In this document: positions 1 to 64,000 of the stretch, one piece after another
How the letters are laid out: each line of letters opens with the position of its first letter
Position numbering within the stretch: position 1 is the stretch's first letter
Origin: Zygnema cylindricum
Lineage: Eukaryota; Streptophyta; Zygnematophyceae; Zygnematales; Zygnemataceae
Assembly: GCA_037447655.1 (NCBI GenBank)
Contig: JBBHKE010000079.1
Span: 1 to 64,000 of the forward strand
Reading direction: 5' to 3'
DNA: 64,000 bases
The notes under the pieces: model-generated
The model's input: only the letters and a program-made list of their open reading frames with translations
Database searches by the model: none
What the model was told of the DNA's origin: nothing
Program-made: the position numbers and the translations under genes

Positions 1-312
1 TAAAACCCTTAAGGCTGTCAAAAACCTACAAACCCTAAAAATCAAAAAAACACGTGAAAACCATAGAAACTCTTCAAATCCTTAAGCACTTTTGAAACTT
101 AAACCCAATTAACCCCAAATAACCATAAAATACTTGAATGCTTAAATACCCTTAAGAAACCTAGAAACGTTCAAACCCTCAAAACCTTAAACAACTAATA
201 ATCCTAAAACTCTAAGAGAACTAGAAGAACCCTAAAAACATGAAAAACCCTGAAATTTCTACAACAAAACAAAACGCTAAACCCCAATGTAAAACCTAAA
301 ACGCCTAAACGC
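1..312. repeat. Degenerate telomere-like (CCCTAAA-like) A/C-rich tract
   Basis: The strand is strongly biased to A and C and is scattered with aaaccct, accctaaa, aaccccaaa and related heptamer-like words, but no exact tandem CCCTAAA array is present. The pattern resembles decayed plant-type telomeric repeat, either interstitial or subtelomeric. Spacing between words is irregular, so a chance A/C-rich tract cannot be excluded. Confidence 0.4.
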
Positions 313-3300
313 CCTAAGTGTTGAGAAGAAAACAAGAAAATTTTGTAGGAGTGAGAGTGTGACAAACGCTTTAGCTTAATGCATGCATATTTGGTCGCGA
401 CCTTGTTATGGTGAAGTTTATGTTTTGTGAGTTATCTTCGTGAGTTTGTAAGTTTCCCCTTGTGTGTGTCTGTGAGTGTAACGCTCACTTCGGTTCGTGG
501 GAGATTGATCCTATTACCCAAGCGTAAGCACATCATACCAGAGATTGCATAGATTTTATGAATCCAAATTCAGAATTCCGTGCAAAATTCCGTATACAAT
601 TTAGTGCGGACCATCAGAGCAAAGTTTTACGCATCGATAATCACTCACACTTGATACACGCGACCGGAATCATCGCAGAAGAAATGCCATCCATCACATT
701 TGATCTCGGAAGTTCCCTTGTTTGCGGCCTTCACCTCCAAGCGCCGACTCTGTGGCGCGGTGGAACTCCGCGTCCAGAGCAACGAATTAGAGATGCGTTT
801 CGCACGTGCGTCGAAGGTCAAAGGAGGGAAAACGTACTGTCTGGTCGGCATCTCCTCTGTAATCTCCCATACGAGGTCACGTGACACGCTATCAGCAGCA
901 CTGTCGCCATGACCATGGTGACCACCATGGCTACGATCTAGCCACGTCACACTGACAGGGAATTTTTAAACCACAGGCCACGTGGCAGTGATCATCCACT
1001 GAGATCCGTTTTACAGTTCTGTTAGGGTTTGGACTGCGGAAAGAAGTTTCTTTCTTTTTCTTCACATGTGCTGAGCAAGTTTAGAAGTACGGTACGGTCT
1101 TCAAATGAATCAAAAGTGAAGTACGGTAAATCTTTAAATGAATCAAAGCGAGATCTTCCCAGCCGCCCGTTCATCTTCCATGCAAAATTTAACGGGATGG
1201 AGGCATCCGCGTCATCTGGGGCCAAAACTGCGCAAAAGTGGTCGGTTCAGGGTCGACTCCAGCTAGGACCACTTTTTGCGCCCACGGGCCGACCGCGGGC
1301 ACTCTTTTCACCAATAGAATATGCCGACTGGTCAGTACAAACAAAAGAAAAAATAAAATAGAGTAAAGTACGGGAAGGTTAAAAGCTTGTGAAAAATATA
1401 AATTTCTGGACATTTTGCGCATCTCGCTGGTTTTTTGGGTTGGTTTCTCGAATTGGGTAAATAAATTTCCACCATTCGACGGCTGAAAACGTTTCTCAAA
1501 GGTTTTACGGGTAGATTATTTTTCTACTTTTTTTTTGTTTGACATGCTATTACGCGTCAAAAAAAAAATGGCCCGCTGCATTTCTCGCGGCTAAGGGTGA
1601 ACTTCCATCAGAAAAAAAAAGAGGTTGAATGCCGTAGTATATTTATTTAATTTTGTCAGAAAAGCATTTTTAATAAGGACTGATTCGATTCTCCAGGGTT
1701 ATGGGCGTGTACCTTCGGACCGTCGGGGGGATTGTTCTGCTTCACAGAATCAGATACGCCATCGGTCAAACAATTTTCTTGTGCCGCGTATAGAATATCA
1801 AAAGTATCCACGATGAACGCGCGATCAGGTGGCTAACCGCCGTACAGGCCATGTGCGTGACGCGAGTATGGATGCGAGGCCACCGGAAGCCGCGAGAAAA
1901 TCTTTGACGGAGGATATTATTTCACGCCCCGTTGCCGTCCATTAGCCATTCTGACATTTTCTACGCTTTTACAAATCTTAAGATCCGTCTGTACGTACAG
2001 ATTTTTATTCGTGTCCCCATGTGATAGGTACTTTGATAAAGTATTTTGGACTAGTGAAGATTCTTCGTACTACTTTGAAGAGCGTTCCAATGTGCGATAT
2101 TGAAATCGGAACTTTGAATTGTGACGGTTGTAAACGTGGGTACAACTTGTGACGAGTGAAGAATGCTACGAAACTTCCGATGAATGATGACGCCAACAAA
2201 AACAGCGACGGTTGTAGACGTCAAATTTTTTGTAATTTTGACACATTGTAGATATTTCGGGTTTTGTGACATTGTGACACCATGGTCACTACGTCGACGT
2301 CACAAAATTCAAGAACTTTCTGCCATGGCTATCCGATTTCGTTTTTTCGAACTTTCTCACTCGACTTGCCATAAAAATATACATAAATGTAGTCAAAAGA
2401 ATCGTTTCTTAAATATCTTTCGTTTTATACCACTATTTTCGTGCCTCGTTCTAAAAAGTGTGAAATAAAAGCGATAATGTGAGAGGGAGAGGGGAGAGGC
2501 GACGACGGTGCAAAATTCTGCAAAAGACCCATGAATGAAAGTGGTAGTCCGAGACAATGAACGTGGTAGTCCGAGACCCTTGCAGATTGTTTTCCGTACA
2601 TGCTCCTCTTTTTCCGTACATGCCATGACGGGCAGGGAGAAAAATAGCAAGTACTCTCCCTCGTCCTAAATTTTTTCCACTCGTGAGGCGCGTGCATGGG
2701 TCCTTTTTCATTCGTTGTTTGGGTGATACTTTCCCTGAAATCCAGTTACGAGGCCATTTCTGTTGAAGTTTTTTGACCAGCAAGATTTTCTTGCCCGGGG
2801 GTCAAGAAAAGGAAAACGCCAAAAGACGTTCACATGACGACAAACATGAAGTGAATTCAAAGTATCGAATTGACGTTCGGTATACTTTGGTAAAATTAAT
2901 TTTCTCGTACAGCTAAAGTTTTCCTCGTTCAGGACCACGTTTTGAGGGAAAACGACAAAAAAAATTTGATACATTGATAAATAGGGACACACCCTCACTT
3001 GTTACCCGCTGGTACAGAAATTGCGTTCACACTTTGCTTTCAAATATTATTTGTAGTTTTTCAAAATCATAATAGTAAAATATATGGTGCCAACCAGAAG
3101 AAGCCACACAAACGAAAAGTGGTTTGCGTTAAAAAAAAATTTATAATGTATTCGTACGTTTACTGAGACCGTCGAATCGAACATACGGCTAACCCAATCT
3201 CCGAGCATTTGAGCTTTCATGGGCCTATTTTTAGGGAGCGTGCCCATGTGTTAACGGAACCATTATTACCAAACAACAATTCCTAACAATATTGTCAATT

Positions 3301-3612
3301 GGATAGAACCACTGTTTCGTGGGACAAAATTGTCGCAGGATTCTTTGGTGAGATGAGCAGTCCGTACTACTGACATTAAATACTTCGAATGCACTCAACG
3401 CACGCTTATGTCGGCATCAGGCGATAGAAGACGCTACAGAGTATCGTATAGTAAAGTAGCTCACCTACGTACACTGCCGACAAACGAGCCTGTCGACAAT
3501 CCAATTAAACAAGCAATGCCACCATCTATTTCTGCAAGTTAAATGTACCAAGCGAATAACAGCCACACATGCCGCAAAAGTACATTTTTGACAACTCATG
3601 CAGTTTAAGCAT
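313..3612. other. Left flank without a recognisable gene
   Basis: Several open frames of 60-110 codons occur on both strands and overlap one another. None shows a domain, a codon pattern or a repeat match that I recognise, so none is called. Small structures seen: a perfect 8-bp inverted repeat with a 2-base spacer (CCATGGTG at 913-920, CACCATGG at 923-930), two CACGTG hexamers, and short tandem words near 2540-2620 (gtggtagtccgaga twice; ttttccgtacatgc twice). No LTR or polyprotein similarity was seen here. Confidence 0.5.
878..984. promoter_or_regulatory. Pair of CACGTG (G-box) motifs
   Basis: CACGTG occurs at 878-883 (tcacgtga, a palindrome) and at 979-984 (ccacgtgg, a palindrome). G-boxes are bZIP/bHLH sites in plant promoters. 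No downstream gene could be recognised, so a promoter role is only a possibility. Confidence 0.2.
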
Positions 3613-4666
3613 TGAAACTCTGAGACCTCCATAAGTCCTCAGAGTGGACAGCTTCCAAGAAGCATGTAGGATAACCCTGACCCCTTTGTGTTTTAGCAAA
3701 AATAACTGCCACCCTGGCATGCAATAACTCTAACCACCTTCACCCCTGTAAAGGCAAGACTCCCCCGAGTCGATAGCAAAAAGAATCTCTGAATTTGCTC
3801 CCGTGAGCAGTAAGTTATGGAGGGTCAAATTTGACCTTTTGTACAGAAGCTCTCTGGGAGAGAGGGAGTTATCTCCTAATTATTCTAAGTCCTATCTCTC
3901 TCACAGACTCTATCTCATGATGTACGGAGCCAATCAGATTACAGTTCTGTACACAAAAGTACAGCTGCCGGTGTACTTTTTGTACGGACAGTGTACATCA
4001 TGCCCTAAATGTCGACACGTCGTATGTCCGGATTCGCTCCTTTAATCCTCGGAGATGCTGCGATCCAATGTCATTCCGCCACATGTCATCCGATGTGGCG
4101 ATGACCAAAAACCGCCGAAATCCTCTTCCGCGATCTCGGCGTTAATTCTAGCAGTCTGATTAAATTCACATTTAATCGTAGCCGTAATAAATACATGCGC
4201 GGTATTTGTTTCATTAAAGAAATAAATGCGCGGTATTGGTTTTTTATCCGTACCGTAATCCGTACTTCTACATTACTCGATCTATGTCTCCCGTAAACAG
4301 TTTGAGTTAAATGAACTATCCTATGTATGAATGTTTAATTAAATATCAAACCAAATCATACGTAACACTTGTTGAAGACTTAACGGCTAAGGCTACCTTC
4401 TACCGGCTGTCTGTCGTCCGAGAAGAAGCACGATTAAATCTTGTGGCTGGAACATAACTTTTAGTAAATAAACCCCTAACTAATATATATTTACCGTAAA
4501 CCTCTAGATATCCTAGGTAGCCATGGCTCTAGCTCCCTCTCCAATTTCTCAGTGATTGCGACAAGTTTGAGAGTTGGAGAGAGAAGTTAGAGGTAGACTG
4601 CCTCGGCTTCTTTCTATATTTCTATTTAGACCTAGAAATACTTTAAATGGACCATTAATTTCTACA
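3613..4666 (-). repeat. E1 3' LTR (about 1054 bp)
   Basis: Read on the minus strand it begins TGTAGAAATTAATGG and ends GAGTTTCA, as in E3 and E14. Shared landmarks are the AGCCATGGCT palindrome, the hairpin arms CTCTCCAA/TTGGAGAG (4537-4581), the GTAC-rich hairpin near 3950-3995 and the GGTCAA...TTTGACC pair. The polypurine tract GGGGAGTG abuts it on the internal side. Confidence 0.88.
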
Positions 4667-4679
4667 CTCCCCTTATTTT

Positions 4680-5519
4680 CTAGTCAATCTTTAATTTCAG
4701 ACCACACTTCTCCCTGCATAAAATTAGCTTAGGGGAAGGCACAAGTTTGGTCATCATATCTTCTACCATCTCACTATCAGGTCGGTACTCTAAACTGATT
4801 ATTTTGTTTTCTACTTTCTCTCTAACAAAGATGAGTCTAATGTCCATATGTTTGACTTTAAAATGATGTTTAGGATTGGCAGAAATAGCGATTGCTGCCT
4901 GATTATCACAAAAAAAATTCTGCACACCACTCTTAAGGTGACCAAGCTCACCAAGCAAAGACTTGACCCACATCAATTCTTTTACAGCAGAGCAAGAGGC
5001 CATATACTCAGCCTCCATGGTGGACTGAGCAATAACTTTTTGCTGTGTGCTACTCCAACAGCAAGCCCCATCACCCACATATAATGCATATCCAGAAGTG
5101 CATCTCCTCATCGAAGCATCACCATAACTTGCATCACTCCAAGTAGTGATGTCAGTATTCTCCCCACCCAAATGCAACCATAAATCCCTAGTTCCTATCA
5201 AATATCTAAGGACTCTCTTAGCTGCCTCTCAATCCCTCTTAGTGGGAGCATTTATACTTCTACTCAGCACTCCTACAGCAGCAGCAAAATCCGGCCGGGT
5301 AGAATTTATAAAATAGATTAGACTTCCCACTACTTGCCAGTAAGGAATAGTCTGCATGAACTTTTGTTCTTCAGGAGATAATTCCTCGTCTAAGACTATG
5401 ACTCCTTCTTCCTCACTCCCCTCACTTTCCTTCTTCAACTCCATTGGAGTTGTACAACTATTAGCTTTATCCATTTGAAATTTTTCAAGCATGTTCCCTA
5501 TTGCTTCCTTTTGAGTCAA
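4680..5519 (-). pseudogene. E1 RNase H and connection domain (copia pol, C-terminus)
   Basis: Two minus-strand frames (5229-5519 and 4680-5201) carry the C-terminal part of a copia polyprotein: the VGSLIYFINSTRPD block, then the RNase H blocks WSDASYGD, MEAEYMAS, FCDNQAA and the terminal segment ending CGLKLKID before the stop. The acidic residues expected of the RNase H site (D in WSD, E in EAEY, D in CDN) are present. A stop splits the two frames near 5227. The product would degrade the RNA template during reverse transcription in cytoplasmic particles. The copy cannot be autonomous because everything upstream of reverse transcriptase is missing. Confidence 0.85.
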
Positions 5520-5591
5520 TCTTATAATTTTTCTTTTTTCGATCTCTCTCTACTTGACTTCCCAAAATATATTTTGCTTCCCTTATATCCT

Positions 5592-5977
5592 TCATTTCAA
5601 ATCTTCCTTTAAGATCGGTTTCGGTTTATTAATTGTTTCTATTGATTTACTTAAAACAAGCAAATCATCAACATAAATTGCAATAAATATAAAACCTTCT
5701 TCATATTCAAAAACATAGATTGAGTGATATGAGCTGATCCGGATATATCCCAGACCAGTGAGAAACTCATCAAGCTTCATATTCCACTGTCGAGGTGCCT
5801 GTTTCAAAGCATAAAGAGATTTAATCAACCGGCATACTTTACTCTCCTCTCCTTCCTCCACAAACCGTTCGGGTTGTCGCATGAAGATTTCCTCTTTCGA
5901 TTCTCTATGGAAAAAGTCTGTCTTGATGTCCATCTGGTTTACTTCCATGTCTTCCGCTGCTGCCAGGCTGAGAAAAA
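5592..5977 (-). pseudogene. E1 reverse transcriptase fragment
   Basis: The minus-strand frame contains MDIKT, a degraded [17 protein letters not shown] block (here [18 protein letters not shown]), SLYALKQAPRQW and the catalytic YVDD box followed by LLVLSKS. This is the middle of a copia reverse transcriptase. The upstream fingers region is absent: sequence similar to sister copies ends at about 5973. A frameshift separates this part from the downstream RNase H frame around 5520-5590. The catalytic YVDD is intact, so inactivity comes from truncation rather than active-site loss. Confidence 0.82.
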
Positions 5978-6690
5978 TGTTCTGTACATAACTATTTGTA
6001 TCGTTGATACGAATCAAAGTTGACGGACGAGATTTGAGCGGGGACCACAAGTGACTAAGCAAACGACACTCACTCAGGTTGGCCGTTCCTCACGACAAGA
6101 GGCAAGTGGACTGACGTGATCGATGATGACTTAACAACATCAACATTAGTCGTACGGCTTCTATTTTGTAAATTTTTGATCACATTGATTTGTAGTTTAG
6201 TGCATTTAAAAATAGTGTTTCACTATCTATATAACAGCTAGCAATAATTAGGTTTTTTTAAGTATCTTGGTACAGTGACGTAGAGTTTCGGTGCCTTCTC
6301 ACATTATTGTAAAGTACTACAGTGCCAGGTGTTATTTGCTGATTTGTTAGTTTGTAGTAGACATACTCTAAGAGTATAAATTTTGGACTTAGTAAAATTA
6401 TGATAATCATTTTTTGGGAATATGGGAAATTGTAAGGCATTTTTTGGGAAAGTTGCAATTCTCATATCTTATGGTTTACTTAACCAATTTGTACTGCAAT
6501 TTTGGGAATTGATAGTGTGTATGGTGGTGTGATTGTATGCTGAATTTGATATAAATTGGACTTGTGAGTTTTGTTTTATATTGTTGAGAAAACTGTGGTT
6601 TCTAGGATTTCTATTAGCTTTTGCTAATAAACATGTCTGCTAGTACAACTACAGCTGCAGCTCCACCTATGCCTGTCGTCATATAACAAT
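5978..6690 (+). repeat. E2 candidate 5' LTR (about 713 bp)
   Basis: It is bounded on the left by the end of E1 similarity, where the sequence reads TGTTCTGTACA, and on the right by ATAACA just before the primer-binding site. It would be a TG...CA LTR with short TGTT/AACA inverted ends. No second copy is present in the window, so the boundaries are inferred. It is shorter than the roughly 1-kb E8 LTR and may be partial. An ATG at 6632 lies inside it and opens the gag frame. Confidence 0.4.
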
Positions 6691-7450
6691 AGGTTATAGG
6701 CCTGTTTTCAAAAATCCTTATATTTAATAGGCAGAAATATGCTTACAGGGCGGATATTGTTGAGTCACACTTTGAAAACTCAGGTTTATTAGATGTTCTG
6801 GACGGATCAGTTGAATAAGCTAATCCAACATGGGCAAAGAAGAACTTACAGGCTTGAAATACTCTCAAATTATGTCTCTTGAAGAACATGGTCATGTCTC
6901 GAATCAAGATGAAAAAGGCAATCGACATATGGAAATCTCTTAAATCTTCTTATGAGAAAGCGAATGTTCAACAGGAACTCTTACTAGCAAGAAAAATATG
7001 GGACTACAAATACTCGGGGGGAACAATAACCAAGTATATAGATAACCTCAAAGCTTTTATTAATGCTTATGCTTGTGTTGGTGGTACATTTCCTGGATTT
7101 CAGCAGGCTGCTTTGATCATTAGAGGTCTTCGTGGCAGTATGAAAGATGAATCAGCTAAGCTGAAAAAGCATGACAAATCTAACTAGACACTTCAGTTAG
7201 CTATAAATATTATTCTAGAGTAGTGTACTTCAAAGATGCTTAATGGAGAGAAGCAAGTAGAGGCATTTAACACAGACTTTGAGAGAAAAAGACAGTTTAA
7301 TGAGGCAAGAAATCAATTTAATTAGCAGAGAAATCAGTTAAACTCGAATCACGGTCAGTTTAAACAGTTTAATTAAACGCATAATAAATAGTTTTTTACT
7401 TCTTGTTTTTATTGTTCGGAAAAAGGTCATGGATTTTGGTACTGTCATTA
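6632..7450 (+). pseudogene. E2 gag (UBN2-type) with CCHC zinc knuckle
   Basis: From the ATG at 6632 (MSASTTTAAAPP) the frame passes two stops at the primer-binding site and reads an N-terminal gag block (KYAYRAD, LLDVLDGS). A UBN2-like domain follows at about 6879-7187, with the ARKIWDYKY and AALIIRGLRG blocks. A perfect CX2CX4HX4C knuckle (CFYCSEKGHGFWYC) lies near 7400-7445. Gag forms the virus-like particle and binds RNA through the knuckle. Nonsense codons and frame changes break the frame at least five times. The relationship to E8 gag is clear from the order of blocks. Confidence 0.7.
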
Positions 7451-7635
7451 ACTCAAAAAGGCAACTCAAAAAGGCAAATGAGACAGGTTTATACAGGTCG
7501 GGTTGGCAACAAAGTCAATTTAACCAAAGCTTTTTTGGCCAATAGTTGCAAAACAACTCATTGTTTTCTTCATCTGTCACTCAGAAAGATGAGTCTTTGA
7601 GCTTCATAGAGTAGGATGATTCAAAGTTATTTGCA

Positions 7636-8273
7636 ATGGCTGCAGCAATGGAGGGCTCAAAGGACGCAGGTTGGATCATGGACACCAGAGCATCGGCACA
7701 CATGTGCTTGAAGAAGGCAATCTTTACCAGTCTCAAAGCTACACTTCGAAGGAATATATATTATGCATGTGGCATGAGTGTTCAAACTGCTGCACAAGGT
7801 GATGTTTCTTTGCTGGTAGATGTAGGAGGGAAGTCTGTTGAAAGGACACCTCATAATGTTTTGTTTGTCCTGGACTTCAAAAATAATATTTTTTCCACTT
7901 CACTTGTTGAAAGCAAAGGCTTTGAGGTCACCCTTAAAAGGGGGTAGGCAGGTTGTAAGTAAGCTAGGAAAAGTAGCAATCTCAAGAACTAGAGATGAAA
8001 GCAAAATGTACCAAATGGATATAACTAATACTAAGGAAAATGATGTTCTATACTCGTGTATTATGTATGAAAATGAGTTATGGCATAAGAGACTATGACA
8101 TGTTAATTATGATAGCTTGAAAAAGATGGTACATGCTGGCAAAGTAGAAGGTGTTAGTCTTTTTGATCAGCCAGTTCGGACTTGTGATGGCTGCTCATTA
8201 GGTAAAATTCACACTTTACCATTTCATCAAGAATCAAAACATCGGTTAGAAAAAGTGTTACAGCTCATACACT
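7636..8273 (+). pseudogene. E2 protease and GAG-pre-integrase segment
   Basis: The frame at 7636-7947 reads GWIMDTRASAHMC. This is the copia aspartic protease box, with Arg where the DTGA motif has Gly, so catalysis should be lost. A frameshift near 7945 leads to a GAG-pre-integrase segment (LWHKRL, HVNYDSLKKM, CDGCSLGK) giving the zinc-binding HHCC part of integrase. The frame ends at QLIH, just before the first integrase aspartate, where the E3 LTR interrupts it. Confidence 0.75.
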
Positions 8274-9328
8274 TGTAGAAATTAATGGTACATTTTTAGT
8301 ATTTTCTACGTCTAAATAGAAATATAGAAAAAAGCCGAGGCAGTCTACCTCTAACTTCTCCCTCCAACTCTCAAATTTGTCGCAGTCACTGAGAAATTGG
8401 AGAGGGAGCTAGAGCCATGGCTACTTAGGCTATCTACAGGTTTACGCAAAATTTATATTAGTTAGGGTTTATTTATTTAAAAAGAATGTGTCGGCGATAG
8501 GAGTTGATCCTTGTACCTACCAGCCGGCAGACAAGAAGTAGCCGGTAGCCTTAGCCGTTAAATCTAGGAATAACATCACATAGTATATAGTTTGATATTT
8601 ATTTAGACACGTAAACGTAGGATAAATCATTTAACTGTAATTGTTTACGGTATACATAGATCTGGTAATGTATAAGTACAGAATACGGTACGAGCAAGAA
8701 ATCAATACCACGCATTTATTTCTTAAGTGAAACGAAAACCGCGCATGTATTTATTATGGCTAGGATTAAATTCGATTCTAATCGGACGGCCAGAATTAGC
8801 GTCGAGATCGCGGAAGAAGATTTTGGCAGTTTGTGGCCATCGCCAGATCGGATGACGCGTGGCGAAATTACATTGGATCGTGGAATCTCCGGAGATTATG
8901 GCACCGAATCCGGATATGACATGTGTCGACATTCAAGCCATGTCGTACAATGTCCGTACATAAAGTACACCGGCAGCTGTACTTTTGCGTACGGAACTGT
9001 ATTCTGATTGGTTCTGTTCATCAGTAGATAGAGTCTGTGAGAGAGATAGGCCTTAGAAAAATTAGGAGATAGGACCCTCTCTCCCAGAGAACTTTTGTAC
9101 TAAAGGTCCACTTTGACCCTACATAACTTATTGCTCAAGGGAGCAAAGTCAGAGATTCTTTTTGCTATCGACTCACGGGAGTCTTGCCTTCACAAGGGTG
9201 TAGGTGGTCAAAGTGTTTGTCTGCCAGGGTGGCAGTTATTTTTGCTGAAACACAAAGGGGTCAGGATTATCCTAGAGGATTTTTGGAAGCTGTCCACTCT
9301 GAGGACTTATGGAGGTCTCTGAGTTTCA
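8274..9328 (+). repeat. E3 5' LTR
   Basis: It begins TGTAGAAATTAATGG and ends GAGTTTCA, followed at once by the primer site. Order inside: T-rich start, the hairpin CTCCAA...TTGGAG with ATTTGTCGCAGTCACTGA in the loop, the AGCCATGGCT palindrome, the tRNA-like antisense segment near 8480-8570, the GTAC-rich hairpin near 8950-9000, and paired hairpins TTGCTC-AAGG-GAGCAA and GACTC-ACGG-GAGTC. The gag ATG (9309) lies 20 bp inside its right end. Confidence 0.9.
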
Positions 9329-10670
9329 GGTTATGGGCCCACCCTCTAGGGTACCAATCTTTAATGGAACTAGATTCATATACTGGGAAAGTATGATGAT
9401 AAAAGCTCTATGCAAAAAAAGATTTTGGGGGATAGTGAGTGGACGGTTGGGGAGTCCATCAAGTCTTGGAATTCCTCCAGGGTTTGGAGGAAGCAGATTC
9501 ACCAGGAAAGAGGATCCACCTTCAACAAAGGAAACAAAAAAAGGAGAGGTGGTGGACAAAGGAAACGAGAAGGAGACGACCACACCAATAGCAATTGGTT
9601 CGGCATTCATGTCACCTATTTCGAAGAACGAGGAGAATGATACTGAAACGTGGGACTTCAACAATATGGCGGCAAAGCACTTCATCCTACGCCATCTCAC
9701 TCAAGGACTTGCATGTCCTCATTTGCAAGTAGAAAGGGCATTCGATCTTTGGATGGCTCTCATAGAGATGTATCGAATTGGTACGATTCAGCAACAACAG
9801 TTAGCTGATCAGAAAGTTAAAGAGTATGTATACAAAGGGGGAAATATGTTGGATTTTTGCAATGAGCTTGCTACACTCTTCATGGAGCTGGAGAGTGCGG
9901 GAAAAGATTTTAGTGAAAAAGAAAAGGTTAACTGTTTACTGATGAAGTTACCTGATGAGTTCGAGAACATAGTCAACCGTGTGCAGGACTTGCCAAACTC
10001 AAGGTGGATATGGAACTCAGTGGTAGGGATGATTCTCGTTCAAGAGAATACAATAGAGATCCGAAGGGAGGAAAGAGTGGCCAAGCTTTGGCAACAGCGA
10101 CGGATTGGAGGAACAAGGATTCCCGAAAACTGGTCGGAAACTATGGGGGTAGGGAGCAGAAAAAAACTGGCCGACGAGTTCGAACCAAGGGCTCCCAAAG
10201 GTTTATGTCATTTTTGTAAGAAACCGGGGCACTATATGGCAGAGTGTACTAAGCTAACCGAGCTTCGGTTAAAGGAGGGGCACACCGGTGGTACCCCGAG
10301 AGGAAAGAAAAAGGCCCTTGTCACACAGGTACTTGAGGCAGAATCCGAGGACGAGGACGATGAGCTCCTTTTGGATGAGGAGTTGGAGGCGAAAAATGAG
10401 GTCGAAATTCCACGAAGGCAGAAATGTGCTTACGGTGGATTAAAAGTTGAAGCAGGCTGGATTGTAGATTCAGGTGCCTCCATGCACATGTGTAAGGATA
10501 GGCACCTGTTCACTAAGATAAGAAAGATTCCCACCGTAGAGATAGAGTACGGGGATAGGAGGATAGTCACCACTACTCTTGTAGGATCGGTGGATTTGAA
10601 AGTGTTAGTAAAAGGAAAGACTTCCATATTAACATTCTCCGATGTATTGTTTATTCCGGAGGTGAACTAA
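9309..10670 (+). CDS. E3 gag-protease open frame (453 aa)
   Basis: The frame starts at an ATG inside the LTR and reads through the primer site as VMGPP. Visible parts: an N-terminal gag block (residues about 14-35, PIFNGTRFIYW), a UBN2-type capsid domain (about 115-225, with HLTQGLACPHLQ, DLWMALIEMY and NCLLMKLPDEFENIVNR), a CCHC knuckle CHFCKKPGHYMAEC at 300-313, an acidic linker, and the protease box WIVDSGASMHMC with Asp387. It ends at a TAA where sister copies read K, after SDVLFIPEV. Gag would assemble particles and bind RNA; the protease would cut the polyprotein. It is the longest open frame in the window, and the early stop is probably a mutation because pol similarity continues behind it. 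Confidence 0.85.
   Translation: MEVSEFQVMGPPSRVPIFNGTRFIYWESMMIKALCKKRFWGIVSGRLGSPSSLGIPPGFGGSRFTRKEDPPSTKETKKGEVVDKGNEKETTTPIAIGSAFMSPISKNEENDTETWDFNNMAAKHFILRHLTQGLACPHLQVERAFDLWMALIEMYRIGTIQQQQLADQKVKEYVYKGGNMLDFCNELATLFMELESAGKDFSEKEKVNCLLMKLPDEFENIVNRVQDLPNSRWIWNSVVGMILVQENTIEIRREERVAKLWQQRRIGGTRIPENWSETMGVGSRKKLADEFEPRAPKGLCHFCKKPGHYMAECTKLTELRLKEGHTGGTPRGKKKALVTQVLEAESEDEDDELLLDEELEAKNEVEIPRRQKCAYGGLKVEAGWIVDSGASMHMCKDRHLFTKIRKIPTVEIEYGDRRIVTTTLVGSVDLKVLVKGKTSILTFSDVLFIPEVN
9329..9343 (+). other. Primer-binding site: internal tRNA-iMet (anticodon arm)
   Basis: GGTTATGGGCCCACC starts immediately after the CA end of the LTR. It is the exact complement of the anticodon stem-loop of plant-type initiator tRNA-Met (around the CAU anticodon), not of the tRNA 3' end. 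Drosophila copia uses the same internal region. The same word follows the 5' LTR of E6 and E14 unchanged, and of E4, E11 and E13 with one base difference each. Confidence 0.8.
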
Positions 10671-11985
10671 AACCTCATCTCTACATCTGTATTAGATGAT
10701 AAGGGTTTTTTCACTAGCACTAGGGAAGGAGTCTTTACTGCTAGTTTTGAGGAGGATGTCTATTTCATTGCTGAGAAAGGTAGCCATGGGATGTTTAGGC
10801 TGATTTTAAGTAATGAAACGAAGAAACTTTATTATGCTGGTGTTCATGATATTATGATGTGGCATAAGAGGCTTGGGCATGTGAATCTAGATAAGTTAAA
10901 AGAGATGAAAAAGATGGGAGTGGTGGAAGGGATTCAGTTCAGTGAGAGTGATGATATAAGTGATTGTAGTGGATGTGCTCAAGGTAAAGCACACAAATTA
11001 CCCTTTCCTAAATCAACCACCTATAAGGGAGAAAAAGTTCTAGATCTAGTACACACAGATATTTGGGGACCAGCTAAAGTGCCCTCACCAGGGGGAAGAG
11101 ATTTATGATGACTATAACTGATGATTGGTCTCGGTATTCCCGGGTGTATTTTTTGAAAAACAAGTCAGAAGCTCACATAATTTTAGACAATATAAAGCGT
11201 GGAGCGAAAAATTCCATGAAACTCCAATCAAGAGAGTAAGGAGTGACAATAGTGGAGAGTATACTTCTAACCAGTTTGAGGATTTTCTGAGGGAAGATGG
11301 GGTCCAACACCAAAAGACAGTTCCAGAAAATCTGGAACAGAATGGGGTAGCTGAAAGGTTAAATAGAACACTAAGTGATAGTGCTAGAAGTATGTTGTCA
11401 GATAAAAAGATAGGAAAAAGGTTTTGGGCAGAAGCAATGAACTGTGCTAATTACCTCAAAAATAGAGTTCTTACTTCAGCTATAAAAGATCAAACACCTT
11501 ATGAGAGATGGACAGGCCAGAAAACCAGACTTATCTCACTTAATGGTTTTCGGCAGTCAAGTATTCAGTCTAGATACTGATCGGTCCAATTGGAAGCTAG
11601 ATCCTAAAGGAAAACTGGGATACTTATTAGGATATGATGAAGATGTTAAAGGATATAGAGTTTATGATCTAAAAAGGGAAGATATAATCTTAGTAAAACA
11701 TCTAGTAGTTATGGATGAAGGAAAATCTGTGGATCCCTTCAAATATACGAAGTCAGTAAAAATCAGATTTGAGTCAGAAAATTCCGATGACTTTGAGCTT
11801 CCTAACTATCCAGGTTTTAGAGAAGATGACATTCTTGCTGGTACAAATCAGACCGAAAAAGACTCGGCTGTGGAAACTCTAGTGACAACTCTACGCGAAG
11901 CGGAAGACGTGGTGGAAATTGATTCGGAATCAAGGGATAGGGGAGAAGCCGAGTTTGTTCGAAAGAATCCATGAGAACCATCTAT
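10671..11985 (+). pseudogene. E3 integrase region (GAG-pre-integrase, core, C-terminus)
   Basis: 10791-11108 carries the zinc-binding part (WHKRLGHVN, CSGCAQGK) and the first catalytic aspartate in HTDIWGP. A frameshift near 11097 and another near 11150 interrupt the core. 11125-11580 then gives the second aspartate (VRSDNSGEYTS) and the glutamate (LEQNGVAERLNRT). A further frame change near 11570 leads to the frame 11501-11974 (VFGSQVFSLD, LGYLLGYDEDVKGYRVYD), the C-terminal part. The DDE residues are all present, so loss of function is by frameshift. Integrase would insert the cDNA into nuclear DNA. Confidence 0.82.
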
Positions 11986-12103
11986 TCCGGCCTCAGATTT
12001 TGAGGGGGGGAGGAGAAGTAGCAAAATACTGCAAGAAAAACAGGTTAATAACAAGGTAACTAAACTATCTCATGAAGATGAACCTCAAACTTATGGAGAG
12101 GCG

Positions 12104-12768
12104 ATGACTTGTCCAGAAAGAAACCGGTGGAAGACAGCCATCAATGAGGAGATGGCCTCAATTATGGCAGCCGATACTTGGGAGTTGGTGGATTGTCCAC
12201 CTAACCGAAAACTAATCGGTTGTAAGTGGGTTTTCAAATTAAAACTGAACCCAGATAACACAATGGAGCGCTACAAGGCGGGATTAGTGGCAAAGGGATT
12301 TACACAAAAAGAGGGAATTGACTACGAGGAAACCTTTTCCCTGGTGGTCAGATTTCCCTCCATCCGCATACTTCTCAGCTTGGCAGCAGATGGACATCAA
12401 GACAGCCTTTTTGCATGGAGAATTGGAAGAGGAGATCTTCATGCGACAACCCGAAGGGTTTGTGGAGGAAGGAGAGGAGAGTAAGGTATGCCGGCGGATT
12501 AAATCTCTTTATGGTTTGAAACAGGCCCCTTGACAGTGGAATAAGAAGCTTGATGAGTTTCTTACCTCTCAGGGATATATCCAGATCAGCTCAAATCACT
12601 CAATCTATGTTTTTGAAGATGAGGAAGGTTTTATATTTATTGCAATTTTATGTTGATGATTTGCTTGTCTTACGTAAATCAATGGAAAAAATTAATAAAC
12701 TGAGAACCGATCTTAAGAGGAGATTTGAAATGAAGGATATGGGGGAAGCAAAATATATTTTGGGAATT
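12104..12768 (+). pseudogene. E3 reverse transcriptase
   Basis: The frame 12104-12484 reads the N-terminal block ([52 protein letters not shown]). A deletion at about 12388 removes the AEDMEVHQ-like codons and shifts the frame. 12318-12533 continues with [20 protein letters not shown] to LYGLKQAP, followed by a TGA where sister copies have Arg. After a further frame change the catalytic YVDD appears (12650-12661), with one extra T just before it. Reverse transcriptase would copy element RNA into cDNA. This copy has at least three lesions. Confidence 0.83.
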
Positions 12769-13643
12769 CAAGTAGAGAGAGACCGAAAAAGAAAAATTAT
12801 AAGATTGACTCAAAAGGAAGCAATTGGGAACATGCTTGAAAAATTTCAAACGGATAAAGCTAATAGTTGTACAACTCCAATGGAGTTGAAGAAGGGAAGT
12901 GAGGGGAGTGAGGAAGAAGGAGTCATAGCTTTAGACGATGAATTATCTCATGAAGAACAGAAGTTTATGCAGAGTGTTCTTTACAGGCAAGTAGTGGGAA
13001 GTCTAATCTATTTTATGAATTGTACCCGTCCAGATTTAGCTGCAGCTCTAGGAGTGCTGAGTAGAAGTCTAAATGCTCCCACTAAGAAGGATTAGGAGGC
13101 AGCTAAGAGAGTCTTTAGATACTTGATAGGAACTAGGGATCTATGATTGCATTTGGGTGGGGAGAATACTGACATCACTACTTGGAGTGATTCCAGTTAT
13201 GGTGATGCTCCGATGAGGAGATGCACTTCTGGATATGTATTATATATGGGTGATAGGGCTTGGTGTTGGATTAGCAAATAGCAAAAGTTTATTGCTCAGT
13301 CCACCATGGAGGCTGAGTATATGGCCTCTTGCTCTGCTGTAAAAGAATTGATGTGGGTCAAGTCTTTGCTTGGTGAGCTTGGTCATCTTAACAATGGTGT
13401 TCATAAAATATTTTGTGATAATCAGGCAGCAATTGCTATTTCAGCCAATCCTAAACATCATTTTGAAGCCAAACATATGGACATTAGACTCAGCTTTGTT
13501 AGAGAGAAAGTAGAAAATAAAATAATCAGTTTAGAGTACCGACTAGATAGTGAGATGGTTGCAGATATGATGACCAAACCTTTGCCTTCCCCTAAGCTAA
13601 TTTTCTGCAAGGAGAAGTGTGGTCTGAAATTAAAGATTGACTA
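12769..13643 (+). pseudogene. E3 RNase H and pol C-terminus
   Basis: It continues from the reverse transcriptase thumb (TQKEAIGNMLEKFQ, TPMELKKGSEGSEEE, QVVGSLIYFMNCTRPD) to a TAG near 13093. It then reads the RNase H blocks WSDSSYGDA, MEAEYMAS (13306), FCDNQAA and HMDIRLSFVREK, and ends with KCGLKLKID and a stop at 13642-13644. There are at least three nonsense codons between 13090 and 13290. The polypurine tract follows at once. Confidence 0.83.
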
Positions 13644-13644
13644 G

Positions 13645-13657
13645 AAAATAAAGGGAG
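13645..13657 (+). other. E3 polypurine tract
   Basis: A purine run aaaataaagggag lies directly before the TG of the 3' LTR, the expected plus-strand primer. The same run (ggggag) precedes the 3' LTRs of E1, E6 and E13. Confidence 0.75.
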
Positions 13658-14703
13658 TGTAGAAATTAATGGTTTTAAAGTATTTTCTAGGTTTGAATAG
13701 AAATAAAGAAGCAGAGGCAGTCTACCTCTAACTTCTCTCTCCAACTCTCAAACTTGTCGCAGTCACTGAGAAATTTGAGAGGAAGCTAGAGCCATGGCTA
13801 CCTAGGCTATCCTGAGGTTTACGGGAAATTTATATTAGTTAGGGGATTATTTACTAAAAGGTATGTGCCGACCACAAGATTTGATCCTAGTACCTGCCGG
13901 TCGACAGATAGTAGATAGCCAGTAGCCTTAGCCGTTAAGTCTAGAAGTAGTCTTATGTATTATATAGTACGATAATTAATTAAACATTAATTCGTAGGAT
14001 AAATCATTTAACTATAATTGTTAACGGGATACATAGATTTGGTATGTAAAAGTACAAATTGCGGTACGGATAAGAAATCAATACCGCGCATTGATTTCGT
14101 AAGCGAAACAAATACCGTGCATGTATTTATTACGGCTACTATCAAATGCGAGTTTAATCGACGGCCGAAATTAGCGCCGAGATCGTGGAAGAAGAATTCG
14201 GCGGTTTGTGGGCATCGCCACATCGGATGACATGTGGCGATGTTACATTGGAGCGCGGCATCTCCGAGGATTAATGGAGCGAATCCGGACATACAACGTG
14301 TGGACATTTAGGCCATGTCGTACAGTGTTCGTACATTAAGTACACCGGCAGCTGTACTTTTGCGTACGGAACTGTAATCTGATTGGTTCCGTACATCAGT
14401 AGATAGAGTCTGTGAGAGAGATAGGACTTAGAAAAATTAGAAGATAGGACCCTCTCTCCCAGAGAGATTCTGTACAAAAGGTCAACATTGACCCTCCATA
14501 ACTTACTGCTCAGGGGAGCAAATTCAAAGATTTTTTTTGCTATCGAATCAAGGAAGTCTTGCCTTCACAAGGGTGCAGGTGGTCAGAGTTTTTGTCTGCC
14601 AGTGTGGCAGTTCTTTTTGCTGAAACACAAAAGGGTCAGGATTATCCTAGAGGCTTCTTGGAAGCTGTCCACTCTGAGGACTTATGGAGGTCTTAGAGTT
14701 TCA
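13658..14703 (+). repeat. E3 3' LTR
   Basis: It begins TGTAGAAATTAATGG and ends TTAGAGTTTCA and is collinear with the 5' LTR over its whole length. Substitutions and small indels between the two are spread evenly, which indicates an old insertion. The right flank is 47 bp (14704-14750) before E4. Confidence 0.88.
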
Positions 14704-14750
14704 TACCATGTGTTATCCGGTGACGTTTTTTCCATAAACCGCTAAACAAT
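14704..14750. other. 47-bp spacer between E3 and E4
   Basis: It matches neither LTR family. It begins taccatgtgtta, which could be a decayed continuation of the E2 integrase frame interrupted by E3, but the match is too short to claim. Confidence 0.3.
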
Positions 14751-15798
14751 TGCAATTCTGAGACCTCCATAGGTCTTCAAAATGGGCAACTCACACGAAG
14801 TCCCCAAGGATAACCATGATACCTTTGTGTTTCAGCAAAAATAACTGCCACCGTGGTAGATAAAATTTCTGACCACCTTCATGATTGTAAAGGTAAGACT
14901 CTCTTCAATCGATAGCAAAATGGGTCTCTGAATTTGCTTCCTTGAGTTGTAAGTTATGGAGGGTCAAAGTTGACCTTTTGTACAGAAGCTCTCTTGGAAG
15001 GGGTTTCCTATCTACCAAATTTTTCTAAGTCCTATCTCTCTCTAAAACTTTATCTATTGAAGTACGGCACCAATCATAATATTGTTTTGTACAAAAAGGT
15101 ACATGTCTTGGTGTACTTTCTTTACAGCCGTTGTACGACATGGCCAACAAGTTGACACATGTCATATTTGGATTCGATCGTGGAATCGTAGGAGATGCTG
15201 CAATCAAATGTGGTTGTTCCACGTGTTAATCGATGTGGCGCTCACCGCAAACTGCCAAAATCCTGTTCCGCGATCTCGAAATCTTTTGCGTCCGTCTGAT
15301 CAAAACCGAGTTTCAATCGTAGGCGTCCTAAATACTTGTACAATATTTGTTTCGCTATCGAAACAAAATGCACAATATTCATTTCGAAACCGTACCGTAC
15401 TGTGTACTCTACAAAATAGTATATATGCATGACGTATACAGTTTTTGTTAAATGAATTATTTCGCTTCTAATTATTTGTCAAACCTATTATACTTTAGCA
15501 CTGGTCCTAGATTTGTAGGGTAAAGCTAACCACTACCGGCTAACTAGACGGACGGCAGGTATTAGAATTAAATCGAGGGTCAGTCAAGTATCCTTTAAGT
15601 AAACGTACTAAAAACAACTACCTGTCTCTCTCTGGAGAGCATAGACAGCCATGGCTCTAGCTCCCTTTTCAACCTTCACTGATTGCGACAAGTGTGGGAG
15701 CCATAGAGAGGAATAAGAGGGAGACTGCCTTCGCTTCTTTTTAGATTTTTATCTTTTACAAAACCTAGAAAATACTAAAAGAACCTTTAATTTCTCCA
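14751..15798 (-). repeat. E4 3' LTR
   Basis: On the minus strand it begins TGGAGAAATTAAAGG (a sister copy has TGTAG) and ends CTCAGAATTGCA. It carries the same ordered landmarks as the other copia LTRs but is a separate subfamily: its tRNA-like segment and hairpin arms differ from E3. Confidence 0.87.
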
Positions 15799-15811
15799 CT
15801 CCTATTATTTT

Positions 15812-17220
15812 CTAGTCACTCTTTAATTTAATACCACACTTCTCCCTGCAGAAATTTAGTTTAGGGGAAGGCACAATTTTGGTCATGATATATGCTACCA
15901 TTTCACTATCTGGTATAATTTCTAAATTGATTATCTTATTTTCTTCTTTCTCCCTAACAAAGCTAAGTCTAATATCGATGTGTTTGGCTTTAAAGTGAGG
16001 TTTAGGATTGGCAGAAATGGCAATGGCAGCTTGATTATCACAAAACACTTTTAGGACACCACTCTTAAGATGACCAAGCTCACCAAGCAAAGACTTGACC
16101 CACATTAATTCTTTTACAGCAAAGCAAGAAGCCATGTACTCAGCCTCCATGGTGGACTAAGCAATGACCTTTTGTTGCTTACTGCTCCAGCAGCAAGCCC
16201 CATCACCCACATACAATACATACTCAGACGTGCATCTTCCCATAAGAGCATCCCCATGGCTGGCATCACTCGAAGTGGTGATGTCTATATTGTTCCCACC
16301 CAAATGCAACCAAAGATCTCTAGTCCCTATAAGATATCTAAAGACTCTCCTAGCTGCTTCCTAATCCTTTTTAGTAGGAGCATTCAGACTCCTACTTAGT
16401 ACTTTTAGAGTTGCGGCTATGTCCGTGCACGTAAAATTCATAAAACATATTATGCAGCCCACAACTTGCCTATAACAAATTTTCTGCATAAATATTTTCC
16501 ATGAGGGCCTAACTCATCATCCAAGATTATAACTCCCTCTTCCACACTCCCCTCACTTCCGTTCTTAAATTCCATTCGAGTGGTTTAACTATTAGCCTTG
16601 TCCATTTGAGATCTCTCTAATATGTTTCCAATGGCTTCCTTTTGAGTTAATCATATTATCTTTCTATCTCTGTCTCTCTCTTCCTAAATTTCCAAAATAT
16701 ATCTTGCTTCTCCGATGTCCTTCATCTTAAATCTACCTTTCAGATCGTTTTAAACTTATTAAATTTATCCATATATTTGCTTAAGACAAACAAATCATCA
16801 ACATAAATTGCAATAAAAATAATTTTGTCCTCATCTTCAAACAAATAAATGGAGTGATCTGAGTTGATCCCAATATATCATAAACTTGTAAGAAACTCAT
16901 CGAGCTTTGTATTCCATTGTCGGGGTGCCAGTTTCAGCCCATACAAAGATTTGATCAATCGGCATACCTTGCTCTCCTCCCCTTGCTCCACAAACCCTTT
17001 GGGCTGTCGCATAAAAATCTCCTCTTCCAACTCTTTATGTAGGAAGGCCGTCTTGATGACCATCTGATGTACTTCCATGTCTTCTGCTGCCGCTGCTAGA
17101 CTGAGAAGTATCTAGACGTAGGAAAACCAGACGACCGAGGCAAATGTCTCCTCTTAGTCAATTCCCTCTTTCTAGGTAAATCCTTTCGCCACTAACCGAG
17201 CCTTATAACGCTCAATGGTG
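15812..17220 (-). pseudogene. E4 reverse transcriptase (C-terminal part) and RNase H
   Basis: Minus-strand blocks in order: ERYKARLVAKGFT and EETFASVVW near 17110-17220; MDIKTAFLH-like, [18 protein letters not shown] and SLYGLKLAPRQW at 16878-17078; the intact YVDD box at about 16793-16813; the TPMELK-type block near 16560; WSDAS near 16270; MEAEYMASC at 16120-16150; and FCDNQAA, ending in RNase H at about 15812. Frames change several times and stops occur near 16160, 16360 and 16600. Catalytic motifs are largely preserved while the frame is not. Confidence 0.8.
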
Positions 17221-17225
17221 TTATC

Positions 17226-18596
17226 TGTTGTTTTGGAAGATTCAGTTTCGTACTTGCGTGCGCGTGTTTTTGTGAGTACGTATTTACCGAAATTAATGTG
17301 GTGGCACGAATGCATTTTCGGGTTAAGGGAGAAGTGAAATTAATTGAAGTTCGACGTACGGAAGTACGAATTGAGTGACGCGAACAAACATATGTAAAAG
17401 TACGGTTCGCGTAAGTGAAATGGACGGCGGATCGCGAAACGATCCGATGTATGATATTCGAAGTATGTAAAATCGTAAAATTGTACGTTGCACGTACGAA
17501 ACATAATGCGACAGGTGACATTTATTACATGGGACGCCGCCGGTACGGAGCGTCGTATTTGACAGGTGTACTTTAAGTTGTCGCTTATTGCGACATGCAT
17601 TTATCGAAAATGACGTGTACCTTAAATGCGACAAGGCGCATTTATGACGAAGTACGTGATTTCGGTACGGACAAAATTGGATCGTACGAATTGATTTCGG
17701 CAAGTTGGTCATGGTACACGTGGAGGGCGAATGTCGTCTACCGATATTTTCAAGGGATCTCATTATCTTTAATGACGCATTATCTAGTGGACCGTACATA
17801 TGCGATGTCGGTTCACTACGTGGACTTATCGACAAGTGACTAAGCAAGTTGTCACTTATGACGCGGATTTGTGGATGCGTCGATGTAAATATTTGAAGCA
17901 TCAATGTTTTGTCTTATTTGAATTAATGATTTAGTGTTGATTAAAATAGTTATATTTTAGGTGATCAATGAGGATATCGACAGTTTAATTGTGTGTCTTT
18001 ATGTGTCGTATTTGCAGACAAGTGTACGCTTACGATTGCTTGTCTTTCAAGTGTACGCTTACGATTAGTTTACTCTTACTAAAAGGTCATTATGCGTAAA
18101 TAGGATTTAGTGACAGTAACGTAATTTATGACACTTAGTGATTATTTGACAGCTCACAAGTATATATATAGGAATGAGCTTTGTTAGGAATTAATCATCA
18201 ATGCTGGTTAGTAAAGTGGGGACCAAAGATGTAGGGTTTTAGGGTTGTCGATTAGGTCATGCACTTTGAATGATATATTGATTATTTGATTATACTTTTG
18301 TTTATGTGTGATGCATTTGTGTGTTATTATTTATTTATGTTTTTATATATGTTTGATATGCATTGTTTATGCATTTGTCCTAGGGTTTGTTTATGTCGAT
18401 TATTCCATCAAACCTTAGATGTTGTCATAGGGTTTATTTATGTTGATTATTCCATGAAACCCTAAATGTTGTTTGAGTTGTTGTATGTTAAATGAAGGAT
18501 GCATTTCAAATGATTGTTCGTCGACCTATTTTTGCTTAGCTTTTTGCATGATAGTTTGGGTGGCTTCTGCGGTCTATTTTAGACCAAAGAACAACA
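17226..18596. mobile_element. S1: solo LTR (1371 bp) inside E4 reverse transcriptase
   Basis: It begins TGTTGTTTTGG and ends GAACAACA, giving 7-bp inverted ends. It is flanked by a perfect 5-bp duplication TTATC (17221-17225 and 18597-18601). Reverse-transcriptase codons continue on both sides (NTIERYKARLVAKGF on one, the KPIGCK block on the other). It has no coding capacity. It includes CGGATCGC-GAA-ACGATCCG at 17428-17446, a duplicated gtgtacgcttacgatt word near 18025-18070 and a tandem repeat near 18385-18475. Its first about 200 bp resemble part of E9, and its ends resemble the E8 LTR. Confidence 0.88.
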
Positions 18597-18601
18597 TTAT
18601 C

Positions 18602-19810
18602 CGGGTTGAGTTTCAACTTACATACTCATTTACACCCAATTGGCTTCCTGTCAGGAGGACAATCCATCAATTCCTATGTATTCGCCACCATAATTGAGGC
18701 CATCTCCTCATTAATGGCTGTCTTCCACCAGTTTCTCTCAAGACAAGTCATTGCCTCACTATAAGTTTGAGGTTCAACGAGGTGAGACAGTTTGGCTACC
18801 TTATTGTTAATTTGTTTCTCTTGCAGTCTTTTGCTGCTTCTTTTTCCTCCCTCAACTTGGTTGCTGGAATAGATGACTCCTTGGGATTCTTCCGAACAGT
18901 TTCTACTTCTACCTTATCCCTTGATTTTGGGTCCTTTTGTACCATGTCTTCCACTTCGGTTGGAGTTGATACTAAAGGTTCCACATTTGGGTCCTTCTCG
19001 ATCTGATCTATACCTGCAAGATCATCATCTTTTTAGAATCGTGGATAGTTAGGACGCTCAAAGTCATCACAGTTTTCTGACTCAAATCTCATTCTGGTTG
19101 TCTTTGTATGCTTAAAGGGATCTATAGATTTCCCTTTATCCATAACCACTAGATGCTTCACTATAATTAGATCTTCTCTCTTGAGAAAATAAACTCTATA
19201 TCCTTTTACATCTTCATCATATCCTAGTAGATATCCTAGTTTTCCTTTTGGATCTAACTTCCACTTTGACCGATCTATGTCTTAACATAACACTTGACTA
19301 CACAAAACCTTTAAGTGTGAAACATCCCGTTTTCGGCATGTCCATCTCTCATAAGGTGTTTGGCGTTTTACTATCAAAGTAAGAATCTATTATTGAGATA
19401 ATTTGCACAGTTTATTGCTTCGGCCCAAAACTATTTTCCTATCTTTTTATCTGACAGCATACTCCTAGCACTATCACTCAGTGTTCTATTTAATCTTTCA
19501 GCTACACCATTATTCTCACGATTTTCAAGAACTGTCTTTTGGTGTTGCACTCTATCTTTTGTCAAAAAATCCTCAAACTGATTAGAGGTATACTTTTCCC
19601 CATTATCACTCCTCACTCTCTTAATAGAGGTTTTATGGAGTTCTCACTCCATGCTTTATAATCATTAAAAATCAGTGGGGCCTCTTACTTAATTTTTCAG
19701 GAAATACACTCTAGAATACCGAGACCAATCATCAGTGATTCTCATCATAATCCTCTTACCCCATAGGTGAAGGCACTTTGGTCGGTCCCAAATATTAGTG
19801 TGTACAAAGT
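18602..19810 (-). pseudogene. E4 integrase and reverse transcriptase N-terminus
   Basis: The minus strand reads integrase-core blocks at 19431-19616 (RSDNGEKYTS, then NNGVAERLNRT, giving the second acidic residue and the glutamate), with the DDWSRYSRVYF block near 19690-19740. The C-terminal part follows (GYLLGYDEDVKGYRVYF, near 19200-19260). The linker is at 18796-18984, and the start of reverse transcriptase (WKTAINEEMASIM, KPIGCK) is at 18610-18740, up to the S1 insertion. Stops are frequent. The first integrase aspartate is near 19800, where the frame is poor. Confidence 0.75.
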
Positions 19811-19811
19811 C

Positions 19812-21116
19812 TTAATCTTTATCCATTATAGATGTCTTCCGTTCCACTAAGACTTTCAGATCTATCGATCCTACCATAGTAGTAGTGACTACCCTCCCAT
19901 CCCGATACTTTATCTCTACAATGGGAATCTTTCTCATCTTAGTGAATAGGTATTTGTCCTTACACATGGAGGCACCCGAATCCACAATCCATCCTCCTTC
20001 ACCTTTTAATCCTCCGAAAGCACATATCTGCTTTTGAGGAATTTCGACCTCGGTCTTCACCTCCGACTCCTCATCCCGTAAGAGATCTTGGTCCTCGTCC
20101 TCGGATTCCTCTTCGTCTACCTGAATCATAAGAGCCTTTTTATTTCCTCTTGAAGGTCCACCGGTCTGCCCCTCCTTCAACCGAAGTTCGGTTAGCTTAG
20201 TGCACTCCGCCATATAGTGCCCTGGTTCCTTACGAAAATGACACAAACCCTTAGAAGCCCTCGGTCCGAACTCATCGGTTTGATTTTTCTGCCCCCCCCC
20301 TACATAATTTCCTACCGGTTTCATGGAATCTTGCTCCTCCAATCAGTTCCATGTGCTAAGGCTTGCCCACTCTTCCCTTCCCTTCGGATCTCAATCTTGT
20401 ACTCCCGAACGAGAATCATCACTACCACTGAATTCCATATCCACCTAGAGTACGGCAAGTCCTGCACAGTGGACTATATTCTCGAACTCATCAGGTAACT
20501 TCACAAGCAAGAAATTAACCTTCATCTTTTCAGTTTCAACCTCTCCAGCACTCTCTAGCTCCATAAAAAGTGTTGCGAACTTATTACAAAAATCCAACAT
20601 CTTCCCTCTTTTCTATACATATGCGTCACTTTTCTAATTAGTCAACTGCTGTTGTTGAATCATACCACTTCGGTACAAAACTATGACAGCCACCCAAAGA
20701 TCGGATGCCCTCTCTACCTGCAAATGAGGAGATGCAAGCCCTTAAGTAAGAAAGCGGAGGATGACCTGCTTTGCCGCCATATTGTTGTAGTCCCACGTAT
20801 CAGTATTATTCTCTTCGTTCCTCGAAATAGGTGACATGAATGCCGAACCGGTTGCTATCACTGTCATCGTCTCCTTCTCCTTTCCTTTGTCCACCACCTC
20901 CCCTTCTTTTGTCTCATATATTGGAGATGGATTTGCATCTTTGGTGAATCTGCTTCCTCGAAACCCTGGAGGGATGCCAAGACAAGATGGACACCTCACG
21001 TGTCCACTCACTTATCCCAAAAACCTTTTTTCACATAGAGCTCCTTTCATCATACTTTCCCACTATATGAAGCGTGTTCCATTAAAGATGGGCACCTTGG
21101 AGGGTGGGCCCATAAC
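19812..21116 (-). pseudogene. E4 gag and protease
   Basis: The frame at 20342-19812 contains a knuckle reading CHFRKEPGHYMAEC, in which the second cysteine is Arg, so zinc binding should fail. An acidic linker and the protease box WIVDSGASMCKD follow; this lacks two codons found in sister copies (SGASMHMC). Upstream, 21011-20742 carries the N-terminal gag (IPPGFRGSRFTKD, MSPISRNEENNTDTWDYNNMAAK). Decayed UBN2 codons lie at 20360-20740. Gag again begins within or just after the primer site (21103-21116). Confidence 0.78.
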
Positions 21117-21117
21117 T

Positions 21118-22171
21118 TGCAATTCTGAGACCTCCATTGGTCCTCAAAATGGATAGCTCCCAGGAAGTCCATAAGATAACTCTGAACCCTTTTTCTTTCA
21201 GCAAAAATAACTGCCACCTTGGGAGACAAAAACTCAAACCACCTTCACCCGTGTAAAGGCAAGACTCTCGTGAGTTGATAGCAAAAATAATCTCTGAAAT
21301 TGCTCCCCTGAGTAGTAAGTTATGGAGGGTCAAAGTCGACCTTTTGTATAAAAGCTCTCTTAGAGAGAGGTCCTATCTACCAAATTTTTCCAAGTCCTAA
21401 CTCTCTTTGAAGCTCTATCTATTCAAATATGGCACCAATCATACTACTGTGTTGTACAAAAATGCACAGGTGTTGGTGTACTTTGTGTACGTCCATTAAA
21501 CGACATGGCCAACTAGTTTACACATGTTGTATTTGGATTCCATCGTGAAATCCTTAGTGATGCCGTAATCCAATGTGGTCTTGCCACGTGTCAATCGATG
21601 TGACAGTGATTGCAAACAACCAAATTCATATTACGTGATTTCCGCATCGTTTGTGGCTTTCAGATCAAAACCGAGATTCAATCGTAGCTGTCATAAATAC
21701 TTGCGTGATATTTGTTTCGCAATCGAAACAAAATGCGCGGTATACGTTTTGAAACTGTACAGTACTTCGTACTCTACAAAACTGTATTTATGCATGATGT
21801 ATATAGTTTCCGTTAAATGAATTAGTTTGCTTCTAATTGTATAAATATTTGTCAAACCTATTATACTTTAGCACTAGTCCTAGACTTGTTACATCAAGCA
21901 AACCGCTACCAGATTACTTGACAAACGTCAAGTAGTTAGATCAAATCCTAGGTTTGTCAAGTATCCTTTTTGTAAAACCTACCAAAAATAACTACTTGTC
22001 TTTCTCTGGACAGTTAGGCAGCCATGGCTCTAACTCCCTCTTCAATCTTTAATGAATGCAACAAGTGTTGGAGCTGAAGAGAGGAGTTAGAGGCACACTA
22101 CCTATGCTTTGTTTTTGCATTTTATCTTTTACCAAACCTAGAAAATACTAAAAGAACCTTTAATTTCTACA
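21118..22171 (-). repeat. E4 5' LTR
   Basis: On the minus strand it begins TGTAGAAATTAAAGG and ends GTCTCAGAATTGCA, followed by AGTTATGGGCCCACC, the internal tRNA-iMet primer site with one changed base. TTGACAAA at 21918-21925 pairs with TTTGTCAA at 21953-21960 around the GATCAAATCC word. Confidence 0.88.
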
Positions 22172-22855
22172 ACCACTTATACTTTGGCTCCATTGTGAGC
22201 CGTTCAATCAACACCAACATTTAATAGCGTCCGTTGAAAATCAATGTCTGATTTCATTTCATGCGTATTGATTTCTTTTAGTGCATCCGCGGTAGTTTTA
22301 TGTATTTCCCAAGCTATAATTTGTTAAATGAATTCCGTGACGTGTTAATGTTTAAATGCGTATCACACCCTATATATTTTAGCATTCGTCGTAGACAATA
22401 GGATAAAGCTAACGGCTACCGGCAACTCTAACAAACAGTAGGTACCACGATCAAATCTTGCTTTTGGTAGCCCTTTTGGTACAAGTGGTTTGTTTCAGCT
22501 CCTTGTCTCTCTGAGAAGACTAGTGATCCATGGCTCTAACTCCCTCTCTAGTTTTCAATGAGTGAAACAAGTATAAAACCTTGAGAGAGGAGTGAGAGGT
22601 AGTCTGCCTTTGCTTCTTTGCTGTTTTTAGTTTAAACATTTTAGACCTAGAAAATACAGAACTGACACCATTAATTTCTACACTTCCCCTTATTTTCGAG
22701 TCACTTTGAAATTTAAGACCACTCTTTTCCCTACTGATCTTAATTTAGGAGAAGGTAAAGAATTAGTCATCATATCCATTACCATCTCACTATCTGGTTT
22801 GTATTCTAAACTGATTATTTTGTTCTCTACTTCTCTCTAACAAAACTGAGTCTAA
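22172..22855 (-). mobile_element. E5: copia 3' fragment (partial LTR plus RNase H tail)
   Basis: A partial LTR on the minus strand ends at 22682 (TGTAGAAATTAATGG start). Its left part is lost and the stretch before about 22300 is weakly matched. On the internal side are the purine tract and the last codons of pol, decayed (FVREK...NKIISLEYKPDSEMV, about 22683-22855). It stops exactly where the E6 LTR begins, at the codons before the conserved HMDIRL block. The missing part was not found beyond E6. Confidence 0.6.
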
Positions 22856-23903
22856 TGTAGAAATTGATGGTATTTTTAGTATTTTCTAGGTCTAAAATAA
22901 AGTGCAGGAAAAGAAGCCGAGGCAGTCTGACTCTAACTTCTCTCTCCAACTCTCACACTTGTTGCAGTCACTGAGAAGTTGGAGAGGAAGCTAGTGTCAT
23001 GGCTGCCTATGCTATCCAGAGATTTATCGGGTAGTAAAGTAGTTAATTTACTAAAAGGAAGTTGTCGCCTAAAGGATTTGATCGTGGTACCTACGAATAG
23101 GAAATGCCGCGGGTAGCCTGTAACCTCATCCATTTAGTCTAAGATTAGTGGTAAATGATATAGAGTGTATTACATATATAAACGTTAACATGTAGGCTAA
23201 TTCATTTAACAACAACTATATACGGGAAATATAGAGTCAATTATAAATGTACGGATTACGAGTACGAAGAATAAATAAGTATCACGCATTTGTTTCGATA
23301 GTGAAACAAATACATCGCAACTATTTATGACGGCTACGATTCAAATTGGCATTCAATCAGACGGTCGAAAAGCATGCCAAGGTTGCGGAAGAAGATTTTA
23401 GAGGTTTATGGTCGCCGCCACATCGGATGACACGTGGCACCACGGCATTGGATTTCGGCATCTCCAAGGATTACGGAAACGAATCCAAAAAACAAATGTG
23501 TCAACATTTTTGTCATGTCGTACAATGTTCATACATAACGTAAACTGGCAACTCTACCTTTTTGTACGGTACAACAATATGATTGGTGCCGTACGTCAGT
23601 AGATAGAGTTTTAGAGAGAGATAGGACTTAGAAAAAATTGTAGATAGGACCCTCTCTCCCATAGAGCTTTTTTACAAAAGGTCAACTTTGACCCTCCATA
23701 ACTTACTGCTCAAGGGAGTAAATTCAAAGATTATTTTTGCTATAGACTTAAGGGAGTCTTGCCTTCATAGGGGTGAAGGTGGTCAGAGTTTTTGTTTGCC
23801 AAGGTGGCGGTTATTCGTGCTGAAAGACAAAGGGTTCAGGGTTATCCTAGAGGCTTCGTGTGAGCTGCTTACTCTGAGGTCCTATGGAGGTTTCAAAGTT
23901 GTA
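22856..23903 (+). repeat. E6 5' LTR
   Basis: It begins TGTAGAAATTGATGG and ends AAGTTGTA (the sister LTR ends TTGCA, so the terminal CA has mutated). CACGTG occurs at 23431-23436 within gacacgtggc. Directly upstream is the broken E5 pol tail. Confidence 0.88.
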
Positions 23904-24912
23904 GGTTATGGGCCCACCATCTAGGATGCCAATATTTAATGGAGCTGGTTTTATATACTAGGAAAGTATGATGACACGAGCTCTATGTGAGAAAATGTTT
24001 TGGGGAATAGTGAGTGGACGGGTGAGGCGCCCATTCAGTCTTGGGATACCTCTTGGGTTTACAGGGGGCAGATTCACAAGAGATGCAGATCCAACTTCAA
24101 CGGAGGAGAAAAAGGAAGGAGAGGTGGTGGACAAAGGAAAGGAGAAGGAGATGACCACACTAATAGCAACTGGTTCGCCATTCATGTCACCTATTCAGAG
24201 GAACGAGGAGAATGATACTGATACCTAGGACTTCAACAATATGGCGGCAAAGCACTTCATCCACTTTCATCTTACTCAAGGACTTGCATGTCCTCATTTG
24301 CATGAAGAAAGGGCATCCGATCTTTGGATGGATCCTATAAAGATGTATCGAAGTGGTACGATTGAACAACAACAGTTGGCTGATCAGAAAGTAAAAAAGT
24401 ATGTATACAAAGGGGGGAAGATGTTGGATTTTTGCAATGAGCTTGCTACACTTTTCATGTAGCTAGAGAGTGCTGGAAAAGATTTTAGTCAAAAAGAAAT
24501 GGTTAACTGTCTACTGAAGAAGCTACCGGATGAGTTCGAAAACATAGTCAACCGTGTGCACAACTTGCCGGACTCAAGGTGGATATAGAACTCAGTGGTA
24601 GGAATGATTCTCGTTCGGGAGAATACAATTAAGACCCGAAGAGGAGGAATGAGTGGGCAAGCCTTGACAGCTGGGACCGACTGGAGGAACAAGGATTCCC
24701 GGAGTCCGATTGGAAAATACGGAGGGGGAGAGCAGAAATATCAAATCGATGAGTTTAGACCAAGGACTCCCAAGGGTTTATGTCATTTCTATAAGAAACT
24801 AAAGCACTTAATGGCGGAGTGCACTCAACTAACCAAGCTTCGGTTAAAGGAGGGGCAGACCGGTGGAACCCCGAGAGGAAAGAAAAAGGCCCTTATGACA
24901 CAGGTATATTAG
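23904..24912 (+). pseudogene. E6 gag
   Basis: From the primer site the frame reads an N-terminal gag block, then RVRRPFSLGIPLGF and a basic-acidic stretch. It is stopped by TAG at about 24226 (sister copies have Trp) before the DFNNMAAKHF block. The UBN2 domain at 24241-24462 (HLTQGLACPHLHEERAS, CNELATLFM) is stopped by TAG. Further stops and frame changes precede the knuckle, where the second cysteine is Tyr (CHFYKKLKHLMAEC). A particle protein could not be made from this copy. Confidence 0.8.
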
Positions 24913-26290
24913 GTTGAATCCGAAGACGAGGACGATGAGCTCCTATTGGATGAGAAGTTGGAAGCGACAAACGAGGTAGAAATTCCACGAAAGCATAAAT
25001 GTGCTTTCGGTGGATTGAAAGGTGAAGCAGGCTGGATTGTAGATTGAGGTGCCTCCACCCACATGTGTTGGGATAAATACTTGTTCACTAAGATAAAAAA
25101 GATTCCCACCGTAGAGATAGAGTACACGGATGGGAGGATAGTCACTACTACTCCTGTAGGATTGGTAGATCTGAAAGTATTGGTAGGAGGAAAGACATCT
25201 ATAGTTACATTCTCTGATGTATTGTTTATTCCGAAGCTGATCAAAAACCTCATCTCTACGTCTGTATTAGATGATAAGGCTTTTGATAGTAGCACTAGGA
25301 AAGGAGTCCTTACTGCTAGTTTTGAGGAGGAAGTTTATTGCACAGCTGAAAAAGGTAGCCAAGGGATGTTTAGGATGATTTTAAGCAATGAAAAAAGAAA
25401 CTTTATAATGCTGGTGTTCATGATATTATGATGTGGCATAAGAGGCTTGGGCATGTGAATCTAGACAAGTGAAGAGAGATGAAAAAGATGTGAGTGGTGG
25501 AAGGGATTAAATTCAGTGAGAGTGATAATATAAGTGATTGTAGTGGATGTGCTCAAGGTAAAGCACACAGATTGCCCTTTCCTAAAACACCCACCTATAG
25601 AAGAGAAAAAATTATAGATCTAGTACACACAACTATTTGGGGACAAGCCAAAGTGCCCTCACCGGGGGGGAAGAGATTTATGATGACTATCACTGATGAT
25701 TGGTCTCGTTATTCAAGGGTGTATTTTTTCAAAAATAAGTCAGAAGGTAGGATTGTTTTAGACAATATAAAGCATGAAGCGAAAAACTCCATGAAACTCC
25801 AATCAAGAGAATAAGGAGTGACAATGGTGGAGAGTATACTTCTAACCAGTTTGAGGATTTTTTTGAGGGAAGATGGAGTCTAACACCAAAAGACAGTTCC
25901 ATAAAACCCAAAACAGAATGGGGTAGCTAAACGATTAAATAGGACATTGAGTGATAGTGCTAGAAGTATGTTGTCAGATAAGAAGATAAGAAAAAGGTTT
26001 TGGGCAGAAGCAATGAACTACGCTAATTACCTCAAAAACAGAGTTCTTACCTCAACTATAAAAGATCAAACACCATATGAGAAATGAACTGGTTGAAAAC
26101 TAGACATATCTCAATTAAAGGTTTTCGGTAGAGAAGTATTCAGTCTAGATATAGATCGGTTTTATTGGAAGCTAGATCCTAAAGGAAAACCGGGATACTT
26201 ATTAGGATATGATGAGGATGTTAAAAGATATAGAGTTTACGATCTAAAAAGGGAAGATATAATCTTAGTAAAACATCTAGTAGTTTTGGA
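24913..26290 (+). pseudogene. E6 protease and integrase
   Basis: The protease box reads IVD-stop-GAST: the serine after the catalytic Asp is TGA at about 25047. 25063-25431 continues the protease and the start of GAG-pre-integrase (EKGSQGMFRMILSNE), and after a frame change WHKRLGHVN. 25494-25814 carries CSGCAQGK and the first integrase position as HTTIWGQ, where the catalytic Asp is Thr. The core continues with SDNGGEYTS and decayed codons to the C-terminal LGYDEDVKRYRVYD near 26220. Integrase would be dead by active-site loss as well as frameshifts. Confidence 0.8.
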
Positions 26291-27345
26291 TGAAGGAAAG
26301 TCCGTGGATCCCTTCAAGTATACAAAGTTAGTAAAAATCAGATTTGAGTCAAAAAAAATCGATGACTTTGAGCTTCCTAACTATCCAGGTTTTAGAGAAG
26401 CTAACATTCTTGCAGGTACAAATCAAACCGAAAAGGACTTGGCTGCGAAAACTCTATTGACAACTCTACCGGAAGCGGAAGACGTGATGGAAATTGCTTG
26501 GAATCAAGGGATAGGGGAGAAGCCGATATTGTTCGAAAGAACCCACGAGAACCATCTATTCACGCCATATATTTTGAGGGAAAAATGAGAAGTAGCAAAA
26601 GATTACAAGAAAAACATGTTAATAACAAGGTAACAAAACTATCTCATCAAGATGAACCTCAAACTTATGGAGAGGCGATGACTTGTCCATAAAGGAACCA
26701 GTGGAAGACAGCCATCAATGAGATGGCCTCAATTATGGCAGCGGATACTTGGAAGCTGGTGGACTCTCCACCTAACTGAAAACCAATCGGTTGTAAGTGG
26801 GTTTTCAAATTAAAACTGAACCCGGATAACACCATTGAGCGTTACAAAGCCCGATTAGTGGCAAAAGGATTTACACAGAAAGAAGGAATCGACTATGAGG
26901 AAACCTTTGCCTCGGTGGTCAAATTTCCCTCCGTCCGCATACTTCTTAGTCTTGCAGTTGCCAAAGACATGGAGGTGCACCAGATGGACATCAAGACAAC
27001 CTCTTTGCATGGAGAATTGGAAGACGAGATCTTCATGCGACATCCCAAAGGATTTGTGGAGGAAGGAGAGGAGAGTAAGGTATGCCGGCTGAATAAATCC
27101 CTTTACGGTTTAAAACAAGCGCCTCGACAGTGGAATAAGAAACTTGATGAGTTTCTTACCGGTCAAGGATATATCCGGATCAGCTCAGATCACTCAATCT
27201 ATGTTTTTGAAGATGAGGAAGGTATTATATTTATTGCAATTTATGTTGATGATTTGCTTATTTTAAGTAAATCAATGGAAAAAATTAAAAAACTCAAAAC
27301 TGATCTTTAGGGGAGATTTGAAATGAAAGATATGGGGGAAGTAAA
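26291..27345 (+). pseudogene. E6 reverse transcriptase
   Basis: The linker (26286-26588) and N-terminal block (QWKTAINE, KPIGCKWVFKLKLNPDNTIERYKA) are broken by stops. A 150-codon open stretch at 26858-27310 carries [58 protein letters not shown] and the intact catalytic YVDD near 27244. It ends at a TAG (27308-27310) where sister copies have Arg or Lys. This is one of the longest continuous reverse-transcriptase stretches in the window. Confidence 0.82.
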
Positions 27346-28238
27346 ATATATTTTGGGAATTTAAGTAGAAAGAGACCGAGAAAGAAAGATTATAAGATTG
27401 ACTAAAAAGAAAGCAATAGGGAAGATGCTGGAAAAAATTCAGATGGATAAAGCTAATAGTTGTACAACTCCAATGGAGTTAAAGAAGGGAAATGAGAGGA
27501 GTGAGGAAGAAGGAGTCATAGTCTTAGACGAGTAATTAAGTCCTGAAGAACAGAAGTTCATGCAGACTATTCCTTACAAGCAAGTAGTGGGAAGCCTAAT
27601 CTATTTTATGAATTGTACCCGGCCAGATTTAACTATAGTTGTAGGAGTGCTGAGTAGAATTCTAAATGCTCCCACTAAGAAGGATTGGGAGGCAGCTAAG
27701 AGAGTCATTAGATATTTCATAGGAACTAGGGATCTATGGTTGCATTTGGGTGGGGAGAATACTGACATCACTACTTGGAGTGATGCCAGTTAGGGTGATG
27801 CTCCGATAAAGAGATGTACTTCTTGATATGTATTATATGTGGTTGATGGGGCTTGCTGTTGAAGTAGCAAACAGCAAAAGGTTATTGCTTAGTCCACCAT
27901 GGAGGCTGAGTATATGGCCTGTTGCTCTGCTGTAAAAGAATTGATGTGGGTTAAGTCTTTGCTTGGTGAGCTTGGTCACCTTAAGAGTGGTGTGCATAAA
28001 TTTTTTTGTGATAATCAGGCAGCGATGGCTTTTTCTGCCAATCATAAACATCATTTTAAAGCCAAACACATGGACATTAGACTCAGCTTTGTTAGAGAGA
28101 AAGTAGAAAACAAAATAATCAGTTTAGAGTACTGACCAGATAGCGAGATGGTGGCTGATATGATGACCAAACCTGTGCCTTCCCCTAAGCAAATTTTTTG
28201 CATGGAGAAGTGTGGTTTGAAATTAAAGAGTGACTTGA
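27346..28238 (+). pseudogene. E6 RNase H and pol C-terminus
   Basis: The frame 27560-27793 reads QVVGSLIYFMNCTRPD, then WSDAS followed by a TAG. 27899-28135 carries MEAEYMACC, FCDNQAA and HMDIRLSFVREKVENKIISLEY, then TGA. The final KLKSD codons and polypurine tract (aaaataaggggag) lie just before 28251. Active-site Asp and Glu positions are kept. Confidence 0.8.
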
Positions 28239-28250
28239 AAATAAGGGGAG

Positions 28251-29625
28251 TGTAGAAATTGATGGTTCTTTTAGTATTTTCTAGGTCTAAAATAAAGTGC
28301 AGAAAAACAAGCCGAGGCAGTCTGACTCTAACTTCTCTCTCCAACTCTCACACTTGTTGCAGTCACTGAGAAGTTGGAGAGGAAGCTAGTGTCATGTTTG
28401 CCTATGCTATCAAGAGATTTACGGGGTAGTAAAATAGTTAATTTACTAAAAGGAAGTTGTTGCCTAGAGGATTTGATCCTGGTACCTACGAATAGAAAAT
28501 GCCGCCGTTAGCCGGTAACCTCATCCATTTAGTCTAAGATTAGTGGTAAATGATATAGAGTGTATTACATATATAAACGTTAACATGTAGGCTAATTCAT
28601 TTAACAACAACTTTAAACGGGATACATAGAGTCAGTTATAAATGTACGGATTATGAGTACGAAGAATAAATAAGTATCACGCTTTAGTTTCGATAGCGAA
28701 ACAAATACCTCGCATCTATTTATGACGGCTATGATTGAAATCGGCCTTCAATCGGACGGTCGAAAGCATGCGGAGATTGCGGAAGAAGATTTCGGCGATT
28801 TATGGTCGTAGCCCCATCAATGACATGTGGCACCACGACATTGGATTTGGGCATCTCCAAGGATTACGGAAACAAATCCAAAAAAATACATGTGTCGACA
28901 TTTTTGTCATGTCGTACAATGTTCGTACATAAAGTACACTGGCAGCAGTACCTTTCTGTACAGTACAACAATATGATTACGCGCATTTGTTTCAATGTAC
29001 GGTACCGCGCATTTGTTTCGATAGTGAAACAAATACCGCGCAAGTATTTATTACGGCTACGATTAAATCTGCATTTCAAGCGGAAGGCCTTAATGATTGC
29101 CAGATCAAGGAAGAAGATTTTGGTGGTTTTTGGTCATCGCCACATCGGATGACACGTGGCAGAATAACATTGGATCGTGGCATCTCCGGGGATTAAAGGA
29201 GCAAATCCACATATACCACGTGTCGACATTTAGGCCATGTCGTAGAATATCCGTACAAAAAGTACACCGGCAGCTGTACTTCTGTGTACGAAAGAGAAAT
29301 ATGATTGGTTCTGCACATCAGTAGATAGAGTTTGTGAGAGAGAGAAGACTTAGAAAAATTGGTAGATAGGACCCTCTCTCCCAAAGAGCTTCGGTAGAAA
29401 AGGTCAACTTTGACCCTCCATAACTTACTACCTAGAGGAGCAAATTCAAAGATTCTTTTTGCTATAAACTCAAAGAAGTCTTGCTTTGAGATGGGTGAAG
29501 ATGGTCAGAGTTTTTTTTTGCCATGGTGGCGGCTATTCGTGCTGAAAGACAAAGGGGTTAGGGTTATCCTAGAGGCTTCAAGTGAGCTGCTTACTCTGAG
29601 GTCCTATGGAGGTCTTAAAGTTGCA
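28251..29625 (+). repeat. E6 3' LTR, chimeric (1375 bp)
   Basis: 28251-28978 matches the E6 5' LTR. At 28979 (after aacaatatgatt) the sequence jumps back to an earlier LTR position and reads about 330 bp that resemble the E3/E14 subfamily (accgcgcatttgtttcg to agtacaccggcagctgtac). From about 29330 to 29625 it again resembles E6, ending AAAGTTGCA. The middle promoter-proximal module is therefore present twice, in two subfamily versions. Confidence 0.8.
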
Positions 29626-30859
29626 GAATGCCACGTAACTTTTGGGATAGACGTGTAGATTTTGTTGTTGGCTACTAGTAGGATGTTAGTTAAGGTCCAC
29701 TAGATGGGCAAAGCTATTATTTCTTTGGGTCAAAGTTAGGTGTTTCACATCAATTCATGACTTTTTTGGCTCGTGAGTGTATTATAGAAGGACATTTGGC
29801 TTCCAATCCAGTCGGAACTAGTCGCTTAACATTTTGCCCTAAGTGTACTATAGCCTGTTTTGTCTTATGTTTTTACGATAAGAATCTCTGCCCACTGATT
29901 AGCTTTTGGTATTGCTTTGAATTTGGCACTTGCATTAGGACAAACTTTGGTGGTATAAGGCACTTGGGGCCGAAGAAGATAGGTTGTTTTTTCAGTAATT
30001 TTTCCTGAGAAAACCCCCCGAGAATTCAATCAATCTTTTTGTTGGAGAACTGTTGCATTGTGTGGTGGACTTTATTGCCATCTTTGTTTAGGATTGTCTT
30101 TTGTGGAAATCGTCGCTCGGGTGAGTGGTTGGCACTATCCTCTTTTTGGGCGGTTTGGAATTTCGCTATTTGAAACTTAGAAGAGTATGGTCAGATCCGT
30201 ACGGCGAATCTGAGGGTTAAAGAAAAATCATATCAGTCTTTTGGATAATTTAGAGAGGTTTCTTCTTCTAAGTTTTGTCTTCGTTGTACTCCGGGGTATG
30301 TGAGCTTGCTTCACCATTTTCATTGACTTCTATCTTTATTTCTGTTTTCTGGGGCAAGGTGATATTGTTAAATTTGAAAGAGGTGATAATTATTGTCTCT
30401 TTATTTCTGCATGGATGTTATTTGCGTATTTTTGTGGTCGTCCTTTGTTTTTGTCCGGAGTTCTTGTAGGCCGGATTGGATGACTCGCATTACCTTTCCA
30501 CCCTTTGGATAGTATTCAACAATGTAGCATTTAGTGGGCTTTTGGGGGATCACCACAGTACTGAAAAAGCCACCTGTCTCTTTAAGTTAAAGAGGATAGG
30601 TGCTTACGGTGGAGTAATTTCATAAAAGGATTTAGCTTCTCTGTTTCGGTCAGCTATGGGAGGAGGAGAAGTTCAGGAAATGGATCTTTTGGGTGTCAAA
30701 CGAGAAGAGCATGAGAGTCAAGAAGCAGTAGCACAGGAGGAAGAGTCCCATGTGTCAAGGCATCAATTTCCTTTGCCTCAACTTTAAACATAGAGTTGTT
30801 TCTTCAGGGAATGATTCTTGAGGCTGTTACATTTGAGACTCCTCGAAAATAATTAGTGA
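29626..30859. other. Spacer without recognisable gene
   Basis: The stretch is T-rich on the plus strand, with no LTR landmarks. Open frames are shorter than 85 codons and match no family I know. A decayed mobile element is possible but not supported by any motif. Confidence 0.45.
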
Positions 30860-31495
30860 GGCAACCCTCTCCACCACCTCTACCTGTCTTTTCTCCCGAG
30901 AATATCCCAACTTTGTCTGAGGCTTGCTAGATCTAGGGTCGCGAAGAAGGTGGAGAGACCGACATTATCCCCTAAATCACGTAGTAAGGGCTTGGCACAT
31001 AAGGAAGCGGTCCTCGGTCACCCTCCCGAAGTAGGACACCATACGAGATCTAAGGCTCGGATAGCGGAGATGTATATGGATGTAGAAATTTTGGCAGATC
31101 CTAACCGGCCTAGTCGTAAAGAAATCTTAGCCCTTCACAATCTTCATGAGTTGAAGGTTAAGAAGGAGTTGGTGCAGCGTATAGCTAGGTCCGACCGAGC
31201 CAAGATCGTACGCCCAGTGGGAGGTGTAGTGGAAATATTGAGCAATCCATCAGAAAATGGCTCTTCAACCTCTATGCGAGAACAACAGGGGATACCATCA
31301 ACTTCGCACCGGCATCATCCCCTTTCTCAAGACTTTCCAACAAGTGGACCGTCTAAGGGCACGGCAAGCTCACGGGCCCGGGCCGGGAAAGGAACCAATA
31401 AGCAAAAGCTACCTAAGCCGAAAAGTGTGCACCGGTTCGATCATCGAGACATCAAGGGCAGATTCGCTCCTCTGCCTAAAGATGAGTCGGGTTAG
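30860..31495 (+). CDS. Unidentified open frame, about 212 codons, basic and low-complexity C-terminus
   Basis: The plus-strand frame is open from 30860 to the TAG after 31495, but no ATG opens it; the first in-frame initiator-like codon is GTG at 30950. The protein is rich in Arg, Lys, Ser and Pro, with a charged, probably helical centre (EILALHNLHELKVKKEL) and a Ser/Gly/Lys-rich tail ending FDHRDIKGRFAPLPKDE. I do not recognise it. Possibilities are a gag-like or ORF1-like protein of an old transposon, or an exon. A separate frame upstream (ATG at 30657, 46 codons) is also acidic and may belong to the same decayed gene. It lies directly left of the truncated E7 LTR. Confidence 0.4.
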   Translation, partial: GNPLHHLYLSFLPRISQLCLRLARSRVAKKVERPTLSPKSRSKGLAHKEAVLGHPPEVGHHTRSKARIAEMYMDVEILADPNRPSRKEILALHNLHELKVKKELVQRIARSDRAKIVRPVGGVVEILSNPSENGSSTSMREQQGIPSTSHRHHPLSQDFPTSGPSKGTASSRARAGKGTNKQKLPKPKSVHRFDHRDIKGRFAPLPKDESG

Positions 31496-31549
31496 TTAAA
31501 ATCTATCTAAAGGCTTCTTGAATTTTGTAGTCTAATGGAAGACATAGAA

Positions 31550-32400
31550 TTACAAAAAGAATCATTGAAAACGGCCAACCATCCAATTAATTATGGGGTG
31601 GCGAAAATGCCAATTTATACAAACTCTCAATGGGAGAGGTGACCGTCTAAATTTTTTTCTAAGTCTTAAACCCCTCTCACAACCCCTATCTACCATAGTA
31701 CGATCTAATGAAATCACTATATAGTACAAAAAGGTACTACGGCCGATGTACTTTTTGTACGACCTGAGTACGACAAGGCCATTGAGTAGACGCGTGTCCA
31801 CTTTTAACTCACTTTTATGTTCTCCAAAATTCTCGCCATCGAATGTTATCTCTCCACGTGTTGCCATATCACGCCACGTCGAAAAACCGCCAAAGTGACA
31901 TTTTGAGATTTCGGCACCGACATGTGCCGTCAAATAATAAACCGACATTTTATATTAGCCGTCGAAACAAATGTCCTATTGATTTGTTTTGTGCGAGATC
32001 ATGTTCACACTATATATTAGTTAGTTCTATGTTTTTTCATTCGTCATTCCGTTAATTGAATTCATGATCATAACACAATTTAAATAATTATCACACCCTA
32101 TGTAATTTAACAAACTCCTACGACAGACCGGTTAGAGCTCCCGGCTAAGCCTCGCTCTGCCGATTAGATGTTCGAGCCTTGCCGGACTCAACCTTTTGTT
32201 GAGAGTGACTTATGTCACTCTTCAATCTTACTTATGGAGTTGAGGTAGCCATGGCTCTACCCCTCTCTATCTTTTTCAGTGACTGCACAAGTATAGGGGC
32301 TAGAGAGAAGGGATGGAGGCAATTGCCTGTACTTTTCTTGTCATTTTTCCGTTAATCTTTTAGACCTAGAAAATACCCTATAAATCTAGTAATTTCAACA
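31550..32400 (-). repeat. E7 3' LTR (truncated)
   Basis: It is collinear with 44860-45693 from aatcattgaaaacggcc to taatttcaaca. The outer 150 bp or so of the U5 side is replaced by unrelated sequence. On the plus strand it carries GGTTAGAGC and GTTCGAGCC words (tRNA A/B-box-like), followed by a CTCAAC-CTTTT-GTTGAG hairpin. Confidence 0.82.
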
Positions 32401-32404
32401 CTCC

Positions 32405-33829
32405 CTTTATTTTTTAGTCTAATTTTTACTTCATTTTTAGTCTACAATTTTCTCTATAATATTTCAACTTGGGAGAAGGCACTGGTTTTGTCATTATAGT
32501 AGCCACCATTTCCTCATCATATCGATATACAAGATTCACAATCTTATTCTCAACTTTTTCTCTCACAAAACTCAATCTTATGTCCATATGCATAGGCTTG
32601 AAATGATGTTTTGGATAAGTTGCAATTATAATGGTTGCTTAATTATCACAAAACACTTCATGTTTTCCCTCCTTCATATACCTTAGTTCTTACAACAAGG
32701 ACTTGACCCACATCAACTCTTTCACAACAGAACAAGTGGCCATGTACTCAGCCTCCATAGTAGACTGAGCAACCACCTTTTGTTGTTTGCTGCTCCAACA
32801 GCAAGCACCTTCCCCCACATACAACACCTACCCAAAAGTGCATCTTCTCATAGGTGCATCCCTATAACTCACATCACTCTAAAAAGTGATATCAGTGTGC
32901 TCCCCTCCCAAATGGAACCATAACTCTCAATTTCCTTCCAGATATCTCATGACTCTCTTGGCTGCCTCCTAATCTTTCTTCTTAGGATCGTTAAGACTCC
33001 TACTAAGGACTCCTATTGTTGCCGCTATGTTCAGCCTTGTATAGTTCATAAAGTAGATCATATTTTCTACAACCTGTCTATAAGGAATAGACTTCATAAA
33101 ATCTCTCTCCTCAAGACTCATCTGATCATCTAAGATTATCACTCATCTTTTTACACTCCTATCACTTACTTTCTTCAAGTCCATGGGACTGGTACAACTT
33201 TTTGCCTTTACCATCAGGAATTTCTCAAGCATATTACCTATTACTTCTTTCAGAGTAAGTTTGATAATCCTTTTCCCCCTATCTCTCTCTATTTGGATTC
33301 CCAAAATATATCTTGCCTCCCCTAAATCGTTCATGTCAAATCTGCTTCTAAGATCTTTCTTTAACTTATTGATCTTTTTCAAAGACTTACTTAATATAAG
33401 TTGATCATCCAAATAAATTGCAATAAAAAGTACACCATTATCATCTTCAAACATATAGAGAGAATGGTCAGAGTCGATCGGGATATATCCCAAACTAGTG
33501 AGAAACTCATATAGTTTGTTATTATTTTGTTTGGGAGCCTGCTTCAGTCAATATAAGGATTTTATGAGTCTGCAAACTTTGCTCTCTTCTCCTACCTCCA
33601 CGAACCCCTCTGGTTGCGGCATGAAAATTTCTTTCTCTAACTCACCATTGAGAAAGGCAATCTTAATATGCATCTGGTGTATTTCTATGTCTTCCGCTGC
33701 TGCCAGACTGAGGAGAATCGTTATTGATGGGAACCAAACAACAGGAGCAAAAGTCTCCTCATAGTCAATCCCCTCCTTTTTGGTGAACTCCTTTGCTACC
33801 AATTGATCCTTATATCTCTCAATGGTATT
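32405..33829 (-). pseudogene. E7 RNase H and reverse transcriptase (C-terminal part)
   Basis: The minus frames show [47 protein letters not shown] (33548-33829), and the polymerase box as YLDD instead of YVDD in 33143-33493. Decayed RNase H blocks follow (SDVSYRDA-like near 32870, MEAEYMAT near 32745, FCDN near 32650) and a C-terminal tail at 32410-32470. The E8 element enters between the LNPDN and TIERY codons. The YLDD substitution and the many stops argue for an old, dead copy. Confidence 0.78.
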
Positions 33830-34777
33830 TTTTGTTTTACGACCACTAGAGCAGGTGGAGCAGCAGCAGTAGTAGTAGAAGTAGACATAATTCACCCACT
33901 GAAGCGTACCAAAAATCCTACCCAACAGCTAATTTCTACAGCTCAATAAATTTGACAGAAAGGTCTAAACAGCTTCAAACTATACCACAGTATAGTGTAT
34001 CACAAAGTCTGACAACTACGAAAGTTTCATCACAATTGATCTAACATACACTAAGATATGCAACTCAGAAGTTTCCCTAAAACAGTTTGCCGATTACACA
34101 GTCTGGAATTCTGGATTTATAAAATGTTCTACGTCCTAAGTTTTATACTCTACATTTAGTTGTCCTACTTGATAGTGTTGTACCGCCGATATAAGTGTCC
34201 CTAAGAGATACCTCCAAAGAACTAAACTTCCACTAAGGTCAAGTGCTCCTAATCACGCTGAAACTAATGTATCACTCTTAAATGAATATTACTGAGAATC
34301 ATATACAGGTGATTTGTTCAAATATTTGTCGCCGGCTTAGTGACACTTGTCTGGATACGTCTATCCGGCTTTTGCAGAGCACCAGTTAGCGAGTTACTTG
34401 TTTATCCCCTTATGAATCTTGTTTGTTGGCTTGATTCATATCAATCGCTGCTGCACAGTTCAATTCTTAATCATATTCAAATATTTGTAGTTGCGTTGCA
34501 GCTGAGTTTGTCCTGTACCAAATTTGCCGCAGTTGTGTTTTGTCCGTTGCGTCGCAGCTGTGTTGTCCATATAGATCGTATCAAAGATTACCGCAACTGC
34601 GCTTGTCCCGTGTGCGTTGCTGCTGCGTTGTTCCACTCTATGCGTGACACGTACATGCTAGTGTCGGTACCAATCAAAAACCTGCACTGTGTTTCTGACG
34701 ACAACGCGTGTCCCTAAAGATCTATATTTCCACTGTTCTACTAATTTGCTAAGAATGAAAGTTTTCCAAAAACAACA
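33830..34777 (-). repeat. E8 3' LTR
   Basis: It is collinear with the 5' LTR at 40263-41271, including the shared segment ccgccgatataagtgtccctaa and the gtcgccggcttagYgacact block. The polypurine tract on the internal side is TTTAGGGGAG (minus strand, 34778-34787). The inner end reads TGTTGTTTTTGGAAAAC. Confidence 0.88.
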
Positions 34778-34872
34778 CTCCCCTAAAGCTTAAGACTCAA
34801 CCAGTCACCCAGTCCTACTACATCGCAATATTGGACTATCACAGCATGGCAGTATAGTAGTGCAACAATTTA

Positions 34873-34942
34873 GCTATTCACTTAATCCCACCGCGTCTCT
34901 ACAATACTTCAGCTTCATAGCAAAAAGAGTCTTAGTGAGCAT
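34873..34942 (-). pseudogene. E8 pol C-terminal codons, separated by E9
   Basis: The minus strand reads MLTKTLFAMKLKYCRD and ends GLSE before a stop. This matches the C-terminal pol segment of other copies (MTKPLPSPKLIFCKE). It is the true continuation of the RNase H frame whose other part lies right of E9 at 36205. Confidence 0.75.
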
Positions 34943-36204
34943 TGTAGAATTTGAAAGCTTTAGTCTCAGTAGATGAGGCTATGAGGAGGAAGTCAAAGGT
35001 GAAAAAGAGCAGCAGTTACGACTGCGATGTCAAACTAGCGCTGCGTAGCAGCATAGCAGTACACGCTGCACTTTGTATTAATACTGCGCTGCGATGTCAA
35101 ACAGCGCAGCGTAGCAGCATAGCAGTACACGCTGCACTTTGTATTCATACTGCGCTGCGATGTCAAACTAGCGCAGCGTAGCAACATAGCATTACACGCT
35201 GCATATTTTTCTGGGTGCACTAAACTAAATTTTCGGGGGAGTATTGTTTTGAAAAGTCAGTTTCGTGCGTACGAGACAGTTTGCCCGTAACTGCTAATTG
35301 GATTTAATATGGAGGTTTTAATAGATTCACGGATTGGGGAAGCGAACGGATTGATATAATTAAAGTGACGTAAAAGACTCATTGAGTGGTGTGAACAAGC
35401 TGTGACAAATCGACGGCGGATCGCGAAGCGATCCGATGTAAAATAAATGGAATAGGCGCCGCTGGTACGGCGGAGCTGCGACGCAGTTAAGTCAACGTAG
35501 CTGCGGCTATTTGTATGATCCGTACAGACAAGCGCAGCTAGCGCAGTTGCGGATAATATGACTTGGATAGATCTCGAGTAATGATGATTGTACGGTAGTG
35601 GTAGCTTAGTAGTTGCTTAGTGGTAGCTTGGTTTCTAACATACGAAGAGTACGGTGTAAATATTCTGTACAACAGAGGTTTGTCCTTTTCACTAGTTAGG
35701 TTATAAGAGTAGATACAATACGGCTGGTATGCCTCCGTACTCTGAGTATAACTTGCAGGACTTAGATTATTTTATGTATCGCAGTCAAGTTAATCAAAGT
35801 AATGGCAGACTGTTTTGTGCATCTTTGACCTGTTGGTGTGATCACTCTGTTTGGTGCTTTCATGTGAAACTTTGTTGAGGTATTCTATGATATAGAATAT
35901 ATATGTGTGTGAAGTTTCATTGTATTCCAGTATCTCTGTAAGATTCTGTGAGCAGTCTAAGTGGTTAGTTTGTGAAGCTGTCAGCTATTTTTGTGAAACT
36001 CCGGAACTTATATCTTCTAGATGCCTTGGTGGATTCAGCTGTAACTTTTGGAGTTTACAGTGTATATGGTATACTGCTTATTGGTGCAGTTTGAGGTGAT
36101 TCTGTTCAATTTGGAGTAATCTGTGCTGTCTGAAACACAACTGTGTTTCAGGTAGTCTGTGGGTGTTTCCGTGAGTAATTCATGGCTCAAATAGGCTATG
36201 GACA
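34943..36204. mobile_element. E9: 1.26-kb insertion flanked by a 24-bp direct repeat
   Basis: It interrupts the E8 RNase H end. The 24 bp at 34919-34942 recur exactly at 36205-36228, and pol codons run on from either side. Inside are about three copies of a 65-bp unit (35018-35205), a purine tract tttcgggggagta (35232-35244) followed by TTGTTTTGAAAAGTCAG, and a perfect hairpin CGGATCGC-GAA-GCGATCCG (35417-35435). The part from 35240 resembles the first about 200 bp of S1, so it could be a 3' piece of an S1-family element. It has no recognised coding sequence and no poly-A tail. Confidence 0.6.
35018..35205. repeat. Tandem repeat, about 65 bp x 3
   Basis: Three near-identical units start ctgcgatgtcaaac and run through gcgtagcarcatagcaRtacacgctgca. 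The first two copies are almost identical and the third diverges at its end. Such minisatellites are common in LTR-element untranslated regions. Confidence 0.8.
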
Positions 36205-37664
36205 AGCAAAAAGAGTCTTAGTGAGCATATCATCAATCATTTTTGCATCTGGCAAATAACATAATTTAATCACTCTAGAGAACATTTTTTCTCTTACAAA
36301 GTGTAATCTTACATCCATGTGCTTGCTTTTGAAGTGGTGACTCAGGTTAGACACAATGGCAATGGCAGCCTCGTTATCACACCAGATCACCTGTGGACCA
36401 ACCTGCATGTATGCGAATTCTTGCAACATGGATTTCACCCATAAGAGTTTTATTAGGGCTGAGCTCGCTGCCATATATTCTAACTCTGTCCTCGATTTTG
36501 CCGTGACCTTTTGAAGTTTGTTGCTCCAACAGCAAGTCGTGTTCCCAATTTGCAGAACAAATCCCGTGGTGGATTTTCGGCTTGGCTTGTCGCCGTAGCT
36601 TGCACCACTCCATGTTTGCAGCTTTTTTCTCCTCTACCTAGTGTGAGTTTGAGCTCTTTGATTCCTAACAAGTATCTTAAAACTCTTCTTGCTGCATAAC
36701 GGTCATATTTCCTCGGATTTTCTAGCATTTTTCTCAGTACCCCAACTATTGCAACAATATCTGGACGGGTACAGTTGATGAAATATATTAAGCTTCCCAC
36801 TTTCTGTATGTAAGGTATCACTGGCATAGGATCATCCTCCCTGACTCAAAAATTTCACTGACAATAACACCCGGTTATGTTTCTTCCCCGTCTAACTTAT
36901 GTTGAAACTCCATTGGTGTTACACATCCTTTTGCCCCCGACATTCCATATTTGTCTAACATGTTTCTAATATTCTCCTTTTGAGTCAATTTTATTAATCT
37001 TTTTTTTTCTATTCCTCTCTACCTAGATACCCAAAATAAATTTTGCCTCACCAAGGTCTTCTATCTCGAACCATGAGTTTAAAACATTTTAAATTTTGTG
37101 AATTTCAGCCATTGATTTGCTAACTAATATTAAATCATCTACATATACTGCTATATACACTATTCTATCTTTACCATTTAAAACATAGACAGAGTGATCA
37201 AAATTTATCCTTTTAAATCTTAGGCTAGTCAAGAATTCAACAAGTTTTAGATTCCATTGCCTACGGGCTTGTTTTAAGCCGTACAAAGATTTTAGCAGTT
37301 TGCATACTAAGTGCTATTTTCCTGGTTCTGCATAAATTTCAGACTGCTGCATGTTAATGGTCTCCTCTAGATTCTCATGCAAAAAGGTCGTCTTTACATC
37401 TATGTGATGTATTTCCATATCTTTTATAGCAGCTAGAGATAGCAAAATCCTAACTGTCAAAAATCTTACAACAAGAAAAAATGTTTCTTCAAAATCAATT
37501 CCTTCCTTTTGATTATGCCCCTTTGCCACAAGTCTAACCTTATCTTTTTTAATGGTATTATCTAGATTTAACTTCACCTTGAATACCCATTTGCTGCCAA
37601 TCGCTTCTGGATCCGGAGGAAGGTCCACAAGCTCCGATGTCTGAGCCTCCATGATCAACTTCAT
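36205..37664 (-). pseudogene. E8 reverse transcriptase and RNase H
   Basis: 37664-37314 reads SELVDLPPDPEAIGSKWVFKVK, AKGHNQKEGIDFEETF and DVKTTFLHENLEE. 37286-37089 reads MYGLKQARRQWN, then the intact YVDD box (IAVYVDDLILVSKS). 36827-36480 has VGSLIYFINCTRPD and a short RNase H start. 36474-36205 has the WCDNEAAIAI and HMDVRLHFVREK blocks and stops at the E9 junction. Stops or frameshifts separate these frames. The E8 lineage is clearly different from E3 here (for example EEIFMR is replaced by EETINMQ). Confidence 0.82.
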
Positions 37665-37699
37665 GTCCTCGTTTGTCGACTCAATCTTGTGATTCTGCT

Positions 37700-39300
37700 C
37701 TGGTGATGAGAAGGCTTCCCGGATGGTAAGAGTCTCCCTTGAGTCTCCGAATTAGGCGAAGTGAGAACTTGCTTACGGGCGGCTACTCGATCATCTTCCC
37801 CCGGAAATTATGAGGCTGAAATTGCCGCATCTCTTGCATTGCGCTTGTTCGGCTGGTTGTGATCCGTAGGCACTGACTGTTGTTGGTCCGCTTCAAAATG
37901 AACTTGTTGGGGAACCCGATTATGTTTTGACTCTTGTGTTACCACTGGTGGATTCTACAACTGTGGGATAATATTATGGATGATATCTAAAATGACATAT
38001 TCTTGTACTTTTTGCTTCATCTGTTGCTCTGTCATTTTAAATAAGTATATCGAGTCTATTTCATCTTTGACAACGATGTTCCTTGCTACAATAATTTTCT
38101 GCTTGTGAAAAACAAACACTCTATAACCTTTAGAGTGATTATCATATCGTAACAAAATTCTTGGCAATCCCTTTGGTTCCATTTTCCATCTATCATTTGA
38201 CATATCCAAAATAAAGCATTTAGTTCCAAACACTTTGAAATGACTGACATCCGGTTTTCTACCCAACCAGATCTCGTAAGGGGTGGTCTCTACTGATCTT
38301 GAACCTACCCTATTTTTGATATAACTTGCACAATTTAATGCTTCGGCCCAGAATTTCGGATCCATGTCCTTATTCGCAAGCATGGACCTAGAGCTTTTTG
38401 TGATAGTTTTATTCAGTCTTTCTCCAACCACATTTTGTTCTTAAGAGTATAGAACAGTTAGTTTGTAACTGATACCTTTCTTGAGTAAGAAGTTTTCAAA
38501 CTCTTTTGACGTATATTCCTCGCCATTGTCTGATCTGAGCTCCATAATTGACAAACCGTGTAGTTTCTCCGCTCACGCTTTGTATTGTTGAAAATGAGTG
38601 AAGACCTCACTCTTGTCCTTCATAAAGTAGACTTTAGTAAACCTCAAAAAATCATCTGTAAACGTAACTATATATTTCATCCCCCCTGCAAATGGTACCT
38701 TTGCAGGGCCGAAAACATCATAATGAATGAGTTGCAAAAGTTTAGTAGATTTATGTTTATACTCTTGAGGAAACGGTAATCTGTGTATTTATCCTAATGC
38801 ACAGCCATCACACGTTTTAGGTGACTAATTTGATAGAGTGACTTCTTCTATTTTACCTGCATTGACTATCTTTTTATACTGTCATAGTTCACATGGCTTA
38901 ATATTTTATGCCAGTGCTCATATGAAGATAATGCACCAAAATACAAAACATCATTTTCTTTGTTATCGAGCATATCTATTCGATACATTTTGTTGGCATC
39001 TCTAGTTCCCGTGACTGCAATTTTTCCATTTTTGCTAACAACCTGCCTGCCATGTTTCAAATTGACCTGAAACCCTTTACTTTCTAATTAAGAAGTTGAA
39101 AACATTTTTTTCTTAAAATCTAGTATATAGAGAACATTATGAAGAGTTCTCTCAACTGCCTTCCCTTCTATATCAACTAGCAAGAAGACATCACCTAGAG
39201 CCTGCGTTTGCACATTCATTCCACATGCATAGTAGATATTTTTCTCCGGTGTTGATTTCAAATTTTTGAAAATTGCCTTCTACAAGCACATGTGGGCCGA
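37700..39300 (-). pseudogene. E8 GAG-pre-integrase and integrase
   Basis: 39060-38866 gives KHGRQVVSKNGKIAVTGTRD, MYRIDM and HWHKILSHVNYDS (zinc-binding part). Decayed core codons follow, with the first Asp region near 38700 and the SDNGEEYTS-like region near 38520-38545. 38431-37955 gives the ERLNKTITKSSRSMLANK and FWAEALNCASYIKNR blocks and the C-terminal part. The catalytic Glu lies just before ERLNKT, where the frame reads MVGERLN. The linker to reverse transcriptase at 37700-37950 is decayed. Confidence 0.75.
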
Positions 39301-40300
39301 CGCTCCCGTATTATCCATCCATTGTCTTTCACACCTTCCATTGCTGCCGCCATAGCAAATAGATCATCATCCTCATTGTCAAAGTGTGAAAGAGACTCGT
39401 CCTGATTAAATGAAGACGCCGAGAAGAGTGCATTTCCTCGTTGTGAAGATCCCGTGAAGCCTTGATGAAATTGGCACTGTTGACATCCAGGCCTGTACAG
39501 ACCTGTTTCAATAGCTTTCTTAAGCTTAGGACAAAATTTATATCCTTGACCTTTTTCATTACAATAAAAACAAGCATTGAAAGATTGTCTATTTCCTCTT
39601 TGATTAAACTGTCTAAACTGATTTTGAATCTGATTTAACCAATTCCTTTGTTGATTAAAATGAGCTTTTTTGTCAAATAATGTGTTAAATGCCTCTACTT
39701 ATTTTTCACCATTAAGAACTTTAGAATGTGCTTCCTCTTCTAATATCAAATTAATAGCTAACTGTAGTGTCCAGCTAGCTTTAACTTTCTTTTTCAGCCT
39801 ATGAAACGTTGCATTTATAGTAGTAGGAAGACCTCTCATTAGCAAAGCAGCATGCTGAAATTGAGGAAAAGATCCACATGCACAAGCATGAGAATCTATT
39901 AGTATTCCAAATTTGTTACAATGTTCTGCCATTGTGCCACTCATATATTTGTAGTCCCAAATTCGTCCAGCCAAAAATAGCTTTTCGTGAACATTAGCCT
40001 TTTCAAAATCATCCTTGAGTGATTTCTAAATATTAGCCTTTTCATTTTTATCCGTGACATAGCTAATTCTTATGAGATACAAAATTTCAAAAGCGACCGA
40101 GCTTGCGAATTTTTCTTTGACCAAGACGGATCCGTTTCCGCCAGTTTACCATCCAAAATATCCAAAAGGTTAACATTTTTGAAGTGTGTCTCCACCATAT
40201 CCGCCCAATAAGCGTATTTTCCCCCCGATAATATAGGAATTCTTGATGACAGGCCCATAACCCGTTGTTTTAGGACCATTGGAGCAGGAAGAGCAGTAGC
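39301..40300 (-). pseudogene. E8 gag and protease start
   Basis: The frame runs through the primer site (VMGLSSRIPILSGGKYAYW) into an N-terminal gag block (LLDILDGKLAETDPSW). The UBN2-like segment at 39974-39699 reads AGRIWDYKYMSG and AALLMRGLPTTINATFH. A knuckle CFYCNEKGQGYKFC lies near 39540-39580, with Gln where the CCHC histidine is expected. The protease region is near 39300-39360 (GWI, then frameshifted before the Asp). The upstream codons in the LTR are rich in Thr, Ala and Pro (as in E2), so the frame opens inside the LTR. Confidence 0.75.
40252..40263 (-). other. E8 primer-binding site (internal tRNA-iMet)
   Basis: On the minus strand GGGTTATGGGCC directly follows the LTR end. It is complementary to the anticodon arm of initiator tRNA-Met, shifted two bases relative to the 15-base site of the E3 lineage. 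E2 has GGTTATAGGCC at the equivalent place. Confidence 0.7.
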
Positions 40301-41271
40301 AGTAGTAGTAGAAGTAAATATAATTCACCCACAGAAGCTTACCAAGAATCCTTTCCAACAAATGCTTTCTACAGCTCAATAAAGTTGACAGAAAGGTTCA
40401 AACTGCTTCAAACTATACCACTGTATAGTGTATCACAAAGTCTAATAACTCCTAAATTTTCAACACAATTGCTCTAACATACACCAAGATATGCAGCTCA
40501 GAAGTTTCCCAAAAACAGTTTGCAGATTACACAGTCTGGAAGTCTAGATACATAAAATGTTATTCGTCCTAAGTTTTATACTCTACACTCAGTTTTCCTA
40601 CTTCATAATGTTGAACCGCCGATATAAGTGTCCCTAAGAGATACGTCCAAAGAACCAAACTTCCACTAAGGTCAAGTGCTTCTAATCACGTTAAAACTAA
40701 TCTATCACTGTACATTCAATATTACTGAAAATCCTATACAGCTGATTTGTTCAAATATTTGTCGCCGGCTTAGCGACACTTGTGTGGATACGTCCATCCG
40801 GTTGTTGCAGAGTACATGTCAGCAAGTTATTTGTTTATCCCGTTATGAATCTCGTCCGTTGCCTTGATATATATCAACCACAACTGTTACTTGTTTATCC
40901 TGTTATGAATCTCGTGCGTTGCCTTGATATATATCAACAACAGCTACACAATTCAATTTTTAATCATATTCAAATATTTGTAGCTGCGTCGCACCTGAGT
41001 TTGTATTGTACCAAATTAGCTTCAGCAGTGTTTTGTCTCGTTGCGTCGTAGCTATGTTGTTCGTACAAATTATATCAAAGATTACCGCAACTGTACTTGT
41101 CCCATCTGCGTCGCTGCTGCGTTGCTCTACTCTATGTGTGACACGTAGATGCTGGTGTCGGTACAAATCCAAAACGTGCACTATGTTTCAGACGACGACG
41201 CGTGTTCTTATAGATGTATATTTCCATTGTCTTACTAATTTGCTGAGACTGAAAGCTTTCCAAAAACAACA
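40263..41271 (-). repeat. E8 5' LTR
   Basis: Read on the minus strand it begins TGTTGTTTTTGGAAAGC and ends CCTAAAACAACG. A short internal tandem duplication (tgtttatcccgttatgaatctcg twice, 40829-40925) is not present in the 3' LTR and explains part of the length difference. Confidence 0.87.
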
Positions 41272-41276
41272 GTATT

Positions 41277-42696
41277 ATCTAGGTTCAGTTTTAGTTTAAA
41301 CACCTATTTTTAGCCAATCAGTTTTTTGTCTAGAGGACAATACGCTAGTTTTCAAGTATTTGCTTCCATGATGGAGGCAATCGCATCATTTATGGCCCTA
41401 ATCCATCTATCTTTCTCTGGACTGTTCACTGCCTCTAAGTATGACCGAGGCTTATCTGGGTGAGATAGCTTTTGAGCAGCCTGGTTTTCTGAAATATTTT
41501 TGCTACTCCTTCTCTCTCGCTCAAACTCCAAAGTTGGGATGGAGGGAAAGCTTGGATTTCTCCTTAATGTCTCACCAGCTCTCTTATTCATGGAAGCCGA
41601 TTCCGGTTCATTCTTTTGTGTCTCCTCGAAGTCCATAGGAATATGTGAGGTTTCCGGTGGATCTCGTGAATCTTGAATCTCCCCTAAATCTACATTCACT
41701 GTTTCACTCGTGTCCTTTTCGGGAAAGATGGAAACCTCTTCACCTTCAGACTAAAATCTGATTCTTATCTTCTTGGTATACTTAAAAGGGTTAAATTACT
41801 TCTCTTCATCCATCATAACTAGGTGTTTGACCAAAATGATATCTTTCTTTGCTAAGTCATAGACTCTAAATCCCTTGACATTGTCATCATATCCTACAAA
41901 GTAACGAGGTTTTTCCTTAGCATCTAGTTTCCAATTTTTCCTATCCGTGTCAAACTTGTAAACTTGGCTCGTGAATACTTAAAGGTTAGAGATGTTTGGT
42001 TTCCTTCCAACCCATCTCTCATAAGGTGACATTCCTTATACGGATGAGGTAAGGACTCCATTTTTAATGTAGTAAGCACAGTTCATGGCTTCTACCCAAA
42101 ATCTCTTTCATATTTTCTTGTCAGCCAACTTACTGCATGCACTATCTCCTAGTGTTCGGTTCAACCTCTCAGCTACCCCATTTTTTTCCGCATTATATGG
42201 TACACTTTTGTGGTGCTGAACTCCCTCATCTCTCAAGTATTCCTCTAACTGGTTAGAGGTATATTTACCCCATTATCACTCCTTATTCTCTTTATGGGGG
42301 TTCCATGCAATTTCTCATTCCAGGCTTTACTTTCTTTGAAGTAAGTTGGTGTTTTAGACTTTGTTTTTAGGAAGTAGACTCTAGAGTATCTAGACCAATC
42401 ATCGGTTATTGTTACCATAAACCTCTTTCCTCCAACCGAAGGTACTTTTGCAGGTCCCTAGATATCTGTGTGGACCAGATCTAATACTTTATCACCCCTG
42501 TATGTGGCGACTTTGGGAAAGGGAAGTCTGTGAGCCTTACCTTGAGCACAACCACTATAATCATCCATCATTTCATTATCCCTAAACTAAATGCCCTCTC
42601 CTACACCAAGATTTTTCGTTTCCCTTAGCCTATCAAAATGCACATGCCCCAATCGCTTATGGCAAATCATCATTTTTGGAACACCAACATAGTAAG
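41277..42696 (-). pseudogene. E7 integrase and reverse transcriptase N-terminus
   Basis: 41699-41352 carries the acidic linker and the start of reverse transcriptase (SHPDKPRSYLEAVNSPEKDRWIRAINDAIASIMEAN). The next codons (FKLKLNLDN) run up to the E8 insertion at 41277. Integrase-core blocks lie at 42000-42600 (FWVEAMNCAYY-like, GVAERLNRTLGD, IRSDNG, DDWSRYSRVYF, HTDI near 42470). Stops and frame changes occur throughout. The first Asp and the Glu positions appear present. Confidence 0.7.
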
Positions 42697-42924
42697 TGTT
42701 GAATTAGCACGTGAAGCCGGTCCAACACGGGGTAGATTATGGAATATCCATACTCGAGCCGCCTATAATAAACGGCTACGGACCCGCCGGTCTCTAAATC
42801 GAGATGGTGGCATTGTGGTAGTGCGTTCGCAGCTGCAATGAAAGGTCTTAGGTTTGAACCCTGGTCGACTCAATTTTCTCAAGTGTGGGACATGCTGAAT
42901 CCCAGATTTCTAAGAAAACTAACA
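42697..42924 (+). repeat. T1 5' LTR
   Basis: It runs from TGTTGAATTAGCACGTGAAG to AAGAAAACTAACA and contains CACGTG near its start and the tRNA-like sequence at 42801-42871. Similarity to the 3' LTR is high and continuous, with scattered substitutions. Confidence 0.87.
42801..42871 (+). ncRNA. tRNA-like cloverleaf in T1 5' LTR
   Basis: The 71-nt sequence fits canonical arm lengths: acceptor GAGATGG/TCGACTC (6 of 7 pairs), D stem GCAT/GTGC, anticodon stem TTCGC/ATGAA (4 of 5) with loop AGCTGCA, 5-nt variable loop, and T stem TTAGG/CCTGG with loop TTTGAAC. A box (TGGCATTGTGGTAG) and B box (GGTTTGAACCC) are near consensus and an ATTTT run follows directly. The D-to-T part most resembles tRNA-Ala in length and bases. 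It is probably not a working tRNA, because position 33 is not T. Confidence 0.65.
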
Positions 42925-42984
42925 TGGTATCAAAGCCAGCATGATTGCGGATGGTTTGACCTACTTTTTTGGAGGGGTGGTTTT

Positions 42985-43207
42985 TGATTGGCACGTGAAG
43001 CCGGTCTAATACGGGGTAGAATATGGAATATCCATACTCGAGCAGCCCGTAATAAATGGGTACGGACTTGCTAGTCTCTACATCGAGCTGGTGGCACTAT
43101 GGTAGTGCATTTGCAACTACAGTGAAAGGTCCCAAGTTTGAACCCTGGCCGGCTCAATTTTCCCAAGTATGGACATGCCGAATCCTAGATTTCTAGGAAA
43201 TCTAACA
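42985..43207 (+). repeat. T1 3' LTR
   Basis: It begins TGATTGGCACGTGAAGCC and ends GGAAATCTAACA. It is preceded by a purine-rich stretch and followed by the second target copy ATAAG. Confidence 0.87.
43085..43155 (+). ncRNA. tRNA-like cloverleaf in T1 3' LTR
   Basis: This is the second copy of the 71-nt tRNA-like sequence. Acceptor stem GAGCTGG/CCGGCTC pairs 7 of 7 (one G-T). D stem GCAC/GTGC pairs 4 of 4. Anticodon stem TTTGC/GTGAA pairs 5 of 5 with two G-T pairs, loop AACTACA. T stem CCAAG/CCTGG pairs 4 of 5, loop TTTGAAC. Pairing is better than in the 5' copy at several positions where the two differ. The ATTTT run follows the acceptor. Confidence 0.68.
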
Positions 43208-43212
43208 ATAAG

Positions 43213-44697
43213 AATTCTTCTTTTCATTACTCATGTTAAGCCTAAACATTCCTTGGCTATCCCTATCTGCTGTGAAGTAAACTTTATCCCCATAATTAGC
43301 TGTAAAGACTCCTTTTCTAGTGAAGGTATCAAACTCTTTATCATCTAATACAGAAATAGAGACAAGATTCTTACTCAGCTGAGGAATGTAGAGTACATCT
43401 GAGAAGGTGAGTGTAGAAGTTTACCCTCCAGTAAGACTTTTAGATCTAGTGATCCCACTAGGTCTATAGTAACCACTCTTCTATCCCCATACTCTTTCTC
43501 TATAGTAGGGATATTTCTTAGCTTAGTAAATAGGTGTTTATCATGACACATATGCATGGATGCAACTGAGTTTATGATCCATCGTTCTTGTGGAGCTTCT
43601 TGAATTGCTTCGAGAGCACACTTATGTTTTCGAGGAATCTCCTTCTCCTCCAGACTCTCGTCAACAAGAAGCTTCCCATCCTCTTTTTTAGAGGACACGT
43701 CCTCGGTCACTCCTTTCTTTTTTGTGACCACAAGTGCCTTCTTCTTCCCTTTGGAAGAACCCCCTCCACGGTTGTTTTGAAGCCTTAGCTTTGACAGCTT
43801 GACATAATTTGCTATGAATTGTCTTGGCTTTTTGCAAAAATGACAATGACCCTTTGGGGGCCTCGGTCCTCCAAACTAATCTCTCTCTCCCTTGTACGGT
43901 TTCTTGGGATCCTTCCCCCTCCGGTTTGCTCTTGCAACTAAAGCTTGAATGCTCTTTCCTCCTCTCTTAATCTCCATTGTGTTCTCCTACACATGTATCA
44001 TCCGGACCATGGTGTTCCACTTCCATGAACGGTTAGTCATTTCTTGTAGTCGGTACAATATGTTTTTGTACTTCTCAAGTAGCTTCATGATGATAGTGTT
44101 AACTTTCATCTTTATTGTACCTCTCTACCCGGCACTCTCAATTTCCATATAAAAACAATAGAGATCATTACATTAGTCTAACATCTTTTCCCCTTTGTAA
44201 GTATAATTCCCTAACTTTTGTTCGGCCAACTGGAGCTCGTGAATAGTACTTGCTCCATAGATTTCCACCAAACTCACCCACAACTCTTCGGCCTTGTAAA
44301 TGTGAAGGTGGGGGTTACCAAAGCCTAAGTGAGGTGTCTTAGAATGAAGTTTTTGGCTGCCATGTTGATGTTTTCCCACGTTTAGGTATCATTCTTCGCC
44401 GTCTTCACGACCGCCTCTCAGGGTGCCGTGGTTATAGGAGCAAGAGGTGTCTCCTTCTCTTTCCCCTTTTCGAACACACTGCTCTCCCGATCATTTACCT
44501 CCTCCGTTGAAACAGTCGCTTTTGCAGGAAACCTTACTCCTCCAAATCTTGGTGGAGTTCTCAAAAGTGGACGTTTCACTTGTCCACTTACAATACCCCA
44601 ATATCTTTTTTCGCACAAAGCCCCTATCATCATGGCTTCCGAAAAGATGATTCCCTATCTATTGAAGATGGGCAACTTAGAGGGTGGGCCTATAACT
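43213..44697 (-). pseudogene. E7 gag, protease and start of GAG-pre-integrase
   Basis: 44633-44418 gives the N-terminal gag (MMIGALCEKRYWGIVSGQ, TPPRFGGVRFPAKA). 44379-44173 gives part of the UBN2 domain (PHLHIYKAEELWVSLVEIY). Decayed codons follow to the knuckle near 43800-43860, reading CHFCKKPRQFIANY, where the last two ligands are lost. 43731-43375 is the protease segment with box WIINSVASMHMC, in which the catalytic Asp is Asn and Gly is Val. Both gag and protease would therefore be inactive. Confidence 0.75.
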
Positions 44698-45693
44698 TGC
44701 ACATCTATGTCCTCCATTGGACTACAGAATTTAGGAAGCCTCTAGGTAGTTTTTAACTAACCCACTTTCAGCCACAACCGTTGTTGCCCAAGCAAACAAA
44801 TTGAAAATTTGACAGCACCTCTCTGCAGCCTCGACTCCTCTGACTCCATAACAAAAATAATCATTCAAAACGGCTAACCAACAAATTTGTTATAGGGTGG
44901 CAAAAATGCCAATTAATACAAACTCTCAATGAGAAAGGTGACTGTCTAAAAATGTTTCTAAGTCCCAATACCCTCGCAGAACCCTTATCTACTATAGTTT
45001 GATTGAATCAAATCACTGTACAGTACAAAAAGGTACTATGTCCAATGTTCTTTATATACGGCTTGTGTACAACAAGGCCATTGAGTGGATGCGTGTCCAC
45101 TTTTAACTCGCCCTAATGTCCTCCAGAATAATCGCGATCGAATGTTATCTCTCCATGTGTTGCGAGGTCACGCCATGTCCAAAAACCGCCAAAGTGACAA
45201 TTCCAAGATTTTGCCAGCGACATGTGTCGTCGGATCATAAAGCGATATTTAATATTAACCGTCGAAACAAATGCGTGATTCATTTGTTTCGTGTTCGCAC
45301 TATTTATTAGTTAGTTCTATGTTCTTTCATTTGTCATTCCGTTAATCAAAATCATGATTATAACACAGTTTAAATAATTGTCACACCTTAAGTATTTTAA
45401 CAAATTCTCATGACAGACTGGTTAGAGCTGACGGCTACGCCTTGCTCAGCCAGTTAGAGGTTCGAGCCCTGCCGGACTCAACCTTTTGTTGAGAGTGACT
45501 TATGTCACTCTTGAGTTCTGCATATGAAGTCGAGAAAGCCATGGCTCCACCACTCTCCATCTCCATCAATGACTACAACAAGTATGGGGGCTAGAGAGAA
45601 GGGATGGAGGTAAGCTGCCTGTGCTTTTTCTGTCGTTTTTACGCTAATGTATTTAGATCTAGAAAAAACCCTATGAATCTATTAATTTCAACA
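44698..45693 (-). repeat. E7 5' LTR
   Basis: On the minus strand it begins TGTTGAAATTAATAG and ends AGATGTGCA, followed by AGTTATAGGCCCACC (primer site with changed bases). The plus strand carries CTGGTTAGAGC and GGTTCGAGCCC at 45418-45468 (A/B-box-like), then CTCAAC-CTTTT-GTTGAG at 45477-45493. Confidence 0.85.
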
Positions 45694-46929
45694 TAAAAAC
45701 CCAAGACACTATATAGCTGAGTGCTCTAAGCTAATTGAACTTCGGTTAAAGGAGGAGCAAATCTGTGGATCTTCGAGAGAAAAGAAAAAGGCTCTTGTGA
45801 CGCAAGTACATGAGGAGGATTCTGAGGACGAGGACAATGAACTTTTGTTAGATGAGGAGTTGGAGGTAAAGACTGAGCTCGAAACTCCATGAAAGCACAA
45901 ATGTGCATTCGGAGGATTAAAAGGAGAAGGAGGTTGGATTGTGGATTCGGGTGCATCCTTGCATATGTGTAAGGACAAACACATTTTTACTTAAAAAGAG
46001 AAAGTTCCCACTGTAAAGATAGAGTATGGGGATGGGAGAGTAGTCACGACTACTATGGTAGGATTGGTAGATCTAAAATTCTTAGTGGAGGGAAAGACAT
46101 CCATAGTGACAATCTCTAATGTGTTGTTTATTCCAGAGTTAAACAAAAACCCCATCTCAATGTCTATGTTAGATGATAAGGGTTTTGAGACTAGCACTAG
46201 GATGGGAACCTTTACTACTAGCATTGAGGAGGAAGTTTATTTCACAGCTGAAAAAGGTAGCCAATTGATGTTTAGGCTGATTTTAAGCAATGAAAAGAAG
46301 AAACTTTATTATGCTGGTGTTCATGATATTATGTTGTGGCATAAGAGGCTTAGACATGTAGATTTAGATAATTTGAAAGAAATAAAAAAGATAGAAGTAA
46401 TGGAACGTATTTAGTTTGGAGAAAGTGAAAACCAAAGTGATTGTAATGGTTATGCTCAAATTAAGGCACATAGATTACTCTTCCCAAAGAAAGCCATTTA
46501 TATAGCACAGAAAGTTTTAGACTTGGTACACACTGATATTTGGGGACAGGCCAAAGTGCCTTCACCCAAGGGTAAGATGTTTATGATGACAATCACCGAC
46601 GATCGGTCTCCGTATTCTAAAGTGTACTTTCTGAAAAATAAATCAGAGGTTCCACAAGTATTCAAGAATTATAAAGCGTGGAGTGAGAAACTTCATAAAA
46701 CCTCTATTAAGAGAGTAAGGAGTGATTATAGGGGAGAATATACCTCCAGTTAGTTTGAGGATTTTCTAAGAGAAGATGGAGTGCAACATCAAAGACAGTC
46801 CTTGAAAATCTTGAGCAGAATGGTGTAGCTAAAAGGTTAAATATGACACTAAGTGATTGTGGTAGAAGTATGTTGTCACATAACAAGATAGGAAAGAGAT
46901 TCAGGGCAAAAGCAATGAACTATGCTAAT
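45694..46929 (+). mobile_element. E10: internal fragment of a copia element (gag end to integrase)
   Basis: It starts inside the zinc knuckle (KPRHYIAEC) where E7 ends and stops inside integrase (AMNYAN) where the E11 LTR starts. Its gag part is expected left of E7 but is not found near 31550, and its downstream part is not found beyond E11 or E13. No LTR of its own is present. Confidence 0.75.
45694..46929 (+). pseudogene. E10 gag tail, protease and integrase
   Basis: The frame gives the knuckle end, an acidic linker (EDSEDEDNELLLDEELEVK) and a TGA. The protease box WIVDSGASLHMC is intact. 46055-46414 carries the rest of protease and the zinc-binding part (MLWHKRLRHVDLDN). 46523-46753 carries the first integrase Asp (VHTDIWGQ), TDDRSPYSKVYF and SDYRGEY (second Asp kept). 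The glutamate region reads LEQNGVAKRLN: the residue at the Glu position is Lys. A one-base deletion lies near 46793. Confidence 0.75.
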
Positions 46930-49164
46930 TGTAGAAATTAAAGGTTTTTTTAGTATTTTCTAGGTTTAAACTTAAAAAAATACAATGCAGAAAAGAAGCA
47001 AAGGCAATCTGCCTCTAACTCCCCTCTTCAACTCCCACACTAGTCGCAGTCACTAAAGGTTAGAGAGGGAGCTATAGCCATGGCTACCTATGATGTCCAG
47101 AGAGAGAGAGGTAGTAGTTTGGTAGGTTTACCAAAAGGGAACTTAACGGAACCAAGATTTGATCCTGGTACTTACTGTCTGTCAAGTCGCCTGTAGAAGG
47201 TAGCTTTATCGTATAAGTTTAGCATTAGTGGAGGTATATATGGTTTCATAATTATTTAAAGATGTATACGTAGACAATTCCATTTAACGGCACTAACAGA
47301 TTCTTAAGATATAGATACAGTTTTGTATAGTACAGTGTACGGTACTCCAAAAAACGAATACTGTTGAAATTTAAGTATTTTATAGGTATAGAGATTGTAA
47401 AATAAAAGCCAAAACAATGACAGCTTGCCTCTAACTCTTCACTCAAGTCCCCACACTTGTCGTAGTCACTGAAGACTTGAGGAGGAGTTGGATCCATGGC
47501 TGCCTAGGCTGTCCAAAAAGGACAGGAAGGCAAATCTCGACAAAGTTACCTAAAATATTTGACGGACACGCGATTTGATCCGGGTACCTGCCGTCCGTCA
47601 AATTAGCCGGTAGCCTTAACCTATAAGTTTAGGATTAATTATACGATATATTAGGTTTGATAAATATTTATTATGTTACACGTAGATTAGTTCATTTAAC
47701 TTGATATAGATTCGTAATGCATAGATACAAATTTTGTACGATTTTAATGTACTATATGAAACAGATACCTCGCATTTATTTCGAACACGAAACAAATACC
47801 GCGCGTATATTTTCAACGGCTATAGTTGTATTTGGTTTTGATTGGATGGCCACGATAGGCGATGCGATCACGGAATATGTAATTTTGGTGTATTACTGTC
47901 ATCGCCACATCATGTGACACATGGCGCGACGACGTTGGATTGCAGCAACTCCGGAGATTACGGGAACAAATCCCGATATGACACGTATCGACATTTTGGC
48001 CATGTCGTACGATGGTCGTACAGAAAGTACACCGACACATGTACTATTTTGAACGACACAATAATTTGATTGGTGTTGTACGTCAGTAGATAGAGTTTTA
48101 GAGAGAGATAGGACTTAGAAAATTTAGTAGGTAGCAGCCTCTCTCCGAGAGAGCTCTTGTACAAAAGGGTCATCTTTGACCATTCATATCTATCAATTTA
48201 CTTGACCATTTCCAGTGATTCTTTTTGCTGCGGACTCAAAGGAGTCCACGCTACACAAGGGTGTAGTTGGTTAGAGTTTTTGCCTGCCACAGTGGCTGCA
48301 TTAATAAGGGAAAGACAAAGTGGGTGAATGTGTCCAAAACTCATATTCTAACTTTGCATTCTGTGGTGAAACTGAGCACACAGAAAGTCTTATTTCAAAA
48401 GGGTGAAACTATAATGGGTCTCTGATTGTCAAGGGGTCAGTCATTTGGGTTTATATCAACTTAGAGTCGGCACTATCTAGATAAGCTTCTTTAGGATCTG
48501 CGATTTCTGTGGGCAATGGAGCACACATAGTTTCAAATATCGTGCATTTGTTTTAACGGCGAAACAAAAACCACTCAATTATTTTCGACAGCTGGAATTA
48601 AAAGACGATCTTGGTCGAACAGCCGCAATAGATGGCAAGATCGTGGAATGGGTGTTTTGGCGGTTTTCGTTCATCGCCACGTCAAGTGACACGTGGCAGA
48701 ACCACATTGGCTTGCGTCATCTCTAAAGAATACAAGAACAAATCTGAATATTGCAGGCGTCAATATTTTGGCCATGCCGTACGATGGCTTTACAAAAAGT
48801 ACTTCGGCACCTGTACTTTTCTGAAGGACATAATAATCTGATTTTTGTCGTAGTCTAGTAGTATAGGGTTTAGAGACGGAATTAGGACTTGGAAAATTTG
48901 GTAGGTAGACCCCTCTCTCTCGGAGAGCTCTCGAACAAAAGTTAAACATTGACCATTCATAACTTAGTGTTCAGGGGAGCAAATTCAGAGATTCTTTTTG
49001 CTATCGATTCAAGGAAATCTTTTCTTCACAGAGGTGAAGTTGTTCAGAGTTTTTATCTGTCAGGGTGGCGGTTACTCTTGTGGAAATTCAAAGGGGTCAG
49101 GGTTATCGTAAGGGCTTCGTGGGAGCTGCCTACTTTGACAACGAATAGAGGTGTCACAGTTTGA
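46930..49164 (+). repeat. E11 5' LTR, interrupted by E12 at 47362-48535
   Basis: It starts TGTAGAAATTAAAGG and ends CACAGTTTGA (last CA changed to GA). The two parts join into one ordinary copia LTR of about 1.05 kb. The right part contains ACACGTGGC at 48689-48697 and the GTAC-rich hairpin near 48778-48815. Confidence 0.82.
47362..48535 (+). mobile_element. E12: solo copia LTR nested in the E11 LTR
   Basis: It begins TGTTGAAATTTAAG, ends ATAGTTTCA, is 1174 bp long and has a near-perfect duplication AATAC/AATAT (47357-47361, 48536-48540). Its hairpin arms are CTCAAGTC/GACTTGAG (47442-47481) and TTTGACGGAC/GTCCGTCAAA (47558-47602), different from E11. It is about 120 bp longer than related LTRs, mainly because of extra sequence at 48320-48520. 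A one-LTR remnant with flanking duplication indicates LTR-LTR recombination. Confidence 0.85.
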
Positions 49165-50230
49165 AGTTATGGGCCCACCCTCTACAATGCCAATATTTAA
49201 TGGAACAAGCTTCATATATTGTGAAAGTATGATGACAAGGGTTGTATGTGAAAAGAGGTTTTAGGGGATAGTAAGTGGACGAGTAAGGCATCCATCCAAT
49301 TCACCCATTCTTCTAGGGTTTGGGGGAAGCACGTTTACCAAAAAAGCATATCTAGCTCCATTGGAGGATTCGGAGGACGGGGAGAGCATTGTGAAGGAAA
49401 AAGAGAAAGACAAGGAGACAGTTACAGTGATAGCAACACCTATCGCAACCAGTTTAACGTTCATGTCACCTATTCCGAGGAATGAGGAGAATGATTTTGA
49501 TACTCGGGACTACAACAATATGGCGGCAAAACATTTCATTCTCCGCCATCTTACTCAAAGACTTGCATCTCCTCATTTGTAGGTAGAAAGGGCATCCAAT
49601 CTATGGATTTCCCTCATAGAGATGTACCGGAGTGGTACTATTTAGCAACAACAATTGGCCAATCAAAAGATAGATGCATATGTATATAAAGGGGGGAAAA
49701 TGTTTGACTTTTATAATGAGCTTGCAACCCTTTTCATAGAACTAGAGAGTGTTGGTCAGGTAGAAATATAAAGGATGAAGGTTAACTGCTTTCTCATGAA
49801 GTTACCCTATGACTATAAAAACATAGTCAACCGTGTGCAAGATTTATCGCACTCCAAGTAGATCTTAAATTCTGTGGTAGATATGATTCTCATCCTAGAG
49901 AATGTAATAGAGATCCGGAGGGGAGGGAAGAGTGGACAAGCTTTGGCAACAAGAGCTTATTGGAAGAGCAAGGATCTTAGAAAATCAGTATGAAATTATG
50001 GAGGAGAAGGACAAAAAACTCAGTCCGATGAATCCACACCGAGGGTCTCAAAATGGTTGTGTCACTTTTGCAAGAAACTGTGATATTATAAAGTAGAGTG
50101 TACTAAGCTAACCGAATTTCGGTTAAAGGAGGGGCAGACCGGTGGACCCCTGAGAGGAAATAAAAAGGCTTTTGTCACACATGAATATGAGGCGGAATAT
50201 GAGGAAGAGGACGATGAGCTCCAATTGGAT
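49165..50230 (+). pseudogene. E11 gag
   Basis: After the primer site it reads MGPPST (VPIF-like) and further gag blocks: MSPIPRNEENDFDTRDYNNMAAKHFILRH at 49447-49582, UBN2 codons to NCFLMKLPYDYKNIVNRVQ near 49780-49840, and a knuckle region CHFCKKL followed by a TGA and Tyr in place of the GH ligand. At least six stops are present. The acidic linker (EDDELQLDEE) ends in TAG. Confidence 0.75.
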
Positions 50231-50242
50231 GAGGAGTAGGAG

Positions 50243-51643
50243 GTGAAAAACGAGGTCAAAATTCCACAAAAGCAAAAATGTGCTTTCAGTGGATTGAAAG
50301 GTGAAGCACGCTATATTGTGGATTTGGGTGCCTCCATGGACATGTGTAAGGATAAACAGGTGTTCACCAAAATAAGAAAGATTCCCACCGTAGAGATAGA
50401 GTACGGGGATGGGAGAATAGTTACTACTCCTCTTGTAGGATTGGTAGATGTGAAAGGGTTAGTAGAAGGAAGATATCTTTAGTTATGTTCTCCGATATAT
50501 TGTTTATCCCGGAGTTAAAAAAAAACCTCATCTCTACATCTTTATTAGATGATAAAGGTTTTAATACAAGCACTAGAAAAGGAGTCTTTACTCCTAGTTT
50601 TGAGGAGGAAGTTTATTTCACTGCTGAAAAAGGTTACCAAAGGATATTTAGGCTGATTTTAAGCAATGAAATGAAGAAAATTTATTATGTTGGTGTTCCT
50701 GATATAATATTGTGGCATAAGAGGCTTGGGCATGTGAATCTAGATAAGTTAAGAGAGATGAAAAGATCGGAGTAGTGGAAGGGATTCAGTTCGGTGAGAG
50801 TGAGAATCTAAGTGATTCTTGTGGATGTGCTCAAGGTAAAGCACACAAGTTACCCTTCCCAAAAACTGCCGCTTGTAAGGGAGAAATGATTATAGATTTA
50901 GTACATTTTATTTTGGGACTAGCCAAAGTGCCTTCACCAAGAGGGAAGAGATTTATGATGTCTATCACCGACGATTGTTCTCTGTATTCTAGGGTGTATT
51001 TTTTGAAATATAAGTCAGAGGCTCAGGAATGTCTTAGACAATATAAGGCATGGAGTGAAAAACTCCATGAAATACCAATCAAGATAGCAAGGAGTGACAA
51101 TGATGGAGAGTATACATCTAACCTGTTTGAGGATTTTCTGAGGGAAGATGAAGTCCTACACCAAAAGATAGTTTCAGGAAACCCGAAACAGAATGGGGAA
51201 GCCGAAAGATTAAATATGACACTAAGTGATAGTATTAAAAGTATATTGTCAATTAATAAGATAGGAGAAAGATTTTGGGCCGAAGCAATGAACTGTGCTA
51301 ATTACCTCAAAATTAGAGTTAATATTTCAACGGTAAAAGGCTAAACACCTTATGAGAGATGGACCGGTCGGAACCAGACATATCTCACTTAAAGGTTTTC
51401 AGCAGTCAAGTTTTCAATCTAGATACAGATAGGTCTAATTGGAAGCTAAATCCAAAAGGAAACCGGGATACTTGATAGGATATGATGATGATTTAAAAGG
51501 ATACAAAGTTCATGATCTAAAAAGAAAAGATATAATCTTAGTAAACCACCTACTAGTTATGGATGAAGGAAATTTTGTGGATCACTCGAAGTATACAAAG
51601 TCAGTAAAAATCAGATTTGAGTCAGAAAATTTTGATGATTTTT
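50243..51643 (+). pseudogene. E11 protease and integrase
   Basis: 50243-50482 has the protease box YIVDLGASMDMC (the residue after the catalytic Asp is Leu instead of Ser). A one-base change of frame near 50480 leads to 50485-50775 (ELKKNLISTSLLDDKGF and LWHKRLGHVNLDKLREM). 50775-51344 (189 codons) carries the zinc-binding CGCAQGK, a damaged first catalytic site (VHFILGL instead of VHTDIWG, Asp lost), DDCSLYSRVYF, SDNDGEYTS and KQNGEAERLN. 51439-51681 is the C-terminal part, which runs into the E13 LTR. Confidence 0.78.
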
Positions 51644-52632
51644 TGTTGAAATTAAAGGTATTTTCTAGGTTATTTAAATGATTTAAGTAGGAGCAAGAAA
51701 AAGTGGAGGTTGCATGCTCTTAGCTTCTCTCTCTAGCCCCCATACTTGTCGTAGTCACTGAAGGCTGGAGAGGAAGCTAGAGCCATGGCTGGCTATGCTC
51801 CTTCTAGAGTCAAAAGGCAGATCCTTAGTAAACTTACCAAAAGGATTGACGGACCCAGGATTTGATCTTCGTACCTACCATTCGTCAAAGTAGCCGTTAG
51901 TCTTACCTTGTAGTCTAAGACGAGTGTTCAAGTGTATAGGGTACAATAGCTACTTAAACATGACAAAATAGAGAAGTTCGATTTACTGACAAATAAACAA
52001 CAATCACACAGACACAGTTAAAATAGAATTACACCGGAAATGTACTACTTGTATTTTAACGGTTATAAATTAAAGCTGACATCAATCTAACGACGGAGAA
52101 AAAAGTCGGCATCGCGGAATGGTCGATTTTGGCGGTTTGCGGTAATAACCACAACGGGTGACACGTGGCAGCATGACATTGGATGACGGCATCTCCGGGA
52201 CATACTATGGCGAACCCAGATATGGTAGGCGTCGTCTTTCTGGCCATGTCGTACAATGACCGTACAGAAAGTACTTCCGACCAAGTACCTTTCTGTACTG
52301 TACACTCAATTGATTGGCTGCGTATATCAGTAGGAGAGGGTTTAAAGAGGGGTTTAAGACGTAGAAAATTAGAGGTAGCCGCCTCTCTCACAAAGAACTC
52401 TTGTATAAAAGGGTCATCTTTGACCATTGATAATTAACTGCTCAGGGGAGCAAATTCAAGGATTCTTTTGTGGCAGACTCAGGGGAGTCAGCTCTTCCAA
52501 AGGGTTCAGCTCGGTCTGTCTGTATTCTCTAAGTGTGTCAGCCATATTCAGACAAAGCTTAAAGAACTGTGGTTATCCTAGAGGCTATAGCAAACCAATA
52601 CTCTGAGTACCAATGGAGGTCTCAAAATTGCA
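51644..52632 (+). repeat. E13 5' LTR
   Basis: It runs from TGTTGAAATTAAAGG to CTCAAAATTGCA. Promoter-like motifs in order: ACACGTGGC (52161-52169), a 13-bp hairpin GTACAGAAAGTAC/GTACCTTTCTGTAC (52262-52298), TATAAAAG (52404-52411) and GGTCA...TGACC directly after it. The hairpin arms CTCTCTAGCC/GGCTGGAGAG are at 51729-51772. Confidence 0.9.
52404..52411 (+). promoter_or_regulatory. TATA box of E13 LTR
   Basis: TATAAAAG lies about 220 bp before the LTR end and recurs at 57756-57763 in the 3' LTR. It puts the probable transcription start roughly 30 bp further on, giving U3 of about 790 bp and R plus U5 of about 190 bp. Other subfamilies have TACAAAAG at this place. Confidence 0.55.
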
Positions 52633-53753
52633 GGTTATGTGCCCACCCTTTAGGGTGCCCATATTCAATGGGAATGGGTTCATCTAATCGGAGAGTATGA
52701 TGATGGGAGCCCTATGTGAGAAAAGATTTTGGGGTATAATGATTGGGCGAGTGAAGCGCCTATCAGGTCCTGCTATTCCACCAGGGTTTGGAGGAAGCAG
52801 ATTTGGTAGGAAACCAGATCCAATGTCATTAGAGAAATCAGAAGACGGAGAAAGCATCGTGATGGAAAAAGGGAAAGAAAAAGAGAAAACCACACCAATA
52901 GCAACAGGATCTGCTTTCATGTCTCCTATTTGGTGGAATGAGGAGATTGATATCGATACCTAGGACTACAACAACATGGCAGCCGAGCATTTTGTCCTCC
53001 GTCATCTCACAGAAAGAATCGCAGGCCCACATTTGCAGGTGGAAAGGGCATCTGATCTGTGGGATGCGCTTATAGAGATGTACCGTAGCGGTACTATTCA
53101 AGAACAGAAGCTAACAGACCAAAGGATTAATGGATACTTTCACAAAGGAGAGAAGATGCTCGATTTCTGCAATGAGCTGACTATACTCTTCATGGAGTTA
53201 GAGTGTGCCGGAAAAGTAGAAACCGAGAAGGCAAAGGTACACTGTTTACCCATGAAACTACCCAGTGAGTATGAGAACATTGTAAACCGGGTACAGGATC
53301 TACTGGACTCCAGGTGGATATGGAATTCAGTGGTTAGTATGATTCTCGTCCGAGAGAATACAATCGAAATCCGGAGGGGAGTTAAGAATGGACAAGCCTT
53401 GGCGGCTGGAGCAAGTTGGAGAAACAAAGATTCACGAAAAACCTTGGAAGTCATGGAGGGGAAGACCTGAAAATCAATCCGATGAATCCGGAACAAGGGG
53501 ACCAAAGGGGCTTTGTCATTTCTGTAAGAAACTCGGGCATTACATGGCAGAATGTACCAAACTGACCGAGCTTCGGATAAACGAGGGGCAAACCGGGGTC
53601 AAACACGAGGGAAGAAAAAGGCACTTGTCACAGAGGTACTCGAGGAGGAATCCGATGAGGAGGACGACGAACTTCTTTTGGATGAGGAGTTGGAGGCAAA
53701 AACAGAAGTCGAAATTCCACGAAAGTAGAAATGTGCTTACGGTGGACTGAAAG
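52633..53753 (+). pseudogene. E13 gag
   Basis: 52697-52963 has the N-terminal part (MMMGALCEKRFWGIMIGR), ending at TAG where sister copies have Trp. 52976-53470 has the UBN2 domain (MAAEHFVLRHLTERIAGPHLQ, DLWDALIEMY, LPSEYENIVNRVQDL). A frame change near 53465 leads to a good knuckle CHFCKKLGHYMAEC (near 53513-53554) and a second frame change in the acidic linker near 53600. A TAG near 53728 ends it before the protease. Gag is the capsid and RNA-binding protein of the particle. Confidence 0.85.
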
Positions 53754-54901
53754 GTGAAGGAGGCTGGATTGTGGATTCAGGTGCATCCATGCACATGTGC
53801 AAGGATAAGCATCTGTTTACTAAGCTGAGAAAGATCCCTACAGTAGAGATTGAATATGGGGATGGGAGGGTAGTGACAACTACTTATGTACGATCGGTAG
53901 ATCTGAAAATTGTAGTGGAGGGAAAAACCTCAATAGTTACGTTTTCCGATGTATTGTTTATTCCAGAGTTAAAAAAAAATCTTATCTCCACATTTGTATT
54001 AGATGATAAAGGATTTGAAACTAGCACTAGAAAAGGAGTCTTTACAGCTAGCGTTGAGGAAGATATGTATTTCACTGCTGAGAAAGGGAGCCAAGGAATG
54101 TTCAAGCTTGCTTTAAGTAATGAAAAACTCAAACTTTACTATGCTGGTGTCAATGATATTATGTTGTGGCATAAGAGACTTGGGCATGTGAATCTAGAAA
54201 AGTTAAGAGAAATGAAAAAAATGGGAGTAGTTGAAGGGATACGCTTCGGTGAAAATGATAATGTGAGTCATTGCAGTGGGTGTGCTCAAGGTAAAGCACC
54301 CAGATTACCATTCCCTAAGGAAACAACTTATAAAGGAGAAAAAGTTCTTGATTTGATACACACGGACATTTGGGGACCGGCGAGAGTGCCATCACCCGGA
54401 GGCAAAAGATTTATGCTAACCATGACTGATGATTGGTCTCGGTACTCCTGGGTATACTTTCTGAAAAATAAATCAGAAACCCCGGAGTATTTCAAACAAT
54501 ATAAGGCATGGGCCGAGAAACTTCACGAGACTTTAATAAAAAGAGTAAGAAAATACAATGGAGGGGAATATACCTCTAATCAATTTGAGGAGTTCTTAAG
54601 GGAGGATGGTGTTCAACATCAAAAGACAGTTCCAGAAAACCCGGAACAGAATGGTGTTGCCGAGAGATTGAATAGGACACTAAATGATAGTGCCCGGAGT
54701 ATATTGTCAGATAAAAGGATAGGAAAAAGATTTTGGGCAGAAGCTATAAATTGCGCTAATTATTTGAGAAACAGAGTTCTAACTTCGGCAGTGAAAGGCC
54801 AAACTCCATATGAGAAATGGACCGGCCGAAAACTAGTTCTATCTCACTTAAAGGTTTTCGGTAGTAAAGTCTTCAGTTTAGATACAGATAAATCAAACTG
54901 A
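53754..54901 (+). CDS. E13 protease-integrase open stretch (376 codons from 53771)
   Basis: This is the longest pol-frame stretch without a stop in the window. It begins within the protease box WIVDSGASMHMC (intact DSGA) and runs through GAG-pre-integrase (LWHKRLGHVNLEKL, HCSGCAQGK) into the integrase core with the first Asp (HTDIWGPARV), TDDWSRYSWVYF and the Glu (PEQNGVAERLNRT). The second catalytic Asp is lost: sister copies read RSDNGGEY and this copy reads RKYNGGEY. It ends at a TGA (54899-54901) where others have Trp. Integrase would therefore be inactive even if expressed. Confidence 0.87.
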
Positions 54902-56104
54902 AAACTAGATCCTAAAGGGAAACACGGATACTTGCTAGGATATGATGAGGATGTAAAAGGGTATAGAGTGTATGATCTTAAGAGAGAAGATATAATTTTA
55001 GTAAAACATCTGGTAGCTATGGATGAAGGGAAGTAGGTAGATCCCTTTAAATCCTCAAAATCAGTCAGAATCACAATTGAGTTAGACAATTCTGATGACT
55101 TTCATCTCCCTAACTATCCGGGTTTTCAAGATGACGATACTCTTGCAGGTTCGGATGATATCCTTGCAGATTCAAAACAGACAGAGAAAGACTTGAACTT
55201 GGAAACACCAATGACACAAGCGGAAGACGTGGTGGAAACAGATATGGATCCGAGGGACAGGGGAGAAGCCGTGGTGAATCGAAAGAATCCACGAGAACCA
55301 TCTATTCCAGCTGCAGATTTTGAGGGAGGGAGAAGAAGCAGCAAAAGGCTTCAAGAGAAACAAGTTAATAACAAGGTAACCAAACTATCTCACCCGGATG
55401 AACCTCAAACATATGAAGAGGCAATGAACTGTTCGGAAAGAAACCGGTGGAAGACGACCATCAATGAAGAGATGACTTCAATCATGGCGGCTGATACATG
55501 GGAGCTGGTGGACTGTCCACGCGATAGAAAACCAATTGGATGTATGTGGGTTTTTAAAATAAAACTAAATTCGGACAATACAATTGAGCGGTATAAGGCT
55601 CGGTTAGTGGCGAAAGGTTTTACTCAAAAAGAGGGAATAGACTACGAAGAAACCTTCGCTTCGGTCGTTAGATTTCCCTCGGTCCGAATACTTCTCAGTC
55701 TGGCAGCTAAAGAAGACATGAAAGTACACTAGATGGACATAAAGATAGCGTTCCTACATGGAGAACTAGAGGAGGAGATCTTCATGCGACAGCCGGAAGG
55801 ATTCGTGGAACAAGGAGAGGAAAGTAAGGTATGCCGGCTGATCAAATCTCTCTATGGTTTGAAACAGACGCCCAGACAATGGAACAAGAAACTTGATGAG
55901 TTCCTTACCAGTCTGGGATACTTTCGCATCAGTTCAGACCATTCAATTTACGTTTTTGAAGATGAGGAAGGTGTCATCTTTATTGCAATTTACGTTGATG
56001 ATCTTCTTGTTCTAAGTAAGTCATTAAAGAAAATTAACAAACTAAAACCAGATCTAAAGGGAAGATTCGAAATGAAGGATATGGGGGAGGCTAGATATAT
56101 CTAG
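54902..56104 (+). pseudogene. E13 integrase C-terminus and reverse transcriptase
   Basis: The same frame continues (LDPKGKHGYLLGYDEDVKG) to a TAG near 55034. The linker and reverse transcriptase are open at 55193-55732 ([62 protein letters not shown]). A single TAG replaces Gln before [20 protein letters not shown]. 55733-56104 then runs through SLYGLKQTPRQWN and the intact YVDD (LLVLSKS) to a one-base deletion at about 56101. The catalytic residues are present and the lesions are few, so this is the best-preserved complete reverse transcriptase here. Confidence 0.87.
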
Positions 56105-56985
56105 GAATACAGGTCGAGAGAGATAGGAAAAAGAGGATAATTAGACTAACTCAGAAAGAGGTAATTGGAAACATGCTGGAAAAATTTCAGATGAACAAAG
56201 CCAACAGTTGAACGACTCCCATGGATCTAAAGAAGGGAAGTGAGGGGAGTGAGGAAGGACACATCCTAATTTCAGATGATGAACTAGGTCCAGAAAAAAG
56301 AAGTTTATGCAGACTATTCCTTACAGACAGGTAGTGGGCAGTCTGATATATTTTATGAATTGTACCAAACCGGATTTGGCTGCAGCTGTAGGGGGTGCTA
56401 AGTAGGAGTCTGAATGCTCCTACCAAAAGGGATTGGGAAGCAGCAAAAAGGGTCCTCAGATATCTCATAGGAACTAGGGATCTATGGCTGCATCTGGGTG
56501 GGGAAAACACTGACATCACCAATTGGAGTGATGCCAGCTATGGGGATGCTTCGATGAGAAGATCTACATCTGGATATGTGTTGTATGTGGGGAATGGTGC
56601 TTGTTGCTGGAGCAGTAAGCAGCAAAAGGTCATTGCTCAGTCTACCATGGAGGCAGAGTATATGGCATCTTGCTCTGCTGTGAAGTAATTGATGTGGGTC
56701 AAATCCTTGCTTGGTGAATTGGGGCATCTTAAGAGTGGAATTCAGAAAATATTTTGTGATAATCAAGCAGCAATTGCAATTGTTGCTAATCCCAAACCTC
56801 ATTTTAAAGCAAAACACATGGACATCAGACTTAACTTTGTTAAGGAAAAGGTGGAGAACAAAATTATTAGTCTAGAATATAGACCAGACAGTGAGATGGT
56901 GGCAGACATGATGACTAAGCCTGTACCTTCTCCTAAATTAATTTTTTGCAGGGAGAGATGTGGACTTAAAATTAAAAGTGACTAG
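56105..56985 (+). pseudogene. E13 RNase H and pol C-terminus
   Basis: After a decayed thumb segment with a TGA near 56209 and frame changes near 56290 and 56395, the frame 56395-56688 carries GGENTDITNWSDASYGDASMRRSTSG and MEAEYMASCSAVK, then TAA in place of Glu. 56689-56985 carries FCDNQAAIAI and HMDIRLNFVKEK and ends CGLKIKSD. All RNase H acidic positions are visible. The purine tract aaataaggggag precedes the 3' LTR. Confidence 0.87.
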
Positions 56986-56998
56986 AAAATAAGGGGAG

Positions 56999-57987
56999 TG
57001 TTAAAATTTAAGGTATTTTATAGGTTATTTAAATGATTTAAATAGGAGCAGGAAAAAGCACAGGCAGCCTGCTTCCAGCTTCTCTCTCTAGCCCCCATAC
57101 TTGTCGTAGTCACTAAAGGCTGGAGAGGAAGCTAGAGCCATGGCTGCCTATGCTCCATATAGAGTCAGAAGGCAAATCCTTGGTAAACTTACCAAAAGGA
57201 TTGACGACCCAGGATTTGATCCTGGTACCTACCATCCGTCAAAGTAGCCGATAGTCGTACGCTGTAGTCTAAGACCAGTGCTGAAGTATATAGGGTACGA
57301 TAGCTACTTAAAGATGACAAAATAGAAAAGTTCGATTTACTGACAAACGGACCACAATCACATAGACAGAGTTAAAATAGAATTACACCGAAAATGAACT
57401 ACTTATATTTTAACGGCTATAAATTAAAGCCGACATCAATCTAACGACGGAGAAAGAAGCCGGTATCGGGGAATGGTTGATTTGGCGGTTTGCGGTCATA
57501 ACCACAACGGGTGACACGTGGCAGCATGACATTGGATTACGGCATCTCCGGGACATACTATGGCGAACCCGGATATGGCAGGCGTCGTTTTTCTGGCCAT
57601 GTCGTACAATGGCCGTACAGAAAGTTCTTCGGACCAAGTACCTTTCTGTACTGTACAGTCAATTGATTGGCTCCGTACATCAGTAGGAGAGGGTTTAGAG
57701 AGGGGTTTAGGACTTAGAAAATATAGGTAGCCGCCTCTCTCTTAGAGAGCTCTTGTATAAAAGGGTCATTTTTGACCATTGATAATTAACTGCTCAGGGG
57801 AGCAAATTCAAGGATTCTTTTTTTGGCACACTCAGGGGAGTCAGCCCTTCCAAGGGGTGCAGCTTGGTCAGTCTGTATTCTTTCAAGATGTCAGCAATAT
57901 TCTGACAAAGCTTACACTATTGAGGTTATCCTAGAGGCTTCTAGCAAGCTGCCTACTCTGAGTACCAATGGAGGTCTCAGAGTTGCA
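56999..57987 (+). repeat. E13 3' LTR
   Basis: It runs from TGTTAAAATTTAAGG to CTCAGAGTTGCA and is collinear with the 5' LTR. It has TATAAAAG at 57756-57763 and GGTCATTTTTGACC at 57764-57777. The T-arm-like CCAGG-ATTTGAT-CCTGG at 57209-57225 lies between TTGACG and CGTCAA arms. Confidence 0.9.
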
Positions 57988-58175
57988 CCTACTAGCAGCA
58001 ACAACTGTCTGCGCAGTAGCAGTAGCAGCAGCAACTGTCTGCGCAGCAGCAGTAGCAACTGTCGGCCCAGCAACAATTGTCTACTTAGCAGGAGAAAATA
58101 TCTGCCCAGCAGCAGCAGCAGCAATTGTCTGCCCAACAGCAACTGCAGCAAGTGCTTGCGCTTGAACTGTTTCAC
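57988..58175. repeat. CAG/GCA-rich trinucleotide-like repeat
   Basis: Interrupted runs of agcagcagc and gcagcaac alternate with ctgtctgc words. All three frames on each strand are partly open as a result (Ser/Asn-rich, Ala-rich or Leu-rich). On the minus strand an Ala/Gln-rich frame (SETVQAQALAAVAVGQ) extends to about 58230. Without a start codon or conserved domain I treat it as simple repeat, possibly a remnant of a coding repeat. Confidence 0.55.
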
Positions 58176-58229
58176 TATCAAGAGGAACAACGACATAACA
58201 ATAAACAGAGCAACATGAAAAAAAACAAA

Positions 58230-58689
58230 TTATGTCGTATGATAAGTGTACAACAAAGTTATAATAACACATTGCAAAAACGGGTCGAAAGTCGTGTGTG
58301 ATAGAACTTTTTGACATTTCACACTCTAAAATTTCACACAAAAAACAATGAAAAAACGCAGAAATTATAAAATTCACAAAATGTAGCCACCCTTCCTTAC
58401 TATCGACGGTAATTTTCCCATTCCCTTCTATCTCAACAAAGAATATAAAGAGATCATAATGAAAAAAACCCAAAAAAAAAAAAAAATGGTCAACATAACC
58501 CCCCTTCACCACACTAATTCTACGCTAAATTGCAATTCAAAAAAATTGGTCCATAAAAATTGGAAAGTGTTGTTGATGAGAAACACATTGGAAAAGAGGT
58601 GAAAGTAAGGCCGAAGATTCGAGTATTACACCATTTTCCCTCACTAATATACCTCACAATTTCCGAATTTAGTTAAATGTGTAGCGACC
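58230..58689. other. AT-rich spacer
   Basis: An A-rich stretch with a run of 14 A near 58480. No gene, LTR or hairpin was recognised. It may be the 3' flank of the minus-strand pseudogene that follows. Confidence 0.4.
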
Positions 58690-59780
58690 ACCCCCTCGCT
58701 CTGCGAGTTTGCACAAGGCATCGATTAGACGGAGTCTTCCTTGTTCCGTCTTTTCCTAGTTTGCAGCGAGCATGTCGTTGAACTTGTCGATGGTGTTGTT
58801 AGTTTCCTTCACAGTCTTCTCATGAATATCTATAGCAATTTGTCGAAACTCTTTAAGTTCTAGCTATCGTGCAGCGGTTGCCTCCTCCTTCTGAAGTCTA
58901 CGACGCTTTCCCGAACTGTTACAGAATATATTGTCGGTTGGTTGTGTGTCGGGTGATAACTCCTCAAGACTACTTGACCCTTGCTGACTACGCACTAAAG
59001 TGTCCCTCACATGTGTAGGTTGTATGTTTTCTTTCCCAATTGTTCTGTCACTTATAATTGTATAAAACCTCTTGTCAAAACCTCAGGTAGTTATTTACAT
59101 ATCCTTTCATCCGATGCCATCCCCCAATAATCTAAAGCCCCACTAGGTATCTTACATTGCTAATCCTTATTTTTTAAAAAATCTCTAAATACATTTTCCC
59201 ATTTCTGTTGAAAAGTCCTACCGGGTTTGCACACACCTCATTGTTCCACTTGTTCACTAATTAACCTCCACGTTGACAAGTCCTACCAGGTTTGCACACA
59301 CCTCGTTGTTCCACTTGTTCACTGATTAACCTCCACTTTTCCTCAGTTATGCGATGTATATGTGGCCGCCGTTCATCTTCTCGCTTGGCATCTCCTCCAC
59401 CTTCAATGTAATGAGCTTTATCGCTTCATCCGTGGTCCATCGGTGAGAGGTCGGTGGGGATTTTAACCTCCACTTTTCCTCAGTTGTGCGATGTATGTGT
59501 GGCCACCGTTCATTTTCTCGCTTCGCATCTTCTCCACCTTCAGTGTAATGAGCTTTATCGTTTCATCCGTGGTCCATCGGTGAGAGGTCAGTGGGGACTT
59601 TTGGGATGCACCGTTAATGTTTCCTTCTTGATAACCTCCTTGTGTTTTATTCTTACCTAATTCTTTTGCTTTTCGCCCCTTCCCCCCACCTCTTTGGTTT
59701 CCCGTTGTTCTTGGTCGTTTTCTAGCCGAAGGTGGGGTGCTTACACCACCGTCTTGAAAAAGCACACAAGAATACAACGA
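58690..59780 (-). pseudogene. Trihelix / Myb-SANT-like DNA-binding protein, pseudogene
   Basis: The minus strand reads a Ser/Pro/Lys-rich N-terminus (STPPSARKRPRTTGNQRG near 59720), then the Myb/SANT-like domain HRWTTDETIKLITLKVE. The domain continues in shifted frames with EEKWRLISEQVEQRGV and QQKWENVFRDFLKNKD (about 59190). A conserved-looking SGALDYWGMASDER follows, then GKRRRLQKEEATAAR and a helical C-terminus ELKEFRQIAIDIHEKTVKE with DALCKLAERGGG near 58690. W, W and related tryptophans of the trihelix fold are recognisable. Five or more stops in one frame, a frameshift and two internal duplications show it is dead. A Harbinger-type Myb-like protein is an alternative origin. Confidence 0.72.
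59210..59595. repeat. Two nested tandem duplications inside the trihelix pseudogene
   Basis: A unit of about 65 bp (gacaagtcctaccaggtttgc to gattaacctccac) occurs twice between about 59211 and 59335. A unit of about 130 bp (ttttcctcagttRtgcgatg to gtcRgtgggga) occurs twice between about 59338 and 59600. The two units share the junction word ttaacctccac. They duplicate the first and second helices of the DNA-binding domain. Confidence 0.8.
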
Positions 59781-59864
59781 GGATTTTGGAACAAGAAGAA
59801 GGATAGTTCAAAAATAGATACAGGTATACGGTAGAAATTTCACAGCTAAAACATTAAATAAAAA

Positions 59865-60420
59865 AAAACACATATGAGAAAGATGAAGAATACGAAAAAG
59901 GAGAAGCAGAAGAACAAGAAACAATATGGATTTGAAGAAGAAGACGAAATTGAAGAATTAAAAAAAATATTGGAGAAGAAGACAAAAGTGAAGAAGAAAA
60001 GAAAGAATTGACGAAGAAAAAATTAGAAGAAAGAAAAGGGAGAAGAAGGTGAAGAAAAGGAAAAGGTTGATTATAAGAAAGTGGAGAAGTACTTAGGTGG
60101 GTGAGGAGAATAAGAAAAAAGAGAAGTAGAAAAACAAAAAAGAAGATGACGAAATTCAAGAGACAAAACTGAAGAAGAAAACAAGGTATTGAAGAAGAAA
60201 TTAGAAGAAGGAAAAGGGAGAAAAAGGTGAAGAAAAAGACGAGGTTGAAAAAGAAGAAAGTGGAGAAGTACTAATGAGGGGGAGGAGAATAAGAAAAAGG
60301 AGAAGCGGAAAAACAAGAAAGAAGATGAATTTAAAGAAAAAGATGAAATTGAAAAATTTAAAAAAATATTGGACAAGAAGACAAAACTAAAGAAGAAAAC
60401 AAGATACAAGGTGAAGCTTC
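59865..60420. repeat. Purine-strand minisatellite (about 180 bp x 3)
   Basis: About 550 bp are almost purely A and G on the plus strand (gaagaa, aaagaa). Landmarks repeat at about 179-bp spacing: gtggagaagtact at 60081 and 60260; aaaagggaga at 60035 and 60214. A third, earlier part-copy starts near 59898. The Phe/Leu/Ser-rich open frames on the minus strand are a by-product of this composition. Confidence 0.75.
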
Positions 60421-60946
60421 ACATGGAGGAAGATGAAGATGTTGCTTGGTGTAAGAAGAGGATGGTTTGAGAAACGTAACCTGTATCGTTGCTTACACGG
60501 TCATTGCGTCCTCTTTTATGGTTTAATGGATCATCATTAATTCGACCATTTTCTTCGATGACGACGTGGAAAACGTAGCGTTCCTGGATGATACTCAAAA
60601 GGGTTATACCTACCTAGTGGGAAAGACATACTGCTGCTGCTAAGTAAATGATCACAAAAGGTACAAAAAGACAAGCTTCTTAAACATACAATGGAAAGAC
60701 ACTTGTGGTTTGGTTAAATGATGAATTTTATCTTCACCTCCTTATATAGGCAAACACCTTAAAAAAAAACTAGTAAATCGGTGGGAGGTGCTACCCTCTG
60801 CAGCTAAAACCCTAGAAAACGCTTGTAAATTTCGGGTCAAATTTGAAACATTGAGGAAATTTTCAAAAACGGATTGCCAGTGTAAAAAGGCAAGATAATA
60901 ACACCACAATACAATTACAAAGCGAAATAATCCCCAAGAATTCCCT
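60421..60946. other. Spacer without recognisable gene
   Basis: Mixed composition, no open frame above 80 codons with recognisable content, no copia LTR landmarks. It may contain the flank of the candidate LTR to its right. Confidence 0.4.
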
Positions 60947-61333
60947 TGTAGGGACAATAAGTACACAGCGTTCACAAAAAGGGTTGATCTTTATTAATCG
61001 TACAAGATTGAAAGCTCACTTAAAGGTCTGTTCAAGAGTCACTCATTGACTAAGAATACTGGACTATTTAAACTAATCCGCTACCAGTAAACTTGGTTCT
61101 AATTATGTACACGTAGACCTTCTTGGTCAATCACGATCCAACCAAACTATCTTCTAGAACATTATAGTCTAATCTACATTCTGCGGCGTTGCTATACTGC
61201 GACCATGCTGCGCTGCGCTGCATTGCTATTCTGCTACGCTACTATGCTGCACTAGTCTAGCATCGCAGCTGTGCTGCTCTAAACCGCAACTGCAGCAGCT
61301 GTACTGTACATATATTTCTGTAACCCTGTTACA
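60947..61333 (-). repeat. Possible LTR of a different (Ty3-like or unknown) element
   Basis: On the minus strand a purine tract AGTGGGAGGAAC (61334-61345) is followed by TGTAACAGGGTTACAG, the pattern of a polypurine tract and LTR start. A possible end is CCCTACA at 60947, giving TGTA/TACA inverted ends and 387 bp. AATAAA occurs near 60997. It contains GCTGCG-rich repeats (61185-61310) similar in composition to those in E9. The left boundary is a guess. Confidence 0.3.
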
Positions 61334-61376
61334 GTTCCTCCCACTAAGAATTCATCGTCCCGTTGCATGTTGCTAA

Positions 61377-61842
61377 CTCAAGGAGACTGCAACTGACGAA
61401 GCATTGTGTAAGTCTCCTCTCCGTACTCCTCAAACTTTTCCCGCAAAGTATTCAACTGATTTTGGAGCTGCTCACATCGGGTCTCTAAGAGTGCTATGTG
61501 GTGATCCGCCGTTGCCAAGAGTCTCCTGACGATTCCCTCCCTTAGCTAGTCCCCTGCTTCTTCTAGTTCAGCCGATGTCTCTACTGGCTCGGGGAAGGCG
61601 GCCTTAGGTGCAGATGCCGCTGGCGCTGGACTTTGGGGAGCTTCAGGTGCTGTAATTTGCGGAGCCTTTGCCGCCGCCTCTCTACCGGTTCCCACCGAGG
61701 TACTTTCCTCATCTTGAAGGAAACGTCAAGGAATTTTTTCGGGCTAACTTGAGCGTTCGAACTTCCGGTGTGACTTCTGCCCGCGAAATGATGTTGTGTA
61801 GGCGTACATCCCCTGGATGGTAATAATGAAGTAATCCTAGAA
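61377..61842 (-). pseudogene. Unidentified coding remnant with coiled-coil tail, cut by E14
   Basis: The minus strand reads HPGDVRLHNIISRAEVTPEV, a one-base frameshift, then an Ala/Pro-rich linker (AAAKAPQITAPEAPQSPAPA). One TAG follows, then a leucine-patterned helix (LLATADHHIALLETRCEQL, NQLNTLREKFEEYGEE), ending in a stop about 45 bp before a purine tract. The beginning is lost where the E14 LTR starts. I do not recognise the family. Position before a purine tract suggests an accessory or gag-like frame of a non-copia LTR element. Confidence 0.45.
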
Positions 61843-62890
61843 TGTAGAAACTAATGGTTTTATTAGTATTTTCTAGGTCTGAAAAGAAATATAGAAGTCG
61901 AGGCAGTCTATCTCTAACTTCTCTCTCCAACTCTCAAACTTGTCGCAGTCACTGAGAAATTGGAGAGGAAGCTAGAGCCATGGCTACCTTGGCTATCCTG
62001 AGGTTTACGGGAATTTTATATTAGGGTTTATATATTTAATTAAAATGTATTTGCCGGCGGCGGGATTTGATCCTTGTACCTGCCGGCCGGCAGATACAAG
62101 TAGCCGGTAGCCTTAGCCGTTTAATCTAGCGGTAGTGTTACCTAGCATATAGTTTGATAATTATTTACATATGTATACAAGCGATAAACCATTTAACTGA
62201 AATGAATTACGGGATACATAGATCCAGTAATATATAATGTACGACTTACGGTACGGACAAAAATCAGTACCGCGCATTTGTTTCGTAAAAGAAACAAATA
62301 CCGCGCATGTATTTATTACGGCTACGATTAAAGCCGAATTTAATCGGACGGTCGGGATTAGCGCCGAGATCGCGGAGGAAGATTTCGGCGGTTTGTGGCC
62401 ATCGCCACATCGGATGACGCGTGGCGAAATTCCGTTGGATTGTGGAATCTCCGGAGATTATGGCACCGAATCCGGATTTGACATGTGTCGACATTTTGGC
62501 CATGTCGTACAATGTCCGTACATAAAGTAGACCGGCAGCTGTACTTTTGCGTACGGAACTCAATTCTGATTGGTTCCGTACATCAGTAGATAGATTCTGT
62601 GAGAGAGATAGGACTTAGAAAAATTAGAAGAAAGGACCCCCTCTCCCAGAGAGCTTCTGTACAAAAGGTCAACTTTGACCCTCCATAACTTACTGCTCAG
62701 GGGAGCAAATTCAGAGATTCTTTTTGCTATCGACTCAGGGGAGTCTTGTCTTCACAGGGGTGAAGTTGGTTAGAGATTTTGTCTGCCAGGGTGGCAGTTA
62801 TTTTTGCTTAAACACAAAGGGGTCAGGATTATCCTAGAGGCTTCTTGGAAGCTGTCCACTCTGAGGACTTATGGAGGTCTCAGAGTTTCA
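61843..62890 (+). repeat. E14 5' LTR
   Basis: It runs from TGTAGAAACTAATGG to GTCTCAGAGTTTCA (1048 bp). Landmarks: hairpin CTCTCCAA/TTGGAGAG (61923-61967), AGCCATGGCT (61976-61985), antisense tRNA-like segment (62051-62135), GTAC-rich hairpin (about 62517-62560), GGTCAACTTTGACC (62667-62680), and twin hairpins TGCTC-AGGG-GAGCA (62694-62707) and GACTC-AGGG-GAGTC (62732-62745). Confidence 0.9.
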
Positions 62891-64000
62891 GGTTATGGGC
62901 CCACCCTCTAGGGTACCAATCTTTAATGGAACTGGCTTCATATACTGGGAAAGTATGATGATAGGAGCTCTATGCGAAAAAAGGTTTTGGGGGATAGTGA
63001 GTGGACGATTGGGGCGTCCATCAAGTCTTGGAATTCCTCCAGGGTTTAAAGGAAGCAGATTCACCAGGAAAGAGGATTCACCTTCAACGGAGGAAACAAA
63101 GGAAGGAGAGGTGGTGGACAAAGGAAAGGAGAAGGAGGCGACCACACCAATAGCAACTGGTTTAGCATTCATGTCACCTATTCCGAGGAACGAGGAGAAT
63201 GATACTGAAACCTGGGACTTTAACAATATGGCAGCAAAGCACTTCATCCTACGCCATCTCACTCAAAGACTTGCATGTCCTCATTTGCAGGTAGAGAGGG
63301 CATTTGATCTTTGGATGGCTCTCATAGAGATGTACCGAAATGGTACGATTCAGCAACAACAGTTGGCTGATCAGAAAGTTAAGGAGTATGTATACAAAGG
63401 GGGAAATATGTTGAATTTTTGCAATGAGCTTGCTACACTCTTCATGGAGCTAGAGAGTGCGGGTAAAGTTTTTAGTGAAAAAGAAAAAGTTAACTGTTTA
63501 CTAATGAAGTTACTTGATGAGTTCGAGAACATAGTCAACCGTGTGCAGGACTTGCCGGACTCAAGGTGGATATGGAACTCAGTGGTAGGGATGATTCTCG
63601 TTCGAGAGAATACGATTGAGATCCGAAGGGGAGGAAAGAGTGGACAAGCCTTGGCAACAGCGACCGATTGGAGGAACAAGGATTCTCGGAAACCAGTCGG
63701 AAACTATGGGGGTAGGGAGCAGAAAAATTAGGTTGGCGAGTTCGAACCAAGGGCTCCCAAAGGTTTATGTCATTTTTGTAAGAAACCGGGGCACTATATG
63801 GCAGAGTGCACCAAGCTAACCGAGCTTCGGTTAAAGGAGGGGCAGACCGGTGGTACCCCGAGAGGAAAGAAAAAGGCCCTTGTCACACAGGTACTTGAGG
63901 CGGAATCCGAGGACGAGGACGATGAGCTCCTTTTGGATGAGGAGTTGGAGGCGAAAACTGAGGTTGAAATTCCACGAAGGCAGAAATGTGCTTACGGTGG
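62871..64000 (+). pseudogene. E14 gag (one nonsense codon), incomplete at window end
   Basis: The ATG at 62871 is inside the LTR, 20 bp before its end, and the frame passes the primer site as VMGPPSRVPIFNG. Domains: N-terminal gag block (residues 15-35), UBN2 domain (about 115-225), basic segment, TAG at 63729-63731, then in the same frame FEPRAPKGLCHFCKKPGHY with an intact CX2CX4HX4C knuckle, and the acidic linker EDEDDELLLDEELEAK. It ends RRQKCAYG at the window edge, just before the expected protease box. The single stop could be a late mutation or an assembly error. Confidence 0.87.
62891..62905 (+). other. E14 primer-binding site (internal tRNA-iMet)
   Basis: GGTTATGGGCCCACC follows the LTR CA end without a gap and equals the E3 and E6 sites. 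It is fully complementary to the anticodon arm of plant-type initiator tRNA-Met. Confidence 0.82.

Follow-up and report, generated by a model that had tools for sequence, protein, structure and literature searches.

TRIMs (terminal-repeat retrotransposons in miniature) whose long terminal repeats (LTRs) contain tRNA-like sequences were named Helenus by Kojima in 2024 and are also known as TRIMp3 (PMC10886601). In the available part of that account, Selaginella moellendorffii is the only plant listed, with a 120-bp LTR and an 85-bp interior, and the presence of several Helenus families in one genome is given for fungi (PMC10886601). Transcription by RNA polymerase III (Pol III) is proposed there as an unproven step, the promoter role of the tRNA-like part is left open, and the tRNA gene counts of rust fungi are described as inflated by transposon copies (PMC10886601). 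Here we describe T1, an element of this kind found in a stretch of 64,000 nucleotides (hereafter, the window), and at least three TRIM families with tRNA-like LTR modules that share the host genome.

A decayed miniature element within a Copia copy

T1 is a 511-bp TRIM at positions 42697-43207 of the window, with two LTRs, a primer-binding site (PBS), a polypurine tract (PPT) and a length below 1 kb. Its boundaries were set by alignment to intact relatives or young copies, and its parts are as follows.

42692..42696, no strand: left target site duplication (TSD), GTAAG, 4/5 identical to 43208-43212; without the insertion, the site aligns continuously with five Copia copies
42697..42924, + strand: 5' LTR, 228 bp, TGTTG...CTAACA, from the alignment to young copies
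42925..42939, + strand: PBS for initiator tRNA-Met (iMet), 14/16 against the 3' end plus CCA of the host iMet
42925..42980, + strand: interior, 56 bp, from the sequence and the alignment to intact relatives
42971..42980, + strand: purine-rich tract 5' of the 3' LTR, with one T (GAGGGGGGG in the young copy), from the sequence
42981..43207, + strand: 3' LTR, 227 bp, initial bases mutated (TT for TG), from the sequence and young copies
43208..43212, no strand: right TSD, ATAAG, 4/5 identical to the left TSD

The original prediction, made from the letters of the window, described a 511-bp TRIM with LTRs, PBS and purine tract, all of which are present, and a 4-of-5 target duplication, which corresponds to GTAAG/ATAAG. 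Its 228-bp 5' LTR was likewise correct, whereas alignment to intact relatives gives a 3' LTR of 227 rather than 223 bp and an interior of 56 rather than 60 bp. A BLAST search of the window with the 511 bp returned the direct repeats (84.7% identity over 222 bp, E 6.7e-67) and no second T1 copy in the 64 kb, the next matches being short (E ≥0.09). When T1 and one copy of the TSD were removed, the rejoined flanks aligned continuously over approximately 770 bp with five of the window's Copia copies (67-71%), so the limits of the insertion are right. The host site is a decayed Copia element on the minus strand, and the region that holds T1 is presumably pol. The window as a whole (1-64000) is crowded with related Copia copies: of 50 repeat families, the 20 largest have 3 to 9 members each.

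A tRNA-like module in each LTR

Each T1 LTR contains a tRNA-like module in sense orientation, with the following features.

42801..42872, + strand: tRNA-like module of the 5' LTR, decayed; 53.9 bits to the family model R1, 19/21 pairs
42808..42818, + strand: A box position of the 5' LTR, TGGCACAGTGG in young copies, decayed in T1; from the young-copy alignment
42851..42861, + strand: B box position of the 5' LTR, GGTTCGAACCC in young copies, GGTTTGAACCC in T1; from the sequence and the young-copy alignment
42874..42877, + strand: TTTT right after the 5' module, from the sequence; intact in 122/124 full fam1 LTRs examined
43085..43156, + strand: tRNA-like module of the 3' LTR; 71.4 bits to R1, 20/21 pairs
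43092..43102, + strand: A box position of the 3' LTR, from the young-copy alignment
43135..43145, + strand: B box position of the 3' LTR, from the young-copy alignment
43158..43161, + strand: TTTT 3' of the 3' module, from the sequence

R1 was built from 12 relatives in three families, and pairs are counted out of the 21 formed by a young copy. The two T1 modules on their own are too decayed to be matched as tRNAs by ARAGORN or Rfam. For the young copy L004, the Rfam tRNA model RF00005 gives 53.6 bits over its full length for both modules (E 1.1e-10; gathering cut-off, 29), none of the 21 stem pairs is missing, and the ARAGORN call is tRNA-Gln(ctg). The Rfam scores rule out a chance cloverleaf. 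The tRNA-model check that had been proposed for T1 succeeded in both LTRs of the young copy and in neither LTR of T1. With R1 (53.9 and 71.4 bits) and the young-copy Rfam score taken together, the predicted presence of a tRNA-like module in each LTR is upheld, and the pairing given for the 3' copy (7/7 acceptor, 4/4 D, 5/5 anticodon and 4/5 T) was correct, with 20 of the 21 young-copy pairs kept. By its sequence, the module is not a working tRNA gene, because T33 is absent from the five reference modules and the isotypes called by ARAGORN are inconsistent among copies (Gln, Glu, Thr, Ala, Lys, Asp, Asn, Pro and others).

With Rfam, no match to 5S rRNA was obtained up to E 10 in L004 (1400-2120) or in the window (42600-43300), and the sole match in the window region, snoR100 at 20.4 bits against a cut-off of 50, was taken as chance. 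The suggestion that the differences between the two T1 modules hint at a maintained fold did not, in the form given, survive comparison with the young copy, from which 15/27 and 14/22 differences are C-to-T or G-to-A; C-to-T in a C-G pair yields a U-G pair at no cost. Elsewhere in the window (57201-57241, minus strand; again at 51828-51906; parts at other places), the long Copia LTRs contain a T-arm-like stretch, ACCAGGATCAAATCCTGGG on the minus strand, which matches the tRNA-module model weakly (24.3 bits); the iMet T arm is similar, and the likeness may be chance.

A large and partly recent family

Searches of the host genome (352.8 Mb in 2689 contigs) returned 902 candidates with T1 and 976 with the module as query; 40 were scored per search, and the size of the family, fam1, is therefore a lower bound. 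The fetched copies, which are the better-preserved part of the candidates, comprise 132 LTR hits in 60 clusters, with two LTRs in 38 clusters, one in 11, and three to six in another 11, the last being arrays of the form LTR-interior-LTR-interior-LTR. Perfect 5-bp TSDs flank 28 of the 60 clusters and 4/5 matches flank 6 more (shuffled pairings: mean 0.6, maximum 3), with 32 of 60 having no perfect TSD. The LTRs are identical in 6 of the 38 two-LTR elements, among which T1 is the most diverged (83.8%). The family is thus large and partly recent. The A box is intact in 109 and the B box in 103 of 124 full LTRs, some of which were collected by the module query. C-to-T decay in 126 LTRs amounts to 0.029 at CG, 0.027 at CHG and 0.010 at CHH sites, and near-equal decay at CG and CHG is a pointer to plant methylation; from this and from the host iMet gene, the host was judged to be a land plant.

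Arrays of these repeats have periods of 286-308 bp and ARAGORN calls tRNA genes in them, as would be expected if the repeats were tandem clusters of tRNA genes and not transposons. However, some whole arrays lie within perfect 5-bp TSDs, a PBS and a PPT occur at the junctions, and copies are dispersed; in addition, the missing T33 and the discordant ARAGORN isotypes do not suit tRNA genes. Reading the repeats as gene clusters is already contradicted by these observations, and we give it practically no credence. One array, L077 (C144:50977-52339), has fam1 LTRs spaced 243-246 bp apart instead of the usual 286 bp, with an inverted copy alongside.

In the 38 two-LTR elements that were compared, the position of the module is the same in both LTRs. 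Across the genome, exact 14-base flanks of the module enclose an insert of 70-100 nt at 174 places and one of 0-30 nt at a single place, a count confined to unmutated flanks and to these two size classes. All of the 100 inserts listed among the 174 are tRNA-like, 99 of the fam1 type and one, in the element C66, a different module. The sole short-insert LTR, L085 (C980:103006-103052), is flanked by GTTAG on both sides, and its cloverleaf is deleted between acceptor-stem bases; it is a deletion remnant, not an empty site. Copies without the module had been named in advance as what would count against it, and with 174 module-sized inserts to one remnant, the module claim stands. The L085 deletion looks as if reverse transcriptase had jumped over a folded stem. 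An exact search with module patterns of viral-contig and genome-contig collections, no plant collection being among them, gave no match.

Two further families

The odd module of C66 led to a second family, fam2 (LTR 246 bp, interior 61 bp, 254 candidates), alongside which the genome holds a third, fam3 (LTR 222 bp, interior 66 bp, 911 candidates). A structural pattern consisting of a B box followed by the LTR end and PBS matched 56 places, all fam1 or fam2 by eye, and none in the reversed control; fam3 was missed because its B box reads GGTTCAA. By script, perfect 5-bp TSDs flank 7/9 fam3 and 7/12 fam2 loci, and in a further fam2 locus, L099, inspection by eye shows GTTAC at either end. The PBS matches iMet at 14-16 of 16 positions in the reference copies of all families and at 16/16 in fam2B when compared with the host iMet gene, which we take to resemble the iMet of other plants. 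As its own primer, the module would match the PBS at 9/16 positions, compared with 14-16 for iMet, and was rejected.

The LTR backbones of the families are diverged. Between fam1A and fam3, U3 is 63% and U5 61% identical (shuffled, 48-49%), and the modules are 96% identical. Between the sister subfamilies fam1A and fam1B, the corresponding values are 84% for U3, 89% for the module and 90% for U5, so that the fam1A module resembles the fam3 module more closely than it does the fam1B module. This closeness fits either module exchange or strong conservation combined with faster change in fam1B. The fam2 backbones are near the shuffled level (U3 49-56%, U5 49-55%; shuffled 46-50%), with modules 65-71% identical. 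No clear parent was found among 19 plant tRNAs; identity to the best-scoring of these is 68% for fam1A and fam1B, 65% for fam3, 74% for fam2A and 70% for fam2B. One fam3 array (C1607:97338-97549) contains short tandem pieces of the fam3 U5 of about 40-63 bp each.

A chance SINE insertion into a single LTR of a single copy, leaving a tRNA likeness without a role, would recall the ancient SINE insertion that Kojima proposes as the origin of the class, according to the available part of that account (PMC10886601). Such an event is already contradicted by the module at the same place in both LTRs of 38 two-LTR fam1 elements, by the 174 inserts against one remnant, and by the modules of fam2 and fam3, whose LTRs are diverged; we regard it as very improbable.

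Covariation of the fold

In an alignment of 12 sequences representing all families, pairing is found in 96.4% of cells, compared with 82.3% in shuffled alignments (reached in 0/500) and at most 40.2% in slid controls. Two-sided changes occur in 10 of 21 pairs, including 5/5 of the anticodon stem, against 8.3 in shuffles, 50/500 of which reach 10. Since the families may descend from different tRNAs, fam1 and fam3 were tested apart. The model gave 82 hits in 33 sources, of which 2 were shorter than 60 nt, 20 were fam2-type (including the mosaic) and 60 were fam1/fam3-like, representing 50 distinct sequences. Nine of these were dropped (L050:3002, an unrelated weak hit; three of L094; two of L093; L088:429, with an internal duplication; L077:2046; and L050:644) and 41 kept. 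The duplication in L088 (429-519, minus strand) lies around the anticodon arm of a fam1B module.

In the 41 sequences, 93.1% of cells are paired against 90.0% in shuffles (0/500 reach), and 27 cells show two-sided change against 9.7 (0/500), relatedness inflating the cell counts; the number of pairs with two-sided change is 5 against 3.9 (120/500). Two anticodon-stem pairs stand out: 27:43 is U-A in 28 sequences, C-G in 11 and unpaired in 2, and 29:41 is C-G in 20, G-C in 11, U-G in 7, G-U in 1 and unpaired in 2. The damaged L095:634-703 has the 29:41 change and lacks that at 27:43, which suggests that the two arose stepwise. In young fam1A alone (88 LTRs), there are no two-sided changes; of 35 one-sided ones, 17 preserve the pair. 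At non-CpG/CHG sites of the same LTRs, divergence is lower in the module than in the rest of the LTR, a weak effect (mismatch ratio 0.38, p 0.030; distinct variants 0.73, p 0.19).

Collectively, these alignments suggest conservation of the tRNA fold despite change in its sequence. Stems without support in an alignment of many copies had been put forward as an argument against the fold; the 96.4% pairing and the two compensated anticodon-stem pairs of fam1/fam3 provide such support, whereas the young subfamily shows no two-sided change and the number of two-sided pairs is near that of shuffles (50/500 and 120/500).

Module exchange and hybrid elements

C66 is flanked by TGTTA on both sides, and its 3' LTR is identical to the young fam1 LTR. 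Its 5' LTR differs from that LTR in the module alone, which is of the fam2 type with one extra G; in this one case, the swapped block begins in ACATCG at the module 5' end and stops near where the anticodon arm ends. Other elements combine whole LTRs of different families: L102 is a fam2 LTR-int3-fam3 LTR element with a 4/5 TSD, the same order recurs inside longer arrays in L103 and L104, L089 reads fam3-int1-fam1B-int2-fam2, and L092 joins a fam1A LTR to a fam1B LTR. In the hybrids, the switch from one family to another lies, by eye, at the PBS, which is where strand transfer between co-packaged molecules would be expected to put it. If transcription starts at the module, the C66 swap would have its left edge at the RNA 5' end. 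It is conceivable, at somewhat less than an even chance, that the module is an exchangeable R-region cassette that is selected for its RNA fold beyond the promoter boxes and moves from one TRIM family to another when templates are switched at the RNA 5' end, giving three diverged LTR backbones with interchangeable cassettes.

Promoter anatomy and proposed life cycle

Promoter features were compared in one reference copy per subfamily. ACATC lies directly 5' of the module, with one further C in fam3. A TATA-like box is present at -35 in fam1A, -34 in fam2B and -32 in fam3; the A/T-rich boxes of fam1B and fam2A are weaker. In fam1A, fam1B and fam2B, TTTT comes immediately after the module, and in fam2A the first TTTT lies 85 nt from the module start; the fam3 LTR examined has no TTTT. 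The T-run that the original prediction placed just after the module is therefore found in T1, fam1A, fam1B and fam2B and is not general. A shared Pol III termination point is unsupported, because the fam3 LTR lacks TTTT and fam2A has none near the module. The young fam1 element contains two TTTT in total, those after its modules.

For fam1, these features favour Pol III, with Pol II as a possible alternative. The TTTT of the fam1 5' LTR would end a Pol III transcript early unless read through, and TATA-like boxes at -32 to -35 would suit Pol II too. A competing explanation, which we consider unlikely but worth weighing, is that the module is kept as an RNA structure, serving packaging, stability or strand transfer as part of R, and has no promoter role. 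It would accommodate the TATA-like elements of fam1A, fam2B and fam3 and the fam3 LTR without TTTT, the two-sided change in all five anticodon-stem pairs of the 12 representatives (two in fam1/fam3), a stem that lies outside the A and B boxes, and the sole module-less LTR, deleted as if reverse transcriptase had skipped a folded hairpin. It does not account for the preservation of the A box in 109 and of the B box in 103 of 124 full fam1 LTRs, a set gathered in part by the module query, nor for a TTTT that abuts the module in fam1A, fam1B and fam2B and occurs nowhere else in the young fam1 element examined.

Under the Pol III route, transcription would start at the module 5' end in the 5' LTR through the internal A and B boxes, perhaps assisted by the TATA-like element about 32-35 bp upstream, so that the R region would begin with the module. 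An autonomous element, probably a Copia, would supply the particles in which the RNA is reverse transcribed from an initiator tRNA-Met primer, as well as the integrase that inserts the product. R may switch template between co-packaged RNAs, which would yield module exchange, hybrid elements and mixed arrays. A PBS-pattern search for an autonomous partner in the window matched T1 only. Taken as a whole, Pol III route included, the explanation that T1 represents a non-autonomous LTR retrotransposon of the Helenus kind, now dead, is in our judgment a probable one.

Comparison with known systems

Three families in one genome, fam1 copies of recent origin, naturally formed hybrids and a module swap together offer a system for testing where the RNA starts, which polymerase makes it and what the fold does. 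The tRNA gene counts of such plants may be inflated, given that ARAGORN and Rfam call transposon copies tRNA genes. Among the open-licence papers that the searches listed, no other describes TRIMs with tRNA-like LTRs in its title or abstract opening. As far as searched, the co-residence of three families in one plant, the module exchange, the hybrids and the covariation are new.

The elements share with Helenus a tRNA match to RF00005 (53.6 bits in both LTRs of the young copy; the window copies are recognized by the family model alone) and conserved A and B boxes (109 and 103 of 124 full fam1 LTRs; decayed in T1). Compared with the Selaginella Helenus, by its published description as far as available (PMC10886601), the LTRs of the reference copies are 222-246 bp and the interiors 57-66 bp. 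Hybrids, a two-module element and anticodon-stem covariation are seen here and go unmentioned for Helenus in the available part of that account (PMC10886601). As far as the open-licence literature was searched, fam1, fam2 and fam3 look like new members of the Helenus kind.

The likeness to Cassandra, as far as the available part of its description goes (PMC7215508), consists in a plant TRIM with a Pol III gene-like LTR module, the PBS TGGTATCAGAGC and tandem arrays, whereas Cassandra has a 5S rRNA sequence and Rfam gives tRNA and no 5S here. The original prediction had presented a tRNA counterpart of Cassandra as a hypothetical case; that case ceased to be hypothetical when Helenus was named in 2024 (PMC10886601). 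Finally, the elements resemble tRNA-derived SINEs in having a tRNA-like part with A and B boxes, which in SINEs forms the head, but differ from them in having LTRs, a PBS, a PPT and 5-bp TSDs.
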